From a virus: a DNA stretch of 64,000 bases. Below the pieces are notes generated by a model. It was not told where the DNA came from and ran no database searches. It saw only the letters and a program-made list of their open reading frames with translations. This document shows positions 1 through 64,000 of this stretch, piece after piece. Numbering within the stretch: position 1 is the first letter of the stretch; every line of letters begins with the position of its first letter. The stretch is taken from positions 1 to 64,000 of IMG/VR virus record IMGVR_UViG_3300010938_000036; one strand, 5' to 3'. The position numbers and the translations under genes were made by a program.

Positions 1-152
1 TTATGGGAAGCGGGACAACTGCTATTGCTGCCTTAAAATTGAATAGAAGATTTATCGGTTTTGAAATTTCTAAAGAGTATTGTGAATTAGCAGAAAGAAG
101 GTTAAGAAATGAAGGGTTTGGACAGAGAAAATTAGAATTAAAAGTAGATTAA
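1..152 (+). CDS. DNA methyltransferase, C-terminal part (partial at window edge)
   Basis: Only the last 50 or so codons are present. They encode the AdoMet-binding FxGxG-type motif (MGSGTT near the first visible residues) and the conserved downstream strand and helix that end in KEYCELAERRL. In amino-methyltransferases of the beta class this motif lies near the C-terminus, after the catalytic DPPY, so the missing 5' part should carry the catalytic and target-recognition regions. Family knowledge says the product methylates adenine N6 or cytosine N4 in DNA. It is the first of three consecutive methyltransferase genes. The next gene starts 3 bases after its stop. Confidence 0.8.
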   Translation, partial: MGSGTTAIAALKLNRRFIGFEISKEYCELAERRLRNEGFGQRKLELKVD

Positions 153-155
153 TTT

Positions 156-1079
156 ATGTTGAAACAGGAATTTTTACAAAATTTAAGAGGCAAGGGAAAG
201 AAATATAAAAGATATTTAGGTTCACCTTTAAGATATGCAGGAGGGAAAAGTTGGGCTGTTGGTTATGTAATAGAAAAACTACCAGAAAATATAGAGAGAT
301 TAGTTTCACCATTTTTTGGGGGTGGTTCAATTGAAATAGCAGTAGCAAAAGAATTAGGGATAGAGGTTAAAGGATTTGAAATATTTGATATTCTTGTAAA
401 TTATTGGAAAATTCAAATAGAGAAGCCCGAAGATTTATATCAAGAGTTAGTTAAATTAAAACCTACTAAAGAAACTTACGAGTTAGTTAAGCAAGAATTA
501 AAGAAACACTGGGAAGGGGAAATAAAATTGCCACCATTAAAATTGGCTGCTTATTATTATTTTAATCATAATCTTTCATATGGACCAGGATTTTTAGGAT
601 GGATGTCAAATGTTTATGCTAATGAAGAAACATATTATCGGCTTTTAGAACGAGTCAAGAATTTTATTGTTAAAAACATATCAATAGAATGCGCTTCATT
701 TGAAGAGGTTATACCTAAATTTGAGTTTGATTTTCTTTATTGTGACCCACCATATTATTTAGGAAAGGATAGTACACTTTTTAGAGGACTTTATCCTCAA
801 AGGAATTTTCCTATATATCATAATAATTTTAACCATGAATTGTTAAAAGAACTTTTATTAAAACATAAAGGAGGATTTATTTTATCCTACAATGATTCAC
901 CAACAATCAGACAATGGTATAAGGATTTTGAAATTGTAGAATTGCCTGTTCAATACACTATGGGGCAAGGAGAGACAAGAATAGGTTTAAATCGTAAAAA
1001 CAAAAACAGTAATCATATAAAAAAAACAAAAGAATTATTGATTGTAAAAGTGGGTGATTATGGACAAGGTAAGTCGTGA
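156..1079 (+). CDS. Dam-like (D12 class) adenine-N6 DNA methyltransferase
   Basis: The 307-residue product has the D12-family layout: LRYAGGKS near residues 25-31 and FFGGGS near 53-58 form the AdoMet-binding end, and the catalytic DPPY is at 197-200. The length matches Dam-type enzymes. It should transfer a methyl group to adenine N6 in a short DNA site, probably to protect phage DNA; no cognate nuclease is visible. The start follows the previous stop by 3 bases without a clear Shine-Dalgarno, suggesting coupling. The last 120 bases are repeated in decayed form at 3178-3267, on the far side of the next gene. Confidence 0.85.
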   Translation: MLKQEFLQNLRGKGKKYKRYLGSPLRYAGGKSWAVGYVIEKLPENIERLVSPFFGGGSIEIAVAKELGIEVKGFEIFDILVNYWKIQIEKPEDLYQELVKLKPTKETYELVKQELKKHWEGEIKLPPLKLAAYYYFNHNLSYGPGFLGWMSNVYANEETYYRLLERVKNFIVKNISIECASFEEVIPKFEFDFLYCDPPYYLGKDSTLFRGLYPQRNFPIYHNNFNHELLKELLLKHKGGFILSYNDSPTIRQWYKDFEIVELPVQYTMGQGETRIGLNRKNKNSNHIKKTKELLIVKVGDYGQGKS

Positions 1080-1128
1080 TACTATTGAAGTATTGCAAGG
1101 TGCAACTTATAAGGTTAGAATATCTTGC
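959..1128 (+). repeat. Left copy of imperfect direct repeat flanking the HsdM-like gene
   Basis: This segment covers the 3' end of the D12 methyltransferase gene and the first codons of a TSCPD-type gene. It aligns by eye with 3178-3338 with scattered substitutions and small indels. The match runs through the methyltransferase tail, its stop and the start MDKVSRDTIEVLQG of the TSCPD protein. The two copies bracket the HsdM-like gene. Confidence 0.85.
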
Positions 1129-1167
1129 AGGGAAGGAGAAAATGGTAAGAAAGAGCTATATGACTAA
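1060..1167 (+). pseudogene. Truncated 5' fragment of a TSCPD-protein gene
   Basis: An ATG at 1060, overlapping the end of the D12 methyltransferase gene in another frame, opens a 35-codon frame. Its first 14 residues are the same as those of the intact TSCPD protein at 3270, and similarity continues for about 10 residues more. It then runs into unrelated sequence across the start of the HsdM-like gene and stops. None of the later conserved cysteines is present. I read it as the leftover half of a gene duplicated or split when the neighbouring cassette was gained. Confidence 0.7.
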
Positions 1168-3154
1168 ACACGTAGATTTGTTTACGTCTACATTATTACC
1201 CCTAAACCTTCCCGAGGTATTTAAACAAATCTACTATTACCTTTATAGTAACAGCAACATTCCAAGGGCTGAGAGACTAGGAGCCGAGATGATTAGAATT
1301 CTTTTTTGCAAGATATATGATGAAACTCATAATGGAAGTGGCAAAAAGTTCACATTAAGCTCAAACAAAAGTGACGATGAAGTAGGTAATAGGGTTAAAC
1401 AACTATTTGAAAAGGTGAAAGAAGATTACCCAGATGTATTTGATAAAGAAGAGAAAATATACCTTGATTATAAATCAATTAAATATGTAGTTGAGAAACT
1501 CCAAAATTATACTCTTGTTGAAACAAAGAGAGATGTAATAAGTGAAGCGTTTCAAGCTTTTTGGGGGCCAGGACTACGAGGAGAAAAAGGGCAATTTTTT
1601 ACTCCAAGAAATATAGTTAAGATGTGTGTTGAGATACTTGACCCCAAACCCGGTGAAAGAGTTATAGACCCGGCATGTGGTTCTGGGGGTTTTTTGGTTG
1701 AAGTTTTATCACAACTGAAGGAAAGAGAGTATTTTTGTAATGTTTATGGGATAGATAAAGAAGTAGATTTAGTTAAGATTTGCAAAGCATATATGGCTAT
1801 TATTGGGGGTGGGCATGCAAATATATTCTGTACAGATTCACTTTATCCAGAATCTTGGACGGAAGAAATAAAAAATAAAATCAAGGATGAAAGTTTTGAT
1901 GTAGTACTTACAAATCCGCCATTTGGAGCAAAAATATTTACTGAAGACAAAAATATCCTTAAAAACTATAAATTAGGACATAAATGGATTAAAGATCATT
2001 TAAACAACTGGAGGATCACTAATTCTGTTACTAAACGGGCTCCACAGATTCTATTTATAGAAAGATGTCTTCAACTTCTCAAACCAGGCGGTAGGATGGC
2101 AATCGTCCTTCCTGATGGAGTTTTTGGAAACCCCAGCGATAGGTATGTATGGCACCTCGTTCTAGAGAATGCAAAGATATTAGCAGTAGTCAGTTTACCT
2201 CCTGAAACTTTCCTCCCGAGCACCCACACCAAAACAAGTGTTTTATTTTTAGAGAAGACAAAAAACAATGACAAAGATTATGAGATATTTATGGCTATTG
2301 CGCACAGAGTCGGACATGATAAAAATGGCAAAATAATATTTAAGATGGATATAAAGGGTAATTATGTCGTTGATAGTAGAGGAAATAAAATAATAGATGA
2401 TGACTTACCACTCATAGTTTCCAAATATAAGGAATTTAAAGGAGGTACTCTCCAATCAAGTCGCTTTGGATTTATTGTAAGGTTATCTGAGATAAGGAAT
2501 TATATTTTTATTCCAAGTTACTATGACCCCGAAACTGCACAAAAACTAAATCAACTAGAGAAAACAAGGAAATATAAACTTACATCAATTAAAGAATTAG
2601 TTGAGCAGAAATTAATATCAATAAAAAGAGGAAACGAAGTAGGTTCAAGATATTATGGGATGGGTGATGTTCCTTTTGTAAGGACATCCGATATTGTTAA
2701 CTGGGAGATTAAAATAGACCCAGTAAAAAGTATTCCAGAGGAAGTTTATGAGCAATATAAAAAAAGGCAAGACATAAGAGAAAATGACATTTTATTGGTT
2801 ACTGACGGGACATTTCTTATAGGAAGAACAGCGATAGTTACACCGATAGATAAAAAATTGGTGATTCAAAGTCATATAAGAAGGATTAGATGTTTAAAAC
2901 CGGAGAAACTACATCCTTACTTACTACTCTACTTATTAAATACCGAAATTGTACAAAAACAAATAGAGGAAAAAACTTTTGTTCAAGCTACAATTTCTAC
3001 AATCGGGGAAAGGTTATACGAAATTATAATTCCTATTCCTACAGATAGTAATACTGTAGCAAAAATAATGAACGAAGTTTCAGAGATTATAAAAATGAAA
3101 GTGGAAGCACGAACAAAAATAGAAAATTTAATAAAAAATAGAGAGGAGGTATAA
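1142..3154 (+). CDS. Type I-like DNA methyltransferase with fused specificity domain (HsdM-S-like)
   Basis: The start is placed at ATG 1142 because GGAAGGAGAA lies just upstream; an earlier in-frame start at 1076 has no such site. The 670-residue product has an HsdM-type helical N-terminus, the AdoMet motif DPACGSGGF near 176-184 and the catalytic NPPFG near 258-262. From about residue 458 it has a target-recognition-like region resembling one half of an HsdS protein, with a helical C-terminus. No HsdR or nuclease domain is seen, so it is probably a stand-alone adenine methylase. The gene is bracketed by direct repeats (959-1128, 3178-3338), pointing to cassette insertion. Confidence 0.85.
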   Translation: MVRKSYMTKHVDLFTSTLLPLNLPEVFKQIYYYLYSNSNIPRAERLGAEMIRILFCKIYDETHNGSGKKFTLSSNKSDDEVGNRVKQLFEKVKEDYPDVFDKEEKIYLDYKSIKYVVEKLQNYTLVETKRDVISEAFQAFWGPGLRGEKGQFFTPRNIVKMCVEILDPKPGERVIDPACGSGGFLVEVLSQLKEREYFCNVYGIDKEVDLVKICKAYMAIIGGGHANIFCTDSLYPESWTEEIKNKIKDESFDVVLTNPPFGAKIFTEDKNILKNYKLGHKWIKDHLNNWRITNSVTKRAPQILFIERCLQLLKPGGRMAIVLPDGVFGNPSDRYVWHLVLENAKILAVVSLPPETFLPSTHTKTSVLFLEKTKNNDKDYEIFMAIAHRVGHDKNGKIIFKMDIKGNYVVDSRGNKIIDDDLPLIVSKYKEFKGGTLQSSRFGFIVRLSEIRNYIFIPSYYDPETAQKLNQLEKTRKYKLTSIKELVEQKLISIKRGNEVGSRYYGMGDVPFVRTSDIVNWEIKIDPVKSIPEEVYEQYKKRQDIRENDILLVTDGTFLIGRTAIVTPIDKKLVIQSHIRRIRCLKPEKLHPYLLLYLLNTEIVQKQIEEKTFVQATISTIGERLYEIIIPIPTDSNTVAKIMNEVSEIIKMKVEARTKIENLIKNREEV

Positions 3155-3156
3155 GA

Positions 3157-3267
3157 ATGGTAAAGGTTGAACTATATTATGGAGCAAGGAGAGATAAGAA
3201 TAGGTTTAATCGTAAGAACAAAATAGTAATCATAAAGAAAAGAATTATTGATTGTAAAGGTGAGTGA
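3157..3267 (+). pseudogene. Decayed copy of the D12 methyltransferase 3' end
   Basis: Between the HsdM-like gene and the TSCPD gene lies a second, frameshifted copy of the last part of the D12 methyltransferase gene. In the ancestral frame it is interrupted by a TAG. Another frame is open from ATG 3157 to TGA 3267 (36 codons), and a strong GAGGAGG lies 8 bases before that ATG, so a short basic peptide could be made. I see no sign that this peptide is a conserved protein. Confidence 0.65.
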
Positions 3268-3338
3268 TTATGGATAAGGTAAGTCGTGATACTATTGAGG
3301 TATTGCAAGGTATAACTTATAAGATTAAAACGCCTTGT
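3178..3338 (+). repeat. Right copy of imperfect direct repeat flanking the HsdM-like gene
   Basis: This is the partner of 959-1128. It contains the degraded methyltransferase tail followed by the intact start of the TSCPD gene. Thus the left copy keeps the intact methyltransferase end and the right copy keeps the intact TSCPD gene, as expected if a cassette with duplicated flanks was inserted between two adjacent genes. Confidence 0.85.
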
Positions 3339-3620
3339 GGTAATATGTATGTTACGGTTAATAAGTTGGAAGATAAGATTATTGAGGTTTTTGCTAAACT
3401 TGGTAAGGCAGGTGGATGTCCGCAATGTAATCTTGATGGATTATGTAGAGTGATTTCAATTGCTTTGCAGGAAGGAACAGATATTAATAGAATTATCAAA
3501 ACATTATTAGGGCATAAGTGTCTTGAATCTGGAATAGAGTTACCCGATGAAGGATTAAGTTGTCCTGACGCAGTAGGTAAAATTTTGAAAAAAGAAAATT
3601 TAAATGAAAGTAAAAAATAA
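3270..3620 (+). CDS. TSCPD-domain protein
   Basis: The 116-residue product has the TSCPD pattern: a CPQC-x4-LCR stretch near the middle, a second cysteine in GHKC, and the closing SCPDAVGKIL. This domain forms the C-terminal part of adenosylcobalamin-dependent ribonucleotide reductases and also occurs as a stand-alone protein of unclear function. No reductase subunit is visible in the window. The cysteines suggest metal or redox chemistry. ATG 3270 is preferred over GTG 3264 because the duplicated fragment at 1060 starts at the equivalent codon and AGGTGA lies upstream. Confidence 0.75.
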   Translation: MDKVSRDTIEVLQGITYKIKTPCGNMYVTVNKLEDKIIEVFAKLGKAGGCPQCNLDGLCRVISIALQEGTDINRIIKTLLGHKCLESGIELPDEGLSCPDAVGKILKKENLNESKK

Positions 3621-3649
3621 GTGGAATTAATTTTGTAATATGTTATAAT
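3621..3649 (+). promoter_or_regulatory. Extended -10 promoter candidate ahead of the nucleotidyltransferase gene
   Basis: TATAAT at 3644-3649 is preceded by TG at 3641-3642, giving an extended -10 element. The -35 region (3621-3626) matches the consensus poorly. The ATG of the next gene begins at 3659, only 9 bases after the -10, and no Shine-Dalgarno fits between them. A transcript would therefore start at or next to the start codon. Confidence 0.5.
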
Positions 3650-3658
3650 GGGTAAAGA

Positions 3659-4402
3659 ATGAATCAGAAGAAGGGAAGTCAGATTGATGCAGTGCAGCCA
3701 TTTTTGGCTCCTGATATTTTTGATGGGTTTAAAATAAAAAAAGAAATTAAAGAACAAATTATTGAATTTGTGAAGGATCTGTTTAGTAAATTTAAGGGAG
3801 GGTTTTTATTAGTTAAGCGAATTTGTCTGGTAGGGTCTATAATGACAAAGCAATACACTCCTTTTTCTGATGTAGATATTAATATAGAGGTGGATTATGA
3901 GAAATTTGTTAAATTAAATCCTGAATCATTAAAATATCCTTACGGTGTTTATCCTTATATGATGGATAAGATTTATTTATTTTTAGAGGGGGTACCTATT
4001 AAGGGAACAGCGAGGACTTTTTCGGTTCATATTTATTTTTATCCTTTTATTTTGTCCAGCGATAATGTTTTATGTATTTATCCTTCAGAGAAATGGATTA
4101 AGGGATTTAATTTTCCGACTTTATCTTTTGATCCAGAGAGAGAATTTTTAATTTTAAAATTATTTGCTGAAAGTATTAAAAATAAATTAATTGGAATTAA
4201 AAGGATAAAGCGGAAGGAGGTAGATTCGTTTTTGGAAGCATTTGAGGATTTTATCAGGGATTGGAGACAATATAGATTTCAAATGGCTGAGAAGGGTAAG
4301 GGGCATTTTTTATCTTATAAATTTAGTGCCGATTGGGATTCTGGGAATATTTTTATTAAATTCTTAGGGAAATTTGCTAAGCCTAAAAGTGAGGTGGTTT
4401 AA
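3659..4402 (+). CDS. Nucleotidyltransferase-fold protein 1
   Basis: The 247-residue product carries the polymerase-beta-type nucleotidyltransferase signature: GS followed by T-x2-Y and then SDVDINI near residues 60-80, with the paired aspartates expected to bind metal. The rest does not match a family I can name. Such enzymes transfer a nucleotide to RNA, protein or small molecules; the substrate here is unknown. The stop codon shares bases with the next ATG (TAATG). A second protein of the same type lies two genes downstream, so this looks like an old duplication. An extended -10 promoter sits directly upstream and predicts a leaderless transcript. Confidence 0.65.
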   Translation: MNQKKGSQIDAVQPFLAPDIFDGFKIKKEIKEQIIEFVKDLFSKFKGGFLLVKRICLVGSIMTKQYTPFSDVDINIEVDYEKFVKLNPESLKYPYGVYPYMMDKIYLFLEGVPIKGTARTFSVHIYFYPFILSSDNVLCIYPSEKWIKGFNFPTLSFDPEREFLILKLFAESIKNKLIGIKRIKRKEVDSFLEAFEDFIRDWRQYRFQMAEKGKGHFLSYKFSADWDSGNIFIKFLGKFAKPKSEVV

Positions 4403-4776
4403 TGTTTTGGAAGGATTTTCTTTTAAAAATACAAAAAATTTATAATAAAATAAATCCAAAAACAATGGAAGATGAAGTAATTTTAGTTAAAGAAATTTTA
4501 ATTGGATTGACAGATGCAGAATTAGATTTATTTGTCAATCAAGTGAGCGAGATGATTAATGAGGAAATTTTAAGTAATGATTCAGAGATGTATGAATATA
4601 TGCGAATGTTGATGGTGTTGTTATCCTGTGAATGGTGTAAGCGTAGGCAAATTATTCAGGATTATGAAATTTTATTACAAAAGGAAAATCAAAAGGGTTC
4701 AGAGGTTTTAAAAGTAATAATTAATCCTATATTATTTAAGGAAGAACAAAATGCAAAAGAGCAGTTCTATCATTGA
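4402..4776 (+). CDS. Hypothetical helical protein between two nucleotidyltransferases
   Basis: This is a 124-residue, mostly helical, acidic protein with no motif I recognise. It overlaps the upstream nucleotidyltransferase gene by one base and the downstream one by 26 bases, so the three are almost certainly co-translated. I looked for an RxxxxH HEPN motif, which would make this an MNT-HEPN toxin pair, and did not find it. A partner or regulator role for the nucleotidyltransferases is inference from gene order only. Confidence 0.6.
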   Translation: MFWKDFLLKIQKIYNKINPKTMEDEVILVKEILIGLTDAELDLFVNQVSEMINEEILSNDSEMYEYMRMLMVLLSCEWCKRRQIIQDYEILLQKENQKGSEVLKVIINPILFKEEQNAKEQFYH

Positions 4777-5458
4777 TAGACCACAACGAGATTTAGATCC
4801 TCGTATTTTTTTTAATTTAAAATTAAGAAGAGATGTGAGGAATAAAATTTTAGATTTTGTTTTTAAAAAACTTAAACATTTTAAAAAAATTAATTTTTGG
4901 TTGCAGGATATAGTAATTGGTGGTTCCTTTACTACTAATCAATATAGGGAAGATTCTGATATGGATGTTGGTATTTTGGTTGATTTTGAAAGAATGGTAT
5001 TTTGTAATCCTTCTTTAAAATCAACAGAATTTGCATATTTAACTTTGCGTAATTTGTTTTCTAAAACTTTATGGATTAATGGTGTAGAAATTAGTTTTTT
5101 GGTTGCAAGGCGAGGGAAGGAGTATCCTTCTCCTGGACTTTATTCTGTTTTAAATGATTACTGGATTCGTGAACCCTTTTTTTTACCATTAGAAATTAAT
5201 CCTGATGAACTATTTAGTATTTTTAAAGCAATAGCATTACTGTTATCTTGTTTATTTAGACTATTATTAAAATTGGAAGGAGGGGCTTTTATAGTTTTAA
5301 GGATTATTAATTCATTAGAACATAAGCGGGAACTGGAAAATTTACAAAGAGGAGATTATAATGAATTAAACATTATTTATAAATATTTAGAAGAACGGTA
5401 TAATTTGGAAGAAATTAGGATGGAGGCAAAAAGATTAGTTAATTGTTTAAGGAGGTAA
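4751..5458 (+). CDS. Nucleotidyltransferase-fold protein 2
   Basis: The 235-residue product repeats the architecture of the protein at 3659: GGSFTTNQY followed by DSDMDVGILVD near residues 57-78. The helix before the motif is also similar, and both proteins begin with a short segment followed by (D)PxIFxxxKxxxxxR/K. Outside the active site they differ considerably. The substrate is unknown. A strong AAGGAGG lies at its 3' end and serves the next small gene. Confidence 0.65.
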   Translation: MQKSSSIIDRPQRDLDPRIFFNLKLRRDVRNKILDFVFKKLKHFKKINFWLQDIVIGGSFTTNQYREDSDMDVGILVDFERMVFCNPSLKSTEFAYLTLRNLFSKTLWINGVEISFLVARRGKEYPSPGLYSVLNDYWIREPFFLPLEINPDELFSIFKAIALLLSCLFRLLLKLEGGAFIVLRIINSLEHKRELENLQRGDYNELNIIYKYLEERYNLEEIRMEAKRLVNCLRR

Positions 5459-5464
5459 AGGACC

Positions 5465-5626
5465 ATGTTTAAAAAAGTCAATGAAATTGAGGTACAGAAG
5501 GAAATTAGGATTAAGATTTTTTGTCAGAAGTGTAAAAAAGAACATTTTGCGGATGAGGATTGTGAAGGCAAGGAAGGTGAGGAAGTGATTAAACGGGTGA
5601 TTAAACCAGAAAAAGTGGTAGAATAA
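5465..5626 (+). CDS. Small protein with CxxC motif
   Basis: A 53-codon frame starts at ATG 5465, with AAGGAGG about 9 bases upstream, and ends 4 bases before the protease gene. The product contains FCQKCKKEH and a further cysteine in EDC, a pattern compatible with a small zinc-binding knuckle. The rest is charged. I do not recognise a family. Ribosome binding site, spacing and tight fit between genes support it as real. Confidence 0.6.
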   Translation: MFKKVNEIEVQKEIRIKIFCQKCKKEHFADEDCEGKEGEEVIKRVIKPEKVVE

Positions 5627-5630
5627 GGCT

Positions 5631-6554
5631 ATGGCATTTTGGAAAACTGCGTCAGTAGAATTTAAACCTCTTGGGGATTATACGGATTTCCGTAAACGGG
5701 CTAATGCGCTTCATCAAATTAAGGGTTATAATCTGATTGATTCATCTCATTTTGAAAAAATGGCTACTTTGTATTATGTTTCTGCTAATCCCAAAGATTA
5801 TTATTTTCTTTCTTGTTTAGCAGTAAGGGCTAATGTTCCAAATAAAAATGGAGATGCTATAAGCACGGAGGAATTATTTAGATTTAGACCAGCAAGAAAG
5901 TGCAGAACTTATGAAACTTTTATTCATTCTCCTCTGCATGTTAATCATTTTTCTTCAGATCCTAAATTAGCAAAGGGGTTTATTGTTGATGCAATTTATA
6001 ATGATTGGGCGGAGGATTTTGCTTTTGTTGAGACCGTTGTAGCAATAGATAAAACCAAAGATCCTATCCTTGCAGAAGCAGTTTATAATGGAAGAATTAA
6101 TAAATTTTCTATGGGGTCTATTGTTGAAGCGTTACAGTGCAGTTTGAGTCATTGTAAGAAAATTGCATATAGAGAAGAAGATTTATGTGAGCATTTAAAA
6201 AATTATAGGATGCAAAAAATTAATGGAGAATTATGTTTTGAATGGAATATCGGTGTAGATTATGAAGAATTAAGTATTGTTGATAATCCAGCGGAGGAGA
6301 TGGCGATGACAAGGGCTATTCTTGGGAGTTATCCTGTGATGAAAACATTGTCTAATTATTTGCCACCACAGAAAAGAGCGGGAATTAATGTATATGCGTC
6401 AGTTAAAAATTCTCCTAAATGGTTTGAGATAATGGGTATTGATAGAACTGATATGGAGGTTGTTAAGCGATATTTTGAAAATTTAAATTATAGGGTTCCT
6501 CCGAGTGTTTTACGAGTAATTGGCAGGCTTTTTGAGGAAGTGGGCAATGGATAA
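5631..6554 (+). CDS. Prohead maturation protease candidate
   Basis: The 307-residue product lies just ahead of the scaffold and capsid genes, where phages encode the protease that cleaves head proteins during maturation. It has a His-containing segment (HVNH near 103-106), a Ser-containing segment (NKFSMGS near 157-163) and the conserved YEELSIVDNPAEE near 211-223, resembling the order of catalytic regions in phage head proteases. An insert with C170, C175, C186 and H188 may bind zinc. The catalytic residues are my inference. The gene overlaps the next one by 8 bases. Confidence 0.7.
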   Translation: MAFWKTASVEFKPLGDYTDFRKRANALHQIKGYNLIDSSHFEKMATLYYVSANPKDYYFLSCLAVRANVPNKNGDAISTEELFRFRPARKCRTYETFIHSPLHVNHFSSDPKLAKGFIVDAIYNDWAEDFAFVETVVAIDKTKDPILAEAVYNGRINKFSMGSIVEALQCSLSHCKKIAYREEDLCEHLKNYRMQKINGELCFEWNIGVDYEELSIVDNPAEEMAMTRAILGSYPVMKTLSNYLPPQKRAGINVYASVKNSPKWFEIMGIDRTDMEVVKRYFENLNYRVPPSVLRVIGRLFEEVGNG

Positions 6555-8079
6555 TTTATTAGAAAAACTTAAAAAGCGATATATGTCTGCACCATTAGAA
6601 GGGAAGCAGTTATTAAGGGATAATTTGATTGCTTTGGCCGCTGCTTGTGGGAAGGAACAGGAAATTCAAAATTTTATTGAACAGGTTGATGGAGGAAGGA
6701 TTAATTCTCTGGATGATTTAAAGGTAGCACAGGAAGAAGAAAAAAAGGATGAAATGGAAGGTGAGGAAGTCAAAAAAGAGGAGATGAGGGAACGAGTAGA
6801 AAAATTAGAGCCAGAAGAGGTAAGGGAGGAACCAGAAGTAAAGAAAGAGGTTGAGCAACAGAAATCGGATTTACAATTACAAAAAATTAATGATAATATA
6901 AATGAAGTTTTGCAGAGATTGGAACAGATAAATAAAACATTGCAGGAACATGAAACAGCGCTTAAGGAGCATAAAAGGGTTTTAGAACATTTATTGCAGG
7001 AAGAAGAGGAAGAGGAGGAGAAGGAACCAAAGGTAGATGAATTTGGAGTAAGATTTAGTTCTGATTTAGAAGATTTAAACGAAAATAAAAAATATGCTAA
7101 TATAAGGAGGATTGCTATGGTGAAGGAACAATCAAATAAAGAATTAAGTCCTACAGAGCGTCGTAAGGCCAGGTTACAGAAATCTGCACAAGAGGAAGCA
7201 CCTAAGTCTTTGAAAGAATTTTATAATGTTGAAAAGGATATAGAGAAGATGAAAAAACTGCCTCGAATTCCAGAGACGCCGTATACTACGAAGGAACAGT
7301 TAGAGAAGAGGAAAGAGGAGGAGAAAGAAAAAATTAAAACAAGGGTATGGGATTTGTCTCGGTTAGCGGCTGAACTGACTGATGATGAACAGAGTTGGAT
7401 AGTGAGTTATGAGGGCAAACCTATTTATGCAATTAATTATAAGGATAATGAAAATCGTGTAGAAAAGGATGAATTTGTTTCAACTGGTTTTGGTAAAGGA
7501 TTATTAAAAACGCTTGCTCTTAATGGTGAGGAAGAACTGCAAAAGAAGTTTAATATAACAGTTCTTGGTGAACCTAAGAAAGAGGAGGAGAAGGAGGAAA
7601 AGAAGGAGAAGGAGAAAGAGAAGGAAAAAGAGGCTGCGTATGAGATTAAATTTGAAAGGGCATGGAGATTGGCGAATGCTGTTTTGATGAAGAATTTAAG
7701 TGATAATCCACTTAAAGGAGCGCTTTTTGAGATATTTAGTAAGAAGGCAGAACTTAAGAATCCCGTGCCATACATAGAGGAAGCATTTAGAATGGCAGCG
7801 GATAAATATTTTGATACAATGATGTCTTTGACTAAGAAATATATGAATTTGGACGATAAAACAATTGCAGAAGTAGAAGAATTTGTTAAAAGTGCAAGAA
7901 CCCAGGTGGCGAATTTGGATATAAATGAGAGAACTGATTTAGTAAGAGAGATGGAAGCACAAGAATTAAGGCGTAGAGCAGAAGCGGGTTCAATCCCTCT
8001 TGTGAGCAATGATTTTGTAAGGGAGGATCCGCTTAGAAGCGCTATGCCTAAACCTTTAAACTGGTATAATATTAAATAA
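6547..8079 (+). CDS. Glu-rich scaffold-like head assembly protein
   Basis: The start is set at ATG 6547, after GAGGAAG, rather than an in-frame ATG at 6520 inside the protease gene. The 510-residue product is extremely rich in Glu and Lys, with a heptad-like stretch near residues 105-160 predicting a coiled coil, a second E/K run near 345-365 and a more ordered C-terminal third. It lies between the protease and capsid genes, the usual place for a scaffold or core protein, a likely protease substrate. It contains a strong internal start at 7117, described separately. The assignment rests on position and composition. Confidence 0.6.
   Translation: MDNLLEKLKKRYMSAPLEGKQLLRDNLIALAAACGKEQEIQNFIEQVDGGRINSLDDLKVAQEEEKKDEMEGEEVKKEEMRERVEKLEPEEVREEPEVKKEVEQQKSDLQLQKINDNINEVLQRLEQINKTLQEHETALKEHKRVLEHLLQEEEEEEEKEPKVDEFGVRFSSDLEDLNENKKYANIRRIAMVKEQSNKELSPTERRKARLQKSAQEEAPKSLKEFYNVEKDIEKMKKLPRIPETPYTTKEQLEKRKEEEKEKIKTRVWDLSRLAAELTDDEQSWIVSYEGKPIYAINYKDNENRVEKDEFVSTGFGKGLLKTLALNGEEELQKKFNITVLGEPKKEEEKEEKKEKEKEKEKEAAYEIKFERAWRLANAVLMKNLSDNPLKGALFEIFSKKAELKNPVPYIEEAFRMAADKYFDTMMSLTKKYMNLDDKTIAEVEEFVKSARTQVANLDINERTDLVREMEAQELRRRAEAGSIPLVSNDFVREDPLRSAMPKPLNWYNIK
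7117..8079 (+). CDS. Internal-start product nested in the scaffold-like gene
   Basis: Within the scaffold-like gene, AAGGAGG at 7104-7110 is followed after 6 bases by ATG 7117 in the same frame. Translation from here would give a 320-residue product lacking the N-terminal coiled-coil part. Nested in-frame starts are known in head genes, for example lambda Nu3 within gene C, so a separate shorter scaffold form is plausible. The signal is as good as that of most real starts in this window. Whether it is used cannot be told from the sequence. Confidence 0.5.
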   Translation: MVKEQSNKELSPTERRKARLQKSAQEEAPKSLKEFYNVEKDIEKMKKLPRIPETPYTTKEQLEKRKEEEKEKIKTRVWDLSRLAAELTDDEQSWIVSYEGKPIYAINYKDNENRVEKDEFVSTGFGKGLLKTLALNGEEELQKKFNITVLGEPKKEEEKEEKKEKEKEKEKEAAYEIKFERAWRLANAVLMKNLSDNPLKGALFEIFSKKAELKNPVPYIEEAFRMAADKYFDTMMSLTKKYMNLDDKTIAEVEEFVKSARTQVANLDINERTDLVREMEAQELRRRAEAGSIPLVSNDFVREDPLRSAMPKPLNWYNIK

Positions 8080-8093
8080 AAGGAGGTAGAACG

Positions 8094-8786
8094 ATGATAG
8101 ATAAAAATAGAAGTAGAGTAAGGTTTAGGCCATTTTATAAGGTAGACCCAACTTCACAGTGGGAGGAAGGTCAGGTTGCCACATTGGTAGAGGTTGGTGG
8201 TGAGGTGATGGTAAAGAAATATGAAGCACAATCAGGTGAAATACCGCTGGGTATTTTCTGGTTTCCGAAAGCGCAAAGTCTTACAAGGGTAAGTTTGGAA
8301 ACTGCTGTTCTTTCTGGAACTACACCAACCAATTTGAAACATGCTAATATTGTTAGTAATTCGGTGCGTGTGACTGATGTTGCAGGAACTACTGTATATG
8401 TTGAAGGGACAGATTATACTATTAATTATACAAATGGAACTATAGCAAGAATTGGGGCTGGTAGTATTCCAGATGGAGCAACAGTGGTAGTTCGTTATAG
8501 ATATAATATTCTTGCCAGTGAACTTGCAAGGATGCCACAGCGTTTTGAGAGAGTGCCAGATGCTACACTTGGTTCTGGAACGATTACTGTAGCGGAGGGA
8601 CCTGCGGAAATTTATACAGATCAATATGATACAAGCGTTGGATATAGTGTTAATGCCGCATTGTATGCAAATGCGGATGGAAGAATTACTACGACAAGTG
8701 GTGGTCCACAAATTGGTAAGGTGATTGCTCCACCAACATTAGGATATGCACTTTTAGGATTTGCATTGAAACCTGTGATTTTATAA
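8094..8786 (+). CDS. Head decoration or stabilisation protein candidate
   Basis: The 230-residue product is rich in Thr, Val and Gly and contains a beta-sandwich-like segment (DYTINYTNGTI ... DGATVVVRYRY, about 103-141) common in phage structural proteins. It ends in a hydrophobic C-terminus. It sits between the scaffold-like and capsid genes with a strong AAGGAGG, the usual site of decoration or cement proteins. No catalytic motif is visible. The role is inferred from position and fold. Confidence 0.55.
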   Translation: MIDKNRSRVRFRPFYKVDPTSQWEEGQVATLVEVGGEVMVKKYEAQSGEIPLGIFWFPKAQSLTRVSLETAVLSGTTPTNLKHANIVSNSVRVTDVAGTTVYVEGTDYTINYTNGTIARIGAGSIPDGATVVVRYRYNILASELARMPQRFERVPDATLGSGTITVAEGPAEIYTDQYDTSVGYSVNAALYANADGRITTTSGGPQIGKVIAPPTLGYALLGFALKPVIL

Positions 8787-8809
8787 AATTTTAAAAGGAG
8801 GTAATGACA

Positions 8810-10087
8810 GTGAAGAATCCTTATATTAACAATTTAAATAACCTTGTAGATACGATGGTTCCCCCAAAAGGTGCTGAGTTTTCGGTAGGTAAAGGTATGG
8901 ATAAAGGTGGTTCTGATGCGGTGGAGAAATATCCGCTAAGTAATGAGACACATCATTCTAAATTTAATGATTTTATTAAGGGCGGTGACCTGCCAATTGA
9001 TTGGATTGACCCACGAACAAAAGAACCATTTAATCCATTGATTCAGGGTGAAACAAGGACTGGAAAGACAGATTTTTCAACTGAGAGAGTTTTTGGTAGT
9101 TCGGGACGTGAACTTAATGCGTATGATTTGAAAGAAGCGGCCAGAAATATTCAAACGGTGCTTAATCATGCTGCGTATGATGACAGGAGACCTTTGGTGG
9201 TTAATAAGAATGTCAATCCTGATGAACAAATTTCCGTGATTGCTCAATATCTAATGGATCCGAGTGGTTATGGGTTTGCCAAGGCAGGACAAGAATTGCT
9301 TAATCCTATTCGTGAGGTTATTGATTATGAAGGATGGATTGATAAAGTTTTGGCGCCAAGACCAGTACGAAGAGGCGAAGTGGTAAAGTACGATAGGGAT
9401 GTGTTCGTGTTTGCATGGGTGATCGGCGAAGATGGAGAAACGCCAGAAAGTCAGGTTGGTGGTGAGCATTTCTTCCCGCCTGAATTTGAAGTGACAGCAT
9501 TTCCTACAATTGAAATCAAGAATATTTATCAGGCACAGTATGATATCCTGGCAAGGACACAGGATAGGGCTCGTCAGGCAATTGAATTTCAGAAGGATAC
9601 TGCTGGTAAAAATCTTTTGAATGCTGCTGCTACAACGGTGAATAGTGTTGTAGCATTTACTTCACTTACATTGAGTGTAGTAGAACAGATAAGGCAACAG
9701 GTAGAAAGGCATAGGTTGATTGCTGATAAATTGTTGATTAACAGGCGAGAATTATCTGATTTACTGGAACTTGCAATTAGTTCTCCTGTTCGTTTTGACC
9801 CAGTAACACAGCGAGCAGCAATTATGCTGGGATATGTAGGTAATATCCTTGGAATGAAGGTGATTGTGAGTGCAGGAACCAATACTTTTGAGGTGGTAAA
9901 ACCAGGAGAAGTGTTTGTTGTTACATTGCCAGAGTATCTGGGTGGTATGCCAATCAGGGTAGAGTTGGTAAGTCATCCAGCGCCGTTGTTCCCATTTGGT
10001 CGTGCAGTGCAGGGATGGATCTGGTATACGCTTCTTTCACAGATTGTTATTAATTCTGCTGGTGTTGCAAAGGGAATAAAAATTTAA
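8810..10087 (+). CDS. Major capsid protein
   Basis: The protein has the size, position and composition of an HK97-fold capsid subunit. It has an extended N-terminal arm, a long spine-helix-like region with many Gln and Arg near 250-310, LLINRRELSDLLEL near 305, and VKPGEVFVVTLPEYLGGMPI near the C-terminus. The likely start is GTG 8810, 7 bases after AAGGAGGT (8795-8802). The in-frame ATG at 8804 is only one base from that site, too close to be used. The protein is 425 residues from GTG 8810. The N-terminal arm may be trimmed by the protease upstream. Confidence 0.85.
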   Translation: MKNPYINNLNNLVDTMVPPKGAEFSVGKGMDKGGSDAVEKYPLSNETHHSKFNDFIKGGDLPIDWIDPRTKEPFNPLIQGETRTGKTDFSTERVFGSSGRELNAYDLKEAARNIQTVLNHAAYDDRRPLVVNKNVNPDEQISVIAQYLMDPSGYGFAKAGQELLNPIREVIDYEGWIDKVLAPRPVRRGEVVKYDRDVFVFAWVIGEDGETPESQVGGEHFFPPEFEVTAFPTIEIKNIYQAQYDILARTQDRARQAIEFQKDTAGKNLLNAAATTVNSVVAFTSLTLSVVEQIRQQVERHRLIADKLLINRRELSDLLELAISSPVRFDPVTQRAAIMLGYVGNILGMKVIVSAGTNTFEVVKPGEVFVVTLPEYLGGMPIRVELVSHPAPLFPFGRAVQGWIWYTLLSQIVINSAGVAKGIKI

Positions 10088-10110
10088 TTGAATAAACAAG
10101 GAGGTTTATC

Positions 10111-10692
10111 ATGGGCAAGAATTTTAATGATATTATTCGTGATTTAGATTGGTGCGCTGAAACCTTAGAGAGGAAGGGATTACAGCGATTTGCGGAGGAA
10201 ATTGATAAAATAACTGCGATGATTGAGGATGGAGCGCCTGAAGAGGAAGTGGCAAACAATATTTTACGAGTTTCAGATATGATAAGTGAAGCAGAATTGA
10301 TAAGCGCAAAGAAAGAGGAAGAGGAAGAAGAAGAGAAAGAGGAGAAGGAGGAGAAAAAGGCAAAGAAGGAGGAGGAAGAAGAGGAAGAAGAAGAGAAAGA
10401 AAAAGAAGCATCATTTAGGGAATGGCGTAGAAGGATGTTGGCAAAAAGGCGGCTTAAGGAATTAATGGAAAAAAGGAAAAAGAGGTCTTGGTTGAGAGAG
10501 GCAGAACCAGATCCCGAACCTGAACCTGAACCTGAACCTGAACCGAGAAGGCCTTATGAATATCGTCCTTCGTATGAATATAGACCCTATGAGTATAGAC
10601 CGTATGAGTATAGACCATATGAATATAGACCAACAACTGCAATGAGTCCTACTGCAAGAAGGATTAGAAGACGTAAATTAGATGAAGATTAG
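10111..10692 (+). CDS. Low-complexity acidic/basic protein with EP and YEYRP repeats
   Basis: The 193-residue product has three parts. An N-terminal helical domain (about 1-65) is followed by a Glu/Lys run (about 68-105) and a basic segment. The C-terminus has Glu-Pro repeats and then near-perfect YEYRP repeats, ending in a basic tail. It follows the capsid gene with a good AGGAGG. Its charge segregation resembles virion or scaffold accessory proteins, but I cannot assign a function. It overlaps the next gene by 11 bases. Confidence 0.6.
   Translation: MGKNFNDIIRDLDWCAETLERKGLQRFAEEIDKITAMIEDGAPEEEVANNILRVSDMISEAELISAKKEEEEEEEKEEKEEKKAKKEEEEEEEEEKEKEASFREWRRRMLAKRRLKELMEKRKKRSWLREAEPDPEPEPEPEPEPRRPYEYRPSYEYRPYEYRPYEYRPYEYRPTTAMSPTARRIRRRKLDED
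10555..10632 (+). repeat. Tandem 15-bp repeat encoding YEYRP units
   Basis: About five copies of a 15-base unit close to TATGAATATAGACCA lie in frame, the first copy being more divergent. They are preceded by a run of Glu-Pro codons (about 10510-10545). Third-position differences between units show that the array is not freshly amplified. Confidence 0.85.
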
Positions 10693-11029
10693 AATAGACG
10701 GGCAGGAGGAGAAAGAAATCCTCCTGTCCGATTTATTGGAAAAATTTATTATGATGAATTCGAAGGATGCGTTATTAAAAGAGGTGCAATTTAATCCATT
10801 TTTTCTTTATACTTTAAAACATGAGTTTCCTGATTTACAAAAGAAGGGTTTTATAATTACAGTAATAGAAACATTATCACCTGAAGGTCGGTTTGTTTCT
10901 GGTAGTATAAAGAAAAAAGAATATACATTAGATTTAGGAACAGTAAAAATATCGGAGAAAGGAATTGAACCTATTTCAGGATTAAGACCTTACACTGATT
11001 TGGTAGAATTTGTAAGGTTACATGAATAA
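10682..11029 (+). CDS. Hypothetical head-region protein
   Basis: This 115-residue protein starts inside the end of the preceding repeat protein (11-base overlap) and ends in the 5' leader of the next gene. It looks like a compact alpha/beta protein (IRIDGQEEKEI at the start, strands around FIITVIETL and EYTLDLGTVKI). No motif is recognised. The tight overlaps on both sides support it as a genuine member of the head operon. Confidence 0.55.
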   Translation: MKIRIDGQEEKEILLSDLLEKFIMMNSKDALLKEVQFNPFFLYTLKHEFPDLQKKGFIITVIETLSPEGRFVSGSIKKKEYTLDLGTVKISEKGIEPISGLRPYTDLVEFVRLHE

Positions 11030-11051
11030 AATTAAATTAGGAGGTGTTTTT

Positions 11052-11738
11052 ATGCCGACAAAATCAGTAAATTTAGGAGAATTTGGAGAAGAGGAGGTAA
11101 AGGAGGAGGTTAGAGAGGAAAGGGTTAAGAATATGCCTACTTTGCAGGATTTGTTTGCATCGAATAAGCGGATCTGGGTAGTAAATAGAACAAAGGAGGT
11201 ATTAGGAACGCCGATGTATTTGATTTTGGATTTAGGCGGGCGGAGATCTGAACCAATACCACCTGGTCCTGAACCTTATTGTTTATCAGATAAGATTTCA
11301 AAAAAGCGGTTAGAGGAATGTGATGATTTGTTTAGACTGATTGACAGGAATGTTTTACAATTGGTTTCAGAGGAGGAAGCACAGGCATTTTATAAATCTA
11401 ATCCTGATGCAAAAAAGCGGATTGAGGCAAAATTGAAATCATTTAGTTATACAACGGAAGGTGGCTCAGTTCGTGGCTTTAAGGACTTGTTGGGTAAAAA
11501 TGTATTTAAACAATTCCAGAATGTGGCGGTTTCATCAGAAAAGGAAATTGTATCTGGTGTAAAGAAAAAGGTTTCACCGAGATTGCAATGGATTATACAG
11601 GGATATGAGGATGGCGTTCTGGACGCTGCAAAATTTAAAGATGAATTATCAGCGATTTTAAGTGAATTGACAGAAGTTGATTTATTATATATAAGACAGC
11701 ATGATAAAGCGCAGAAGATTTTTGAACAGTTGAAATAG
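11052..11738 (+). CDS. Hypothetical head-region protein
   Basis: The start is placed at ATG 11052, after AGGAGGTG at 11039-11046; an in-frame ATG at 11022 overlaps the preceding gene and lacks such a site. The 228-residue product has a charged N-terminus and then a domain beginning IWVVNRTKEV near 42 with a Gly- and Pro-rich loop. Its C-terminal half is helical. It lies in the stretch between capsid and tail genes that usually encodes virion accessory and connector proteins. I cannot name a family. Confidence 0.55.
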   Translation: MPTKSVNLGEFGEEEVKEEVREERVKNMPTLQDLFASNKRIWVVNRTKEVLGTPMYLILDLGGRRSEPIPPGPEPYCLSDKISKKRLEECDDLFRLIDRNVLQLVSEEEAQAFYKSNPDAKKRIEAKLKSFSYTTEGGSVRGFKDLLGKNVFKQFQNVAVSSEKEIVSGVKKKVSPRLQWIIQGYEDGVLDAAKFKDELSAILSELTEVDLLYIRQHDKAQKIFEQLK

Positions 11739-11740
11739 AT

Positions 11741-12334
11741 ATGGCAGAGGTTTTTGGTATAAGGACAGACAATCTTTATTGGGTTGGTGACCCTAAACGG
11801 TTTGAATTTAAGGGTTACCAGATAGATATAGATGGTGCAAAAAATTTATGGAATTCATTTAAAGGTAAAACTAAAGAAGAAAAATTAACAGATTGTCTGT
11901 CCTTTGCCAAAAATTTAGGATTATCAGCAAGGAATTTTTGTGGAAAAATATTTTTAATGGTTTTTAATGAATTTCCAGGATATATTCTTTCAGAGGTAGA
12001 GGATATTGAGAAGGGTAGAGCATTTAAATTGTTTCATGAATTTGTTAATGATTTCTGTGAACAGCAAATTAAGAGTCCTTTGCCAGAAAAATTTTATGAA
12101 CAAACTTTTTATATGACCTATAATGATTTTATAATGAGACTTAAGAATTTATTGGACATAGCACAAGATGAGAATGAACTGGTTATTGGACTTAATTCTA
12201 TTTGTCCAGACTTTGGTCAATTTTTATTTTCAAGATGGTTAGAAAGGCAAAGAAAAATACCAGGTGTTGAAGATTTAGTTAAGAAGGCACAACTTTTGAA
12301 AACCAGATTAGTAAATTATATTAATGGAGGTTAG
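11741..12334 (+). CDS. Hypothetical neck-region protein
   Basis: The 197-residue, largely helical protein begins 2 bases after the preceding stop. Aromatic residues are frequent, and there is no catalytic motif or membrane segment. Position between the capsid and sheath genes suggests a head completion or connector role, but this is inference from gene order. Confidence 0.5.
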   Translation: MAEVFGIRTDNLYWVGDPKRFEFKGYQIDIDGAKNLWNSFKGKTKEEKLTDCLSFAKNLGLSARNFCGKIFLMVFNEFPGYILSEVEDIEKGRAFKLFHEFVNDFCEQQIKSPLPEKFYEQTFYMTYNDFIMRLKNLLDIAQDENELVIGLNSICPDFGQFLFSRWLERQRKIPGVEDLVKKAQLLKTRLVNYINGG

Positions 12335-12335
12335 G

Positions 12336-12554
12336 ATGAGAACTTCTGAATTGGCATTGGCTGCATATTTACAAATTAAAGGACATAAGATTGAAGAAAT
12401 CATCAATGAAAATGGACAGGCTTTTTTTATATTTAAGGATAATGATGGGATTAAAAAGGATGTAGTAGAGTATTCAAATTCTGATTTTGCAAGATTTGAA
12501 TCTGCAATCCGAGCATTGCGGAAAATTGTTTATACTATGGTAAAAACAAGGTAG
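12336..12554 (+). CDS. Small DUF5659-like protein
   Basis: ATG 12336 is preferred to the in-frame ATG at 12324 because GGAGG at 12326-12330 fits it at a normal distance. The 72-residue product has the pattern AYLxxxGHKI, FxFxD, SDFARFExAIRALRK, which resembles the small DUF5659 family. That family is seen in phages and has no known function. It overlaps no neighbour and is followed 3 bases later by the next gene. Confidence 0.5.
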   Translation: MRTSELALAAYLQIKGHKIEEIINENGQAFFIFKDNDGIKKDVVEYSNSDFARFESAIRALRKIVYTMVKTR

Positions 12555-12557
12555 GGA

Positions 12558-13427
12558 ATGTGGGATATTACAAAAGATGTTGATATTGTTCCAAAGGATT
12601 TTGATGTATGGTTACCTTTTGAGGTAGTTAATTCTCAAACAGGGGAAAGGTATGATTTTAGTGATTGGACTATTAAACTTTATGGATTAGCAGATAAGTT
12701 AATTTCTGAAGATAAAACATTAATCCAAAAAATAGAACCTTATAAGTTTCAATTTCATTATATACCATCCTTATTTCAGAATGAATATGAATTGTTTTTG
12801 ATTTTTTATGGTGATATAATTAATTCGTCAGAGAAGCATTTTTATAATCGTTTAATAAAGCCAGTTACACCTACTGTTTTGCGTAATATTGTTGTTTTGA
12901 GAAATCAAATTGATAAGGCATTGAAATCAGTTCATAAAGCCGCTGATGATTTACAATATTTTGATAATAAAGAAGCACTTGATTCTACATGGCAGGATTT
13001 CCCTTTTGGGTACACTGATCAGCATTGTGTTTTATATTTGGAGTTAGGATTAGGTATGATTAATGTTACTGCACCTTATACTAATTTTACTTTATATAAT
13101 TTCCCTTATGCCTATGCTTCAAATATTTTGATTGATGCTGCTACAATAGTGGCATTAGAAGCGCAGGGTATTTTTTCTATTGATACAGATTATGATTTTT
13201 CTTTGGGTGGGAAGTCTTTTACTATCAGGCATTTTGGGGACATTTCTGCTTTTATAAGAGATATTAATGATAGGTTCCAACAGAATTTAAAAATTTTTAA
13301 ATCAGCATTTAGAACCAAGGGAACTACTTTATTACAACAACCGTATGGTATTGTCGGATTTAGATTAATCCAATTAGCGCCAACTTGGCTTGCAAGATTT
13401 GGTATTGGTGTTTCTAAATGGATTTAG
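12558..13427 (+). CDS. Virion connector/neck protein candidate
   Basis: The 289-residue product has a beta-rich N-terminal half. Its C-terminal part matches a pattern recurring in phage neck-region genes: FTLYNFPYAYASNILIDAAT, then LEAQGIFSIDTDYDFS, then GDISAFIRDINDRF. It begins 3 bases after the previous stop. Position before the tail terminator and sheath genes fits a head-tail connector. The exact role is not established from sequence. Confidence 0.55.
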   Translation: MWDITKDVDIVPKDFDVWLPFEVVNSQTGERYDFSDWTIKLYGLADKLISEDKTLIQKIEPYKFQFHYIPSLFQNEYELFLIFYGDIINSSEKHFYNRLIKPVTPTVLRNIVVLRNQIDKALKSVHKAADDLQYFDNKEALDSTWQDFPFGYTDQHCVLYLELGLGMINVTAPYTNFTLYNFPYAYASNILIDAATIVALEAQGIFSIDTDYDFSLGGKSFTIRHFGDISAFIRDINDRFQQNLKIFKSAFRTKGTTLLQQPYGIVGFRLIQLAPTWLARFGIGVSKWI

Positions 13428-13436
13428 GGTGGTGTT

Positions 13437-14351
13437 ATGAGTTTATTGTGGACGCCGATATGGAAAAAACTCTTTGCAACGAGAGCAATTCCGTTAGCGT
13501 TGAAACAGAATTACCGGTTGCTTGAAATTGTAGGAGAACCAGTTTATTTATTAATGCGTATCAGAAAATCAGATAAATTTGATATAGAACCTAAAGTTAA
13601 AATTTTTAATAAAACAAATTTGATACAGGAAGGGAATTTTTGTTATTTAGTTTTATGGAAAAAGGGAGTTAATTTAGATCAGGATTATCCTGATGTTCGT
13701 GATATTATAATAGAGAAGGGTTCTAATTCTAATTTTATTTTAATGCAAAATGTTTCTTTGCCTGAATTTTTAACTGATGTAGATTTTTATTTTACTAAAG
13801 TTATAAGGAATAATGCTGAACTTAATATTGAACATGAAGTTAGAATATATTTCCATCAAAATTTATTAAATACAAATGATGAGTTTCATATCAAGTTTTT
13901 TACTATTCATCCTGATTTTAGTGAAGTTTATAATCAGTCTATGACCTATTCGTCATCTGCGTTGTCTTTATATGGATGGAGATTAGCGCAATGGCGGGGT
14001 TGTTATTATAGAGATAAATTTATTCATAATGCATTTTTAGTTGCTATGCCTGATTTATTAAGGGATTTAAATTTATCCAGTTCTGGGTTTATGGTGTCAT
14101 CTGAATATTCTTTATGGGCTTCTCCGCCGCCCTTTGCACCATTGTTAAGAGAACATGATATAATTGTTCGTCTAAATGGATTGCGTTATGAAATACGGGA
14201 TATGACATATAATATGTTACAGAATATGTTATTACAACAAGAATTTAAAATTGGTGAAATAGAACCTTCACATCCTGTTTATAATATACCTGTAGATACA
14301 GTGGCTAAGACCTTGAAAGGATTTCCGAATAAGATTTATACAGGGGCTTAA
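13437..14351 (+). CDS. Hypothetical neck-region structural protein
   Basis: The 304-residue product is rich in aromatic and beta-branched residues, with no enzyme motif. A helical hydrophobic stretch near the N-terminus is followed by alternating strands and a C-terminal SPPPFAPLLREHDIIV region. The start follows a short gap containing GGTGGT. Gene order again suggests a head-tail joining component. Confidence 0.5.
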   Translation: MSLLWTPIWKKLFATRAIPLALKQNYRLLEIVGEPVYLLMRIRKSDKFDIEPKVKIFNKTNLIQEGNFCYLVLWKKGVNLDQDYPDVRDIIIEKGSNSNFILMQNVSLPEFLTDVDFYFTKVIRNNAELNIEHEVRIYFHQNLLNTNDEFHIKFFTIHPDFSEVYNQSMTYSSSALSLYGWRLAQWRGCYYRDKFIHNAFLVAMPDLLRDLNLSSSGFMVSSEYSLWASPPPFAPLLREHDIIVRLNGLRYEIRDMTYNMLQNMLLQQEFKIGEIEPSHPVYNIPVDTVAKTLKGFPNKIYTGA

Positions 14352-14353
14352 AA

Positions 14354-14560
14354 ATGGATGAATTTAGAAGAATTTTTGAAAGTTTAAATAAAAAGATTAA
14401 GGATAGAATTTTATTATGGGTTTCAAAACGGTTTGGAATTGAGTTGACAAAAATTAAAATAATTGATACATCAGAGGGATATAAGATTAGTATTGGTTCT
14501 TATTATAGACAGAATGAATTATTTGAATCAAATATAAAGAAAAAGATAAGGGCTGGTTAA
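14354..14560 (+). CDS. Small basic hypothetical protein
   Basis: This is a 68-residue Lys-rich protein with an amphipathic helix over the first 30 residues followed by short strands. It starts 2 bases after the upstream stop and its stop overlaps the next ATG by one base (TAATG), so it is translated as part of the operon. No family recognised. Confidence 0.5.
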   Translation: MDEFRRIFESLNKKIKDRILLWVSKRFGIELTKIKIIDTSEGYKISIGSYYRQNELFESNIKKKIRAG

Positions 14561-15159
14561 TGTATTTTGCTTTAAAAAAATATATTTTAGAGCAATTTGT
14601 GCATTACACAGATGCATTGTGTAAGGCTGTTAAGGATGGTAGAATACAACCCAAGGATATGGAAGGGAATATAATGAAAATTCCCTCAGAAGTAAAGGTT
14701 TATACTATTGATGCTTGGACACCACGAGTTTATCCTGCTATAACTTTGGATGTAGATTCAATTCGTATGGAATTATCCGGTATAGATAGAGGATTTGCGA
14801 TGGAACAACGATCAGAAAATAATCCTGCGGAAAAGGTTTTTGTTTATCTGGCTACCGTTGGACTTGCATTGGCTTGTTTTGGTAGAACATTAGAAGAAAG
14901 AGATATTTTATCTGATTTAATGTTATTTTTTTATACAAGAAAGGATGTCTATGATTTTTTATTGTCCAGAAGGATAAGAATTTCTACACCTGCTAATATT
15001 AGAACTTATGGAGAGGAAACACCGCCTGGACAGGATTTTAAAATTTATTATGCAGGATTATCATTAGAATTAAATACAGAATGTATTATACAGGAAATTA
15101 GTAATGTTCCGACCATTGGAGATGTAATTGCTGAAGTAGAGGATCCAGTTAAAATTTAA
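14560..15159 (+). CDS. Tail terminator or completion protein candidate
   Basis: The 199-residue alpha/beta protein lies directly before the sheath gene. It contains RVYPAITLDVDSIRME near 50 and a long region predicted as strand-helix-strand, with RTLEERDILSDLMLFFYTRKDVYDFL near 110-135. Proteins with this general pattern and position cap or complete the tail tube in contractile-tailed phages. The assignment rests mainly on gene order. Confidence 0.45.
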   Translation: MYFALKKYILEQFVHYTDALCKAVKDGRIQPKDMEGNIMKIPSEVKVYTIDAWTPRVYPAITLDVDSIRMELSGIDRGFAMEQRSENNPAEKVFVYLATVGLALACFGRTLEERDILSDLMLFFYTRKDVYDFLLSRRIRISTPANIRTYGEETPPGQDFKIYYAGLSLELNTECIIQEISNVPTIGDVIAEVEDPVKI

Positions 15160-15160
15160 T

Positions 15161-15189
15161 TTGACTTTTAAAATTTTTTTTATTATAAT
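15161..15189 (+). promoter_or_regulatory. Near-consensus sigma-70-type promoter upstream of the sheath leader
   Basis: TTGACT at 15161-15166 and TATAAT at 15184-15189 are separated by exactly 17 bases. The predicted transcription start falls at about 15196, where the duplicated structured element begins with AGGAGG. The element would thus form the whole 5' leader of the sheath mRNA. Confidence 0.75.
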
Positions 15190-15195
15190 GTTAAT

Positions 15196-15398
15196 AGGAG
15201 GTTGGAAACAGTTGAGTAATTTATTGATAAATGTAGAGATTTCATGTAAGGTAATGGTAGGACTGAGCAGACCGAAAGGATCTCAGTCTAAGAGATTTGT
15301 GCCTGGCCGAGGCCATACTGGTAGAGATACCAGCGATGTTCTCGTTAAGGCGAGGAATTTAGTTGTGGACACTTTTGTCTACAACTAGAAAGGCAGGT
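15196..15398 (+). ncRNA. Duplicated structured leader element, copy 1 (before the tail sheath gene)
   Basis: This 203-base segment is repeated at 59094-59296 with about 10 differences. It can form hairpins at 15260-15289 (8 bp outer stem, inner GAAA loop), 15318-15333 (6 bp, GAGA loop), 15341-15354 (5 bp) and 15360-15387 (12 bp, CUUU loop). Stem substitutions between copies in the last two hairpins keep pairing (G-U to A-U, G-C to G-U, U-G to C-G). It begins at AGGAGG next to the predicted transcription start and ends in AAGGCAGGT, 6 bases before the sheath ATG. It may be a cis-regulatory RNA; I do not recognise a known class. Confidence 0.65.
15212..15388 (+). CDS. Possible 58-residue leader peptide within the duplicated element, copy 1
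   Basis: TTG 15212 lies 10 bases after AGGAGG and opens a 58-codon frame ending in TAG 15386. That stop lies 2 bases before the SD-like AAGGCAGGT of the sheath gene. The same frame is open in the second copy. Between copies I count 6 amino-acid changes and 2 silent changes, roughly what unconstrained coding sequence gives, so protein-level selection is not evident. It may be a translated leader that couples to the next gene, or the open frame may be incidental to an RNA structure. Confidence 0.4.
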   Translation: MSNLLINVEISCKVMVGLSRPKGSQSKRFVPGRGHTGRDTSDVLVKARNLVVDTFVYN

Positions 15399-15404
15399 CA
15401 TTAA

Positions 15405-17162
15405 ATGGCAAATAGATTACCAGGTGTGGTTGTAAGAATAGTTCCTGAGATAGGGCAGGTAACAATACCTTTATTTCAAAGGTATGTTTGTATAATAGGT
15501 CAGGGAGAACATAGATTATTGCAATCTAATGAAGAGGTAGTGCGTAGTTCTGTAAACAATTATGATATTTTTTCTAAAAGTTTTGTAGAATTGATAAGAG
15601 TTGGATTGGTTCCAGACGCTTCTGATTTTGTTCAAGGGACACATTTTAATATTTATACGCAGGGCGGACAGAATGTAGGTATTCAATGGAATCCATTAGT
15701 TCCTGCTTCTACTAATCAATCTTGGTCAATTGCAGAACCTTTTGATTTTACAACAAATAATAAATTAAAAATTAATATAGATGGATTAGGGGATGTTATT
15801 ATAGATTTATCATCATTGGGAAATTCTGCTACTGCTGCGCAGGTTGCAAATGTAATTAATACAGCATTGAGTAATGCTTACGGAACAGCATATAATTCTG
15901 TAGCACAGTTATTCCCTTCACCTACGAATGATAAGGTTCAACTTGTTTCTCCTACAAGTGGAGAAAATTCAAAAATTGTTTTTTATGATATTGCTAATAA
16001 TGCTTTTGTGGAAATTTGGGGAAATGGACCTGCACCTAACACCTGGCCCAACGGTATATTAGTATTAACAGGAACAGGTAAACAACCTGCTGCTGGTCAA
16101 ACTTATTATGTGACTTATCGTTATAAGGCACCAGATTCAACTTATGAACCTACATTGTATTTTGATTTAAAACCTATTTATAATGAACATGGAAGTAGAT
16201 TTCTTGCTAATCCATCTAACCCAACTCAGATTAATGAAATTGTTTTGATGGCAGAAATGGCATTTCAGGATTTGCCTGAGAGAATACCTGGAATTGTAGT
16301 TGCTCAATTGGATTTAAGAAATGCAGTTAATCCTTATGAACCTACACCATTGGAATTGCGAGATGCTTATATTGCAATGTTGGAGAAGTTGGAAAGGGTA
16401 ACAGAAGGGAAATTATATTTAGTTTTAAATACGACTGATAGCCAAGTTTTGGATGAATATTTTAATCATGTAAGGACGATGAGTCAACCAGAAATTAAGG
16501 CAGAAAGGATGTTATGTATAACGATGCCTCCTGGTAGTTCAATTAATGATTATATAAGTTCAACTGGAGCGCCTCATTATAAATCAGAAAGGGTAATGTT
16601 ATTTTATCCATCTATGATTTATGTAGACAGTGTGGGGCAGGATTTACCAAATTATTATGCGCCTTTGATTTATGCTGCAAGGAAAACTGCGGTTCCTATT
16701 GCGACACCTATTAATGTAGAACCGTTACCTGGTATTACATTAAAGACAGCACCGACTTATAATGAAAAGAAGATTCTATTGGCGAATGGTGTTGCGGTAG
16801 TGGATATTGTTGAAGGGCAGACGGTGATTTTACATGGTATAACAACAAGAACAGATTTTGTAATTTATGAGGAAGAAAATGTGGTTGATATTGCTGACTA
16901 TGTTAAATTTATATGGCGTAAAAGAATGTTTGAATTATTTAAAAATGCTCCTATAGATGCGCCGACATTAAGGTCAATGGTTACAACTTCTATTGCATTG
17001 CTTGATTCTTTGATTAGAGATAGGATAATAGCGGATTACAAGAATATTCAAGCGGTTCAGGATAATGTTGAGCCGAGAATGGTAAGAATGCGTGGTAAGG
17101 TAAAACCTATGTTTCATGTATTGTATATGGACATAGAATTTACATTTTCAACAACCTTATAA
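15405..17162 (+). CDS. Contractile tail sheath protein
   Basis: The 585-residue product starts LPGVVVRIVPE, a typical sheath opening. Its C-terminal domain (about 490-585) carries the conserved pattern of sheath proteins: FIWRKRMFELFKNAP, then SMVTTSIALLDSLIRDRIIADYKNIQ, then a final beta strand. A beta-rich insertion domain occupies about residues 70-245. Sheath subunits polymerise around the tube and contract to drive it into the host. The gene is followed by the tube gene 12 bases later, and is preceded by a strong promoter and the duplicated leader element, which could allow separate control of this abundant protein. Confidence 0.9.
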   Translation: MANRLPGVVVRIVPEIGQVTIPLFQRYVCIIGQGEHRLLQSNEEVVRSSVNNYDIFSKSFVELIRVGLVPDASDFVQGTHFNIYTQGGQNVGIQWNPLVPASTNQSWSIAEPFDFTTNNKLKINIDGLGDVIIDLSSLGNSATAAQVANVINTALSNAYGTAYNSVAQLFPSPTNDKVQLVSPTSGENSKIVFYDIANNAFVEIWGNGPAPNTWPNGILVLTGTGKQPAAGQTYYVTYRYKAPDSTYEPTLYFDLKPIYNEHGSRFLANPSNPTQINEIVLMAEMAFQDLPERIPGIVVAQLDLRNAVNPYEPTPLELRDAYIAMLEKLERVTEGKLYLVLNTTDSQVLDEYFNHVRTMSQPEIKAERMLCITMPPGSSINDYISSTGAPHYKSERVMLFYPSMIYVDSVGQDLPNYYAPLIYAARKTAVPIATPINVEPLPGITLKTAPTYNEKKILLANGVAVVDIVEGQTVILHGITTRTDFVIYEEENVVDIADYVKFIWRKRMFELFKNAPIDAPTLRSMVTTSIALLDSLIRDRIIADYKNIQAVQDNVEPRMVRMRGKVKPMFHVLYMDIEFTFSTTL

Positions 17163-17174
17163 GGAGGTGATAGT

Positions 17175-17615
17175 ATGATAATTCCAGATACGCAGTCGAG
17201 AGTTTTTTATTCGTATACGATTAAAATGAATGGACAATCGGTAGGAACTTTACAGGAATTTAGTCCGAGTTCAAGGAAGACGGTAGAGAGGGTCAGGGAG
17301 ATTTCAGTACAGCAAGGAACCAGAGTGATTGAGATTGTTCCTGGTGTAGTTGATTTTTCTGTTACTGTAAGTAAGATAATGTTATATAAGAAAAGACTTT
17401 TTGAAGCGCTTGGATTTGAAGTAGGAAGTTTAGAAGATTTAAATGTTCCATTTACTATTGAGGAAGAATGTAGTTTTCCAGATGGACGTAAGGAGACAAT
17501 AATTTATAATGGATGTCAGTTTGAAAGTGTGGATTATACTATTAGTTTGAGAGAAACATTAGTGACTGAAAGGGCAACAATTCAGGTTGCTTATGTAACA
17601 AAGAGGATTGAATAA
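17175..17615 (+). CDS. Tail tube protein
   Basis: The 146-residue product follows the sheath gene, as in most contractile-tailed phages, with AAGGAGGTGA at a good distance. It has a beta-barrel-like pattern: YSYTIKMNGQSVGTLQEF at the N-terminus, IVPGVVDFSVTVSKIMLY in the middle, and ISLRETLVTERATIQVAY at the end. It should stack as hexameric rings to form the inner tube through which DNA passes. Confidence 0.85.
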   Translation: MIIPDTQSRVFYSYTIKMNGQSVGTLQEFSPSSRKTVERVREISVQQGTRVIEIVPGVVDFSVTVSKIMLYKKRLFEALGFEVGSLEDLNVPFTIEEECSFPDGRKETIIYNGCQFESVDYTISLRETLVTERATIQVAYVTKRIE

Positions 17616-17626
17616 TTTAAATTTCA

Positions 17627-17640
17627 GGGTTTTCTAACCC
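17627..17640 (+). other. Small hairpin between tube and chaperone genes
   Basis: GGGTT and AACCC pair around a 4-base loop. The hairpin is not followed by a T-run, so it is not a standard terminator. It lies in a 67-base gap, long for this genome, and could attenuate transcription, stabilise the abundant sheath-tube mRNA or be a processing site. Confidence 0.4.
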
Positions 17641-17682
17641 GCGATACATCTTATTTAAATCTTAAAAATTAGGAGATTTTAA

Positions 17683-18255
17683 ATGGAACAGGGTGCTTCT
17701 GTTCAGAATAATATTAAGAATGACCAGGAGAAACAGGATTTAAAAGTTAATTCTGTTCTGGAAGATATTTTAGATTTTAAGAAAAATTTTCGTAATATAG
17801 ATTTCAATAATCTTTTATTTACAGGATATGTTCGTTCAGGGGATATAGAAGTTTTAGAAGGGTTGCGAATTGATTGCAGGACGCTTACATTGGAAGAATT
17901 AATGCAATGTGCAGAGGTGGCGGTAAAATACAAATCGCAGGATGCTCAGAATAAAGCATATATGGTAGAGTATTTGATGTATTCAATTATTACGATTAAT
18001 GGTAAGTCTTTAGTAATGGATTTCAATGAATTAAGATACTGGCGTGATAAGTATAAAAGAGATCCAACATTAGAGGAGCAGGCAAGGTGGGTTTTATTAA
18101 ATAAGGTGCCTCCATTTTTGCTGGATTTATTATATATTATTGTTCAAAAATTTAGAATGGATTTTGATTTTGTATTTTTGCAGCAGATAGATGAAAGGAT
18201 TAAAAAAATTGTAGAAGCAAGACAAAAAATGGATGGAGAGAAGAATGAAACTTGA
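17683..18255 (+). CDS. Tail assembly chaperone (first frame)
   Basis: The 190-residue helical protein lies between the tube and tape-measure genes, the conserved site of tail assembly chaperones. It has a C-terminal stretch rich in aromatic residues (PPFLLDLLYIIVQKFRMDF near 146-164) and a charged end. The next gene overlaps it by 23 bases in another frame, the usual two-part chaperone arrangement. These proteins coat the tape measure during tail polymerisation and are absent from mature particles. Confidence 0.65.
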   Translation: MEQGASVQNNIKNDQEKQDLKVNSVLEDILDFKKNFRNIDFNNLLFTGYVRSGDIEVLEGLRIDCRTLTLEELMQCAEVAVKYKSQDAQNKAYMVEYLMYSIITINGKSLVMDFNELRYWRDKYKRDPTLEEQARWVLLNKVPPFLLDLLYIIVQKFRMDFDFVFLQQIDERIKKIVEARQKMDGEKNET

Positions 18256-18511
18256 TTTACCTGATTTTTTTCAATATATAGTTTTAGAGGTGATGTGGGG
18301 ATTTGGTTTTACTCTGGAACAAATTAAAAAATTTTCTATTTATCAAATTTTTTTATTATATGTTCATTTACTTGAAAAGGAAAATCTCGAATGGATGAAA
18401 TTTGAATCATTAAAGATGATTTTACGGCCAGAACTTTATTCGCATTTAGCAGGTGAAAGGAGGATAAATGAGAAGTTTGATATAATGACACAGGAGTTTT
18501 TGAATGCCTGA
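18245..18511 (+). CDS. Tail assembly chaperone (second frame)
   Basis: The 88-residue product (92 if started at ATG 18233) contains PDFFQYIVLEVMWGFGFTLEQIKKFSIYQIF-type hydrophobic helices similar to small second-frame chaperones. ATG 18245 is favoured because GGAGAG lies just upstream; ATG 18233 has no clear site. It overlaps the upstream chaperone gene in the +1 frame and ends 8 bases inside the tape-measure gene. It could be made separately or as a fusion after a frameshift. Confidence 0.55.
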   Translation: MKLDLPDFFQYIVLEVMWGFGFTLEQIKKFSIYQIFLLYVHLLEKENLEWMKFESLKMILRPELYSHLAGERRINEKFDIMTQEFLNA

Positions 18512-20642
18512 TAAACTTATAGAAAGAGGAGAAATAGAACTTCCAGTTAAAACAAATCTTTCGGATGTAGAAAAGGTTTTAAATGCTTTATCTAAAGATG
18601 TTAAAGAAACTTCTGGTAGTTTAGTTATACAGCAGAAATTAATTCAAAGAATAATTGATTTTAAGACGGGAGAAAGTCGGTTAGCAAAAAGAATAGTTAC
18701 AGATTTACGTTCGCAGGATGAAATTATTGCTGGTTTACAAAAACGGTATCGATTGAACTATGAGCAGGCAGAGAAAATAAGACAGGTTTTATCAGCGCAA
18801 TCAGTAACTACTGAGCGAACTGCTGGATTCTGGGATAGATTGCATCTTCGTAGTGTGCGTTGGAATGAAAGTATACAGCGTGCCAGAGAAGGGAGTCGTG
18901 CTATTGTAACTGATACGGGAGAAGTAGTCAGAAGGCAGACATTGCAGGATAAGTTATTAGGAAATTTGGTGGGTGGGTTTAAAGAATTGATAGGAACTCT
19001 TTTGCCTGTATCTATTTTCTTTGGTGGTTTTATTATGGCTTTGGTAAAAATAGTTGATTATTTTATGAAAACAAATGCCGAGGGAGTTAGATTTAGGTCA
19101 ATAATGGGTGATATAAATGGAGCATTGGCGGAAACCTGGAAAACTGGGGGTGATATTTCTTTTTTAATGGGTACGGTGTCTACTTATTTAAGAATAAATC
19201 ATGAAGAAGCGAGTGAACTTGTTAGTAATTTTGTAAGTGCTGGTGGTAGTATGAAGGTTTTAGGAGATACATTAGAATCTGTAACTCAGCGAGCAGTTTT
19301 TTTTAGGACTACATCTGAAGCAACTGGTGTACAATTAAAAGATTTAACATCAATGAGTCAGCGATTAAGATTTACAATGGTAGATATGTCAGAGAAATAT
19401 GCGATGAATTTAGAGTTTTCAGGTGGGAATATGCAAACTCAGGTTTATAGTGCTGATTTGTTGACATCTTATATGGCAAGAATTGCAGGTGAAGCGAGAG
19501 ATCTGGGGTTGTCTTCTGAGGATGTTTTTGCTACTATGTCTGATTTGGTTAAGGAAGCAGATAGATTAAATATAGATTATATGACTTCTGTTAATGTTTA
19601 TAGTGCTTTATTAAAATTAAAAAGGGAAGATGTAAGGACAATGGGAGGACTTACGCATTTATCTGAAGAAGCGATTAAAGATTTTGCTACACTGGTTGTT
19701 AAGGCGAGTGATTTATCTTTACAAACAAAGGCCTTTATTGCAGCATTTTCTGGGCGACCTATTACAAGTTTAGTAGATTTAGAAAGAACTTTTATAAGGG
19801 GTGGAGATTTCGCAGAAATGTTAGCAGAGGCAACAAGAAAACCTGTTAATTTGATAGTAGGATTATTTAGAGGTGAGCAACAGCAAAAAATGCTTGATTT
19901 ATTACAAAAGAATACTGAAGAAGGAACCGCTACAAGAAGAGTAATTTATGATGTGTATCGTAACTTATATGAACAATTAGGAATTTCTTTTGAGATGTTT
20001 GAAGCAATGGTTACGGATCAGCGGTTTACCCAGCGTTTGCATGATGCTATGCAGAAAGCCAATGAGGTAGTTAAACAGCAACAGGACACATTAATAGAGG
20101 GGGCGCAGGAGACAGCGCAGGTAGGACAGTATATTATTGCAATGTCTGGTGGGATTAGAGGAGTGCAGAATCTTATTGTAGGTTATCTTGAAAAAATGTT
20201 AGGGTGGTTACGAATCATAGCAACTCGGTTAGGATATAAAGAGGAAAAGCCATTGACGGTTTATCAAAAATTAGAATTGCCTGAAACTCGTAAGGCTTTA
20301 ACAGAGATGTATAAAAGAACTGGAAAGGAAATAGGTGAAGCCGAGTTGATGGCTACACAATTGGCAGGACAATTGAGGTTTAGATTGTCAGCATTACAAT
20401 TTGCACAAACACCTTCTCAAATTAAAGGTGCGGTTTCTCGTTTGCAGGAAGTATTGCAACCTTTTGGTTTTAAAATTAGTATAGATGCTGGTATTGATAA
20501 AGATAAGGTAATAGTAGAAGTAGATAGAATATTAACTGAAATTCAAACAAAGTATGGACATGAAAAAGCAACACAACAGCAGCAAAGAGCAGCAGCGGTA
20601 ACTTTGCCAGGCGGAGCACCCCTTATACCAGGGATTAGATAA
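18504..20642 (+). CDS. Tape measure protein
   Basis: The 712-residue product is mainly helical and has a hydrophobic stretch near residues 150-185 (LVGGFKELIGTL ... FFGGFIMALVKIVDYF), typical of tape-measure proteins that thread into the membrane during DNA ejection. Its position after the chaperone pair and before hub genes supports this. Its length would set a tail of roughly 100 nm if the usual 1.5 angstrom per residue applies. It starts inside the preceding gene and its stop overlaps the next ATG. Confidence 0.75.
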   Translation: MPDKLIERGEIELPVKTNLSDVEKVLNALSKDVKETSGSLVIQQKLIQRIIDFKTGESRLAKRIVTDLRSQDEIIAGLQKRYRLNYEQAEKIRQVLSAQSVTTERTAGFWDRLHLRSVRWNESIQRAREGSRAIVTDTGEVVRRQTLQDKLLGNLVGGFKELIGTLLPVSIFFGGFIMALVKIVDYFMKTNAEGVRFRSIMGDINGALAETWKTGGDISFLMGTVSTYLRINHEEASELVSNFVSAGGSMKVLGDTLESVTQRAVFFRTTSEATGVQLKDLTSMSQRLRFTMVDMSEKYAMNLEFSGGNMQTQVYSADLLTSYMARIAGEARDLGLSSEDVFATMSDLVKEADRLNIDYMTSVNVYSALLKLKREDVRTMGGLTHLSEEAIKDFATLVVKASDLSLQTKAFIAAFSGRPITSLVDLERTFIRGGDFAEMLAEATRKPVNLIVGLFRGEQQQKMLDLLQKNTEEGTATRRVIYDVYRNLYEQLGISFEMFEAMVTDQRFTQRLHDAMQKANEVVKQQQDTLIEGAQETAQVGQYIIAMSGGIRGVQNLIVGYLEKMLGWLRIIATRLGYKEEKPLTVYQKLELPETRKALTEMYKRTGKEIGEAELMATQLAGQLRFRLSALQFAQTPSQIKGAVSRLQEVLQPFGFKISIDAGIDKDKVIVEVDRILTEIQTKYGHEKATQQQQRAAAVTLPGGAPLIPGIR

Positions 20643-21364
20643 TGTCTTTTGATACTGAAAAACTTTTTATAAGAGTTTATAATAAGGATTTATTTATGGA
20701 ATATCTTGATAATCAATTAGGATTACAAGGAACTGTGGTTGCTTCTGTTTTTTTGCCTGTTAATCCTTATAATGTAACTTTTTCTAAACCTCGTTCTGTG
20801 ACTTTTCATCAAACTTTACAACCACGAAGATTTATTATTTTGGATTGGGGGCAGGATATTCAATCAATAACTGTAAGGGGACAAACAGGGAGACTTTTAT
20901 CTGAAAATATTATTTATAAAGAAGAAAATACAGGTAGGGTTATTAAATATGGAGAACAGGAATTAAAAGAAATTAATTATGAGAAATTGATTTCTTTACC
21001 ATTAAGAACGCCACAAAAAAATTTGATTAATGAAATACTTAATGCTAAGACTGTTGATGATGTGGCGGTTTTTTTAAGCGCTTTACCTATAACGGAAAAT
21101 GACATTTTCCAGTATTCTGCTTATAGATATTTAATGTTAAAGGTTTTAGAAAAAATTTATCAGAATTTTGATGCAAACGAACAATTAATGAGTTTGTCCT
21201 GGATGGGTAATGAGTATTGGGGTATTATTACTGATTTTTCTTATTCTTGGGATACCGGTTCTTTATGGAATATTAAGTATGAGTTTACATTTAAATATTT
21301 GCCTACATTGAATTTTCTGGAAGATTGGGAATATAATAAAAAATTAGTAGAGGGTGCAAAATAA
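20642..21364 (+). CDS. Tail/baseplate hub-connecting protein
   Basis: The 240-residue product contains a conserved pattern of phage tail-end proteins: SKPRSVTFHQTL, RRFIILDWGQDI, ITVRGQTGRLL near residues 45-85, and LMSLSWMGNEYWG and SYSWDTGSLWNIKYEFTF near 180-220. It has no catalytic motif. It overlaps both neighbours by one base. Gene order places it between tape measure and hub, so it probably forms part of the tail-baseplate junction. Confidence 0.55.
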   Translation: MSFDTEKLFIRVYNKDLFMEYLDNQLGLQGTVVASVFLPVNPYNVTFSKPRSVTFHQTLQPRRFIILDWGQDIQSITVRGQTGRLLSENIIYKEENTGRVIKYGEQELKEINYEKLISLPLRTPQKNLINEILNAKTVDDVAVFLSALPITENDIFQYSAYRYLMLKVLEKIYQNFDANEQLMSLSWMGNEYWGIITDFSYSWDTGSLWNIKYEFTFKYLPTLNFLEDWEYNKKLVEGAK

Positions 21365-23310
21365 TGGCTTTAAGGAAATTTTTATTTAGGTTTAATAGTT
21401 TTAAAAAAGAACCATTTGAGGTAGAATATTCTTCGCCACCTCAATTTTATAGACCACGGTTTTTTATTTTAATAGCTTTCAATTATTTTAATGTTATATA
21501 TCAGAATACAGTATTATTTACATCTTTTAAAAGAGCGGTAGAACTTTTCGCTACGAAATTATTACCAGAGCGTATAGGATTTATGTCTTCTATTTCTTTT
21601 AATATAGATAAGGAGGATAAAAATAAAGTTTTTAGTCTTTTTTCACTTTTTGTTAATTTTTTTATTAGTTCTGTTAGTGTAAGACGAACACGGACTGATA
21701 TGTCCAGTGCAACAATAAGATTATATTTCAAAAAAGGAGAGGATATTTTTTATGATGCTATGAAAAATGTTTTAGATCAGGTATTTTTTCCATTATGTCC
21801 TATAAGAATTTTTATGCAAGGTCGGTTTGTAGAATCAATGTTATCCGTTTTTACAGGTTTTATTTCAAATGTATCATATGCAGAAGAACCTAATTTTAAA
21901 TCAATTGTTATTACCTGTTATGATATAAGTAAACTTTTGATTCTTAATCCTGTTAACATTAATCCTGGTGTTGCAGATATCCATAAATTTAATGCTGTTT
22001 TTAAAAATGTTAAAGACCAGGAGGAACTTAATCTAAGAGTGAGATTATTTTCTCAATATTTTACTCTGCAATCATATAGAGTGATAATTAATACACTTAT
22101 TAATGGAAATTTAACTATAGACCTTGAAATGGCAAAACAAATAGGAATTCCTGAAAATTTATTACCGTTGTTACAGCAGGTTAATATAAATGGAATTTAT
22201 AATATTTCTGAATTTAAAGCACAAACGCCGATAATTTCTACTTCTGTTCAGCAGGATTCTTTTTTTGTTAAAAATTTTATTTTTAAACCAGCGGTAGCAT
22301 TACGACCTCAACTTATTATATGGGGAGATGATTTTATACCATATTTTGACCTTTCTGCCGCAACAATAGAAAACTTTAATTCTGAATATAAATCAAGATG
22401 GGAAATAATAAAAGAAACAAGTGAAAGAATTTTTTTTGATTTTTATGCAACTTCCTGGGGTGATTTTCATACTCATCCATATAGATTTCATCCTCATTTT
22501 ATGCAGTATGATTTATTTAATGTTAAGGGTGAACCTGCTAAATTTAAATTTACTGAAGATAATAAAATACCGCCATCAGTATATATTTTGACTGCGGATG
22601 AAATGCTTAATTTAGATATTACTTTTAATGAAACAAATTATTTGACAGCATACGATATAGTGGGACAATTACCCTTTATTGGGGAAGGGCAGCAGGAATT
22701 TACTACGCTTTTATTAATGGGTTCCGATACTGTATCCAGTAGAATTATGTCTCAGTTAGGATTGCGATATAAAAGAGAATTTTATCCTTTGTTAAATAAA
22801 TTAGCGGTTGGTTCGGGTTCAGATATAATTGAGGATACTAAACCTTTAGAAGAAGAAATTAATTCTTTATATGCTGCTGGCAGGAATATAGAGGCATTTG
22901 TTAAACAGCAGGAATTGATTGAAAAGTTAAAAAAGAATACTACAGTTTTAGAGAAAAATCAGCGTTCTAAAAATGCTTTAGATGTTTATGCTGCGGAAAG
23001 ATTAAAATTTCATAATAGTTCTTTATTTAATGGAAGTGCAACATTGATTTTGCGTCCAGAAATGGATATAGCCAAACCTTGTTATGTTCCTGATAAGGAT
23101 TTGTTATTCTATATAGATGAAGTGACGCATGAGATAACAGTCGGTAGTTCAGCGACTACTACTATATCTTTTGCTTATGGTCATAAACCTACAGAAACAT
23201 TTGATTTATATGGAACCTTAAAGACTTTGACTCTATCAAGGAAGGAATTGCCACTTTTATTTTACAGGGACAAATTAAAAGAAAGAAAGGAAAAGGAGGA
23301 AAAAAGTTAA
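21364..23310 (+). CDS. Baseplate hub protein candidate
   Basis: The 648-residue product is beta-rich and aromatic, with long strands and a charged C-terminal helix (LPLLFYRDKLKERKEK). It sits directly before the spike gene, and its length fits a hub protein analogous to T4 gp27 or P2 gpD. I do not see a lysozyme or peptidase motif. The assignment depends on gene order and size. An AAGGAGG near its 3' end serves the next gene. Confidence 0.5.
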   Translation: MALRKFLFRFNSFKKEPFEVEYSSPPQFYRPRFFILIAFNYFNVIYQNTVLFTSFKRAVELFATKLLPERIGFMSSISFNIDKEDKNKVFSLFSLFVNFFISSVSVRRTRTDMSSATIRLYFKKGEDIFYDAMKNVLDQVFFPLCPIRIFMQGRFVESMLSVFTGFISNVSYAEEPNFKSIVITCYDISKLLILNPVNINPGVADIHKFNAVFKNVKDQEELNLRVRLFSQYFTLQSYRVIINTLINGNLTIDLEMAKQIGIPENLLPLLQQVNINGIYNISEFKAQTPIISTSVQQDSFFVKNFIFKPAVALRPQLIIWGDDFIPYFDLSAATIENFNSEYKSRWEIIKETSERIFFDFYATSWGDFHTHPYRFHPHFMQYDLFNVKGEPAKFKFTEDNKIPPSVYILTADEMLNLDITFNETNYLTAYDIVGQLPFIGEGQQEFTTLLLMGSDTVSSRIMSQLGLRYKREFYPLLNKLAVGSGSDIIEDTKPLEEEINSLYAAGRNIEAFVKQQELIEKLKKNTTVLEKNQRSKNALDVYAAERLKFHNSSLFNGSATLILRPEMDIAKPCYVPDKDLLFYIDEVTHEITVGSSATTTISFAYGHKPTETFDLYGTLKTLTLSRKELPLLFYRDKLKERKEKEEKS

Positions 23311-23311
23311 A

Positions 23312-24292
23312 TTGACAGGGGTAAGAATCAGATTGGTTAAGATTGTGAGTATAGATCCATTAACAAGGACTTGTACAGGTGTAGTTATTGATACAAATAC
23401 GCCAATTAATAATATTTTTATAACAACAAGTGCGCAGGATTTAACTTTGCCTAAGATTTTTGATGAAAAGGGTGATAATAATTTAGGAGAGGGTCAACTT
23501 GGAGTAGTGATTTTTGATGATTTTGAGAGACCTTTTTTGATTTCCTTTATAGAAGTTAATAATCCACAAAAAGTGGAACAGGCATTGCGTCCAAGAATTA
23601 GACCTGGTGAGGTTTATCGTTTTGGTCCTGCAGGTCAATCTTTAAGAATGGATGTAAATGGGAATTTTTCAATTTCATCTGCGCTTCTGGATGGTATTTT
23701 TTATGATGTTAAAAACAGGATTCTGGCATTGCGGGCAAATTTAATTAATTTATTTGGAATTGGCTATGAGATGTTTTTGGGTATGGTTCAGCGTTTAGGT
23801 AATTTTATCTTAAAGGGAACTGAACTGGCTTTTGAATTTGCAGTTCGTTTATTTAATCCAATAACAAAAAATAAATTAGCAGAAGTAATAATAGGTGATG
23901 TTTATGATGAAGATGGTAAACCGATTCCAGGGAAAATGCAAAATGCAGTTTTGTTATTGCGATTATTTAATGATTTAGGAATTCAGGTTAATAAATTGAT
24001 TGTGGATAAGGGTGGTGATATAATATTAGAGATAGCAAATAGTGATATAAGTTTTAAATCAAAAATAAAAGTATCAGGAGATGTGACCTCGCAAATAGTT
24101 TTGGAAATAAAAGAATTATTAGTAGGTGGAGAAAGTAATTTAGAGAAGGTTTTATTAGGAGAGACCTTTTGGAGACAGGTTTTTATAACGCATACGCATT
24201 CTACAGCAGTAGGACCAACTTCTCCACCACAGACTGTTTTGCCTGATAATATGGTATTGGCGGATGTTATGAAGGTTAAGAGAAATATATAG
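23312..24292 (+). CDS. Baseplate spike (gpV/gp5-like) protein candidate
   Basis: Translation begins at TTG 23312, one base after the previous stop, with AAGGAGG about 10 bases upstream. The 326-residue product opens with an OB-fold-like domain (GVRIRLVKIVSIDPLTRTC, then GQLGVVIFDDFERPFLISF). It continues with a helical part and repeated strands and ends with ITHTHSTAVGPTSPP near 295-310, a motif common near the C-terminus of phage spike proteins. The spike would pierce the outer host surface when the tail contracts. Confidence 0.65.
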   Translation: MTGVRIRLVKIVSIDPLTRTCTGVVIDTNTPINNIFITTSAQDLTLPKIFDEKGDNNLGEGQLGVVIFDDFERPFLISFIEVNNPQKVEQALRPRIRPGEVYRFGPAGQSLRMDVNGNFSISSALLDGIFYDVKNRILALRANLINLFGIGYEMFLGMVQRLGNFILKGTELAFEFAVRLFNPITKNKLAEVIIGDVYDEDGKPIPGKMQNAVLLLRLFNDLGIQVNKLIVDKGGDIILEIANSDISFKSKIKVSGDVTSQIVLEIKELLVGGESNLEKVLLGETFWRQVFITHTHSTAVGPTSPPQTVLPDNMVLADVMKVKRNI

Positions 24293-24303
24293 GAGGTTGG
24301 AAA

Positions 24304-24552
24304 ATGCTGATAGCAGATAATCTTAAACAGGTTATTTTGAATGAAATGCAGGCACAGGGGTTTCCATTACAAACGGAGGTTCAGGGTGAAATTCAAAATA
24401 CTGGATTGGACAAATTAGCGACTGCACTGGCTATAGCGATTATTGATTATTTAAAACAAAATGCTGAAGTTGTGGTGCAACCTGGAACTTTTTTGATTTC
24501 GGCGCAGGCAGGAGTTCCTAATCCCTCGCCTGTAATTTTGACTTTGAGGTAA
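24304..24552 (+). CDS. Small tail/baseplate protein
   Basis: The 82-residue product has an N-terminal helical half and a C-terminal segment VVVQPGTFLISAQAGVPNPSPVILTLR. I have a general impression of such Pro-Gly-rich endings in small phage baseplate-region proteins. A good AGGAGG precedes the ATG. Function unknown; position between spike and wedge genes suggests a baseplate component or assembly factor. Confidence 0.5.
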   Translation: MLIADNLKQVILNEMQAQGFPLQTEVQGEIQNTGLDKLATALAIAIIDYLKQNAEVVVQPGTFLISAQAGVPNPSPVILTLR

Positions 24553-24557
24553 TTTAG

Positions 24558-25154
24558 ATGCCACAGGTTTGGCAAAATCCAAATACGAATGAAATTGTAA
24601 GATTTGCAAATCTTGCTTGTATTGATGATTTTATTATTGCGTTTTTATGTAAGAGTTTTAAAAATATGAATGAGGTTAAATTGACAATAGATACTTTAAG
24701 AGAAATTTTATATTTATATAGAACACAGGGGAATTTATCTGCATTGGTGGGTTTGATAAATACATTTCCTATCAGTCAATTAAAACAGATTGCTACGCTT
24801 GTTAATACTTATGAGGATTTAACTCTGACTGTTATGAATCAAACTATAAATTCTTTAAGAAACGGATTATTATCATTGGTAAAGCAATTAGGAATATGGA
24901 AGGATTTGCCTAAATATGAGGGGTTTGCTACTTGTCCAGGATTGCAAATGTTAATGCAACCGATTAATGATATTTTTATTGAGTTATCAGAGGGAATTGA
25001 ATTTTTGCAATTCCAGTATAATGCTAAGAAACGGTTTATACAGGGTATAGGGCAAAAACAAATTGTTAATACTGATTTTTTTAATGCTTTAATTAATATT
25101 TTAGATTATATGAGTGATAGGATTAATGTTTTATGTTCGCCATTTTTGGTTTAA
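24558..25154 (+). CDS. Hypothetical baseplate-region protein
   Basis: The 198-residue product is almost entirely helical, with Leu- and Ile-rich amphipathic segments. It has no motif I recognise. It starts 5 bases after the previous stop, inside a block whose other members are baseplate proteins. An internal core or chaperone role is possible but not supported directly. Confidence 0.5.
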   Translation: MPQVWQNPNTNEIVRFANLACIDDFIIAFLCKSFKNMNEVKLTIDTLREILYLYRTQGNLSALVGLINTFPISQLKQIATLVNTYEDLTLTVMNQTINSLRNGLLSLVKQLGIWKDLPKYEGFATCPGLQMLMQPINDIFIELSEGIEFLQFQYNAKKRFIQGIGQKQIVNTDFFNALINILDYMSDRINVLCSPFLV

Positions 25155-25169
25155 AAATGTGAGGTTTAC

Positions 25170-25859
25170 ATGGGTCTTTTGGATGTAAAATTAAGACTTA
25201 AACAGAATGGTAAATGGGATTTATGGATGGATAATGCTGGTAGGATTTCAACTGTGGAGAAATCAGATAAACTGGCTTTACAGGCGATACGGAGTGTTAT
25301 GAATAGAACTGTTTTTTCAGGTTTTATTAATACTGCTTTTGTTTCATTGAAATCTATAATAATTTCAAATGCATTAGAAACATTACGGCGTATACAGATA
25401 GTATTAACAAATGAGGTTCCTGATAATTTAGATGGATTTCATATTTATAAATCGTTAGATGGTCTAAATTTTCAGCGGATAAATCCTGTGATGGTATTAC
25501 AAAAATTTATAGATGAGGATGTTAAAAATGGGCGAGAATATTTTTATGGATTTACGACAGTAATGAATGGAGTAGAAAGTGATATTTTTAATACGATTTC
25601 TGTCATACCGACAAAGGATACTTCTCGTAAGGATTTCTTTTTGTTGAATTATGTTTTGGTACAGGAGGATGACGGAAGAATAATTTTTTATTTTAAAAAT
25701 AAGCGTAAATTTGATGCTTCTGAATTACTTGATAAGGTTAAGGAGGTTCGTTTGGAAACTGATAAAAATGATCCTCGTAAGGTGATGGTTAAAATAGTAT
25801 TGGTTAATTTAGCGAAATCGTCATCTGATTTAACAATAAATTTAGGCAGTGAGGTGTAA
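25170..25859 (+). CDS. Baseplate-region protein with fibronectin III-like domain
   Basis: The 229-residue product has a central segment resembling a fibronectin type III domain: IQIVLTNEVPDNLDGFHIYKS near 70-90, DVKNGREYFYGFTTVMNG near 115-132. Such domains are frequent in tail-associated proteins and may bind sugars on the host surface. The flanking parts are not recognised. Its 3' end carries GAGGTG, the ribosome site for the J-like gene. Confidence 0.5.
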   Translation: MGLLDVKLRLKQNGKWDLWMDNAGRISTVEKSDKLALQAIRSVMNRTVFSGFINTAFVSLKSIIISNALETLRRIQIVLTNEVPDNLDGFHIYKSLDGLNFQRINPVMVLQKFIDEDVKNGREYFYGFTTVMNGVESDIFNTISVIPTKDTSRKDFFLLNYVLVQEDDGRIIFYFKNKRKFDASELLDKVKEVRLETDKNDPRKVMVKIVLVNLAKSSSDLTINLGSEV

Positions 25860-25860
25860 A

Positions 25861-27246
25861 ATGATACAAATAGTTAGTTTAGATAGTTTATTGCAAAAGT
25901 TAATTGAAATTTTAAGAATAAGGTATCCCGAAATGGATACCAGTTCTGCTTCTATTATTAATGAATTATTAGTGAAAATGCCAGCGGTTGCTGGCAAATT
26001 ATTTATGGATGAACTTAATAATGTTGTTCAACAGATAGATATTCCATCTTTGACAGGTGATAGATTGGAGGAAGTTGCTAAAACTTATGGGTTAGAAAGA
26101 AATAAGGGTAAAAAGGCTACTGGTTCTGTGGTTTTTTATACAACAATTACTCCTTCTGTTGCTGGTTTTACTATACCGCAGAATACAATTGTGGCTACAA
26201 GAGCGGGATTAGTTAATCTGACATATAAAACAATAGAAACTGTTACAATTTATGCTTCGGATTATAATATAGACAGGCAAAGGTATGAAAAGGAGGTTAA
26301 GATAGAAGCAACTGAGGCTGGAAGTCAATATAATATAAGTGCTGGATTAATAACAAATATACAAACACCTGTAATGAATATTCAGGGTGTGATTAATGAT
26401 TCTGCTATTGTTGGTGGAACTGACAGCGAGACGGATGATGAATTGCGGGAGGCATTGATAGAAAGGATTGTGGGTAGAAATTTAGGAACTTCAGTAGGGA
26501 TTCAAGCGAGGGTAAATAGAACTTTTGATTTACCTTCTTCTGAAATAGTTTTAGTAGACGATGATGATTCAGAAAGGTCTACGGGTGCTGATTTATTTGT
26601 TATTTTTGAAGAATTTGAGCAGGTTATAGCAGAAACTTATATTTATAATATTAATAATCCGCCATATTTTTATTTATCAAAACAACCAATTGATGAAATT
26701 GTTGAGGTTAAGGTTAATGGTAATCTTACTACAAATTGGATTTTGCACAAAGATTCAAGTCCTTTAAGAGAATCTATTTTTGCGCAGGATTATGTTGAGG
26801 TTTTGAATTTAAACAATAATGACAGTGTTTCTTTTACTTATAAATATAGTAGAATTGATAAAATACAGGAATGGGTAGATTTACGAGAAAACCGTATTCC
26901 ATCTGCTAATTTATTGGCTAAAAGAGGAGATAGATATAATGTTAATTTAAATATAACTGTTGGATGGCGAGAGAATGTTATAGTCAGTAATGAACAAAGT
27001 AGAATTATAAGTGCATTATCTCTTATGCTGGATGGGTTTGATTTAGGAGAAGATTTAGATATTTCTGATATAATAACAGCGGTGGAAAACGGATATTCTG
27101 ATATTAAAATAACAAGTGTAGATTTTGTAATAGTAAATTCTTTTAGTGCAGTTAATAAATATGGTAATACTTTATTACCTGTTAATCAGAGAATAAGTGT
27201 TAATAGAAAACAATATTTAAGATTGGGTACGGTGGTCTTTACATGA
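25861..27246 (+). CDS. Baseplate J-like wedge protein
   Basis: The start is ATG 25861, one base after the upstream stop and 4 bases after GAGGTG. The 461-residue product matches the baseplate J family (P2 gpJ, T4 gp6). Its N-terminal region has DRLEEVAKTYGLERNKGKKA, then a beta segment beginning GFTIPQNTIV and the conserved IVGGTDSETDDELREALIERI near 185-205. These proteins link hub and fibres in the baseplate wedge. The stop overlaps the next start. Confidence 0.8.
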   Translation: MIQIVSLDSLLQKLIEILRIRYPEMDTSSASIINELLVKMPAVAGKLFMDELNNVVQQIDIPSLTGDRLEEVAKTYGLERNKGKKATGSVVFYTTITPSVAGFTIPQNTIVATRAGLVNLTYKTIETVTIYASDYNIDRQRYEKEVKIEATEAGSQYNISAGLITNIQTPVMNIQGVINDSAIVGGTDSETDDELREALIERIVGRNLGTSVGIQARVNRTFDLPSSEIVLVDDDDSERSTGADLFVIFEEFEQVIAETYIYNINNPPYFYLSKQPIDEIVEVKVNGNLTTNWILHKDSSPLRESIFAQDYVEVLNLNNNDSVSFTYKYSRIDKIQEWVDLRENRIPSANLLAKRGDRYNVNLNITVGWRENVIVSNEQSRIISALSLMLDGFDLGEDLDISDIITAVENGYSDIKITSVDFVIVNSFSAVNKYGNTLLPVNQRISVNRKQYLRLGTVVFT

Positions 27247-28226
27247 TGATTAATTTGAAGGATAAAATAGATAATATTTTTTGGGATTTATCGCCAGATA
27301 CCAATATTTCTAAATATCTTGATGCTCTTAATGATTTTTATAATGATATTCTGGATGAAGCAGAGAAAGTAAATAAAAATCTATTTTTACTTCGTGCAGT
27401 TAATTTAGATTATTTTTCAAAAATCCTTTCTATTTATAATAGAAATGTTTTTTTTAGTCCTGTATACCAGAATTTTGAATATTTTAGAACTAAAGTTATT
27501 TCTGTCTGGATGGCTACTATAACGGCACCAACTTATGAAATGATTAATTGGCTTGCAGGGGGTTATTCTTTTCAACCTTGTTTTATTGTTGTTGGTAGTT
27601 TTAGTAATTTGTTTGCATGGACTTTGAATAATTGTTATCTTGATGGAAATGCAAATAATCCTATTATTTATACGCAACCAAGAACCTGGTTAAGGTCTCC
27701 TTATGCTTTCCAAACAATGATACAAGTACAGGTTTTTTCTGATGGAGTTAATCAACTTGCATATCAGGAGGAGTTTAATGAATTTGAAATGTTGTTAAAA
27801 AAGTTATACGGACCTTATAAAGTTTATATAAAATTATTTCCATTCCGGGAATCACCTCCAGATTATTATTTATTTGCTTCTTTTAGTCCTTATAATTTTA
27901 ATTTTATACTTAATAATATGAATTTGGATTCTGGTGGTTTTTATTTTTATATTAAAAATCCAGGAACCAATGCAAGTTTAGAGACCAGTGATAGAATGGT
28001 TAATCAGGGGATTTATGAATTTAATGCTTTTGAGGTAATTTTATCTGATAATCTTGAACGTAGTTTCTTCTATTCATTGGATAGTGGGAATACTTGGATA
28101 GAGATTAAACCGCTTGACAAAATTCAATTAATCAGTAATAATAATATGAGGTTTAAAGTGGTTTTAGAAAGTATTAGAGACAAGGATGTGTATAGGTTTT
28201 TCAGCATTATGTTACATCGTTTATAG
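27243..28226 (+). CDS. Baseplate wedge/tail protein (P2 gpI-like position)
   Basis: The 327-residue product overlaps the J-like gene by 4 bases, the position of P2 gpI-type proteins that finish the wedge. It begins with a helical domain (residues 1-60), then an aromatic-rich segment and a beta-rich C-terminal half. No catalytic motif is seen. The assignment is by gene order. Confidence 0.5.
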   Translation: MMINLKDKIDNIFWDLSPDTNISKYLDALNDFYNDILDEAEKVNKNLFLLRAVNLDYFSKILSIYNRNVFFSPVYQNFEYFRTKVISVWMATITAPTYEMINWLAGGYSFQPCFIVVGSFSNLFAWTLNNCYLDGNANNPIIYTQPRTWLRSPYAFQTMIQVQVFSDGVNQLAYQEEFNEFEMLLKKLYGPYKVYIKLFPFRESPPDYYLFASFSPYNFNFILNNMNLDSGGFYFYIKNPGTNASLETSDRMVNQGIYEFNAFEVILSDNLERSFFYSLDSGNTWIEIKPLDKIQLISNNNMRFKVVLESIRDKDVYRFFSIMLHRL

Positions 28227-28246
28227 TGAAGGTAAAGGAGGGATAG

Positions 28247-31105
28247 ATGAAAGGAAGTAAATATGAAAATGATATGTTGGTATCTGCTGAACATTTGAAT
28301 TATACAGAGGATACCAAATCTGATGCGATTACGGAGCGAATGAAAAGTAGTATTAATCCTGGTATAGATTGGGGTTTAGGTATTAACCAAATTAATAGTA
28401 ATACGATAGAGGTTCAGGAAGGGGTGGGATATACTAAAAGTGGTAATAGGATTTATGTAGAGAATACAAATAAACCGCAATTAAGTTTTTCTGCGCCTGG
28501 TGATGCTAATAAAACATATTTTATTATTTTGCGTTATAAGACAGAGCCAATTCTTGGAACAGAAGCCCCTAAATATGGCGGAGGTTATACTGCACCTATT
28601 AAACAGAAGGATAGTTTTCAGATAGAAAAGAGTGAAACTTATCCAAGTAATATTTCAGGTCTTGAGAATACCATTTGTATAGGGTTAGTGAGATTAGATT
28701 CAAATGCTTTTATTGTAGAAATAATAGGATTAGAAAGTTTTACTTTGGGGATTTCTATAGAGCAACCAATTTATTCGCCTAATGCTATTTCAGGCATTTG
28801 GATTACTGCTATAAATTTTCCAAATTTGCCAGAAAACGGAAGTTTGAGTAGAATTAAACTGGATTATGATGTTAATTCTGGTTATTCGATTTCTTGGAAG
28901 AAAGAAACAGGCGGTAGTTATGGAACGCCTGTAAATATAACAGGCAGTGGTTTATATATTATAAATGATTCCAATACTAATTATAATATCACAGTTTATG
29001 TTGTAATGGAACTTTTACCGAATAGCGGATTTCCGTTAGAGAAGGATTTACAGGTTTTTAAAGTTTATGACAGAATTACCAGAAAGAGGTCACAATTTTT
29101 TAGTCCAGAGGACCGGTTGCACAGGGATTTAGTTGGTAGTCAAATTCTCCATGATAAAAATCCGCATGGTATTGGACTTAATGATTTGGGTGGTTTTAAG
29201 GATATTTTATCAGAGGTAATAAGTCATAGGTCTGGATTGCATACTAACGGGTTAGTAGGTCCTGAACCGATTGTTAGAAATCAACTTATGCCGTCATTGA
29301 TAAATACACCGCAGGAGGCATTGCGTATTGCTGATTTAAACGATGTTAATTCTTATGTGGTGATTGATGGAGAAAAAATTATTAATGTTCCACAAACAGA
29401 TATAGTTTTTGGTAATGTTCCAGGTGATAATTATACATATTTAATAGAGGTTGGGTTGACCAAAAAGAAAACTTTAATTCAGAGTCAGAGATTTAAATAT
29501 TATAAGGATAATAATAATTTTAATAGTATTTTTATTCTAGATACTTCTGATGATATCCCTGTTGGAACCAGTGGGGTGCTTTATTATACAATGGCTGACG
29601 GTATAGCATTAGATTTGCAAGGAACCGGTAATTTTCGTTTTGTTAAATTGACATCTGGAGTTCCTAAACGATTTTATCTTTTAGATACTGGAACGAATTA
29701 TTGGATGGATTGTTATTATAATGGTGGTGTATTACCTAATAATGCTACTTCTACGCCTGTTGTATTTTTAAATGATTCATTAATGAAGGATAAGGATGTT
29801 TTTAGTATAACAAATATTTTATGGAGAGGGAATGATGGTAGTTTATTTTATAATGATTTGAATCAAAAAATAGTAGATAAACGCAGGTTTGGAACAATAG
29901 GAATAGAAAATATAGGGAGTGATTTACTTGAACGGTTGACTTTTTTAAGGGATTTACGGTTTGCAGAAACGAGAAGTGATGGGGTGATTGTAGGGTTTGG
30001 ATATTTAAGTGGACAGGGAACAGGAACTTTGAATTTAGAGGGTGGTCAATGTTATATTAATGGTAGAAAGGTTAAAAAAGAACAGAAAACAAGTATAACA
30101 GGTTTTGGCAATAATAAGACATATATTATTTATATAGATGAAGATGGTAATATAGACAAAAAAGAGAATGTAGCAGAGGTATCTGCAACTGGGAAAAGGG
30201 TTTTACCATTGATTAGAATTACAACAAATAGTGCAGGGCAAATTTCATCTTGGACAGATATAAGAAAGGGTGTTGGATTAATTAGTGATTTGCCATTAAG
30301 ACAGGAAGGTGTTCCGATAGATGTGCCTCCAATTAGAAATTTAGTTACCGTGAGTAATGTAGTAGGAGAGGATAAATGCCAGGCAAAATGGGGAGATAAA
30401 GATGTAGATAAAGGTTTTGGACGTATTATATTAGGTCAGTATACTGTTTATTTAACAAAGAATTTAAGATGGGATGGAACTCAATGGTATAAAGATGTAG
30501 AGAATCATACTGCAACTGCAATTATGTTCAGGGTGGATAGCACAACTGATGATGATGAATTCGTAAAATTTTATAGAGTTCCAGCAACTGTATCATCGCC
30601 TTTTGATCTACAGCAGTATAGAACTATAATGTTTTATACTCCGAAAACAAATGGGGCAGCAAATATCAGGTTTGGCAAGGATTGGAATGGGAATAATATT
30701 ACTGATGTATATTTGTATAATCCTTTTACTGGTGGATTAGTTAATTTGTATTTATGGGATTTAGTTGCAAATTCAGTGTATGTTAGTTCTTATATTCAAG
30801 ATCAGGATGGGAATAAACTTGCCAGATGGAAAATTGTTTATCTTGGTGCTGCAACATTTAATAGTATTGGGGATAAGGTCAAATTCTCAGTTCATTCGTA
30901 TATAACTGGTGGTTTTGATGTTATAATTCCATTTGTTCAAGCCAGTTTGGCTGTAAGTGGTGTTGCAATGTTTCAAACCTTCTTCAGGAATGCAGGTGGA
31001 GCTAATGAGGAAGTGGCTTTTCAAAGGATTTCTGATCTATGGGGAGGAACTGAATCTTCTAATGTTTCTGCTAATCTATATGTTTTGTTATTAGAATTTT
31101 ATTGA
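28247..31105 (+). CDS. Tail fibre or baseplate fibre protein
   Basis: The 952-residue product is the longest in the window. The N-terminal part (about 1-110) contains a pattern resembling phage DUF4815 proteins (MLVSAEHLN, GIDWGLGINQI, VQEGVGYTKSGNRIYV) that attach fibres to the baseplate. The middle has repeated beta segments (for example YINGRKVKKEQ ... YIIYIDEDGNI near 600-640). The C-terminal 250 residues look like a globular receptor-binding tip. Its position at the end of the tail block, with AAGGAGGG upstream, supports a host-recognition role. Confidence 0.65.
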   Translation: MKGSKYENDMLVSAEHLNYTEDTKSDAITERMKSSINPGIDWGLGINQINSNTIEVQEGVGYTKSGNRIYVENTNKPQLSFSAPGDANKTYFIILRYKTEPILGTEAPKYGGGYTAPIKQKDSFQIEKSETYPSNISGLENTICIGLVRLDSNAFIVEIIGLESFTLGISIEQPIYSPNAISGIWITAINFPNLPENGSLSRIKLDYDVNSGYSISWKKETGGSYGTPVNITGSGLYIINDSNTNYNITVYVVMELLPNSGFPLEKDLQVFKVYDRITRKRSQFFSPEDRLHRDLVGSQILHDKNPHGIGLNDLGGFKDILSEVISHRSGLHTNGLVGPEPIVRNQLMPSLINTPQEALRIADLNDVNSYVVIDGEKIINVPQTDIVFGNVPGDNYTYLIEVGLTKKKTLIQSQRFKYYKDNNNFNSIFILDTSDDIPVGTSGVLYYTMADGIALDLQGTGNFRFVKLTSGVPKRFYLLDTGTNYWMDCYYNGGVLPNNATSTPVVFLNDSLMKDKDVFSITNILWRGNDGSLFYNDLNQKIVDKRRFGTIGIENIGSDLLERLTFLRDLRFAETRSDGVIVGFGYLSGQGTGTLNLEGGQCYINGRKVKKEQKTSITGFGNNKTYIIYIDEDGNIDKKENVAEVSATGKRVLPLIRITTNSAGQISSWTDIRKGVGLISDLPLRQEGVPIDVPPIRNLVTVSNVVGEDKCQAKWGDKDVDKGFGRIILGQYTVYLTKNLRWDGTQWYKDVENHTATAIMFRVDSTTDDDEFVKFYRVPATVSSPFDLQQYRTIMFYTPKTNGAANIRFGKDWNGNNITDVYLYNPFTGGLVNLYLWDLVANSVYVSSYIQDQDGNKLARWKIVYLGAATFNSIGDKVKFSVHSYITGGFDVIIPFVQASLAVSGVAMFQTFFRNAGGANEEVAFQRISDLWGGTESSNVSANLYVLLLEFY

Positions 31106-31117
31106 GGAGGTGATTAA

Positions 31118-31669
31118 ATGAGATATATAATTGAGTATAATGATAAACGTATTACTAATGTTGCTGTTTGTCCAGATGATATTACTTTAACTTACGATAA
31201 TAATAGGCTTACTTTAGAAGTTATGAATTTGAATGATCCTGAATTGGAACGGTTATCTGATTTTGAAAAAAGTTTGTATATTTGTAAAAGATATAAGGTG
31301 GTTAATGGACAACTAATTAAGAGTGATGTAGAGTTAGTTCAGAATATCATTGTTTTAACCACAACTGCTCAGGATACAGTTACGCCATTTGATGGGATAC
31401 CAGATGTCCCTGCTGATGGGGTTACTCCTGCTACTATTACAGTAGAGGTTAAGAACCCAGATACAAATCAGGTAGATACAAATGCCAATGATATCTTGTA
31501 TGTTTCTACTGAAAGAGGCAAATTGTCAACCGTAAATATTCAGTTAGTCAATGGTGTAGGTTCATTCCAGATTACCTGCACTGAAACAGTAGTTACTACT
31601 ATAAGGGTCTGGCACCCGCAGGATAAATATAAACAAGGGGAAATAAAAATTCAATTTAGACCAGTTTAA
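31118..31669 (+). CDS. Fibre-associated protein with Big-1/Ig-like domain
   Basis: The 183-residue product has an N-terminal segment of about 75 residues and then one Ig-like domain of the Big-1/invasin type: DVPADGVTPATITVEVKN, LYVSTERGKLS, GVGSFQITCTE near 95-165. Such domains occur in phage fibres and decoration proteins and bind carbohydrate surfaces. It directly follows the fibre gene with GAGGAGGTG, so a fibre accessory or chaperone role is likely. Confidence 0.6.
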   Translation: MRYIIEYNDKRITNVAVCPDDITLTYDNNRLTLEVMNLNDPELERLSDFEKSLYICKRYKVVNGQLIKSDVELVQNIIVLTTTAQDTVTPFDGIPDVPADGVTPATITVEVKNPDTNQVDTNANDILYVSTERGKLSTVNIQLVNGVGSFQITCTETVVTTIRVWHPQDKYKQGEIKIQFRPV

Positions 31670-31723
31670 TAAAAATTGATTTAATTGATTCTTAAAAAGT
31701 AATAATATATTTGGTGAATTAGA

Positions 31724-32776
31724 ATGAAGTTTTTATTTTATACAGATATTCATCATGGGGCAGGATTTCGTTATGGTAAATTGAATGAAGATGGAGTTAA
31801 TAGCCGTCTTTTAGCTTCTTTACAAATAGAAGATTTTATAACTTCTTTAATAGATAATCATAAAATAGATTATGTTTTTTTTCTGGGTGATTTAGTTGAA
31901 AGGAGTATGTTTGCATATATTAATGATATGGTAAGGCAACGGATAAAAGGACGGTTATCCAAATGTCCACATTATTTTTTGCGGGGAAATCATGATAGAT
32001 ATTTTAAGGGAATTGATATTTATGGTGATGCTTTGAATACTTTATTAGAGGTAATAAGGGTTCCAGCAATAATAGAATTGAAGGGATTGAGGATAGGATT
32101 TATTCCAGATGGTTCTGATGGTGATGAAGATAAAATTTTAAAAAATAATAAATTGGATTTTTTATTAGTTCATAGGGACATTTTGAATGCTGATTGGGGA
32201 TTTATTCGTTCTACGAAGGGACTTGATAGTCAGAGATTAAGTAAGCAAGCGCATCGTGTTTTATGCGGGCATATTCATAAACCTCAAATTTTACAGAAAA
32301 ATGTGATATGTTTAGGATCTGTAGTTCCTACTGATTTATCTGAATCTGATGGATTATCTCGTGGAATATATATATGGGATTCTGCAACGGATGAATTAGA
32401 ATTGGTAGAAGTTCCAGTTCCGCAATTGGTTAAGTTAGAATGGAATTTTGATGGGAATATGAAAATGTTGGAGCAAAATTTAGAAAAATATAAGGGTCAT
32501 AATGTAGTTTTATTTTTATCTGGTAAAAAGAGGGATTTATTAGAGGTTCAGGAAAATAAGAAGGATTTAGAGAAGGTTGAGTTTGAGAATTTGACTTTAA
32601 TTTTAAGAGGGATAGATGATGAAGTTAAAAATAGTGAGGTATATCAAATTACGGAGCAGGCGAGGGATTTGACTTTGGATGAGAGAATCAGGTTTTATAT
32701 AGAAAAGATGGATAGTAAAGGATTGGATAAAAAGATTTTATTAGAGAAAGGATTTGAAATTTTAAATGAAGTTTGA
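31724..32776 (+). CDS. sbcD: SbcD/Mre11-like recombination nuclease (T4 gp47-like)
   Basis: The 350-residue product has the calcineurin-like phosphoesterase motifs in order: DIHHG (D8, H10), GDLVE (D56), RGNHDR (87-92), LVHRD near 145 and GHIHKP near 185. These bind two metal ions in Mre11/SbcD nucleases. It overlaps the SbcC-like gene by 11 bases, the standard pairing. The complex resects DNA ends and feeds recombination-dependent replication. It opens the replication module after a 54-base gap that follows the fibre genes. Confidence 0.9.
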   Translation: MKFLFYTDIHHGAGFRYGKLNEDGVNSRLLASLQIEDFITSLIDNHKIDYVFFLGDLVERSMFAYINDMVRQRIKGRLSKCPHYFLRGNHDRYFKGIDIYGDALNTLLEVIRVPAIIELKGLRIGFIPDGSDGDEDKILKNNKLDFLLVHRDILNADWGFIRSTKGLDSQRLSKQAHRVLCGHIHKPQILQKNVICLGSVVPTDLSESDGLSRGIYIWDSATDELELVEVPVPQLVKLEWNFDGNMKMLEQNLEKYKGHNVVLFLSGKKRDLLEVQENKKDLEKVEFENLTLILRGIDDEVKNSEVYQITEQARDLTLDERIRFYIEKMDSKGLDKKILLEKGFEILNEV

Positions 32777-34853
32777 ATTAAAAAAGATAAGGTGGCAGAA
32801 TGCATTTATTTTTAATGGAACCTTTGAAGTAAATTTTCCTGAAACTGGGGCTTTTTTGTTGGAGGGGCGAAATCTGGATGCAGGAGGTAGTAATGGTAGT
32901 GGGAAGACTTCTTTTTTGAATTTAATACCCACTGTTCTTTTTGAGGAGAACAATTCTGGGTTAATTAAGGATAAGATTATTAATGCTAATTCTAAGGATG
33001 CTTTTATTGAATTATTTATAAATGATTATAGAATTTTATATCAACGGGGTTCAGAGAATAAATGGAGTGTTTTTAAAAATGGGACTGTTTTTAATCGTGA
33101 GAAAATAACAGATACAAAAGAGATTATTAAAGAACTTTTTGGACTGGATTTTAGGCGTTATGCCAGTATTATTCATTTGTGTCAGAATTCTACTTTAGGA
33201 TTTTTTTCGTTTAGTCCGACTGAAAGGTTAAGATTATTGACAGAGATTTTGGAATTAGAAAGGTTTGACAGGGCTTCTGATAAATCTCGTGAGAAAATGG
33301 TAGGTAGTAAGGAAAGGGTAGAGGGATTGCGACAGAGGTTAACAGAAATAGAGACAGAAAGACAGAGAATTTTAGAACAGATAAAGGGGCTATTAATTGT
33401 TCGGGATGATTTGGATACTTTGAAAAGGAAGAGAGATAGTATTGATTATGAGATAGAGCAGATGAAACAGGTTTTACTTCAGCAAAATGAAGATATGGTT
33501 CAAAAAAGGATGTTATATGAAGCATCTTTGCGTTCAAGGCAGGAGTATCAAATACAAATAGAACAAAAGAATAGAAGGATAATGCAATTAAGACAGAAGC
33601 AGAATGAATATGAAGGATTGGTTCAAAGGATTGAATATTTAGAGGGATTACAAAGTAATGTTACTGATTTAGAGAAGGAAGAGGAGTTAAAGGATGATTT
33701 GGCGGTTTTAATGGATAAAAAATTGGATTTTTCAAAAGAGATAGAGCGTTTAAGGGAACAAAAAAGGCAGTTAGAAAAAATAATAAATTTAGAAATAGGA
33801 AATGATTGTCCTGTTTGTGGTAGAGTTTTAACTGAGGAAATAATACATAAAAGGCGGAAGCATTTACAGGAAGAATTAAAACAGAAGGATAAAGAAATAT
33901 TAGCCAAGGAAGGGGAGATTACAAAGATAGATCAGGAGTTAGATAGGATAAGGGATAAGCACAAGAGATTAGAAGAACAGCGTAAGAAAAATCAGAAGAT
34001 TTTATCTGAGATTTTACAATTGCGTAAGGAATTAGAAGGTTTATCTGGGATTAATTCTGAGATTAAAATTTTAGAACAGGATTTAGAGATTTTACAAAAT
34101 CAATTAAATGAAGTGAACAATAAATTTGAGGCAGAGAGGGTTGCCTTTATAGAATCACAGGAAAGGATGAATGAAATCAAACAAAAAATAGATTTTTTAT
34201 CTATGGAGCAAAAGGAAATTTTAAATCGTATTGTTTTTTATGAGCGTCAGATGGAAATAAGAGAACAGTGTGAGAGGCGGTTAGATGAATTAAAATTGAG
34301 ATATGATGAATTATTACAACAAATTAAAGAGGGTGAAATGGATGTAGCAGTTTATGATTGGTTGCAGGATGCTTTTAAGAAGATAAAATTATTTGAAATA
34401 GAGCATACAATTAATTTATTACAGAATTATCTTAATTATTATATAGAACTATTATTTGAAAACAGGATGACTGTTCAGTTGGATGTTTTTAAATTTAAAA
34501 AGCAAAAGAAATCGGCTTTTGATTTAAAGAATGAACTTAATATAACAATTAATAATTCAGTTGTGTCGTTAGAAGGGTTTAGCGGAGGAGAGAAGCAATT
34601 ATTAAGTATTGCTATGCTTTTGGCTTTAAATGATTTTTTTGGTTATAAGATAGTTTTACTGGATGAAGTTTTTGGAAGTTTGGATACGGTTAATAGAGAA
34701 AGAGTGATACGGTTATTAAATGGATTACGGCACAAAAAATTAGTTATTGTAGTTACTCATATTGAGGATGTAAAATCTGCATTAGATTGGGATGGAGTTT
34801 TATTGGTGGAGCGTAAGGATAATTGTTCAAGATTTATTAGTCAGGTTGCATAA
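32766..34853 (+). CDS. sbcC: SbcC/Rad50-like ATPase (T4 gp46-like)
   Basis: The 695-residue product has the Rad50/SbcC layout. The Walker A is GSNGSGKTSF near 40-50, followed by a long coiled coil, a zinc hook CPVC near 340, a second coiled coil, the ABC signature FSGGEKQLLSIAM near 605 and Walker B IVLLDEVFGSLD near 635. It dimerises and gates the SbcD-like nuclease encoded just upstream. It is shorter than cellular SbcC, close to phage gp46. It overlaps the next gene by one base. Confidence 0.92.
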   Translation: MKFELKKIRWQNAFIFNGTFEVNFPETGAFLLEGRNLDAGGSNGSGKTSFLNLIPTVLFEENNSGLIKDKIINANSKDAFIELFINDYRILYQRGSENKWSVFKNGTVFNREKITDTKEIIKELFGLDFRRYASIIHLCQNSTLGFFSFSPTERLRLLTEILELERFDRASDKSREKMVGSKERVEGLRQRLTEIETERQRILEQIKGLLIVRDDLDTLKRKRDSIDYEIEQMKQVLLQQNEDMVQKRMLYEASLRSRQEYQIQIEQKNRRIMQLRQKQNEYEGLVQRIEYLEGLQSNVTDLEKEEELKDDLAVLMDKKLDFSKEIERLREQKRQLEKIINLEIGNDCPVCGRVLTEEIIHKRRKHLQEELKQKDKEILAKEGEITKIDQELDRIRDKHKRLEEQRKKNQKILSEILQLRKELEGLSGINSEIKILEQDLEILQNQLNEVNNKFEAERVAFIESQERMNEIKQKIDFLSMEQKEILNRIVFYERQMEIREQCERRLDELKLRYDELLQQIKEGEMDVAVYDWLQDAFKKIKLFEIEHTINLLQNYLNYYIELLFENRMTVQLDVFKFKKQKKSAFDLKNELNITINNSVVSLEGFSGGEKQLLSIAMLLALNDFFGYKIVLLDEVFGSLDTVNRERVIRLLNGLRHKKLVIVVTHIEDVKSALDWDGVLLVERKDNCSRFISQVA

Positions 34854-35905
34854 TGGAAAATTTAGTAATTTTTGATGGGAATTTATTTTTAAATTCTTCT
34901 AAGTTTATTACTATAATGGATTGTATAAATTTTATTCAGGATAAATTGAATTTTTATCAGGGTTTTGGAACGGTAGTTTGGCAGGATTTGAGAATTAAGC
35001 GCACTGGATATTTAAATCCTATTGATAGGTTGGGATGTAAGGAAATAGAAACTAAAATTGGTTTAAATTTTATTGCAGATTTTTTGACAGTGGTTGGTAT
35101 GCCACAGGTTTTATTTCCAGAGCAATTGACATCTGAAAGTGTTAATTTGCTTTTGAATTCAGAATTTTTGACAAGGTTTTTTAAACAGAAAATTATAATA
35201 ACAGAAGATAGAGAATTCTGGAAATTTGCTGGTGATAATGTTGTTATAGATTTTAATAATAAATTGATGACCAGCAGGGATATTTTGAATGAAATAGGGT
35301 TTACTCCTGAGGAATTAAAAAATGGACAGGAACCTTTATATTCACAATTGGATTTAGAGGATATTTTTATTAATACAGTTATAAATGAAAATCGTTTAAA
35401 AAATGAATTTTTAACTGCTTGTCTGACTTTTGATAATAATTTTTGGTGGGAATATGTGGATAAAAGTAAGGATAAAAGGCGAATGATTCGTTCAGAATTT
35501 TATAAAACTTGTAATAAATGTGGTAAGGGAGTAAGGCAGGATTTTTTTGACCCAAGTGCTGATATTTTTTTATTATTTAATAGACCAGTAGGATTGAATT
35601 TTAATAATAGCATTATAAGTTTTTTACAGGAGGAATTAAAGGATTATAAAATATCTTTTTTATTGGTTTCTTTATGTGATTTTTATTTACCCACATTAAA
35701 TAGTAATTGTTTATCCAGATTTTTAGCCGATTTTTCTGATATTAAAAATGGAGGTCAAAAAGTAATTATTATAATGGATGATAGAATTTTTAAAATTTTA
35801 TTACATGAGGATTTATTTGTGACTAAGAATTATGTGGTTTTTCATTTGGATAATTCTTTAAATGAATTATTGCAATTTATTAAAAAGAGGGTTAGTACAA
35901 AATGA
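34853..35905 (+). CDS. Fusion of FEN/PIN-like nuclease domain and degenerate UDG-like iron-sulfur domain (inferred)
   Basis: The 350-residue product is not a standard family member. Its first 160 residues recall 5'-nucleases: VIFDGN at 5-10, IIITEDREFW at 114-123, then TSRDILNEIGFTPEEL at 140-155, similar in order to the FEN 'GDxDLLQL ... TPEDVxEKxGVPPEQ' region. The C-terminal half resembles family 4 uracil-DNA glycosylases: C220-x2-C223, ADIFLLFNRPVG at 236-247 in place of the usual GEAPG, and C275 and C286, a possible 4Fe-4S set. The UDG catalytic motif is altered. Both matches are by eye. It lies among recombination genes, overlapping both neighbours. Confidence 0.45.
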   Translation: MENLVIFDGNLFLNSSKFITIMDCINFIQDKLNFYQGFGTVVWQDLRIKRTGYLNPIDRLGCKEIETKIGLNFIADFLTVVGMPQVLFPEQLTSESVNLLLNSEFLTRFFKQKIIITEDREFWKFAGDNVVIDFNNKLMTSRDILNEIGFTPEELKNGQEPLYSQLDLEDIFINTVINENRLKNEFLTACLTFDNNFWWEYVDKSKDKRRMIRSEFYKTCNKCGKGVRQDFFDPSADIFLLFNRPVGLNFNNSIISFLQEELKDYKISFLLVSLCDFYLPTLNSNCLSRFLADFSDIKNGGQKVIIIMDDRIFKILLHEDLFVTKNYVVFHLDNSLNELLQFIKKRVSTK

Positions 35906-37650
35906 TTTTGGTTGAGCGGGATAAGAATAATTTGAGGGTTTTTTCTGATATAGATTTAAAAGGGTTAGAAGTTCTCACGCTTAAAAAAATGAATAATGGG
36001 TATTTTTTAGATGTGCGGGATTTTTTGAATTTTAAAGAAAAATTAGATGAAATGAATATTTCGGAACGGGAAATGACTAAAGAGGCAATGGATTTATTGC
36101 ACGATTATTTTAATAAAATAGAAAGATATGAGGAGATTAAAACCAGTAAGATTTTGAAATATTCTAATTTTGCTGATAAGATTTCGTTACATATAAAAAC
36201 GCAACCTTTTATAGACCAGATAGCAGGTATTAACTTTTTATTATCAAGGCAGTTTGTAGGCAATTGGGATACTATGGGGTCAGGAAAGACTTTTATGGCA
36301 CTTTCTGCATTTAGTATTTTAATGGATAAGGGTTTAGTTAAAAAAGGATTGGTTGTTTGTCCTAATATGGTGAAATTATCCTGGCAGAGTGAAATAGAGA
36401 AACATACAGATTTAAGTTATAAAATTGTTGGTAATGGAACCGTTGTAGTTTTGTCAGATTTAGAGGAATATGAAAAAAATCCTAAAAATTTATTAATAAT
36501 TCATTATGATTGTTTTATCAAGGAAAATATAAAGGAAGCATTAAAGAAAATGAATTTTGATGTAATAATTTTTGATGAGGTTCATTTAATTAAAAATTTA
36601 AAAACGCAGAGAACTAAAGCAGTTCTGGATTTCATTGATTATGTTAAGAGGGCAGAACCCTTAAATGGGATAGATTTTTGTGAAATTGTTAAGCCAGATA
36701 AGCCTTTTATTTGGTGTTTTTCAGGAACACCAGTATCGGAGCATCCTAATAATGCTTTTGTATTATTGAAAATTCTTGATCCTAATTTTAAAATTAATTT
36801 TTTTCAGTTTGACAGATTTTTTAATCGGTATATAACAATTAATGTTAAAAAAAGATTGATTAAAAAATTGATAGGATTTAAAAATATAAGTCATCTTAAA
36901 AGATATTTTGTTCCATTATCTATTAGACGAACTCGTGAAGAGTTGGTTGGTATGCCAGAAAAGATTTTTATGGATAGGATTCTGGAATTTTCTGAGAAAC
37001 AGCAAAAAATATATAATACTGTGCGGGAGGGTGTTTTAAATGAATTACGGAAATTGGACAAAAGGGTTAATCTATTAAGATTAGAGAATGTTTTGGTGAG
37101 ATTACATCAAGTTTTAAACCATCCTCAGATTTTAGATATGACTTCTGAATCTATAAAGCATGATGCAATATTATTTTTATTAGAGGAACTCTTGCAGAAT
37201 AATCAAAAAGTAATAATATGGTTTATATATAGAAAGGGAGGAGAATTGTTATATGAAAAATTAAAATCTTTGAAAATTCCTGCTGCGCTTATTTATGGTG
37301 GTGTAGAATTAGAAGAATTAGAAAAAATTAAAGATTTATTTGAAAAGGATAAGATTAGTGTTATTTTAGCATCTATTAAGAAAATGGGAACTGGAATTGA
37401 TTTTTTGAAACAGGCGAGAACTGCTATTTATTTAGATTTACCTTTTAGTTTAGTAGAATATATGCAATCACAGGATAGGATTGTCAGGAGAGGAATTTTT
37501 ACTCCAGCCGTTTTTATTCATTTAATAGTTAAGAATACTTTAGATGAATTAATTTTATCTTTATTAAGAAGGAAGACATCTTTTTTAGAAAGTATAGTAG
37601 ATGATAAAGATATAGAGGTTGATATAAATGAAATCCTCCAGCAAATTTAG
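35902..37650 (+). CDS. SNF2-family DNA helicase/translocase
   Basis: The 582-residue product has superfamily 2 helicase motifs: Walker A MGSGKT near 128-133, DEVH near 225, a SGTP motif III near 272, an SNF2-type IRRTREELVGMPEK near 340, and late motifs ending with YMQSQDRIVRRG near 530. SNF2-type phage proteins remodel forks or recombination intermediates, like T4 UvsW, or displace proteins from DNA. It overlaps the upstream gene by 4 bases and the next one by 23. Confidence 0.85.
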   Translation: MILVERDKNNLRVFSDIDLKGLEVLTLKKMNNGYFLDVRDFLNFKEKLDEMNISEREMTKEAMDLLHDYFNKIERYEEIKTSKILKYSNFADKISLHIKTQPFIDQIAGINFLLSRQFVGNWDTMGSGKTFMALSAFSILMDKGLVKKGLVVCPNMVKLSWQSEIEKHTDLSYKIVGNGTVVVLSDLEEYEKNPKNLLIIHYDCFIKENIKEALKKMNFDVIIFDEVHLIKNLKTQRTKAVLDFIDYVKRAEPLNGIDFCEIVKPDKPFIWCFSGTPVSEHPNNAFVLLKILDPNFKINFFQFDRFFNRYITINVKKRLIKKLIGFKNISHLKRYFVPLSIRRTREELVGMPEKIFMDRILEFSEKQQKIYNTVREGVLNELRKLDKRVNLLRLENVLVRLHQVLNHPQILDMTSESIKHDAILFLLEELLQNNQKVIIWFIYRKGGELLYEKLKSLKIPAALIYGGVELEELEKIKDLFEKDKISVILASIKKMGTGIDFLKQARTAIYLDLPFSLVEYMQSQDRIVRRGIFTPAVFIHLIVKNTLDELILSLLRRKTSFLESIVDDKDIEVDINEILQQI

Positions 37651-38419
37651 TAAAAATTTTATAAAGGAGATTAAAAGGACTGCTTTGCGTGTTCATTCTA
37701 AATCTTCATCAAGGTCAATGCCGATTGGGGTTACGGGTTTATTAGAGATGAAGGAGAATACTAATAAATTTACGCAGGGATTAGTTTTGTGGCGTAAAGC
37801 GATGTATTTTTTTTTTGGATTGGAGCATTTAAAAATAAGTTCCGCAGAAATCAAAATTTTGAAATCCTTATGGGGTATGGTTAGCGAGGATGAATTTTTA
37901 TTTAATTTGTTTTTATTAATGTATGAATATAAATTTACAAAATGGTATAGGCAAAGACAGTTAGTGCCTTCTTTATTTAGTTTGTCTAAAAATTGGAATA
38001 GATTGAGTTTGATGCAGCAAAAATTTTTAAATCTTTTTGAGTTATATAAAAAAAATAAGGATTTTTATAATTTTTTAGGGTTACAGCCTTTTGTAATTAT
38101 TGAGGACAATAAGGTTCCTTTTGGATTGAATTTGCCGGTGGATATCAGAAATAAGGGATATCAGATGCGGGATATAATACGGATTGAGGGGCGTCGTTTA
38201 ATTTTAATAGATTTTAATGGAGATTTGTTTGAGGTTATGGGTTATTGTCATTTTGGTTATAAGGTAGATAATATTACACAGGAATTTGTGGAATCGCATA
38301 ATGAGGTGCTCTGGGTAGACTTGGATAAGGTTAAGGATGTTCATTTGAGATTATGGTTTAATAAAGATTTATTATTACAGGATACCAGAAAGGAAATAGA
38401 ATGTTTATTGAAAGATTAG
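37628..38419 (+). CDS. Hypothetical replication-module protein
   Basis: The 263-residue product begins with a basic Ser-rich segment, then a helical middle and a beta-rich C-terminal part (FVIIEDNKVPFGLNLP, RRLILIDFNGDLFEVMGY). It overlaps the SNF2 gene and the helicase-loader gene, so it is embedded in the replication operon. No motif recognised. Confidence 0.5.
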   Translation: MKSSSKFSKNFIKEIKRTALRVHSKSSSRSMPIGVTGLLEMKENTNKFTQGLVLWRKAMYFFFGLEHLKISSAEIKILKSLWGMVSEDEFLFNLFLLMYEYKFTKWYRQRQLVPSLFSLSKNWNRLSLMQQKFLNLFELYKKNKDFYNFLGLQPFVIIEDNKVPFGLNLPVDIRNKGYQMRDIIRIEGRRLILIDFNGDLFEVMGYCHFGYKVDNITQEFVESHNEVLWVDLDKVKDVHLRLWFNKDLLLQDTRKEIECLLKD

Positions 38420-39141
38420 AGCAAATTAAAAAGAAGTTTGTAAATAGTTGTAAAATCTGCAAGGGCATAGGATTTTTAGATGATGGGCGGGTTTGTGATT
38501 GTTTAATAAAATTTAGAATTTATAATAGATTATTACCAAGAGGTTTTCCAGAGGAATATTTGGACTTGGAGAAGGACGAGATTTTGAAAAATATAAAAAT
38601 GAAAAAAGAAAGCGAAAAGATTTGTCAATGGTTTTTAAAGAATCTGGATTTTGTTCTGGATAAAGGATTGAGTTTGTTTATTACTGGAAAGATAGGGATC
38701 GGGAAAACTTCTTTGGCAATAATTTTGGCAAAAGAAATAGCGAGATGGTGTTTATCTGAGGAACATTATCAATGGGATTTTGAAGCATATTATTTGGATA
38801 TAGATACTTTCTGTATGAAAGTTAAAAAGGATGAAATTTCAAATATAATGGGTGCTACGGTAGTTGTTTTAGATGAATTTGGACGGGATGCTTTTTTTAC
38901 AGAAGCAAAGGATTGGATTATACGGGAATTAGAACGGTTTTTAAGATACCGTATAGCGAATAGGTTGGTTACAATTATTTGTTCTAATGTGCCTGTGGAT
39001 AATTTGGTTAATATTTATGGTGAAAGGATAAGTTCTTTATTGGGTATATCTGGGAAGGATATGAATGGGTTAGTTTATAGGTCTTTGGTATTGGAAGGAT
39101 TTGATTTAAGGCGAGGCATGTTGAATTCAAGATGGGGCTGA
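38401..39141 (+). CDS. DnaC-like replicative helicase loader
   Basis: The 246-residue AAA+ protein has an N-terminal zinc-ribbon-like motif (C17-x2-C20 and C32-x-C34), Walker A GKIGIGKTS at 96-104, and Walker B VVVLDEFGRD near 155. The late region, CSNVPVDNLVNIYGERISSLLG, is typical of DnaC/DnaI-type loaders. It should deliver the DnaB-like helicase, encoded next, to single-stranded DNA. It ends 1 base before that gene. Confidence 0.85.
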   Translation: MFIERLEQIKKKFVNSCKICKGIGFLDDGRVCDCLIKFRIYNRLLPRGFPEEYLDLEKDEILKNIKMKKESEKICQWFLKNLDFVLDKGLSLFITGKIGIGKTSLAIILAKEIARWCLSEEHYQWDFEAYYLDIDTFCMKVKKDEISNIMGATVVVLDEFGRDAFFTEAKDWIIRELERFLRYRIANRLVTIICSNVPVDNLVNIYGERISSLLGISGKDMNGLVYRSLVLEGFDLRRGMLNSRWG

Positions 39142-39142
39142 T

Positions 39143-40489
39143 ATGAAATTAAAAATTCATGAATTTGTTAAACCATTTTTAGCCGCTTTTTTAAGGGATG
39201 AAGAATTTTTTATCAGGATTAAGGATGATATTTTATTATTTACTTTTGATTCTATTCAGGCAGGGTTGGATTTTATTATAGAGAGAGCGATTAATTTTTA
39301 TAATACTTATAAAAAAATGCCAAATAAAGAATTTTTGTTATTGGAGGTAGAAACAGGAGATTTTAAGGAGGAACAAGTTTTTTTATTAACTAAAATAATT
39401 GAGGAAATTTATTCTTTATCTTTAACGGATGAGAATTATAAGGTTGATAAGTTTGTCGAGTATTTTTATAAGTTATTGTTCCAAACAGAATTTGAGGAAT
39501 TATTAAATGAAATTAAGGATTCTAAAAATTTTGATATACAATCAACAATACGAAAATGTTATAAATTTTTAAATAAAATCAGTCATTATAAGCAAAAAGA
39601 TTTGTTCTGGGATTTGGTGGGTGAATTTGTTAAAAGGGAAGAAGAACGAGGATTAAAAAAGGATAATAAGCGATTATTTTTAGGAATTAAGGATTTAGAT
39701 GATCAACTGGAAATTATACCTGGGACAATAACTGCTTTTTTGGCGCCTTTCAAGCGTTATAAAAGTATTACCTTAACGCATGTTGGATGGGCGGCTTTAA
39801 TGCAGGGATTTAATGTTTTCCATATCAATTATGAAGGAAGGCGTGAGATGTGGGAAGCAAGATATGATGCACGATTGACGGATGTAGATTATAAAAAGAT
39901 TATTTCAAAGGAAATACGCACTCCAGAGGAACAACAAAGGATTGAGACAATTTATAATATTTTATCAAAATTAAAGCAGAGGTTATTTCTTGCTTATGGT
40001 GATCCTTATAAAACTAATGTTGATGATATAGAGCGGATGATTGAAAAGATAGAGAATGATATTGGAGCGAGGATTGATGTAGTTATTATAGATTATTTTC
40101 AGATTATGGGAAGTAGTATGATGAAGGTTCTTAAAGGCGAAGATGACTGGTTAATGCAGGGTAATATAGCATGGGATTTAGTGCGGTTAGCAAGAAATCC
40201 TGAATATGAGCGTATAATAGTAGGTGCGTTACAAACAAAAATGACTGGTCTTTCAGCGAGTTCAATTAAAAGTCAGCATTCAGGACGGTCTATAATTTTT
40301 CCACAGGCGATTGATAATTTAATAGCAATAAATCAGACTGAGGATGAATTTAGAGAAGGGGTTATAAGATTTTCTCCTTTATTTATTCGGGAGGGAGAAA
40401 TTAAAAAGGAACACTGTAAGGTAGAGGCAGAATTATGGAAAATTAAGATTGCAAAGGAAGCGGATAAACTATGGAACAAAATACTTTGA
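39143..40489 (+). CDS. DnaB-like replicative helicase with atypical P-loop
   Basis: The 448-residue product has a helical N-terminal domain and a RecA-like C-terminal domain with INYEGRREMWEARYDARLTDV near 228-248 and Walker B VVIIDYFQIM near 315. The order matches phage DnaB-type helicases. The P-loop reads APFKRYKS at 201-208, where related proteins have A-P-x-G-R-G-K-S: Lys and Ser are kept but both glycines are lost. Whether it binds ATP normally is unclear. Position after the loader and before the primase supports a replicative role. Confidence 0.75.
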   Translation: MKLKIHEFVKPFLAAFLRDEEFFIRIKDDILLFTFDSIQAGLDFIIERAINFYNTYKKMPNKEFLLLEVETGDFKEEQVFLLTKIIEEIYSLSLTDENYKVDKFVEYFYKLLFQTEFEELLNEIKDSKNFDIQSTIRKCYKFLNKISHYKQKDLFWDLVGEFVKREEERGLKKDNKRLFLGIKDLDDQLEIIPGTITAFLAPFKRYKSITLTHVGWAALMQGFNVFHINYEGRREMWEARYDARLTDVDYKKIISKEIRTPEEQQRIETIYNILSKLKQRLFLAYGDPYKTNVDDIERMIEKIENDIGARIDVVIIDYFQIMGSSMMKVLKGEDDWLMQGNIAWDLVRLARNPEYERIIVGALQTKMTGLSASSIKSQHSGRSIIFPQAIDNLIAINQTEDEFREGVIRFSPLFIREGEIKKEHCKVEAELWKIKIAKEADKLWNKIL

Positions 40490-40797
40490 AAGAATTTTAT
40501 TATGATTTTTTATTACAGGTTTATGAGATTTTAGAAGATGATATTGCTCAATTTTATCATGAATTAGAGAAAACTCTTGGCTACGATAAGGAGCAAGGTC
40601 AAGGTATGGAATTCAATACTCAGAGAATTATTTTTTTGTTATTTTTTTATAAGGAATTGGTAAATTTTATGACGAGATTATTTGAAACAGAAAAGGTTTT
40701 GACTTCTGAAAAAATTAAGGAACATTTTACTCAGTGGCGTAATAATCAAAAAATTTTGGAGGAGTTTGATGAATTTATACGAGTATCTCAGAAGTAA
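40471..40797 (+). CDS. Hypothetical helical protein between helicase and primase
   Basis: This is a 108-residue acidic helical protein overlapping the helicase gene by 19 bases and the primase gene by about 29. It could be a small helicase-primase accessory factor, but only gene order supports that. No motif recognised. Confidence 0.5.
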   Translation: MEQNTLKEFYYDFLLQVYEILEDDIAQFYHELEKTLGYDKEQGQGMEFNTQRIIFLLFFYKELVNFMTRLFETEKVLTSEKIKEHFTQWRNNQKILEEFDEFIRVSQK

Positions 40798-41671
40798 AAA
40801 TTTTCGTGGCTGGAAGGAACGCGGTAATAAAATTTTTATTTGTTGTCCTTTTCATGATGACCATAATCCTTCGCTTAATATAGATTTAGACAAAAGATTA
40901 TGGTATTGTTTTGGTTGCGCTGAAGGTGGACGCATTGAGAGTTTTATTGCACGGTTAGAAGGGATTTCATATAAGAATGCCTGTCAGTTGTTAGATGATA
41001 GAAGTTTAAAGAAGAGGAATATGGTCAATAGGATTGATATAAAGAAGGGATTATCAAAAGAATTAATGTATCAGATTTATGTAGAAGCGGAACATGATTA
41101 TTTACCATCTTTTTTAGAACAGCGAGGAATTATAAAGGAGGATTTACAGCGGTTTAGATTTGGTATAGTTTTGGATGATATTATAGTTGATTTAGGGACA
41201 ACAAAGTTTTCTTTGATGGGATGGGCGGTATTTCCGATTTTTGATTGGAATGATATTTTTCAGGGGCTTTCTGCAAGATTTTTATCCTTTAAAAATAAGA
41301 TTTTTTGGAATGCAGATACGATTGCGCCTTATTTTTGGGGTGAATGGTTGGTGTCTAAAATGGAACCTGTAACTAAAGTAATTTTGGTGGAAGGGATTTT
41401 TGATGCTATTTTTTTGTTAAAGAATGATTTACCAACAATTGCAATAATGGGAAAATTTTTAAATGATTTAAAAATGAAGCGATTAATAGATAGGGGTATA
41501 GAGAAGGTTTTGATTTATTTGGACCCAGATGCCATTGAGGATGCTACAAGATTAAGACAGCGGTTAGATTTATTGGGGTTGAAATCACAAATTATAGAAG
41601 CAAATTCTGACCCTGATGAATTGAGTTTATCAGAAATTCAAGAAATTAAGCAAGTTTTTGAAAATTTTTAA
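40769..41671 (+). CDS. dnaG: DnaG-type DNA primase
   Basis: The start is ATG 40769 after GGAGGAG. The 300-residue product has the CHC2-type zinc finger at the N-terminus (CCPFHDDHNPSL ... WYCFGC, near 25-55). A TOPRIM region follows, with VILVEGIFDAIF near 210 and VLIYLDPDAIED near 255, the glutamate and DxD expected to bind metal. It synthesises RNA primers at the fork. The C-terminal helicase-interaction domain of cellular DnaG is missing, as in many phage primases. Confidence 0.9.
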   Translation: MNLYEYLRSKNFRGWKERGNKIFICCPFHDDHNPSLNIDLDKRLWYCFGCAEGGRIESFIARLEGISYKNACQLLDDRSLKKRNMVNRIDIKKGLSKELMYQIYVEAEHDYLPSFLEQRGIIKEDLQRFRFGIVLDDIIVDLGTTKFSLMGWAVFPIFDWNDIFQGLSARFLSFKNKIFWNADTIAPYFWGEWLVSKMEPVTKVILVEGIFDAIFLLKNDLPTIAIMGKFLNDLKMKRLIDRGIEKVLIYLDPDAIEDATRLRQRLDLLGLKSQIIEANSDPDELSLSEIQEIKQVFENF

Positions 41672-41679
41672 AAAAAGAC

Positions 41680-41708
41680 TTGACAAGGGCTTTATAAAGT
41701 TTTATAAT
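41680..41708 (+). promoter_or_regulatory. Perfect-consensus sigma-70-type promoter (TTGACA-N17-TATAAT)
   Basis: TTGACA at 41680-41685 and TATAAT at 41703-41708 are separated by 17 bases. The expected transcription start, 7 bases downstream, coincides with the A of ATG 41715. This is the best promoter match in the window and predicts a leaderless mRNA for the HTH protein. Confidence 0.8.
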
Positions 41709-41714
41709 AAAATT

Positions 41715-41915
41715 ATGAGGATTGAATTAGATTTAATACCTTTTGAAGAAGCAGCAAGGATGATACCTTGTCATAAGACTTTATTATATTATTATTTAAA
41801 GAGGGATAAAATTCCTGTTTATGTAATAGCCAATAGATATTTTATAGATAACGAAACATTAGAAGAAATTAGGAAAAATTTGAAGGAGAAAAAATGGACT
41901 TACAAGAAGAATTAG
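41715..41915 (+). CDS. Small helix-turn-helix DNA-binding protein (excisionase/MerR-like)
   Basis: The start is ATG 41715. An in-frame codon at 41658 would place translation across the promoter. The 66-residue product fits the HTH_17/excisionase pattern: PFEEAARMIPCHKTLLYYYLKRDKIPVYVIANRYFI. It probably binds DNA as a regulator. It is transcribed from a consensus promoter with no room for a Shine-Dalgarno, and it overlaps the sigma-like gene by 22 bases, suggesting they act together. Confidence 0.7.
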   Translation: MRIELDLIPFEEAARMIPCHKTLLYYYLKRDKIPVYVIANRYFIDNETLEEIRKNLKEKKWTYKKN

Positions 41916-42871
41916 TAAATTTTTGTCAAAATAAGAGTAGTTTTCAGTTTGTTTCAAATTTAATTCAGGAAGAGGTGGACGATTTACAGCAGGATTTTTT
42001 CCTTTATTGTTTCAGGCGTTTAAAGGATTTTGATAGTAGCAAGGGTTCTTTAAAAAATTTTTTCAGGGTTTTATTACAACATTTTTTATCTGAAAGGGTA
42101 AGGGTATATAATGAACATAAAAGGAAATTTGTAAATTATGAATTAATGGAGGTTTTAAGAAAAGAAGGAACCAGAGATTCTGAATTAGAGATTTTAGAAC
42201 ATGAAATAATAAATGTTAGAAATTTGAAGAAGGAGGTTAAAATGAAGCAAGATTTAAGAGAATTATTTTTTGATTTGATTGTAAATTTGTGGAATGAGGA
42301 GGAAAAGCGTGCTATTAAGGAGTATGTTAAAAAGGATGTTTTTACAACTGATGATATTTATCCTTGTTTTGGATTTTTTTATTGGAAGGATAAGGAGTGT
42401 GAGAAATGTATTTTAAAAAGGCTATGCAGGGAAGCAATAAAGCAAGTTTGGATACCGTATATTTTTGATTTTATAAGGACTTTAACACCAGAGGAGAAAC
42501 AAGAATTTGTTTTAACAATTGTTCAGATTTTTGAACCTTTAATTCAAATTAGGAATGTAGAGAAGAAGGTCGGTTCAACTGTTTCTGGTTTATCTGCAAT
42601 TCAGGATAAATATAAACTTGAGACTTATGGATTTAAGATTAATAGCAGAATGGGACGGTTAGTTTATTATTTATTAGAGAATGATGGTGATATAGATAAA
42701 GCGGTAGAACAAACTGCAAATGAATTTCATGAAGATCCCAAAAGTATATCCAGGTATTTCAGAACGCAGGGATTTTATTTTTTAAGGAAGCGTGGGTTTA
42801 AAATAGAGAAACTTGATAATAAAAGGATTAAATTGATTTTCCCTGAGGGGACTGTAAATGCAAATTCTTAG
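41894..42871 (+). CDS. Sigma factor region 2-like protein with Cys4 insert
   Basis: The 325-residue product has a segment near residues 25-80 that resembles sigma-70 region 2: VDDLQQDFFLYCFRRLKDFD, then KGSLKNFFRVLLQHFLSERVR. A C-P-rich insert follows, with C158, C169, C172 and C178 as likely zinc ligands. The C-terminal part (about 250-310) has a helix-turn-helix look (DIDKAVEQTANEFHEDPKSISRYF). There is no clear region 4. It may redirect host RNA polymerase to late promoters. The call is by pattern only. Confidence 0.5.
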   Translation: MDLQEELVNFCQNKSSFQFVSNLIQEEVDDLQQDFFLYCFRRLKDFDSSKGSLKNFFRVLLQHFLSERVRVYNEHKRKFVNYELMEVLRKEGTRDSELEILEHEIINVRNLKKEVKMKQDLRELFFDLIVNLWNEEEKRAIKEYVKKDVFTTDDIYPCFGFFYWKDKECEKCILKRLCREAIKQVWIPYIFDFIRTLTPEEKQEFVLTIVQIFEPLIQIRNVEKKVGSTVSGLSAIQDKYKLETYGFKINSRMGRLVYYLLENDGDIDKAVEQTANEFHEDPKSISRYFRTQGFYFLRKRGFKIEKLDNKRIKLIFPEGTVNANS

Positions 42872-43871
42872 GATAGATTTAGTATCCTTTTTAAATAGGA
42901 TTTTTACAGAGCGGATTTTAGATGAACACAAAAAGATTAATTTGGTTGATGGTAATTTATTGATAGGTTTAGAAACTGTAAGATGTTTTGTAACTAATTT
43001 TTATAAAGGGAAAGTGCAGGGAACAATCTTGGCATATTCTTTTCTGGATTGTCTACGGCTTTTCCCAGAGGTGCAGATAAATGAGGATAAATTGATACTT
43101 AATCTTAATCATAAGGAAGATTTTTTATTGGATTTGAAAGTTCGGTTGTTGCCGTTAGAACAAAATTTTAAAATTGTTCCTGAAACTAAGTCAATTGTTC
43201 GAATAAATTTAGAAACTGATTTTTTGAAAAGAGCAGTTAGAATATTTCCAGAATTAACCAAAGGGATATTATCTACTTCTTTTTTGGTATTTATTCAGGA
43301 TAAAAATTTAATTGTTTTATCTCCTGCCAAGGTTTTGATTTTGAATAAAAAAAGTATTGGGGCAGGGATAATGGTGCCATTTAAGATGATAGATTTATTA
43401 TCATTTTTAGAATGTGAAGGTGGGATACAGTTTTGGGAAAAGGATAATATTGTATCTTGTATGATTAATGATGTCAATTTACAGGTAGCGAAAACGGTAA
43501 CGGAATTGGAAGGAAGAAAGATTTTAGATTTTGTAACGGATAATTTAGAAAAAATTAAATGGATAGCAAAAGTTGAAGGTGGAATTTTGAAGAAATCTTT
43601 GGGGTATTTAAGGATACTCGATGAAATTGTAGAGATGAATTTTGTTAAAGGAGAGATAAGAATTAAGGGTATTATAACTAATTTACGAATACCTGCAAAG
43701 GTATATAGTAGTTTTCATACCTTTAATTGTAATTTATATTCATTATTGGAGTTTTTACAGGATGATTTGGTAGAAATTGGTGTAATTGATGAAAAGTTTT
43801 TAGTTTTTATGCAGAATAATGATTTTTTGATTTTTTTAAGACAGAAGAAGGATGAAGATAATAAAGAGTAA
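42858..43871 (+). CDS. DnaN-type sliding clamp candidate
   Basis: The 337-residue product has the length and alternating strand-helix pattern of a three-domain beta clamp. The C-terminal region has RIPAKVYSSFHTFNCNLYSLLEFLQDD and EIGVIDEKFLVFMQNNDFLIFL, where DnaN proteins have their last domain. The N-terminal part follows IDLVSFLNRIF. Sequence similarity is weak, but it lies directly before DNA polymerase and clamp loader. It overlaps both neighbours. Confidence 0.55.
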   Translation: MQILRIDLVSFLNRIFTERILDEHKKINLVDGNLLIGLETVRCFVTNFYKGKVQGTILAYSFLDCLRLFPEVQINEDKLILNLNHKEDFLLDLKVRLLPLEQNFKIVPETKSIVRINLETDFLKRAVRIFPELTKGILSTSFLVFIQDKNLIVLSPAKVLILNKKSIGAGIMVPFKMIDLLSFLECEGGIQFWEKDNIVSCMINDVNLQVAKTVTELEGRKILDFVTDNLEKIKWIAKVEGGILKKSLGYLRILDEIVEMNFVKGEIRIKGIITNLRIPAKVYSSFHTFNCNLYSLLEFLQDDLVEIGVIDEKFLVFMQNNDFLIFLRQKKDEDNKE

Positions 43872-45294
43872 AAGTGAATTGCCTGAAATAGGTAATTGTA
43901 TTTATTTATTTTTTTTAATGGATTTTCAAGAAGATATATTAGGAATGGATACTGAATTGAGAGGTAAAATTGATGGATTAGATTTAGCCATTTTAGTAAA
44001 TAATCAGGATAGTATTATTATGCAATTGAATTCTGAATTGTTAGATTTTTTAAAAAGTATAATAGAGGACAGAACAATTATTAAGGTGATAGGTGGTGCA
44101 AGGGTTTTACCTATTATAACTTCTAAATACGGGTTTATATGGCGGAATTTTGTGGATTTAGATTTTTTATTTTTACTCTTTGGAATAGAGAGAGGTATAC
44201 GGGATTTTCGTATTAGGGGATTATTGACACCCGAACAGTTTTTTACTTTTTATTTAACCAAGGCGAAAGCAGAATGGAATTTTTATTTATTTTTACAACA
44301 GATTTCACATTTGTTTAATCTTAAATTTATTAAATTGAGTGAGTTATTAAGGGATGTGCAGCAGATTTTTTATTTGATGAGTGTAAATGGAATTAAGGTT
44401 AATACTATTTTTTTAGAAAATTTAATTCAGAAGAAGGATTTATTGCCAGATTTTGCAAAAAAAATTTTAGAGAATTTTATTCAGTTTATTAAAAATGACA
44501 GGATTTATTTTACTTGTGATTTTGAAACAGCATCCTTGCGTGCAACAACAAGGAATTTTAATGTCCAAGGATTACCTCAATCTGTGGTATTGCAGAATGG
44601 TGAGATAGTTAATTTTAGGAATTTGCTGTGTGCTGAGGACGGGTATGATTTGGTCTCTTGTGATTTTGATCAATTGGAGGTGCGTATTATAGCACATTTA
44701 TCGCAGGATAAAAATTTGCTTAATTTTTTTAAACAGAATAAGGATTTTCATTTAGAGACCGCTAAATTTCTTTTTAGGGTTCAAGAAGACGATAAGGATA
44801 TAAATATTTTTAGACAAAAGGCGAAAAGGATTAATTTTGCTATGTTTTATGGTATGGGTGCAAAAAAATTGGCTACTGAATTACAGATTGCAGAAACAGA
44901 GGCAGAGCAGTTAATTGAAAACTGGAAAATATTATATAGAGGAGTAGAAATTTTAAAAGAATTTGTATATAACAAATATCAAAAGGACGGGTTTATAATA
45001 AATCTTTTTGATATGCCTACATCATTTATGGATGGTATTACCAAAAATGAGATTTTTAATTGGGTAATACAATCTTCTGGGTCTATTCTTTCTCATTTAA
45101 GTTTGAGACGAATTTATTTTGAATGTTTACAAAGGGATTGGGATGCTATGCCAGTTCTGGATTTGCATGATGGTTTTGTTTTTGAGGTAAATAAGGGTTA
45201 TACGAAGGATTTTGTTAAATTGTTAAAACAGATTTTTGAAGATTGGGATTTGACGGTTCCTATAACTGTTAAAATTAAAGTTAATGAGGTTTGA
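43852..45294 (+). CDS. polA: Compact family A DNA polymerase
   Basis: The 480-residue product has polymerase motif A (SCDFDQLEVRI, catalytic D271), motif B (R321, K325, F329, Y333 in the O-helix pattern) and motif C (LDLHDGF, H439-D440-G441). The usual motif C is HDE, so Gly replaces Glu. The N-terminal 190 residues look like a shrunken 3'-5' exonuclease: D33-T-E35 matches ExoI, but the ExoII Asp seems to be lost. No 5' nuclease domain is attached. It copies phage DNA with the clamp and loader encoded on either side. Confidence 0.85.
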   Translation: MKIIKSKSELPEIGNCIYLFFLMDFQEDILGMDTELRGKIDGLDLAILVNNQDSIIMQLNSELLDFLKSIIEDRTIIKVIGGARVLPIITSKYGFIWRNFVDLDFLFLLFGIERGIRDFRIRGLLTPEQFFTFYLTKAKAEWNFYLFLQQISHLFNLKFIKLSELLRDVQQIFYLMSVNGIKVNTIFLENLIQKKDLLPDFAKKILENFIQFIKNDRIYFTCDFETASLRATTRNFNVQGLPQSVVLQNGEIVNFRNLLCAEDGYDLVSCDFDQLEVRIIAHLSQDKNLLNFFKQNKDFHLETAKFLFRVQEDDKDINIFRQKAKRINFAMFYGMGAKKLATELQIAETEAEQLIENWKILYRGVEILKEFVYNKYQKDGFIINLFDMPTSFMDGITKNEIFNWVIQSSGSILSHLSLRRIYFECLQRDWDAMPVLDLHDGFVFEVNKGYTKDFVKLLKQIFEDWDLTVPITVKIKVNEV

Positions 45295-46245
45295 ATGCCA
45301 TTAGTAGATAAATATAGACCAAGGGTTTTTTCAGAATTTTATGGGAATAGTGCGGTAATAGAAAGGGTTAAAAAAATATTAATACAGAAAGATATTCCGC
45401 ATGCTTTTTTAATTGTAGGAGATTATGGTATCGGTAAAACATCATTAGCCAGGTTGATGGCTCGTGCTTTAAATTGTGATAAGTTTGCGGAGAAGTTGGA
45501 AATTTGTTTGGAATGTGATAATTGTAAAAAAATGAATAAAATGACTTATGATATTTTAGAAATTGATGCAGCAACAAATCGTGGAATTCAGGAAATTCGT
45601 AGAGTGAAGGATTTTTTGATTGCGCATCCCTTTGAGTTAAGACGCAAGGTTTTGATTTTGGATGAGACACAGCAATTGACAAGTGAAGCAGTATCCGCAT
45701 TATTAAAAATTGTGGAAGAACCTCCTGAATTTTCTTTTATTATAATGGTAACTACAAATCAGGAACAAATAATAAAGAGTTTATTGAGTAGATTATTTGT
45801 TATTAAATTGGAAAGGCCGACATCACAGGTTTTAAGAAATTTTTTACGAGATATTTGTTCTAAAGAACAGATGAATGAGCCAGTTTTACCAGAAGGAGTT
45901 GCGACTTTTAGAGATATTTTAAATTGGTTAGAAGGTTCAAATATTAGTTTTATTAATATAAGTTTGGAACAATTTTTATTATTATGGAAGCAGGGAGAAT
46001 TACAAAAAATAATAAACTTTGTGCAGGAACAACCTATTCCATTTGAATTTTTAATTTTTGTTATTAATAATTTGATAGAAAGGATAAGTAAGATTAATTC
46101 TGGAAATAATTTATTGTTTTTATCAGGGTTAATCAATATTGTTAGTTTAATGCAACATTTACCTAATACTGCTTTTAACAGGGTTTTTTTGGTGCGGTCA
46201 ATTTTTATGATTGAACAGTTATTAAATCAGTATTTAAAAAAGTAA
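45295..46245 (+). CDS. DnaX-like clamp loader ATPase
   Basis: The 316-residue AAA+ protein begins VDKYRPRVFSEFYGN, typical of DnaX/RFC. It has Walker A GDYGIGKTS at 42-50, a zinc module with CLECDNC near 76-82, Walker B VLILDETQQ near 120 and an SRLF sensor near 160. A single loader gene suggests a homo-oligomer, or combination with host subunits. It begins immediately after the polymerase stop. Confidence 0.85.
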   Translation: MPLVDKYRPRVFSEFYGNSAVIERVKKILIQKDIPHAFLIVGDYGIGKTSLARLMARALNCDKFAEKLEICLECDNCKKMNKMTYDILEIDAATNRGIQEIRRVKDFLIAHPFELRRKVLILDETQQLTSEAVSALLKIVEEPPEFSFIIMVTTNQEQIIKSLLSRLFVIKLERPTSQVLRNFLRDICSKEQMNEPVLPEGVATFRDILNWLEGSNISFINISLEQFLLLWKQGELQKIINFVQEQPIPFEFLIFVINNLIERISKINSGNNLLFLSGLINIVSLMQHLPNTAFNRVFLVRSIFMIEQLLNQYLKK

Positions 46246-46272
46246 TAATAAATAGGACTTAAAGGAGGAAAA

Positions 46273-47004
46273 ATGGAGAATTTATGTCAGTATGAGATAG
46301 AACGGGTAATAAAGAATGTGGATGATATTATTATAGAGGTCAAGCAAGGAGATAAGATAGTGCGGTTTTCGGCAAGAGATTTAGTAGTTTCTGATGATTT
46401 AGTTTTTGATGCGAAGAGGAATCCAGCATTGGAGGTTTTTTGGGAGGGTTTATCATCTTCTATTAAGTATATGGAAGCAGAATTAGAAATTAAAATATCC
46501 GAATATATAGCATATCATAAGCAATTTTTGAAATGGTTTTTAAAAGGTAAGGGAGAGAAGGATACAATTGAGGCGAGGAATGAGGCGTTTTTTCTGGTTT
46601 ATGCTGAAAATGTTACGGCGGAGGATGAGAAATTAGCGGCAATTTTTGCTTTTAAGGGATATTGTGAGGAGAGGAAACAACCTCTAAATATGGATGAATG
46701 GAATATTTTATTGCAGTGGGTTAATAATAGTAGTTTACAGGTGAATGTTCGGGATTTTAGTGTTTTTAGACGGAAAATGTTTGCTTCTAAGGGGAATGGT
46801 ATTTTTTATGATAAACTATTACATGAACAACTAATGCTTCAAGATATTGCAAGGACTATTGATGCAATAGCAAAGGGGATGGCGCAGAAGGGAGTATTAT
46901 TGGCGTCATTAATTTCAGGGCAGAAGAGTTTAATGGCTCAAAAAGAAAAGGTTTTTGAAAAGGTTTTATCTATGGATGAAAATAAAAATTTAGAGGAGGT
47001 ATAA
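46273..47004 (+). CDS. Hypothetical replication-module protein
   Basis: The 243-residue product has a beta-like N-terminus (residues 1-45) and an otherwise helical, charged body. It follows AAAGGAGG and is separated by 3 bases from the ssDNA-binding candidate, so the pair is co-translated. No catalytic motif. It could be a mediator or helicase-related factor, but sequence gives no direct support. Confidence 0.5.
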   Translation: MENLCQYEIERVIKNVDDIIIEVKQGDKIVRFSARDLVVSDDLVFDAKRNPALEVFWEGLSSSIKYMEAELEIKISEYIAYHKQFLKWFLKGKGEKDTIEARNEAFFLVYAENVTAEDEKLAAIFAFKGYCEERKQPLNMDEWNILLQWVNNSSLQVNVRDFSVFRRKMFASKGNGIFYDKLLHEQLMLQDIARTIDAIAKGMAQKGVLLASLISGQKSLMAQKEKVFEKVLSMDENKNLEEV

Positions 47005-47007
47005 ACC

Positions 47008-48147
47008 ATGAAATTTGTAGAAGGGTTTTTAGGTGATGGAGCAAGGGAACAAAAAGGAATAGGCAGAGGTCCAATGTTTTGTACTCTTAATCCATTGGAA
47101 GCGGGTAAACAATTTGTTAATCGTTTATTGTTTTTCCCATTTAGACCGTCCAGATTACCAATCTTTAATATGGTTGATCCTGAATTATATACTTTACGGG
47201 TTCCTTTACAATTACATTATTTACTCTATGAAGATATCAATGGAGAAATTCAGAGGGCTACTTATTTGTGTAAGAGAGAAATGACCAAATTATTTATTGC
47301 TAATTTTGGTAATGGCGAATATTTTGGACAGGATTGTAGTCTATGTCAGCAATCTGATAAATTGTATGAAAAATATAATGAAAGAAGGAAACAGGTTGGT
47401 TTATATAAGGTTAAGATGGATAAGGATGAATATTTAAAAAGAGTTAAAGCGGATGAAGTTCTTAATCATATATATAATGAGCAGAGGAGGTTTAAACCTA
47501 TATTGAGATATTTGTATTTGGTATTTGATTTAAGTAAATATTTAGGAGAAAAGGAAGCAATGGATGAGGCGATGGGTGTTGAGTTTTTGATGGCAGGTAA
47601 ACAGATTAAGGATGGATTACAGGCGCAAATTTTAGCAGGGCATAAATTCTGGGATTTGAATGAAGGATTAAAGGTAGTAAGAATCACTAAGGATACTACT
47701 GAGGGATATACAACAAGCGGGATTTTGAGGTCAAGTTATTCTGTAGCAATTGAACCTAAAAGTTATGAATTACCTCAAGAGTTGAAACAGTATTTTGCTT
47801 CTGGACCTTTTGTAGAAGGGGATTTTATACCTTTCTGGGATGATGATATTTCTTTGGATAATTTGGTTAAAGTGGATAAGGAGATTGAGCAAGCAGGAGA
47901 AAGGGAACAACAAGAAATTAAAAGACCATTAATTGCACAGCCACAGGAGGATATTAAGCGGGATCATGAAAAAGTGCCTGAAATACCAAAGGTTATGACT
48001 AAAGGAACAGATGGTATTGTACCGCCTGGAAGTTCTATATCCAAGGGAGTAGATATTAAAACTGTTCCTATTTCTCCGTTAAAGGAGCAAGGGAATGAGA
48101 TGGAACCAAAGAAAACAGGTAGTCCTACTAAACGAATAAGATTTTGA
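47008..48147 (+). CDS. Single-stranded DNA-binding protein candidate (gp32-like)
   Basis: The 379-residue product resembles phage gp32-type proteins. It has an N-terminal region rich in aromatic residues, a possible zinc site (C88, C110-x2-C113) and a beta segment GHKFWDLNEGLKVVRITKDTTEGYTTSGI near 212-240. The C-terminal 90 residues are low-complexity and charged, as in many SSBs, but end basic (KKTGSPTKRIRF) rather than acidic. It precedes the RecA-like gene. The assignment is by pattern and context. Confidence 0.55.
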   Translation: MKFVEGFLGDGAREQKGIGRGPMFCTLNPLEAGKQFVNRLLFFPFRPSRLPIFNMVDPELYTLRVPLQLHYLLYEDINGEIQRATYLCKREMTKLFIANFGNGEYFGQDCSLCQQSDKLYEKYNERRKQVGLYKVKMDKDEYLKRVKADEVLNHIYNEQRRFKPILRYLYLVFDLSKYLGEKEAMDEAMGVEFLMAGKQIKDGLQAQILAGHKFWDLNEGLKVVRITKDTTEGYTTSGILRSSYSVAIEPKSYELPQELKQYFASGPFVEGDFIPFWDDDISLDNLVKVDKEIEQAGEREQQEIKRPLIAQPQEDIKRDHEKVPEIPKVMTKGTDGIVPPGSSISKGVDIKTVPISPLKEQGNEMEPKKTGSPTKRIRF

Positions 48148-48148
48148 A

Positions 48149-48799
48149 ATGATTAAGTTTGAGGATAACGGATTTGGTTTTATAAAACGGAGTGATAGAG
48201 CAGAGGAAAAAAAAGATAGATGTTTGACGGGATGGGAGGTAATCGATAATGTTTTGAGATTACCTCCTTTTTCTATTATACAGGTTTTTGGATGGGAAGA
48301 TGTAGGTAAGACTTCTTTTGCTTTATTTTTTGCCAGAAAATTTAAAGAAAAAAATCCAGATAAACGGGTTTTATTTTTTGATTTAGATAAAACACTTGAT
48401 TTAAGTTTTGCTCAAAAGATTATTGATAATGCAGAAATTATAGTTTTAAAATTAAGTAGGATAGATGACATTTTATATAGTGTAGCAGAAATTCAACCTG
48501 AATTAATAATTTTTGATTCTATTGTTAATTTAGAAAATTTAAATATCAGGGAAATGATAAGATTAATTAAGGGTATCAAAAATAAAATAGATAAGGGGAT
48601 AATTTTATTGGTTAATCAGAAAAGGCAGAGTAATTTTGTAGAAACCATCTTTTTATGGGATATTTATTTTTTATCTTTTTTAGTGGCGGAGTTAACTAAA
48701 GAACCTCTTATTAATGATAATTTTGCGGTTAAAATTTTTTTTAATAAAGCACCAGCGATTCTTTTAAATAAAGAATTTAAGGTTGATTTTATTTTATAA
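48149..48799 (+). CDS. RecA/UvsX-like recombinase ATPase
   Basis: The 216-residue product has a RecA core: CLTGWEVIDNVL near 25-36, Walker A GWEDVGKTS at 48-56, a Walker B-like ELIIFDSIVNL near 125, and LLVNQKRQ near 150. It is shorter than bacterial RecA and lacks the C-terminal domain, as in some phage and archaeal-type recombinases. With the SbcCD-like pair and the ssDNA-binding candidate it would complete a strand-exchange set. Confidence 0.75.
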   Translation: MIKFEDNGFGFIKRSDRAEEKKDRCLTGWEVIDNVLRLPPFSIIQVFGWEDVGKTSFALFFARKFKEKNPDKRVLFFDLDKTLDLSFAQKIIDNAEIIVLKLSRIDDILYSVAEIQPELIIFDSIVNLENLNIREMIRLIKGIKNKIDKGIILLVNQKRQSNFVETIFLWDIYFLSFLVAELTKEPLINDNFAVKIFFNKAPAILLNKEFKVDFIL

Positions 48800-48805
48800 T
48801 TTTTG

Positions 48806-48834
48806 TTGACTTTTATTTTTTAAAACAATAAAAT
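48806..48834 (+). promoter_or_regulatory. Promoter directly upstream of the sigma region 4-like gene
   Basis: TTGACT at 48806-48811 and TAAAAT at 48829-48834 are separated by 17 bases. The ATG of the next gene begins at 48842, 7 bases after the -10, so the transcript should be leaderless or nearly so. Confidence 0.65.
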
Positions 48835-48841
48835 AAAATTA

Positions 48842-49093
48842 ATGGGTAGGCGATGTTTTGAAAAAGGTTTAATTTGTAATAAAAAGGATTGTGGCTTTTT
48901 TATTTATGATATAAGGTTTAATAATTGTGCTAAGCAGGTTAATGAGGAAATGTCAGAGGAGGAGATTTCTTTTGTAACTGGTATGGGCAAGAATGAGGTT
49001 CAGGAAATAATTAATACAGCATTAAAAAAAATTTATAGGACTATTTATCAGAATGAAATTAGTAATTTACAAGATAAAATTAAAAAAATTTGA
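48842..49093 (+). CDS. Small Cys-rich protein with sigma region 4-like HTH
   Basis: The 83-residue product has C5, C12, C17 and C29 in its first 30 residues, a likely zinc or iron-sulfur site. A helix-turn-helix follows (EEMSEEEISFVTGMGKNEV then IINTALKKIYR) with the spacing of sigma-70 region 4 (EMTxEEIAxxxGxxxxxVxxIxxxALKKLR). Small proteins of this design are common in phages. It may contact -35 DNA or act as a repressor, and could complement the region 2-like protein at 41894. It is driven by its own promoter. Confidence 0.6.
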   Translation: MGRRCFEKGLICNKKDCGFFIYDIRFNNCAKQVNEEMSEEEISFVTGMGKNEVQEIINTALKKIYRTIYQNEISNLQDKIKKI

Positions 49094-49118
49094 TTTAAAT
49101 TCTATATTGTGTTATAAT
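49090..49118 (+). promoter_or_regulatory. Promoter directly upstream of the small membrane protein gene
   Basis: TTGATT at 49090-49095 and TATAAT at 49113-49118 are separated by 17 bases. The next ATG begins at 49126, 7 bases after the -10, with no Shine-Dalgarno, so another leaderless transcript is predicted. Confidence 0.65.
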
Positions 49119-49125
49119 AATTATA

Positions 49126-49320
49126 ATGAATAGAACTGGTGCATTTGAGGAAATTTATACTAACCGTTATTTTAAAGCGGTAATTGATGCTATGATTAAG
49201 GGATTAACTATTTTAGCAACTTTATCATTGGATATAGGTATTTTATTCTGGGTAAGAGGACTTAAATTTGAATTAGAAAAGAGAATTAAAGAAGCAGAAA
49301 AGAAACTTAAAAAATCTTAA
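49126..49320 (+). CDS. Small single-pass membrane protein
   Basis: The 64-residue product has one hydrophobic stretch near residues 24-42 (MIKGLTILATLSLDIGILF), followed by a charged amphipathic helix rich in Lys and Glu. Topology is probably one membrane pass with the basic tail inside. It could be a small holin-like or membrane-anchoring protein; nothing decides. It has its own predicted promoter, and AAGGAGG at its end serves the next gene. Confidence 0.55.
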   Translation: MNRTGAFEEIYTNRYFKAVIDAMIKGLTILATLSLDIGILFWVRGLKFELEKRIKEAEKKLKKS

Positions 49321-49331
49321 GGAGGTCAAGA

Positions 49332-50024
49332 ATGCAGTTAGATAAATTTATTGAAGCACTTAAAATGGATAGGATAGAAAGGGGATACAGGAATGATATA
49401 CGAGTAGTAGGGTCTTATCTGGACAAGGAGCGGTTCTGGTTAGTATTGGCGTTTTCTGAAATGCTGGGTAGTCCAAAGGTAGAAGATATAATTGGATTGG
49501 TTTATAAGGTTTATCCTGGTTTTGATATTGATTGGAAATCTTCCTATGGAGTTAAAAATGGGACAATCTATTTGGCGTTAAAACCTTATATAGAGAAAAT
49601 TGCGTTAAAGGATCCTGCTGATATACCAGTAGGGTTTAAGGCTTGTGGTGGAGGAATTTATAGTTTAAGAGAGGCTAATGGTGAAACTTCATACTGGCTT
49701 TTTGTCAAGGAAGGGGATAAATATTATTTAGTTCGCAAGGATGGTTCTAAACCGCCAGAAGTTGTTACGCCAGTAGAATCTAAACAGGCAAAGCAGGGAT
49801 TAACAATAGGAGCATTGGTGAAGGTTTTAGGCAATCAGATCGGAATTTTAAAAGGAGTTGATAATGGTGCATATATTGTTAAGTTGTTGGGGCAAACTAA
49901 GGAAGTTAAGGTTCATGATGTAGCAGAGTTTGATATAACCAAAGAGAAGGAGTTATTGCGAGAGTATTATCTTAATTTATATCCGCCAGAATTTGTAGAT
50001 GCGCTTTTAGCAGATTATGCTTAA
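49332..50024 (+). CDS. Hypothetical protein with KOW-like C-terminal segment
   Basis: The 230-residue product has an N-terminal helical part and a middle segment with DIPVGFKACGGGIYSL, YWLFVKEGDKYYLVRKDG. Near residues 157-195 it has a small barrel-like stretch, IGALVKVLGNQIGILKGVDNGAYIVKLLGQ, resembling KOW or SH3-type barrels. I cannot assign a function. It lies ahead of the terminase. Confidence 0.5.
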   Translation: MQLDKFIEALKMDRIERGYRNDIRVVGSYLDKERFWLVLAFSEMLGSPKVEDIIGLVYKVYPGFDIDWKSSYGVKNGTIYLALKPYIEKIALKDPADIPVGFKACGGGIYSLREANGETSYWLFVKEGDKYYLVRKDGSKPPEVVTPVESKQAKQGLTIGALVKVLGNQIGILKGVDNGAYIVKLLGQTKEVKVHDVAEFDITKEKELLREYYLNLYPPEFVDALLADYA

Positions 50025-50036
50025 AGTTAATGAATA

Positions 50037-50429
50037 ATGGATTTAATAAACCAAGATTTATGGATTAAGGGGTTAAAACAAAAAGCAGAGGATATTACTC
50101 GCAGAGTTTTATTGGCTTTTTATGTGGTGCCTATTCATAGAATAACTGCTTTCTCAGTAAGGAAATTAGATGACGGGGTTTTAGTTTTAGTGAATGTGGA
50201 TTTTTATAATTATCTAACAAATGAGCGAAATGATATTATAGTTCCAGTTTTTTATTCTGCGAGTAAACAAGAATTTGAAAAACCATCAATTTTTTATAAG
50301 GATAGAAGGGCATTTTTGATTTCTGATACGACTTTGCGTAGTTTATTTATTAATTATCCTATAAGTTTTCCACAAATTAATTTATTTTCGCCATTAGCAC
50401 CATTATTTTATAAAAATTTGCAGAGGTAA
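50037..50429 (+). CDS. Hypothetical protein
   Basis: This is a 130-residue alpha/beta protein with an N-terminal helix, central strands (VLVLVNVDFYNYL) and a hydrophobic C-terminus. It starts 12 bases after the preceding stop. No family recognised; operon position is its only context. Confidence 0.5.
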   Translation: MDLINQDLWIKGLKQKAEDITRRVLLAFYVVPIHRITAFSVRKLDDGVLVLVNVDFYNYLTNERNDIIVPVFYSASKQEFEKPSIFYKDRRAFLISDTTLRSLFINYPISFPQINLFSPLAPLFYKNLQR

Positions 50430-50432
50430 AAA

Positions 50433-50813
50433 ATGGAAAAAATTGATGTGATTTCAAAAGAGGTTTTAGGGATTTTTGAAAAGGTAATTCAGAGATTAAT
50501 TGTAGATGCGGATGGAAATTTAAGTGTAACACAATTAGAAAAATTATCTCGTTGTTATACAGAATATATGAATGTTAATAAATTATATAAAAATTCAGTT
50601 AATGAACGGAAGAGGATTTATGAGGAAATTTTGAAACAAATTTTGTCTATTTTAACAAGTAAGTGGAATATAATTTTACAATTTTTACATGAGGAAATAC
50701 AGGAGTTTAATTTATCTAAAGAATTAAGTCATAGGTTATTGGATAAATTATCTTTAATAATTGAACAAATTTTAAAAGAAGAATTATCTAATTTTATTGA
50801 GAAGGAAGTATGA
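50433..50813 (+). CDS. Hypothetical helical protein upstream of terminase
   Basis: This is a 126-residue helical protein rich in Leu, Ile, Glu and Lys, overlapping the SWIM-like gene by 4 bases. Its size and place two genes before the large terminase would suit a small terminase subunit, but I see no clear DNA-binding motif, so that stays a guess. Confidence 0.45.
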   Translation: MEKIDVISKEVLGIFEKVIQRLIVDADGNLSVTQLEKLSRCYTEYMNVNKLYKNSVNERKRIYEEILKQILSILTSKWNIILQFLHEEIQEFNLSKELSHRLLDKLSLIIEQILKEELSNFIEKEV

Positions 50814-51229
50814 AGTTAGAACAAATTTTATCACGGGCAGATATAGAGAGACGGCGGCGTTCAAGAGCATATAGTGTTTTTTATGATGGTTTTGATAAGG
50901 GTAAAGGGGTTTTTTCCTTTACTGTATCTGGTAGAGATAATTATAAAGTTAGTGTACAAATAGAACCTAAAAGTTGGAAATTGATGGCGAAAGAATTTAA
51001 AGATTTGTCTAATGATGAAGTTATAGAAAGTTTTAGAGAAAATAGGAATAAATTAGATATTTTAGTTCATTGTGAGTGTGCTGATTTTTTGTATGGAGGT
51101 TTTGCTTATATAGCGACTAAAATGGGATATGCAATTAAAAAAGAAACCAGACCTCCTATTGTGAGAAATAAAAGATTGAGAGGAAGTGTTTGTAAGCATT
51201 TGATTGCTGTTCTTGAGTTTTTAAAATGA
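50810..51229 (+). CDS. SWIM zinc-finger-like protein
   Basis: The 139-residue product has a beta-rich first half and the ligand pattern C88-x-C90 ... C128-x-H130 (VHCECADFLYGGFAY and SVCKHLIAVLEFL), which is the SWIM arrangement. Proteins with this pattern and YGGF spacing occur in large phages, often close to the terminase; the role is unknown. SWIM domains bind DNA or proteins. It overlaps the terminase gene by 4 bases. Confidence 0.65.
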   Translation: MKLEQILSRADIERRRRSRAYSVFYDGFDKGKGVFSFTVSGRDNYKVSVQIEPKSWKLMAKEFKDLSNDEVIESFRENRNKLDILVHCECADFLYGGFAYIATKMGYAIKKETRPPIVRNKRLRGSVCKHLIAVLEFLK

Positions 51230-53103
51230 TTAATGATTTAAAGCAATGGTCTTTGCGTAATAATGAGGATTTGATTCCTAAATTGGATTTACAGGAAGCC
51301 AAGCATATTATCGAATTTGTTGAATCTCCTGTTTTTTTAGGATTTCCTAAAATTTTCCCATTTCAGAAAAAGGTTTTAATTGGATTTTTTGAACTTGCCT
51401 GTCCAGATTGCAATGATATTAATTTATCTCATATTTTGGATATAGAGGATGACAAGTTAGATAAATTAGTTTTATTTGAATATGGTGTATGTCCCAAATG
51501 TGGTAAAAATAAATTCCAATTTTATAATGAAGGTAAATTACGATTTTATAATGAATTAGTAGGGGTGGCTGGGACAAAAGCAGGGAAAACTACATTAGTG
51601 GCATCCATGGTTGCGCCATATATTTTGCATTGGTTAATTATACATAAGGACTTTAGAAAGTGGTTAGAAATAATACCTTGGACGACCTTACAAATGGTGT
51701 TTGTAGCGACTTCAAGGGAGCAGGTTAAACGAACTGGATGGGATTATTTTAGAACAACTATTGAGAATAGTGTTTGGTTCCAATCTTTATTTAAGCAATT
51801 GGATGATTTTGCAAGAAAAAGAAGGATTAGTAGAGATAGATTATATGTTAAAAATTTAACTTCATTACAATTAGTATGGTTAAATTTAGAAATTTTAGGA
51901 TTACATTCTAATTCTTTTTCTATTGCTGGTGGAACTTTTATTTTTGCATATATAGATGAGATAGCAAGGTTTGATTTAACTGAATCTAAACGGTCAGCAG
52001 ATGAAATTTATAGAGTTTGTAGGAACAATTTAGTCCCTGTTAGAGAGAGTTTAAAAAATAGATTGGATCAAAAGGATATTTATAAAAATGGCAATGTAAT
52101 TGATGCTATTTTTGCTATCACTTCATCTCCGCTTTCTATAGATGATAAAAGTATGCAATTATTAGAATCTTCTTCTTTGTTTCAGAGAAGATTTTATTTT
52201 TATAAGTCTTCTTTTGATGCTAATCCTTTATTACAAAGAGAACGATTTTTTGAGGTATTGGAAGAAGATCCTACTGGATTTTCAAGAGATTTTGATGCTG
52301 AACCAGACGATGGTGGAACTGCTTTTATAAGTAATATTGAGATAATTAAAAGAGCAATTCAATCAGTACAACCTTGTGTGGATTGGACTTTAGAATTGAA
52401 ACCAGCAGGTTTTATTGGTCAAAAGGAAAATATTAGGGTATGTGTAAAATTTTTGAATGCACAACGGGAAAGAATGAATCCATTTTTTGTTCATGCTGAC
52501 CCTGGACGGTTTAGTGATTCTTTTGGTATTGTTTTAGGTAAATTATTAGATGAGGAAAATTATAAAATAATTATCACAGATGTTATAGATATTTCTATAC
52601 CTAAAAAGAATAGTAAGGTTTTATATGAGATTGATTTTGAAAGTGTTAAGGATTTTCTTTTACAGTTATCAAAATTTATTTATATTCGTTGTTTAAGTTT
52701 TGATAGATGGAATAGTGCTTATTATGTTCAAATTTTAAGAGATGCAGGATTAGTAGTTAAGGATTTTAATATGTCTTATGATAATTATTTATCTTTTAGG
52801 CAGGATTTATTTGCGCAAAAAATTATTTTTCCTAAGCCAAGATTAGAGGAATGGGAGCGGAAACCTATAAAGGATTTAAGTGGTGTAGATAAAATGTTAA
52901 AAGAATTATATATGTTAAGAGATTATGGGAAAAAAGTAGACCATCCTGCAAATGGTTCTAATGATTTAATTATTGGTGCAATAGGAATTCATGCTTCTGT
53001 GATTCAATCTATTTATAACAAAAATAATTTTCTTGGCAGAGATGATAAAAAACGGTATAATATGATGCATGGACGAGTGGTGAGGTTAAATAGGTTTGTA
53101 TGA
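51226..53103 (+). CDS. Terminase large subunit
   Basis: The 625-residue product has Walker A GTKAGKTT at 116-123, a Walker B-like FAYIDEIARF near 245, and a C-terminal RNase H-like nuclease domain beginning VHADPGRFSDSFGI near 425 with a further acidic residue in SFDRWNSAYYV near 500. It packages DNA into the prohead through the portal and cuts concatemers. An insert near 59-92 carries CPDC and CPKC, a probable zinc ribbon before the P-loop and uncommon in terminases. The gene overlaps both neighbours by 4 bases. Confidence 0.88.
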   Translation: MINDLKQWSLRNNEDLIPKLDLQEAKHIIEFVESPVFLGFPKIFPFQKKVLIGFFELACPDCNDINLSHILDIEDDKLDKLVLFEYGVCPKCGKNKFQFYNEGKLRFYNELVGVAGTKAGKTTLVASMVAPYILHWLIIHKDFRKWLEIIPWTTLQMVFVATSREQVKRTGWDYFRTTIENSVWFQSLFKQLDDFARKRRISRDRLYVKNLTSLQLVWLNLEILGLHSNSFSIAGGTFIFAYIDEIARFDLTESKRSADEIYRVCRNNLVPVRESLKNRLDQKDIYKNGNVIDAIFAITSSPLSIDDKSMQLLESSSLFQRRFYFYKSSFDANPLLQRERFFEVLEEDPTGFSRDFDAEPDDGGTAFISNIEIIKRAIQSVQPCVDWTLELKPAGFIGQKENIRVCVKFLNAQRERMNPFFVHADPGRFSDSFGIVLGKLLDEENYKIIITDVIDISIPKKNSKVLYEIDFESVKDFLLQLSKFIYIRCLSFDRWNSAYYVQILRDAGLVVKDFNMSYDNYLSFRQDLFAQKIIFPKPRLEEWERKPIKDLSGVDKMLKELYMLRDYGKKVDHPANGSNDLIIGAIGIHASVIQSIYNKNNFLGRDDKKRYNMMHGRVVRLNRFV

Positions 53104-53660
53104 TGAAAAGGATAAAAGGAGAAAATTTAATTAAGGAGGAATTGCAAAAAGTAACTCATTTAGAGGTTATGCAAGCATTTGAGATGTTGCTTAATTATGT
53201 TAATGACAAGAATGAATTGCCAGAAAGTATTTTTCAGGAAGTTTTCAGTAAGTTATCCGATGATGAAAAAGAATTATTAACCGGAATGTTAATTTCTAAA
53301 GGGATTAAGGTTTTACCATTAAGTGCGGAGAATATTAAGCAAGCAGAAATTGAAACGGTAGAGCAGAAAAGGGAACAAGAATTGGAAAGATTAAAAAGCG
53401 AAATTTTAAATGCTTTAAATGAGGATGGAGAGATTACAGAGATGAAATTAGAAAAAATTTTGGAAGGGGTTGAAGATGTTGTTCTTAAAGCAAGAATTTT
53501 TGAATGGTTGGCAGAAACTCCTTTGATAGAAAGGATTAAGGTTAAAAAGAAGGCTTTTTTTGAATTAGGAGAGATTAGAACTGTACCCAATAAGGATTAT
53601 AAAAAAAAGATTAAGAAAAGAATTAAAATGATAACAGGTGATTTTATTTGGCATAAATAA
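53100..53660 (+). CDS. Hypothetical protein after terminase
   Basis: The 186-residue helical protein has two repeated-looking halves of acidic helices (LEVMQAFEMLLNYVNDKNELPE and EGEITEMKLEKILEGVEDVV-like segments) and a basic C-terminus. It overlaps the terminase gene by 4 bases. No motif recognised. Confidence 0.5.
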   Translation: MMKRIKGENLIKEELQKVTHLEVMQAFEMLLNYVNDKNELPESIFQEVFSKLSDDEKELLTGMLISKGIKVLPLSAENIKQAEIETVEQKREQELERLKSEILNALNEDGEITEMKLEKILEGVEDVVLKARIFEWLAETPLIERIKVKKKAFFELGEIRTVPNKDYKKKIKKRIKMITGDFIWHK

Positions 53661-53664
53661 TTTG

Positions 53665-53693
53665 TTGTTTTTTTTAATAAATTTTTTTAAAAT
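53665..53693 (+). promoter_or_regulatory. Promoter candidate before the DUF192-like gene
   Basis: TTGTTT at 53665-53670 and TAAAAT at 53688-53693 are separated by 17 bases in a 51-base gap. Unlike the leaderless cases, a GAGAGGTG site lies between this -10 and the ATG at 53712. Confidence 0.5.
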
Positions 53694-53711
53694 ATATAGA
53701 GAGGTGTAAAA

Positions 53712-54227
53712 ATGCTTAATGGTGTTTTGCAGATTAATGGAAAGCAAATAACAGCGGTTTTACCTGAAACTCACAATGAAAGATTAAGTGGATTAGATTT
53801 TAAAAAAATTGATGGAGCGATGGTTTTTTTATATTGTTGTCCTTCTTATGTAATTTTTCGTGGTTGTCAGGATAGACCAATTGATATTGCTTTTTGTAAA
53901 AGGGAAGGGAATCTTTTTAAACCAGTTAAAATTATTTCTTCTTTGCAACCTGGAGAAGTATGTTCAATGGATAAAATTGAGTGTGTAATTGAGGCAGAAG
54001 CAGGAAGTTTCTATAAATTTGGATTAGTACAAGGAGTAGATACAGGTGTGCAAATTTTTTTACAGGTTAATGGTTTATTAAGAAATGTTGCAGAATTTTA
54101 TGAGCAAAAGAAAGAAGGACAGATGGAATTAAAGGCAAAAATTAGTGAAGAATTAGAAAGAGCAGGAATTACCAGAGAAGATTTTTTAAATTTTTTATCA
54201 AATTTTAAAATAAATAAGGAGGTTTAA
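53712..54227 (+). CDS. DUF192-like protein
   Basis: The 171-residue product follows the DUF192 pattern in its first 110 residues: TAVLPETHNERLSGL, then a hydrophobic strand and PIDIAFCKREGNLF, then EAEAGSFYKFGL. DUF192 proteins are small, widespread and mostly uncharacterised. Here a helical C-terminal tail has been added. A phage copy in the virion region suggests a structural or assembly role, which is inference. Confidence 0.6.
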   Translation: MLNGVLQINGKQITAVLPETHNERLSGLDFKKIDGAMVFLYCCPSYVIFRGCQDRPIDIAFCKREGNLFKPVKIISSLQPGEVCSMDKIECVIEAEAGSFYKFGLVQGVDTGVQIFLQVNGLLRNVAEFYEQKKEGQMELKAKISEELERAGITREDFLNFLSNFKINKEV

Positions 54228-54229
54228 AA

Positions 54230-55201
54230 ATGAGAAAGGGTTTTGTGATTGTAACAAAAGAACCACAGAGGGTTGGAACAATTTTAGATTTTTATGATGA
54301 TGGTATAGAGGTAGATTTTGGTGATAGGACTTCTGTAATACAAACTGATAAAATTGATTGGACTAAGACGGCGGTGCTACAAACAATAGCGGTTCTGGAT
54401 AAATTGATAAAAATTTACGGGCAACCTAAACCGAGTGTTCGGGAGACACCTATAACAGAAGAGGAATTAAAATTGCCTACTACTCCTCAAATGCCATTTG
54501 TAGAAAGGTTCCCAGCAAGACCGCCAGGATTTCCGTCAGAATTAGAGGTTCCTAAACCTACATTAGAAAGTTTAGTAGAGTTAGATAAGGCATTGGTGAG
54601 AATGCTTGATAAAATAGAGCGGTTGGTAAGTAAGCGGGCAGAGGTTCAGGCGGAGTTGGAGAATTTTAATCAAAAGGTTAAGGAATTACGGACAATTTCT
54701 AAGGAATTTGAGGAGCAGATTCGTAAAGAGGTTTTGGATGTAGCAGCGCAATTGCAGAAAAATTTAGAGGGGTCGGAAGAACTTGCCTCTTTCTTTGGGA
54801 AATATCGGGACAAGGTATTGCAGTTAATACGCTGGATTAAGATAGAGACAGTTGAACCTCCTGCAGAAACTTTATTGGAGGAATTATTAAAAATTATTAA
54901 GGAAGAAGCGCCACGAAAGTTTGATAGAATTACTCAAAGGTTAGAACAAATTAAAAATGATATAACACAAAAATCTGAGGAATTGAGTTCTTATCTTGCG
55001 ATTGCACCACTGGGTTCTATAAAAGGTTATAAGACAGCGCAGGTTTTGGAAACTGTTAAGGGGTGGATAAGAAAACTCTGGGATTGGATTAAAGGTGTTT
55101 ATAGGTCTGTGGTAAGGTGGGGAAGTGAAATTCAGAATATTCTGGATGAAACCATAGAAACTTATACTGATTTAGAAAGAATAACGAAGGAAATTTTATG
55201 A
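54230..55201 (+). CDS. Hypothetical coiled-coil protein with KOW-like N-terminus
   Basis: The 323-residue product starts with a small barrel-like segment (RVGTILDFYDDGIEVDFGDRT-type) and has a Pro-rich linker near 80-105. A long helical region with coiled-coil character (about 110-260) follows, with an amphipathic Trp-rich stretch near 280-300 (WIRKLWDWIKG). It could be a virion core or membrane-interacting protein. Its end overlaps the next gene by 4 bases. Confidence 0.5.
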   Translation: MRKGFVIVTKEPQRVGTILDFYDDGIEVDFGDRTSVIQTDKIDWTKTAVLQTIAVLDKLIKIYGQPKPSVRETPITEEELKLPTTPQMPFVERFPARPPGFPSELEVPKPTLESLVELDKALVRMLDKIERLVSKRAEVQAELENFNQKVKELRTISKEFEEQIRKEVLDVAAQLQKNLEGSEELASFFGKYRDKVLQLIRWIKIETVEPPAETLLEELLKIIKEEAPRKFDRITQRLEQIKNDITQKSEELSSYLAIAPLGSIKGYKTAQVLETVKGWIRKLWDWIKGVYRSVVRWGSEIQNILDETIETYTDLERITKEIL

Positions 55202-55479
55202 AGTTTAAATTTACAGAACCGATAACGGATATCTCTAATATATCTGCTGCTAATGGGATGAGTACGGATATAATGATTTTTAGGCGTAAGGAAAAGAATA
55301 TTTTTTCTTTTGGGCGGAAGGAAAGAGCATTGATTTATTTTACAGATGGTAAGATTAATATCAGTACGGATGATTTTTTGATTGAGATACCGAGTGAGAA
55401 AATTTTGAATATAAAAGAACGGGTTGCAAAATGTGAAAAAATGTTAGAAGGATGGCAGGAAGATGCAGATAGTTTTTGA
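55198..55479 (+). CDS. Hypothetical small protein
   Basis: This is a 93-residue beta-rich protein, overlapping its upstream neighbour by 4 bases and the downstream gene by 17. A basic patch (RRKEKNIFSFGRKERA) lies in its centre. No family recognised. Confidence 0.5.
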   Translation: MKFKFTEPITDISNISAANGMSTDIMIFRRKEKNIFSFGRKERALIYFTDGKINISTDDFLIEIPSEKILNIKERVAKCEKMLEGWQEDADSF

Positions 55480-55948
55480 ACCAGATTTAAAATCATATTT
55501 TATTAATTCAGACGGGCAGGTGCAATGGGTTGGTTCTGATATGGTAGCGATAAGATTATTGGTTAATAATGGTTTTCCAGAATGGGCAGCAAGAAAAGGA
55601 GTATTGTATGCAAGAATGAATCAGGGTTTATGGATTGATCTGGATAAATTTATACGAGAAGCATTTAAAAAAAATGCTATAACTGAGAAGGATATTCAAA
55701 ATTTATTAACGACTGTAAGACCTTCTACAGAGAAAAAGACCAAAGATGATATTAAAAAAGAATTACAGGACTTAGAAGTGATTGTGAATAGTATACCATC
55801 AACTGCTCGTAAAGTTATAAATATGGTTTCAAGTATTATAGAGAGGGAATTAGATGAAAATGAAATTTTAAGAATTTATAATATTTTATATAGTTGGAAT
55901 GAATTATTAATGGTGGTTAATGCTTCTTTAATGAAAGGTATTAAATGA
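55463..55948 (+). CDS. Hypothetical protein before portal region
   Basis: The 161-residue product has a short N-terminal domain (SDGQVQWVGSDMVAIRLLVNNGFPEWAARK) and a helical C-terminal half. Its last bases, GGTATTAAATGA, recur exactly at 57258-57269, overlapping the portal start. This suggests it was once directly joined to the portal gene by an ATGA overlap before another gene was inserted between them. Confidence 0.5.
   Translation: MQIVFEPDLKSYFINSDGQVQWVGSDMVAIRLLVNNGFPEWAARKGVLYARMNQGLWIDLDKFIREAFKKNAITEKDIQNLLTTVRPSTEKKTKDDIKKELQDLEVIVNSIPSTARKVINMVSSIIERELDENEILRIYNILYSWNELLMVVNASLMKGIK
55937..55948 (+). repeat. 12-bp direct repeat, left copy
   Basis: GGTATTAAATGA ends the 161-codon gene and recurs at 57258-57269 across the portal start codon. 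About 30 bases upstream of each copy also look related. The repeats bracket the gene at 55986. Confidence 0.6.
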
Positions 55949-55985
55949 ATAAAAGAGATTTAGATAGATAAAAGGAGAAAATGAA

Positions 55986-57149
55986 ATGAATATAACCCTA
56001 AATGTAAAAGAACTAAGAAAAAAGATTGAGGGTTTGTTTAATAAAGAAGCACGATTAATTACATTAGAGCAATTAAATGCTCCTCCTGTAGTTCTTACAA
56101 AATCATATTTTGGGTATCCTACTGGAGAGCCAGAAAAACGATTGGCGGAAGTTAGTTCTTGGTTGGAAGAACTTAATAGAAAATATAATTTAGGGTTGGA
56201 GATTTCTCTTGATATAGAAAGACATAAGGTTGAGGCATATACTCCTGATGGTCAGTTAGTTGCTTTTTTTGATTATTCAGAAGTTGGTAAACGTGTAAAT
56301 AAAAATCAAAATTTTAAAGATTTGTTGAAATTAATTGAAACTAAGATGGCTGGAAAAGAAAAATTTTTAAGGAAATTTATGGGAAAATTTAAATTAAAAT
56401 TTTTTATTGATTTGGAATTTTGGATGCGGGATTTGTTGATTTTTGAAAGAGGATCTATTGTATTTGAAGATGAAAGGATTGTTAAAGATAAAAGTAAAAC
56501 ATATTTATCAATTGGGTATATTGTAGGATCTTATTTAGATAATATGTATGATTGGTTTGATATAAGATTTAAATGGGGTGAAAAGAAGGAAAAAAGAGCG
56601 CTTTTTGATTGGTATGTAGAACGAATTAAAGAGGAATTGAAATATGTTCGTGAATCAGAAATGGATGAGGAAAAGATGAAGGAAAGCGAATTAGAATTAA
56701 TGGTTAAACTTAGATTGTTAGAACAAAAAGTACAACTGGAAATGTTATCGTATTTACCAAAACATACTGTTGATTTAGAATATTTTTTTACCGAGAAAAT
56801 TAAAGAGGGAACCTTATTAGAAGAACTAATGTTTCTTTTTGTAGTAGAGAATTATAAATTAACAGCCGATGGTAAAGTATTAGAAGAAGAAGAAGGATTA
56901 GTACAACAACCTTATATGATTATACAAATTTTTGCGAAAAGAAAACTAATTGATGTCTTTAAGATCCTGAGTGATTTTTCTTTTTATGATGGTTTAATTA
57001 TTGATATAATTAAAGAATATGGACTTACGGATAGATATGATATCAAGAAGGAACAGGATATAGAAAGAGCATATGGAGATCCTGAAGTTCAAAAATGGTT
57101 TGAGCAGGCTTTAGAAAAACGAGTTTTAGAATTAATAAAACAAGAATAG
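55986..57149 (+). CDS. Hypothetical protein, possible inserted gene
   Basis: The 387-residue, charged, mostly helical product has no motif I recognise. It begins after AAAGGAGAAAATGA and is flanked by a 12-bp direct repeat (55937-55948 and 57258-57269). The following 116-base gap holds debris, whereas most neighbouring genes overlap. I infer a late insertion between the 161-codon gene and the portal gene. Confidence 0.55.
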   Translation: MNITLNVKELRKKIEGLFNKEARLITLEQLNAPPVVLTKSYFGYPTGEPEKRLAEVSSWLEELNRKYNLGLEISLDIERHKVEAYTPDGQLVAFFDYSEVGKRVNKNQNFKDLLKLIETKMAGKEKFLRKFMGKFKLKFFIDLEFWMRDLLIFERGSIVFEDERIVKDKSKTYLSIGYIVGSYLDNMYDWFDIRFKWGEKKEKRALFDWYVERIKEELKYVRESEMDEEKMKESELELMVKLRLLEQKVQLEMLSYLPKHTVDLEYFFTEKIKEGTLLEELMFLFVVENYKLTADGKVLEEEEGLVQQPYMIIQIFAKRKLIDVFKILSDFSFYDGLIIDIIKEYGLTDRYDIKKEQDIERAYGDPEVQKWFEQALEKRVLELIKQE

Positions 57150-57159
57150 AGTAGGTTAT

Positions 57160-57240
57160 TTGAAGATAAAGGCAATTTTAGTAGATGAACAGATGAAACT
57201 TTGGCAAAGCAGATTGCAAGATTTTAAATATAAATGGTGA
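57160..57240 (+). pseudogene. Short frame in the gap before the portal gene, possible gene remnant
   Basis: A 26-codon frame from TTG 57160 to TGA 57240 encodes ILVDEQMKLWQSRLQDFKYKW, which looks more protein-like than random AT-rich DNA. It lacks a clear ribosome binding site. It may be the end of a gene lost when the neighbouring gene was inserted. Nothing else is seen in this gap apart from the 12-bp repeat. Confidence 0.3.
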
Positions 57241-57257
57241 TTGATGTTTTAATTAAG

Positions 57258-57269
57258 GGTATTAAATGA
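57258..57269 (+). repeat. 12-bp direct repeat, right copy
   Basis: This exact copy of GGTATTAAATGA contains the portal ATG (57266). See 55937-55948. Confidence 0.6.
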
Positions 57270-59095
57270 GTGATGAAATAAAAACTAATAATGAGAAATT
57301 GCCTACAGTGGTGCCTTTTGGGGTTAAGGCACGGGGAGGATTTTTTAGTACTGCTGAATTTAAGGTAAGAGCGCAACCTTTTCTTGGATTGGGTGGTCCT
57401 ATTTCTGCACCGCAGGGTGGACTTGGAACTGTTATAACCACAGCACCTATTTTTTATGATATTCGTTATTTTACTCCTGATAAATTTTATTTCCCAAGAC
57501 AAGAATTAGAACAAAATGATATATGGCGTTTAATTTATAAAAGGGACCCTATTGTTGGTGCAGCAATTGATTTGTATGCTGAATTTGCCTGGTCTAATTT
57601 TGATTTGGTAGGAATAGATGATACTGCTGTTCGTTCTGTTTATGAAAATACAGTCGCAAATTTAAATTTGTTATCAATTTTGCCAGATATGACTAAAGAA
57701 TTTTTAATCATTGGTAAGGTTATACCACATTTAATTTTTTCAGAAAAGGATGGGATTTGGAAACATGTTTTTATTCATGATCCTGACTATATTAAAATGA
57801 CGGTGCTACCTTTTGCTAATGAGGAACCAATTTTGGATTTAAAGGTGCCACCTGAATTAAGACAATTGGTAATTTCTCCTGATCCAAGAATACAAAAAAT
57901 TGTAGCAAAATTGCCAGAGAGTATGGTGACTGCAATATTAAGTTCGCAATTTATTCCTTTGGATAATTTAAATGTAACTGTTATTCCTCGTCGGGCTTTT
58001 GCTTCTGATTGGAGAGGGATTTCTATTTTAGAAAGACTTTACAGGATGTTAATGTTTGAGGATTTTTTGATGAATGCAGCATTGGCTGTTGCACAGCGTA
58101 ATGCAGTTCCTTTAAGAATTTTTAAATTGGGTGATCATAAAGTTGATTGGTATCCTACAAAAGAAGATGAAAATGCGTTGAGTGAATTGTTGGCGATTGC
58201 AGAGGCGGACCCGATGTCCGCTTTGATAATGCATTCTGGAATAGAAGTAGAATATGTTGGTGTTTCTGACCGTTTTTGGAATGTTGCAAGAGAATGGGAT
58301 TTTATTGAAAATATTAAATTGGTGGGATTAGGTGTAAGTAAATCTTTTCTTATGGGGGAGGCATCTTTTGCCAGTGCGGTAGCGGGTTTGCAAACTTTTG
58401 TTCAAAAGGTAGCAGGATTGCGTATGAAATTTGAAAATGAATGGATTGTTCCTAAGATTTTTAAAACAATTGCTAAAATACATAAATTTTATAAACGGAC
58501 ACCAGCAGAATTATCATATCGTATTCGTTTACAAAAGGAGGATTCAGATTTATTATACCCTGTTATTAAATGGCACAGGTCATTAGAGCCAACTCAAGAT
58601 ACATCTTTATTAAGCGTTTGGCGAGAATTACATGATAAAGGTATAATTTCAGATAGAACTTATGCTGCTGGTGCTGGTCTTAATCTGGATGTAGAAAGAC
58701 AAAATAAATTAGAAGAAGAACAATATAAAAAGAAGATAGAAACAATGGTAACAAAAATTCAATCTCAGATGGGGAATGAAACTGGATATCATGTTCCTTC
58801 TAAATATATACATGCATCTTGTTTTGATAAGCAAGGATTTTTTAAAGGTGTTCATTATTCTGAATTAGAACCAGTAATAGCATTTATTAAAGGGCATCAA
58901 GTAGATGAATTTAAAGGAATAGATAATTCTTTGTCTTCAATATATCATTATTTGCGGGAGAAGAATTGGGATGATAAAAAATTAGATGCATTGACAGAAT
59001 TATTAAAAATTGAGAAAATATTAGTAACTCCTGATAAAATTTATGAAGAAATAGAGAAAGAGACATTACAAAAAGATTTTTTATCAGGGAAATAG
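57266..59095 (+). CDS. Portal protein
   Basis: The 609-residue product has the common portal layout: IWRLIYKRDPIVGAAIDLYAEFAWSNFD near 85-115, a wing domain, VIPRRAFASDWRGISILERL near 230-250, and the stem-helix region RFWNVAREWDFIENIKLVGLGVSKSFLMGEASFASA near 330-365. Twelve copies form the vertex for DNA entry. It lies a few genes after the terminase. Its stop codon overlaps the AGGAGG that begins copy 2 of the duplicated element. Confidence 0.85.
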   Translation: MSDEIKTNNEKLPTVVPFGVKARGGFFSTAEFKVRAQPFLGLGGPISAPQGGLGTVITTAPIFYDIRYFTPDKFYFPRQELEQNDIWRLIYKRDPIVGAAIDLYAEFAWSNFDLVGIDDTAVRSVYENTVANLNLLSILPDMTKEFLIIGKVIPHLIFSEKDGIWKHVFIHDPDYIKMTVLPFANEEPILDLKVPPELRQLVISPDPRIQKIVAKLPESMVTAILSSQFIPLDNLNVTVIPRRAFASDWRGISILERLYRMLMFEDFLMNAALAVAQRNAVPLRIFKLGDHKVDWYPTKEDENALSELLAIAEADPMSALIMHSGIEVEYVGVSDRFWNVAREWDFIENIKLVGLGVSKSFLMGEASFASAVAGLQTFVQKVAGLRMKFENEWIVPKIFKTIAKIHKFYKRTPAELSYRIRLQKEDSDLLYPVIKWHRSLEPTQDTSLLSVWRELHDKGIISDRTYAAGAGLNLDVERQNKLEEEQYKKKIETMVTKIQSQMGNETGYHVPSKYIHASCFDKQGFFKGVHYSELEPVIAFIKGHQVDEFKGIDNSLSSIYHYLREKNWDDKKLDALTELLKIEKILVTPDKIYEEIEKETLQKDFLSGK

Positions 59096-59296
59096 GAGGA
59101 AGGAAACAGTTGAGTAATTTATTGACAAATATAGAGATTTCATGTAAGGTAATGGTAGGACTGAGCAGACCGAAAGGATCTCAGTCTAAGAGATTTGTGC
59201 CTCGCCGAGGCCATACTGGTAAAGATACCAGCGATGTTCTCGCTACGGCGAGGAATTTAGTTGTAGACACTTTTGTTTACAACTAGAAAGGCAGGT
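59094..59296 (+). ncRNA. Duplicated structured element, copy 2 (after the portal gene)
   Basis: This is the partner of 15196-15398, with about 10 differences over 203 bases and no indels. All four hairpins of copy 1 can form; the third gains a stable C(UACG)G loop. A longer helix between CCTCGCCG and CGGCGAGG is perfect here but broken in copy 1. It ends 6 bases before ATG 59303, the same spacing as in copy 1. No promoter is evident directly upstream, so here it would be part of a longer transcript. Confidence 0.65.
59110..59286 (+). CDS. Possible 58-residue peptide within the duplicated element, copy 2
   Basis: TTG 59110 follows AGGAGG by 10 bases and the frame closes at TAG 59284-59286, exactly as in copy 1. 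Six of 58 residues differ between the copies. The peptide is basic in the middle (SRPKGSQSKRFVP) and matches nothing I know. Being open in both copies favours translation; the lack of excess silent change argues against strong protein constraint. Confidence 0.4.
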   Translation: MSNLLTNIEISCKVMVGLSRPKGSQSKRFVPRRGHTGKDTSDVLATARNLVVDTFVYN

Positions 59297-59302
59297 TCGA
59301 GA

Positions 59303-59536
59303 ATGTTTGAGATTATAAGTTTTGTGTTAAAAAAAGCGTTTTTGAAGATGAAGGGGCTTTTAGGTATTGATGAGGAGATTGAACTTCTTGCAAAGCAGAT
59401 TGCAAAACTTTCTAAAAAGCCAGGATTTGACCAGGCAAGGATAAGGAATTTGATAGTAGTAGAATTGATGTATCCGCAGGCGGTTTTTGATGCGGCTTGG
59501 GAAAGATACCTGAAGGAATATAAAGGAAAAGCATAG
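59303..59536 (+). CDS. Small helical virion-region protein
   Basis: Start ATG 59303 lies 6 bases after AAGGCAGGT, the end of the duplicated element. The 77-residue product is helical, beginning FEIISFVLKKAFLKMKGLL. The next gene's product begins in a similar way (IKIILKKAFLQVKLLE), suggesting a shared N-terminal signal or a duplicated start. Function unknown. Confidence 0.55.
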   Translation: MFEIISFVLKKAFLKMKGLLGIDEEIELLAKQIAKLSKKPGFDQARIRNLIVVELMYPQAVFDAAWERYLKEYKGKA

Positions 59537-60319
59537 GTGGATGTAAGAAAAATTAAAATTATTTTAAAGAAGGCTTTTCTTCAAGTTAAATTATTAGAAT
59601 TGTCAAAATTTAAAATTGATTCTCAGGAAAAGGGAGAATTGGGTGAATTTTTGTCTTTAATGTTATCTTTTTATGAGGCATTTGAAAAAATTAAAAAAAA
59701 TAATGAGTGGATGGACAGGATTAAACAGAATAAGAAGGAGGAATATTTTAATCAACTTTTTGATTTTATTTCAAAATTAAGGGCAATAGCAGGATATTTG
59801 AATAAATTTTATCCAGATGTTTTAAAAATGAAAACTTATGCTATTAATAAATTTGAGGCATATTATACAGAGTTGGACAAAATATGGCGGGAGAATAAAA
59901 AAATTTTGGAGGAAGTTGATAAATTAGATTGGTTATGGAATGAGGTAGAAAGGCGATTGGGTAAAAGAATGGATTGGAATGGATTGATAAGATTTATAGA
60001 TGATTTTTTGAAAGTACCCTGGGAAAGCAGGAAAGAAGTTAGTTTTTTAGATTTATTTTATAATCTTTCAAATGAGCAAAGAAACAAATTAATTGCTATT
60101 TTTAATACTTTTATAAGAGACAATAAAGAATTATGGGAAAAGTTAAAGACTGAATGGCGTATTCCGACGGAAGCAAAGGAATTGTTACAAAATTTAAGGG
60201 ATCTTTTTTCTTCTTTTTGGCCTAAATTGAAAAAGGATGAAATAGAAAATTTCTTATTGCAATTACGGGGCGATGTTTTAGAAGAGGTTATGGAGGATTT
60301 AGGCTTATTAAAGGAATGA
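59537..60319 (+). CDS. Hypothetical helical protein
   Basis: Translation begins at GTG 59537, immediately after the preceding stop. The 260-residue product is highly helical and rich in Lys, Glu, Trp and Leu. Its N-terminus resembles that of the upstream small protein (KKAFL motif). It overlaps the next gene by 4 bases. It may be an internal virion protein, by position only. Confidence 0.5.
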   Translation: MDVRKIKIILKKAFLQVKLLELSKFKIDSQEKGELGEFLSLMLSFYEAFEKIKKNNEWMDRIKQNKKEEYFNQLFDFISKLRAIAGYLNKFYPDVLKMKTYAINKFEAYYTELDKIWRENKKILEEVDKLDWLWNEVERRLGKRMDWNGLIRFIDDFLKVPWESRKEVSFLDLFYNLSNEQRNKLIAIFNTFIRDNKELWEKLKTEWRIPTEAKELLQNLRDLFSSFWPKLKKDEIENFLLQLRGDVLEEVMEDLGLLKE

Positions 60320-60639
60320 ATTATATAATTGCGAGAAAGGGGCAAAAATTTTTAGCAGATACTCGTAGAGGTTGGGAGATTATTCTTGATTCTAAAAAAA
60401 TAAGGATGACGGAAGGGTGGACGGGGCTTAATAAGGAACCAACAGGGCGAAGGGTAATTTTGAGTGGGAATAAAGATTTATTAGAGGAAGTAGGTAGAAT
60501 TTTATCAAGATGTTTAGTAAAGGATAAGGATTGGAATAATGTTTTTATTTATTGGTTTGGACTAAGAGGTTTAAAAGATTTTTTGTTGCTTTTTTTGTTG
60601 AAATGTGTTAAAAAGGAACTTAGAATAAGACGGGTTTAA
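60316..60639 (+). CDS. Hypothetical basic protein
   Basis: This is a 107-residue protein with a beta-like N-terminal half and a hydrophobic C-terminal segment (WFGLRGLKDFLLLFLLKCVKK) that could associate with a membrane or be a buried helix. It overlaps its upstream neighbour by 4 bases. No family recognised. Confidence 0.45.
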   Translation: MNYIIARKGQKFLADTRRGWEIILDSKKIRMTEGWTGLNKEPTGRRVILSGNKDLLEEVGRILSRCLVKDKDWNNVFIYWFGLRGLKDFLLLFLLKCVKKELRIRRV

Positions 60640-60652
60640 AATGAGGTGTTAA

Positions 60653-61003
60653 ATGTATAGTGTTAAACAGAAAGAATTAAATCCTAACGAAGAATTTTAT
60701 TTTGTATTTGATATTATTTATCCATTGAGAATTTTCCGTGTTTGGGTAAGACCAGGGGATGAAGTGGGAACTTTGATGAATTATGAAGTAGAATTTTTCT
60801 TTGATAAAGAGAGTCAGTTATTGCGTTCTCGGAATCAATCACAGATTGATTCGTTTAGTTTTGATTTGTTCCCAGCGAATAGTTCAAAATATAGTGATAG
60901 AAATTTTCCGATTGATATAAGTGTCAGGATTAAAAATTTAAGTACGCAAAGAAAGAATTTTTATGTGGCTTTTGTAGGAAAGGGTTTAGAAGAAATGGGA
61001 TGA
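60653..61003 (+). CDS. Beta-sandwich virion protein candidate
   Basis: The 116-residue product is predicted all-beta, with alternating hydrophobic strands (FYFVFDIIYPLRIFRVWV, NYEVEFFFD, DISVRIKNLS, FYVAFVGKG). Small jelly-roll or Ig-like proteins of this size often decorate heads or cap fibres. No enzymatic motif is present. Confidence 0.5.
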   Translation: MYSVKQKELNPNEEFYFVFDIIYPLRIFRVWVRPGDEVGTLMNYEVEFFFDKESQLLRSRNQSQIDSFSFDLFPANSSKYSDRNFPIDISVRIKNLSTQRKNFYVAFVGKGLEEMG

Positions 61004-61012
61004 GGTGAATTT

Positions 61013-61201
61013 ATGAAGACTGAAATTGTTGCATTAATTAATGCTTTAGAGGATGAATATCAAGGGATAGAATTTTATAAAGAATTAGCAAAAATGTTTG
61101 ATAATCCAGAAATACGGAATGCTTTAAATCAAATTGCTAAAGAAGAACAGGGACATTATGAATATATTAAAAAATTGTTATTTTATTATAAACCTTGTTG
61201 A
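61013..61201 (+). CDS. Half-ferritin/rubrerythrin-like two-helix protein
   Basis: The 62-residue product has the pattern of one half of a ferritin-like bundle: a first helix EDEYQGIEFYKELAK (E13-E24 region) and a second helix with IAKEEQGHYEYIKKLL, whose E45-x2-H48 matches the ExxH iron ligand motif. Two chains would have to pair to form a four-helix di-iron site. It could bind or oxidise iron in the virion or infected cell. GAGGTG precedes the ATG. Such a gene in a virion block is uncommon. Confidence 0.6.
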   Translation: MKTEIVALINALEDEYQGIEFYKELAKMFDNPEIRNALNQIAKEEQGHYEYIKKLLFYYKPC

Positions 61202-61212
61202 GGTTATGAATT

Positions 61213-61710
61213 ATGGCTACGTCTGAACAAACAAAGCAGGCATTAATTAATAGTTTGAAGGAGTCACCTTATCCGAAGGTTGTTAATTTTGCAAATAATA
61301 TAGGGGAGAAATGCTGGGATGATTTAGCGGTTGAGTTTTATCAACAGCAAAATTTCAGTATAGAGGAGAAGCAGGATATTTTTAATCGGCTTTTGCAATC
61401 TCCCGATCCAGTGGTTAAGAAGATTTTAGTAATTTTTGTTGAGCGGGAGGATGAATATGTAATAAATCAGATTTTGCAAAATGCGGATAATAATACTAAA
61501 AAATTTGTGGCAAGATATTCGTCAAGTGATAATGTAAGGATGAGTTTATTATCACAGAATCCAGATAAGGCGTTGTTAAAGGAAATCATTGCTGGTATGA
61601 TTGATAAAAAATTGGTTGAACAATATAAGGATAGTTCTGATGCAGAATTGAAGCAGGCATATTATACAAGAATTGATAAATCAGGATTAATAAGAAGAAT
61701 ATGGAAATAA
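61213..61710 (+). CDS. HEAT-like helical repeat protein
   Basis: The 165-residue product consists of paired helices with a repeated pattern (SPYPKVVNFANNIGEKCW, SPDPVVKKILVIFVERE, SSSDNVRMSLLSQNP), like short HEAT or armadillo repeats that bind other proteins. No catalytic residue is evident. Context suggests a virion assembly factor. Confidence 0.5.
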   Translation: MATSEQTKQALINSLKESPYPKVVNFANNIGEKCWDDLAVEFYQQQNFSIEEKQDIFNRLLQSPDPVVKKILVIFVEREDEYVINQILQNADNNTKKFVARYSSSDNVRMSLLSQNPDKALLKEIIAGMIDKKLVEQYKDSSDAELKQAYYTRIDKSGLIRRIWK

Positions 61711-61728
61711 ATTTTGGAAAGGTAAATT

Positions 61729-63036
61729 ATGAATATACTTGGTAGTTTTTACAATCAATTATTGCATAAGTTTTATACGGGATTAAAAATATATGTAGAT
61801 TATCAGGGTGGTTTATCTACAAATGATGGATTAAGTCCTCAAGCGCCAGTTGATACAATAGCCACTGCTTTGAATAGAGCAAGTGGTTTTTATTCTCTTG
61901 CGAAAATGATTATTGTTATGAGGGGTAATCCAACTAAAAAGGGTGATATAATAGATGAACCGATTTCTATAAATATTCCGAACACAGTAATTGATTTTAA
62001 TTTTATACCTATAAGATTAACTGTTGATGGAATTGCAATATCTTTGCAGGAAGTTTTTACAGGTGTTGTCAATGCGAATATTGATTTGTTTGACCAACCA
62101 ACTTATGGTGAAGGTATTGTAATGAATGGCGGATTGTTTAATTTTGTAGTAAATAGTTTGATTCAAAATTGTAAAGGTAGTGGAATCAGTGGTTATGGTA
62201 GTGGGAAAGGCGATTTAATAATGGGCAATATTTTAATAAATAATGATGTTGGCTTGTGGATAAAGGAAAGAGGTGGAATTATTGTTCAGGGTAATTTGTT
62301 TGCCTTAAATTCAACTGCAATTAAAAGTGATGGTGGTAATGGGCAGGCATTTGTTACAAGAAATATATTTCAGAGCAATATTGTAGATGTAGAAGAACAG
62401 CAATTTTATCAAGAATCACTGGATGGTGTAGGTAGTTTGAATAAATTGACTTCTCCATCCGCATCTTGGGCACCAGGACAATATACTGGATTTTTGTTGA
62501 TTGACAGTGCAGGTAATGGGTATAAGATAACTGGTAATACTGCTACTGAATTGAATGTTGTAGGAGTTAATTTTGATGGTAGCGCAAAGGATGTAACTCC
62601 TGCGGATGGTCATTTCTGGATTGTTCATTCTGAAAATGATGTGTTCTTTTATGAGAATTACTGGGATAAATTAAAGAACGCATCATTACAGATTTATGGT
62701 GATTCAAATGAAGATGGTATACTTGACAGATTAATTTCAATGCCTGAATTTGGTATTGGAATAGGGAAGAGTACAGTTATTGATAAGAAGCCATTGACAA
62801 TGGAAGGTATTTTTTCAGATGCTAATATTTTAGATACAAGTAATTTAATTTTAAATCAACTTTATTTCTTGAATAGCAGGGAATTTCAGAAAGCCTTAAC
62901 GGATATGCCAAATCGTAATATAAGGGCTGGTATGTTAGATTTTATAAGGTGGAAAATTTGGAATCAAAATTATAAACAAGAATTAGATTATGATAGTTCT
63001 TTGGATGTAATTAAAACTAAGATTATTAAAGAATAA
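61729..63036 (+). CDS. Right-handed beta-helix protein, possible tailspike or head fibre
   Basis: The 435-residue product has a start DYQGGLSTNDGLSPQAPVDTI followed by about five beta-helix turns (about 60-220: GEGIVMNGGLFNFVVNS, SGISGYGSGKGDLIMGN, DVGLWIKERGGIIVQGN, TAIKSDGGNGQAFVTRN). An acidic DSNEDGILDRL near 322-333 could bind calcium. Beta-helix proteins in phages often bind or cleave surface polysaccharide, but no catalytic set can be named. It lies far from the tail genes, close to the head genes. Confidence 0.6.
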   Translation: MNILGSFYNQLLHKFYTGLKIYVDYQGGLSTNDGLSPQAPVDTIATALNRASGFYSLAKMIIVMRGNPTKKGDIIDEPISINIPNTVIDFNFIPIRLTVDGIAISLQEVFTGVVNANIDLFDQPTYGEGIVMNGGLFNFVVNSLIQNCKGSGISGYGSGKGDLIMGNILINNDVGLWIKERGGIIVQGNLFALNSTAIKSDGGNGQAFVTRNIFQSNIVDVEEQQFYQESLDGVGSLNKLTSPSASWAPGQYTGFLLIDSAGNGYKITGNTATELNVVGVNFDGSAKDVTPADGHFWIVHSENDVFFYENYWDKLKNASLQIYGDSNEDGILDRLISMPEFGIGIGKSTVIDKKPLTMEGIFSDANILDTSNLILNQLYFLNSREFQKALTDMPNRNIRAGMLDFIRWKIWNQNYKQELDYDSSLDVIKTKIIKE

Positions 63037-63045
63037 GGGGTATCT

Positions 63046-63759
63046 ATGATATTACAAAATATAAAAAATGTATTAAGAAATATCGGAGAATTTTTGATAG
63101 TGTCGCAGGTAGAATTGGAAGGAGTGTTGGATGCCTGGATGCATGGGAAACCTCGTAAGGGTAAATTATATTGGACAGATGGAGAGTTTGTTTATTATCA
63201 TGATTCTAAAGTTTTAAAAAGAACACCAAGGGGTTTTGCGCTTTCAAATCAAGGATGGGTTACTTCTACTACGATATCTGTTTTTATGACTATTTTACAA
63301 GTATTGGCAGGTTATAATTATTATGTTTTTAAAAGAGGCAGTAAAATGTTCATAGAGGATAAAGCATCGGGTAAGATTTTTGAGATTCCTACTGGTAGAG
63401 ATAAATGGATAGAATTTACAGAAAATGGTGCATTAATTGAGGAAGGTTTAAAGGAATATACTTATGAAGAGACCGAAAGGGAAACAAGAGAATTTACTAA
63501 AAAGATAAATCAAATTTTGAATAAGATATTAACACAATTGACATTAACGGGTGATTTTTATGAATTGAGTGATTTAGAAATTCCAGAATTAGGAATGACC
63601 TTCGGTGAACTCTTTGAAGATTATATAAGGCCAAGAAGGAAAATTTATGATTTTTATACTGATAGGATGAATGATTTTATTAAAACTTATTCAGATATGT
63701 TTAAAGATGATTTGCGTTATGCTATTCGTAAATTTTTTGAGACAGGACGATTAAGATAG
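63046..63759 (+). CDS. Hypothetical virion-region protein
   Basis: The 237-residue product has a helical N-terminus (IKNVLRNIGEFLIVSQ), a beta-rich middle (GKLYWTDGEFVYYHD) and a helical C-terminal half with a charged end. No motif recognised. It is the last complete gene in the window. Confidence 0.5.
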   Translation: MILQNIKNVLRNIGEFLIVSQVELEGVLDAWMHGKPRKGKLYWTDGEFVYYHDSKVLKRTPRGFALSNQGWVTSTTISVFMTILQVLAGYNYYVFKRGSKMFIEDKASGKIFEIPTGRDKWIEFTENGALIEEGLKEYTYEETERETREFTKKINQILNKILTQLTLTGDFYELSDLEIPELGMTFGELFEDYIRPRRKIYDFYTDRMNDFIKTYSDMFKDDLRYAIRKFFETGRLR

Positions 63760-63775
63760 GGATTTAAGGGATGCA

Positions 63776-64000
63776 ATGGCTACTAATGCTCTTGCGATTG
63801 CAACAAATGGTTATGCAGGATCTATAAATGGGTATTTATCTGATTTATCTTTATCTACAGATGGATATTATGGTATTATAACGCAATTTCCGTTTGGTCT
63901 TTTAGTTCATAATATTCAATTATATGAGATTAATACACAAAATCCAATTGTTGGTGCTATTGTAGAACTTTTTGATTCTACTAATCATATAAGACTTCGT
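63776..64000 (+). CDS. Hypothetical protein, 5' part (partial at window edge)
   Basis: From ATG 63776, 75 codons remain open to the window end. The visible part is rich in Ala, Thr, Tyr and Gly with beta-like segments (SLSTDGYYGIITQFPFGLLVHNIQLYEI, then VGAIVELFD). It resembles the start of a structural or fibre-type protein, but too little is present to name it. TAAGGG lies upstream at a workable distance. Confidence 0.5.
   Translation, partial: MATNALAIATNGYAGSINGYLSDLSLSTDGYYGIITQFPFGLLVHNIQLYEINTQNPIVGAIVELFDSTNHIRLR

Follow-up and report, generated by a model that had tools for sequence, protein, structure and literature searches.

A 203-bp element occurs twice on the plus strand of the window, i.e. 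the whole 64,000-nucleotide stretch of viral DNA analysed here. We tentatively read it as a duplicated structured mRNA leader which contains the ribosome binding site of the downstream gene together with a small open reading frame and which would act on translation of the downstream gene; the probability of this reading is put at about 0.45. The copies at 15196-15398 and 59094-59296 are each 203 bp long and were aligned without gaps, revealing 10 substitutions (blastn self-match, E 4e-90). Coordinates, length and the approximate number of substitutions had been given for this duplication, located before the sheath gene and after the portal gene, by an earlier sequence-only reading, and all were verified. 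Beyond its two boundaries, identity falls to the background level or close to it within about 20 nt. The GC content of the element is 43% as compared to 31.6% for the window, and no third copy was found in the IMG/VR record (64,820 bases searched). The features of the two loci are as follows:

15161..15189, plus strand: sigma70-type promoter TTGACT-17-TATAAT, predicted +1 at A15196, where copy 1 begins
15196..15398, plus strand: element copy 1, putative leader of the sheath gene
15196..15201, plus strand: AGGAGG, Shine-Dalgarno-like, 10 nt ahead of TTG in copy 1
15212..15388, plus strand: 58-codon open frame of copy 1, TTG to TAG, arranged AGGAGG-10-TTG
15260..15289 (copy 2: 59158-59187), plus strand: predicted hairpin 1, element positions 65-94, 8 bp with inner C-GAAA-G, identical in both copies
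15300..15304, plus strand: UGCCU, element positions 105-109, able to pair with AGGCA (196-200; 15391-15395) of the downstream ribosome binding site
15318..15333 (copy 2: 59216-59231, loop AAGA), plus strand: hairpin 2 from folding, element positions 123-138, CUGGUA-GAGA-UACCAG
15339..15356 (copy 2: 59237-59254, UUCUCGC-UACG-GCGAGGA), plus strand: predicted hairpin 3, element positions 144-161, UUCUCGU-UAAG-GCGAGGA
15358..15389 (copy 2: 59256-59287), plus strand: predicted hairpin 4, element positions 163-194, 14 bp, covering the end of the open frame and its stop codon
15389..15398 (copy 2 equivalent: 59287-59296, gene 59303), plus strand: AAAGGCAGGT, ribosome site of the sheath gene, final bases of the repeat
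15405..17162, plus strand: tail sheath gene (phrog_2839, E 1.4e-12)
57266..59095, plus strand: portal gene (phrog_16240, E 5.1e-92)
59094..59296, plus strand: element copy 2, between the portal gene and gene 59303
59110..59286, plus strand: 58-codon open frame of copy 2, TTG to TAG, protein 90% identical to that of copy 1
59303..59536, plus strand: gene 59303, 77 aa, function unassigned, after copy 2

The promoter ahead of copy 1 carries 11 of 12 consensus bases and is the sole exact match to its pattern within the window. Its spacing places +1 at A15196, and the earlier claim that copy 1 begins at the start predicted for a consensus promoter was thereby confirmed. No promoter comparable to that of copy 1 was found at copy 2, the first bases of which overlap the portal stop codon (ORF 57266-59095). 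At the other end, exactly 6 nt separate the repeat from an ATG in both copies (15405 for the sheath gene and 59303), again as described before. The unit spans the predicted 5' end (+1, AGGAGG) to the ribosome binding site, and its boundaries match those of a leader unit. The leader in copy 1 would be the whole region from the predicted +1 to the sheath ribosome site, and copy 2 would be placed alike before gene 59303.

The portal proteins nearest to that of the phage belong to Rctr197k (36%) and Bacillus phage G (30%); hence, the phage is distantly related to large tailed phages. Elsewhere in the window, a 162-bp duplication was observed (959-1120 and 3178-3330, 86%) in which a D12-class methyltransferase gene ends and an N6-methylase gene begins. 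Its copy at 3178-3330 leads into a small ORF (about 3270-3620), the CPQC...CPDA pattern of which we take to be reminiscent of TSCPD domains. A segment upstream of the portal gene, 57159-57225, resembles 59341-59411 inside gene 59303 (79%), and may be left over from one more local duplication around the portal gene. Additionally, purine-rich GAGGAAGAA-type repeats at 7577-7634 and 10309-10409 are common to two genes, where they probably encode acidic low-complexity protein segments.

RNA folding was analysed for both copies. The four hairpins per copy that had been described before form in both, and each of the 37 pairs in the main hairpins is standard in both copies; hairpin 144-161 of copy 2 competes with longer-range pairing in the prediction. 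Canonical tetraloops of the GNRA and UNCG types are present, namely GAAA in both copies, GAGA in copy 1, and C(UACG)G in copy 2. Fold z-scores of -3.65 and -3.73 were obtained for the two copies against 200 dinucleotide shuffles, and both z and MFE of the element were the lowest in a set of 249 stretches, made up of 247 background tiles and the copies themselves. When codons were shuffled synonymously with codon usage preserved, none of 300 sequences folded as well for either copy; when synonymous codons were drawn uniformly instead of as observed, 3 of 300 did. Among segments of other genes treated with synonymous shuffles, 1 of 263 had a z below that of copy 2. The gene start at 11741-11917 showed the strongest fold beyond synonymous shuffles among the gene segments tested (z -4.36). 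The minus strand gave z -5.5 and -4.9, i.e. the fold signal by z is unspecific to the mRNA strand, and absolute stability favours the plus strand.

Comparison of the copies revealed three substitutions in stems (element positions 150, 172 and 184). As noted before, all three keep pairing; each does so by G-U exchange, and two-sided compensation was found in none of them. The p value of such retention is about 0.01-0.08, depending on transition bias. Stems and remaining positions are substituted at nearly equal rates (3/74 and 7/129), and the evidence between copies is weak. True covariation is absent because only two copies and no homologue are available. The proposal of a phage cis-regulatory RNA made in the sequence-only reading was upheld in part: position, fold strength and stem-preserving changes fit it, but a pair of copies cannot yield true covariation, and both contain an open frame with its own Shine-Dalgarno sequence.

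This frame of 58 codons had been missed in the first reading although it fills the element in both copies. Its presence in both copies behind a ribosome site is what a protein-coding region would show, and the element may therefore simply be a duplicated small gene, copied together with its own Shine-Dalgarno sequence and that of the next gene, with hairpins that are incidental or of minor importance. We consider this ordinary explanation, the chief alternative to the leader, possible, though somewhat doubtful. Such an open frame would arise by chance with a probability of about 0.005 in Markov sequences and of 0.006 when shuffling preserves the structure, which favours a real gene and counts against the leader reading. 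Furthermore, gene 24304 and the start of copy 1 share the 13-nt ribosome binding site AGGAGGTTGGAAA letter for letter. Other gaps longer than about 150 nt in the genome likewise contain small ORFs; hence, an ORF would be expected in the 203-bp element, too. Another small ORF, at 61004-61212 (MKTEIVALINALEDEYQGIEFYKELAK...), may encode a short ferritin/rubrerythrin-like helical protein. Other gaps of about 210 nt were inspected as diverged copies of the element and rejected, being AT-rich small ORFs with no similarity to it.

Several results argue against a plain gene. Codon usage of the frame lies in the bottom 0.5-1% of 57-codon gene segments of the phage and is unlike that of the genome's genes. 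Between the copies, 6 nonsynonymous and 2 synonymous changes were counted; the synonymous fraction expected without selection is 0.24-0.31, and these eight changes, from two sequences only, give no sign of protein selection. The fold is also stronger than in any of the 300 codon-preserving shuffles described above. The start codon is TTG and the spacing from the Shine-Dalgarno sequence is long. Searches with the peptide in Pfam, PHROGs and PDB, by tblastn against phages and by peptide scans of IMG/VR and genomes gave no worthwhile match. An AlphaFold model reached a pLDDT of 59, a value obtained from a two-row alignment only and hence uninformative.

A leader with a translatable ORF would explain all of these observations, and neither this reading nor the plain gene is decisive on two sequences. 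The leader reading draws on the boundaries of the repeat (from +1 to ribosome binding site, with 6-nt spacing), the strength of the fold and the retained stem pairs; it also draws on the canonical tetraloops, the raised GC content, the codon usage and substitution ratio of the ORF and on the position of this ORF, headed by a Shine-Dalgarno sequence and ending shortly before an ATG. Counting against it are the weak evidence between copies, the fold signal shared by the minus strand, the 3 of 300 uniform-codon sequences that fold as well, and the limited masking of the ribosome site together with the lack of effect of hairpin 4 described below. The distance from stop to next ATG is 16 nt in both copies (TAG 15388 to ATG 15405; TAG 59286 to ATG 59303).

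Folding models suggest how such a leader may operate. The folded RNA may present or shield the embedded ribosome site. The masking helix of UGCCU with AGGCA has a predicted probability of about 0.45 in copy 1 and of about 0 in copy 2 with downstream sequence included; local downstream pairing replaces it in the model of copy 2. Accessibility of the ribosome binding site was calculated as 0.40 for copy 1 and 0.62 for copy 2, and it was unchanged when hairpin 4 was blocked in the model. In copy 1, but not in copy 2, the model also pairs the 5' part of the leader with the beginning of the downstream coding sequence, here that of the sheath (P about 0.98). A ribosome moving along the small ORF would melt the fold around the downstream ribosome binding site and, by analogy with known gene pairs, may pass from the end of the ORF to the next start 16 nt on; any effect on expression would then come about by translational coupling.

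Translational coupling of genes by way of a structured intercistronic or leader RNA is known from MS2 coat-lysis and E. coli rpmI-rplT (reviewed in PMC12548453). Like these, the element has an upstream ORF headed by a Shine-Dalgarno sequence that ends close to the next start, and its RNA is predicted to fold at the downstream ribosome site and ahead of it. Unlike these, it is duplicated as a 203-bp unit at two structural loci, and masking of its ribosome binding site is only partly predicted. GOLLD and ROOL are also structured RNAs carried by phages (PMC12286853), but they are much larger and non-coding, and the element has no Rfam match.

A leader acting on transcription may also be considered, i.e. 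an antitermination or anti-pausing RNA comparable to put of phage HK022, with one copy ahead of each of two structural gene blocks. The put RNA has about 70 nt and two stem-loops and is located at the early operons; putL directly follows PL, and putR lies about 270 nt past the PR start (PMC9378689). As in HK022, two related hairpin-rich RNA copies are present in one phage, one of them right at a predicted promoter start. However, the element with its 203 nt and four hairpins is three times longer than put and without Rfam match, and it is set apart from the described features of put by its ORF and by its end: both copies end precisely with a ribosome site, a feature that antitermination would not require. 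We regard a put-like role as quite unlikely.

Relatives of the element were searched for. The Rfam comparison that had been suggested earlier was carried out: no family in Rfam 15 matched at the gathering threshold, and only chance matches appeared at E 10 (E 1.9 and 9.3). Blastn against phages and plasmids found nothing for the element. Patterns of the conserved DNA core, exact and gapped, yielded no credible relative in viral and genome contigs; their matches were identified as chance or as unrelated gene families by context and covariance model. One 42-position fragment (covariance model E 0.046) was rejected, having been picked by the search pattern itself. Relatives traced through the portal protein, among them Bacillus phage G and Rctr197k, were searched over their full length (13 records) with covariance model and ORF profile and contained nothing credible; the best match (E 0.12) was in phage G. 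Judged from these comparisons, the element is provisionally an orphan across Rfam, phages, plasmids, Pfam, PHROGs, IMG/VR and genome patterns. The first reading had also proposed a mobile ribozyme or RNA module. A ribozyme that cleaves itself or splices, or else a mobile RNA or DNA module, would fit the sharp repeat boundaries, the missing promoter at copy 2 and a length near that of the smallest group I introns, but we consider it very improbable: core motifs of Rfam ribozyme or intron families were not matched even at E 10, neither terminal inverted repeats nor a target duplication nor an associated enzyme was seen, and no further copy was found in the record or in the viral and genome pattern scans.

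If the element is a duplicated small gene, the finding is ordinary. On either reading, the case shows that repeats must be examined for open frames before they are labelled as non-coding RNA. A further proposal, which we think unlikely, is that the element represents a novel class of phage leader RNAs, with an ORF within the fold and copied before tail and head-region structural genes such that both virion modules are adjusted together. If the leader reading is true, the element would be an orphan phage regulatory RNA common to the tail locus and the portal-adjacent locus, and it would provide a simple means of coordinating the output of structural proteins.

Follow-up and report, generated by a model that had tools for sequence, protein, structure and literature searches.

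A viral replication-operon protein with a probable FEN-like N-terminal region and a candidate UDG-like C-terminal domain

The DNA considered here is a window of 64,000 bases from a 64,820-base IMG/VR virus record. It has a GC content of about 31%, and nearly all of its long, non-overlapping ORFs are found on the plus strand; the GC skew is strongly positive (0.23-0.50) from position 1 to 64000. A tightly packed replication operon encodes, in order, SbcD, SbcC, a protein of 350 amino acids, an SNF2 helicase, DnaC, DnaB, a primase, PolA and the clamp loader (Table 1). The ORF for the 350-aa protein starts in a one-base overlap with the stop codon of SbcC, and its end overlaps the start of the SNF2 helicase (ATGA). 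Its codon statistics come to 0.24 in its own frame and are negative in all five others, and it is a real, coding gene. All the motifs that an initial annotation had quoted from it are present, i.e., VIFDGN, TEDREFW, SRDILNEIGFTPEEL (residues 141-155), CNKC, ADIFLLFNRPVG (residues 236-247) and two later cysteines.

Two other proteins are recorded here as separate observations. The first is a 325-aa orphan (41894-42871) with the primase on one side and PolA on the other, which bears a cysteine cluster, CFGFFYWKDKECEKC...C, and has a weak match to sigma-70 region 2 (PF04542, E 0.022). The second, of 379 aa (47008-48147), has a CSLC-type cluster, resembles by eye a 325-aa protein of the related phage G001 (L054:4744-5721), and is possibly an ssDNA-binding protein.

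Table 1. Positions in the window of the 350-aa ORF, its candidate domains and motifs, and the neighbouring genes
Feature	Position	Strand	Basis or remark
350-aa ORF, candidate FEN-like + UDG-like fusion	34853..35905	+	coding; overlaps both neighbours
FEN/PolA-5'-nuclease-like region, residues 1-160	34853..35332	+	hhalign against 10-member FEN profile
D8 of VIFDGN (5-10), equivalent of first Cat1 aspartate	34874..34876	+	alignment; Cat1 residues per PMC3783174
TSES (93-96) where conserved EADD belongs; ligands lost	35129..35140	+	alignment
TEDREFW (117-123), equivalent of FEN SGDKDxxQ; D119 kept	35201..35221	+	alignment and profile
UDG-superfamily-like candidate domain, residues 212-350	35486..35902	+	topology, fold comparison; low confidence
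CNKC (C220, C223), candidate first 4Fe-4S ligand pair	35510..35521	+	UDG cysteine register, hhalign and MAFFT
FNRPV (242-246) at place of GE[AG]PG; catalytic acid lost	35576..35590	+	hhalign; register by eye
C275, candidate third 4Fe-4S ligand	35675..35677	+	hhalign and MAFFT
C286, candidate fourth 4Fe-4S ligand	35708..35710	+	hhalign and MAFFT
Compact PolA, 480 aa	43852..45294	+	matches PF00476 alone; UDG, 5' nuclease and 3' exonuclease not recognised
SbcD	starts at 31724
SbcC	starts at 32766
SNF2 helicase	starts at 35902
DnaC-like	starts at 38401
DnaB-like	starts at 39143
Primase	starts at 40766
Clamp loader	starts at 45295
UvsX-like	starts at 48149

The 350-aa protein is an orphan, with no detectable relatives in the databases searched. 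It has no match in the PDB, and its matches in Pfam, NCBIfam and PHROGs are weak and meaningless, the N-terminal domain having none in Pfam. Searching named phages with tblastn gave no meaningful match, the sole one (E=8, L076) running antisense to a long reading frame. Peptide-pattern scans of IMG/VR and GTDB yielded no homologue, the IMG/VR scans being queried with the 350-aa protein, SNF2, SbcC, PolA and portal, and the single match of a DNA pattern scan for TEDREFW (L069) was judged to be due to chance. A protein search in 30 kin and other viral records, which had no positive control, gave no match at E<=5. Related phages were found with the portal protein, the nearest (L010) at 47% identity; two records reached via SbcC (L002 and L003) are fragmentary and hold tail and portal-like genes but not the 350-aa gene.

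When the protein is compared by hhalign with a profile of ten FEN/PolA 5'-nuclease sequences, its N-terminal region scores 26.1, a value reached by none of 200 shuffles, and the full-length protein ranks first when 111 proteins, taken from the window and from further viral loci, are compared. The E-value is 0.0034, valid for one comparison, at a probability of 9.5%, and with a smaller FEN profile 1 shuffle in 100 reached the score. The alignment spans residues 69-156, running from the helix before the EADD position through TEDREFW and ending in the helix at TSRDILNEIGFTPEEL; the alignments from the global mode of hhalign were of no use and were set aside. Pairwise scores against some FENs exceed those of most shuffles (7/500 for G024, 10/500 for 6vde and 12/500 for Taq). 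In a plain hmmsearch the protein reaches just rank 2 with E=1.0, and from this follows that the FEN signal is moderate. The family profile PF02739 is not significantly matched by the N-terminal half, and has no match at E<=10 in the 64.8-kb record.

The residues that bind metal in Cat1 of FENs are known (PMC3783174), and the set of five carboxylates is incomplete here. D8 and D119 are kept, E121 conservatively replaces the second aspartate in SGDKD, TSES stands in place of EADD, and the counterpart of the FD aspartate is uncertain (W43-D45). In the alignment, the GDxxDN/H3TH motif is absent from residues 156-205. The replacement of EADD together with the missing GDxxDN/H3TH suggests a degraded nuclease, and activity would be weak or none. 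The 5'-nuclease likeness that had originally been proposed from the motif order is backed by the profile ranking, but does not extend to EADD and H3TH/GDxxDN. Judged by its sequence, the N-terminus is likely to be FEN-like, in degraded form.

In the C-terminal half, C220, C223, C275 and C286 are in register with all four Fe-S cysteines of family-4 UDG, both by hhalign and by MAFFT. Their spacing is shorter than in 1vk2, and random placement of four cysteines in 147 residues gives such a spacing in about 0.2% of cases (p about 0.002, with spacing limits set post hoc). ADIFLL pairs in the alignment with the first strand of family-4 UDG. The catalytic motifs GE[AG]PG and HPS are not kept: FNRPV occupies the place of the former, in agreement with the earlier observation that GEAPG is replaced, and the latter reads HLD (residues 331-333), where H331 may occupy the position of the HPS histidine. 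Since GEGPG reads FNRPV, uracil excision is unlikely. The UDG profile is not significantly matched: 17 of 200 shuffles reach the C-terminal hhalign score, the full-length protein ranks 26th of 111, the hmmsearch match of the C-terminal half is not significant, and PF03167 has no match at E<=10 in the whole 64.8-kb record. A local alignment with UdgX, from C286 to just past H331, is surpassed by 5 of 500 shuffles and is one of twelve such tests.

Single-sequence AF2 models have a pLDDT of 34.7 at full length and 49.6 for the C-domain alone. In the C-terminal half of these low-confidence models, strands and helices alternate in UDG order; residues 1-200 have a pLDDT of 20-39. When the full model is compared with known folds by VIA, the family-4 UDG 4zby heads the list (Z 6.7, rmsd 3.1, 116 aligned), with an equal score for the unrelated folds of Argonaute MID and PurE, and 1mug, 1ui1 and 1l9g are also within the best 50 matches. 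For the isolated C-domain, Argonaute MID and dehydroquinase lead, with no UDG among the 50 matches listed, and the model fits many Rossmann-type folds equally well. Foldseek gave nothing at E<=0.001, and two PDB searches had no UDG among the top matches listed; in BFVD, a UDG-like phage protein (rank 4) and the UDG of a crAss-like phage (rank 21) are without significance. A mixed FEN and UDG alignment was rejected as AF2 input, since the domains had been misplaced by MAFFT.

The polymerase of the window is compact and carries no 5' nuclease, as had been claimed. A Pfam search finds no PF01612 exonuclease domain in it; its first ~170 residues match no family, and a DTE motif suggests a remnant of a 3'-5' exonuclease domain. 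The SPO1 polymerase bears a UDG domain at its N-terminus, for which a part in processivity has been suggested (PMC5135824), and a long frame of G001 consists of UDG, 3' exonuclease and PolA. PF03167 occurs in open frames of 875-1183 aa in the kin phages G001, G002, G003 and Rctr197k, and also in Thermus phage phiLo, while PF02739 is absent from all of these. Similar long frames in G011 and G012 have an N-terminal UDG match that falls below cut-off, and the cysteine pattern is gone from them. A separate FEN is present in G005, G009, G013, G014, G017, G018 and G024, and a UDG frame is absent there, with the exception of phage G, where it is separate. In phage G the UDG-like domain lies C-terminally in a frame of 331 aa (L062:936-1929), the N-terminus of which reads nucleotide-kinase-like (P-loop GPDGSGKTT). 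In G003, frames resembling ribonucleotide reductase and RecA have intein-like interruptions (L055:8346-11645 and L055:17131-19953). Because UDG is joined to PolA in SPO1 and kin while PolA is compact here, it is reasonable, if unproven, that this phage should have a UDG-like domain standing free of the polymerase.

The order of the cysteines, the topology, one fold comparison and the UDG-PolA proteins of kin phages make a UDG-like C-terminus plausible and slightly favoured, although the profile score is not significant. That it is present together with a FEN-like N-terminus has close to an even chance, and the pairing would be unusual. The best explanation, to which we assign a probability of about 45%, is that the protein is a diverged replication accessory, with a FEN-like N-domain (PIN/5'-nuclease fold) of eroded active site and a four-cysteine, UDG-like C-domain that lacks the glycosylase residues. 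It might then work beside the compact PolA in lagging-strand processing as a DNA-binding factor that recognises flaps or junctions, and so take over in trans the role of the N-terminal UDG-like domain in the UDG-exo-PolA of related phages. Of this reading, the analysis shows the gene, its operon, the likeness of the N-terminal sequence to FENs and the lack of any recognised FEN or UDG elsewhere in the record, while the UDG fold, the Fe-S cluster, DNA binding and the loss of catalysis are inferred. Somewhat more tentatively, it could be an undescribed fusion of an inactive or altered flap-nuclease fold with a non-catalytic 4Fe-4S UDG-like fold, serving as a stand-alone polymerase accessory, in which case the UDG-like domain would have left PolA or never have joined it. 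A limited literature search found no paper on a fusion of FEN-like and UDG-like domains.

A less probable alternative is that the likeness is confined to the FEN-like N-terminus, and that the C-terminus is an unrelated small Rossmann-type alpha/beta domain, the CxxC of which may bind zinc or nothing. The insignificant UDG profile scores and the many Rossmann-type folds that fit the C-domain model equally well favour this, but the four C-terminal cysteines follow the family-4 UDG order, UDG comes first when VIA is run with the full model, and kin phages have UDG-like domains on PolA. It is unlikely that neither domain exists and that chance explains the motif resemblances of an orphan protein of replication or recombination that evolves fast; the lack of meaningful database matches and the low-confidence models agree with this, but the FEN profile ranks the protein first, ahead of every shuffle and in register from the EADD helix to the helix that follows TEDREFW. 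An active bifunctional enzyme that supplies flap nuclease and uracil-DNA glycosylase in trans to PolA, as the initial annotation had suggested, is improbable: D8, D119, E121 and possibly H331 are in place and no other FEN or UDG is recognised in the record, but EADD is lost to TSES, the GDxxDN/H3TH stretch is missing, and GEGPG and HPS read FNRPV and HLD. With EADD and H3TH/GDxxDN not conserved, supply of the nuclease in trans is doubtful.

What UDG-like domains do on phage polymerases is not settled, processivity having been suggested (PMC5135824). If the diverged-accessory reading is true, a free-standing copy beside a polymerase without UDG would permit separate tests of domain and polymerase, and a phage replisome would gain an Fe-S protein.

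Among known systems, the UDG-3'exo-PolA proteins of SPO1-like phages and jumbo phages (SPO1, Shbh1, phiLo, Rctr197k and G001) bring a UDG-like domain into the replication apparatus, as is proposed here. In the G001 polymerase, moreover, GE[AG]PG is also replaced (by RNFPS) while the cysteines are kept, as in the 350-aa protein. In those proteins, however, UDG is N-terminal on PolA, whereas the 350-aa protein, FEN-like and separate from PolA, would carry it at the C-terminus. With phage and PolA 5'-nucleases (T5 D15, the N-domain of Taq PolA, PF02739) the protein has in common the motif order of DGN, the SGDKD-like motif and the next strand-helix, but it differs from them in lacking EADD, H3TH/GDxxDN and a PF02739 match. 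A reduced set of metal ligands is found also in the ExoIX/Xni FENs; ExoIX has lost Cat2 and kept all five Cat1 carboxylates (PMC3783174), whereas in the 350-aa protein Cat1 is incomplete as well. With family-4 UDGs (1ui0, 1vk2 and 4zby) it differs in its absent catalytic motifs and insignificant profile match, but shares the order of the four cysteines and the predicted order of strands and helices.
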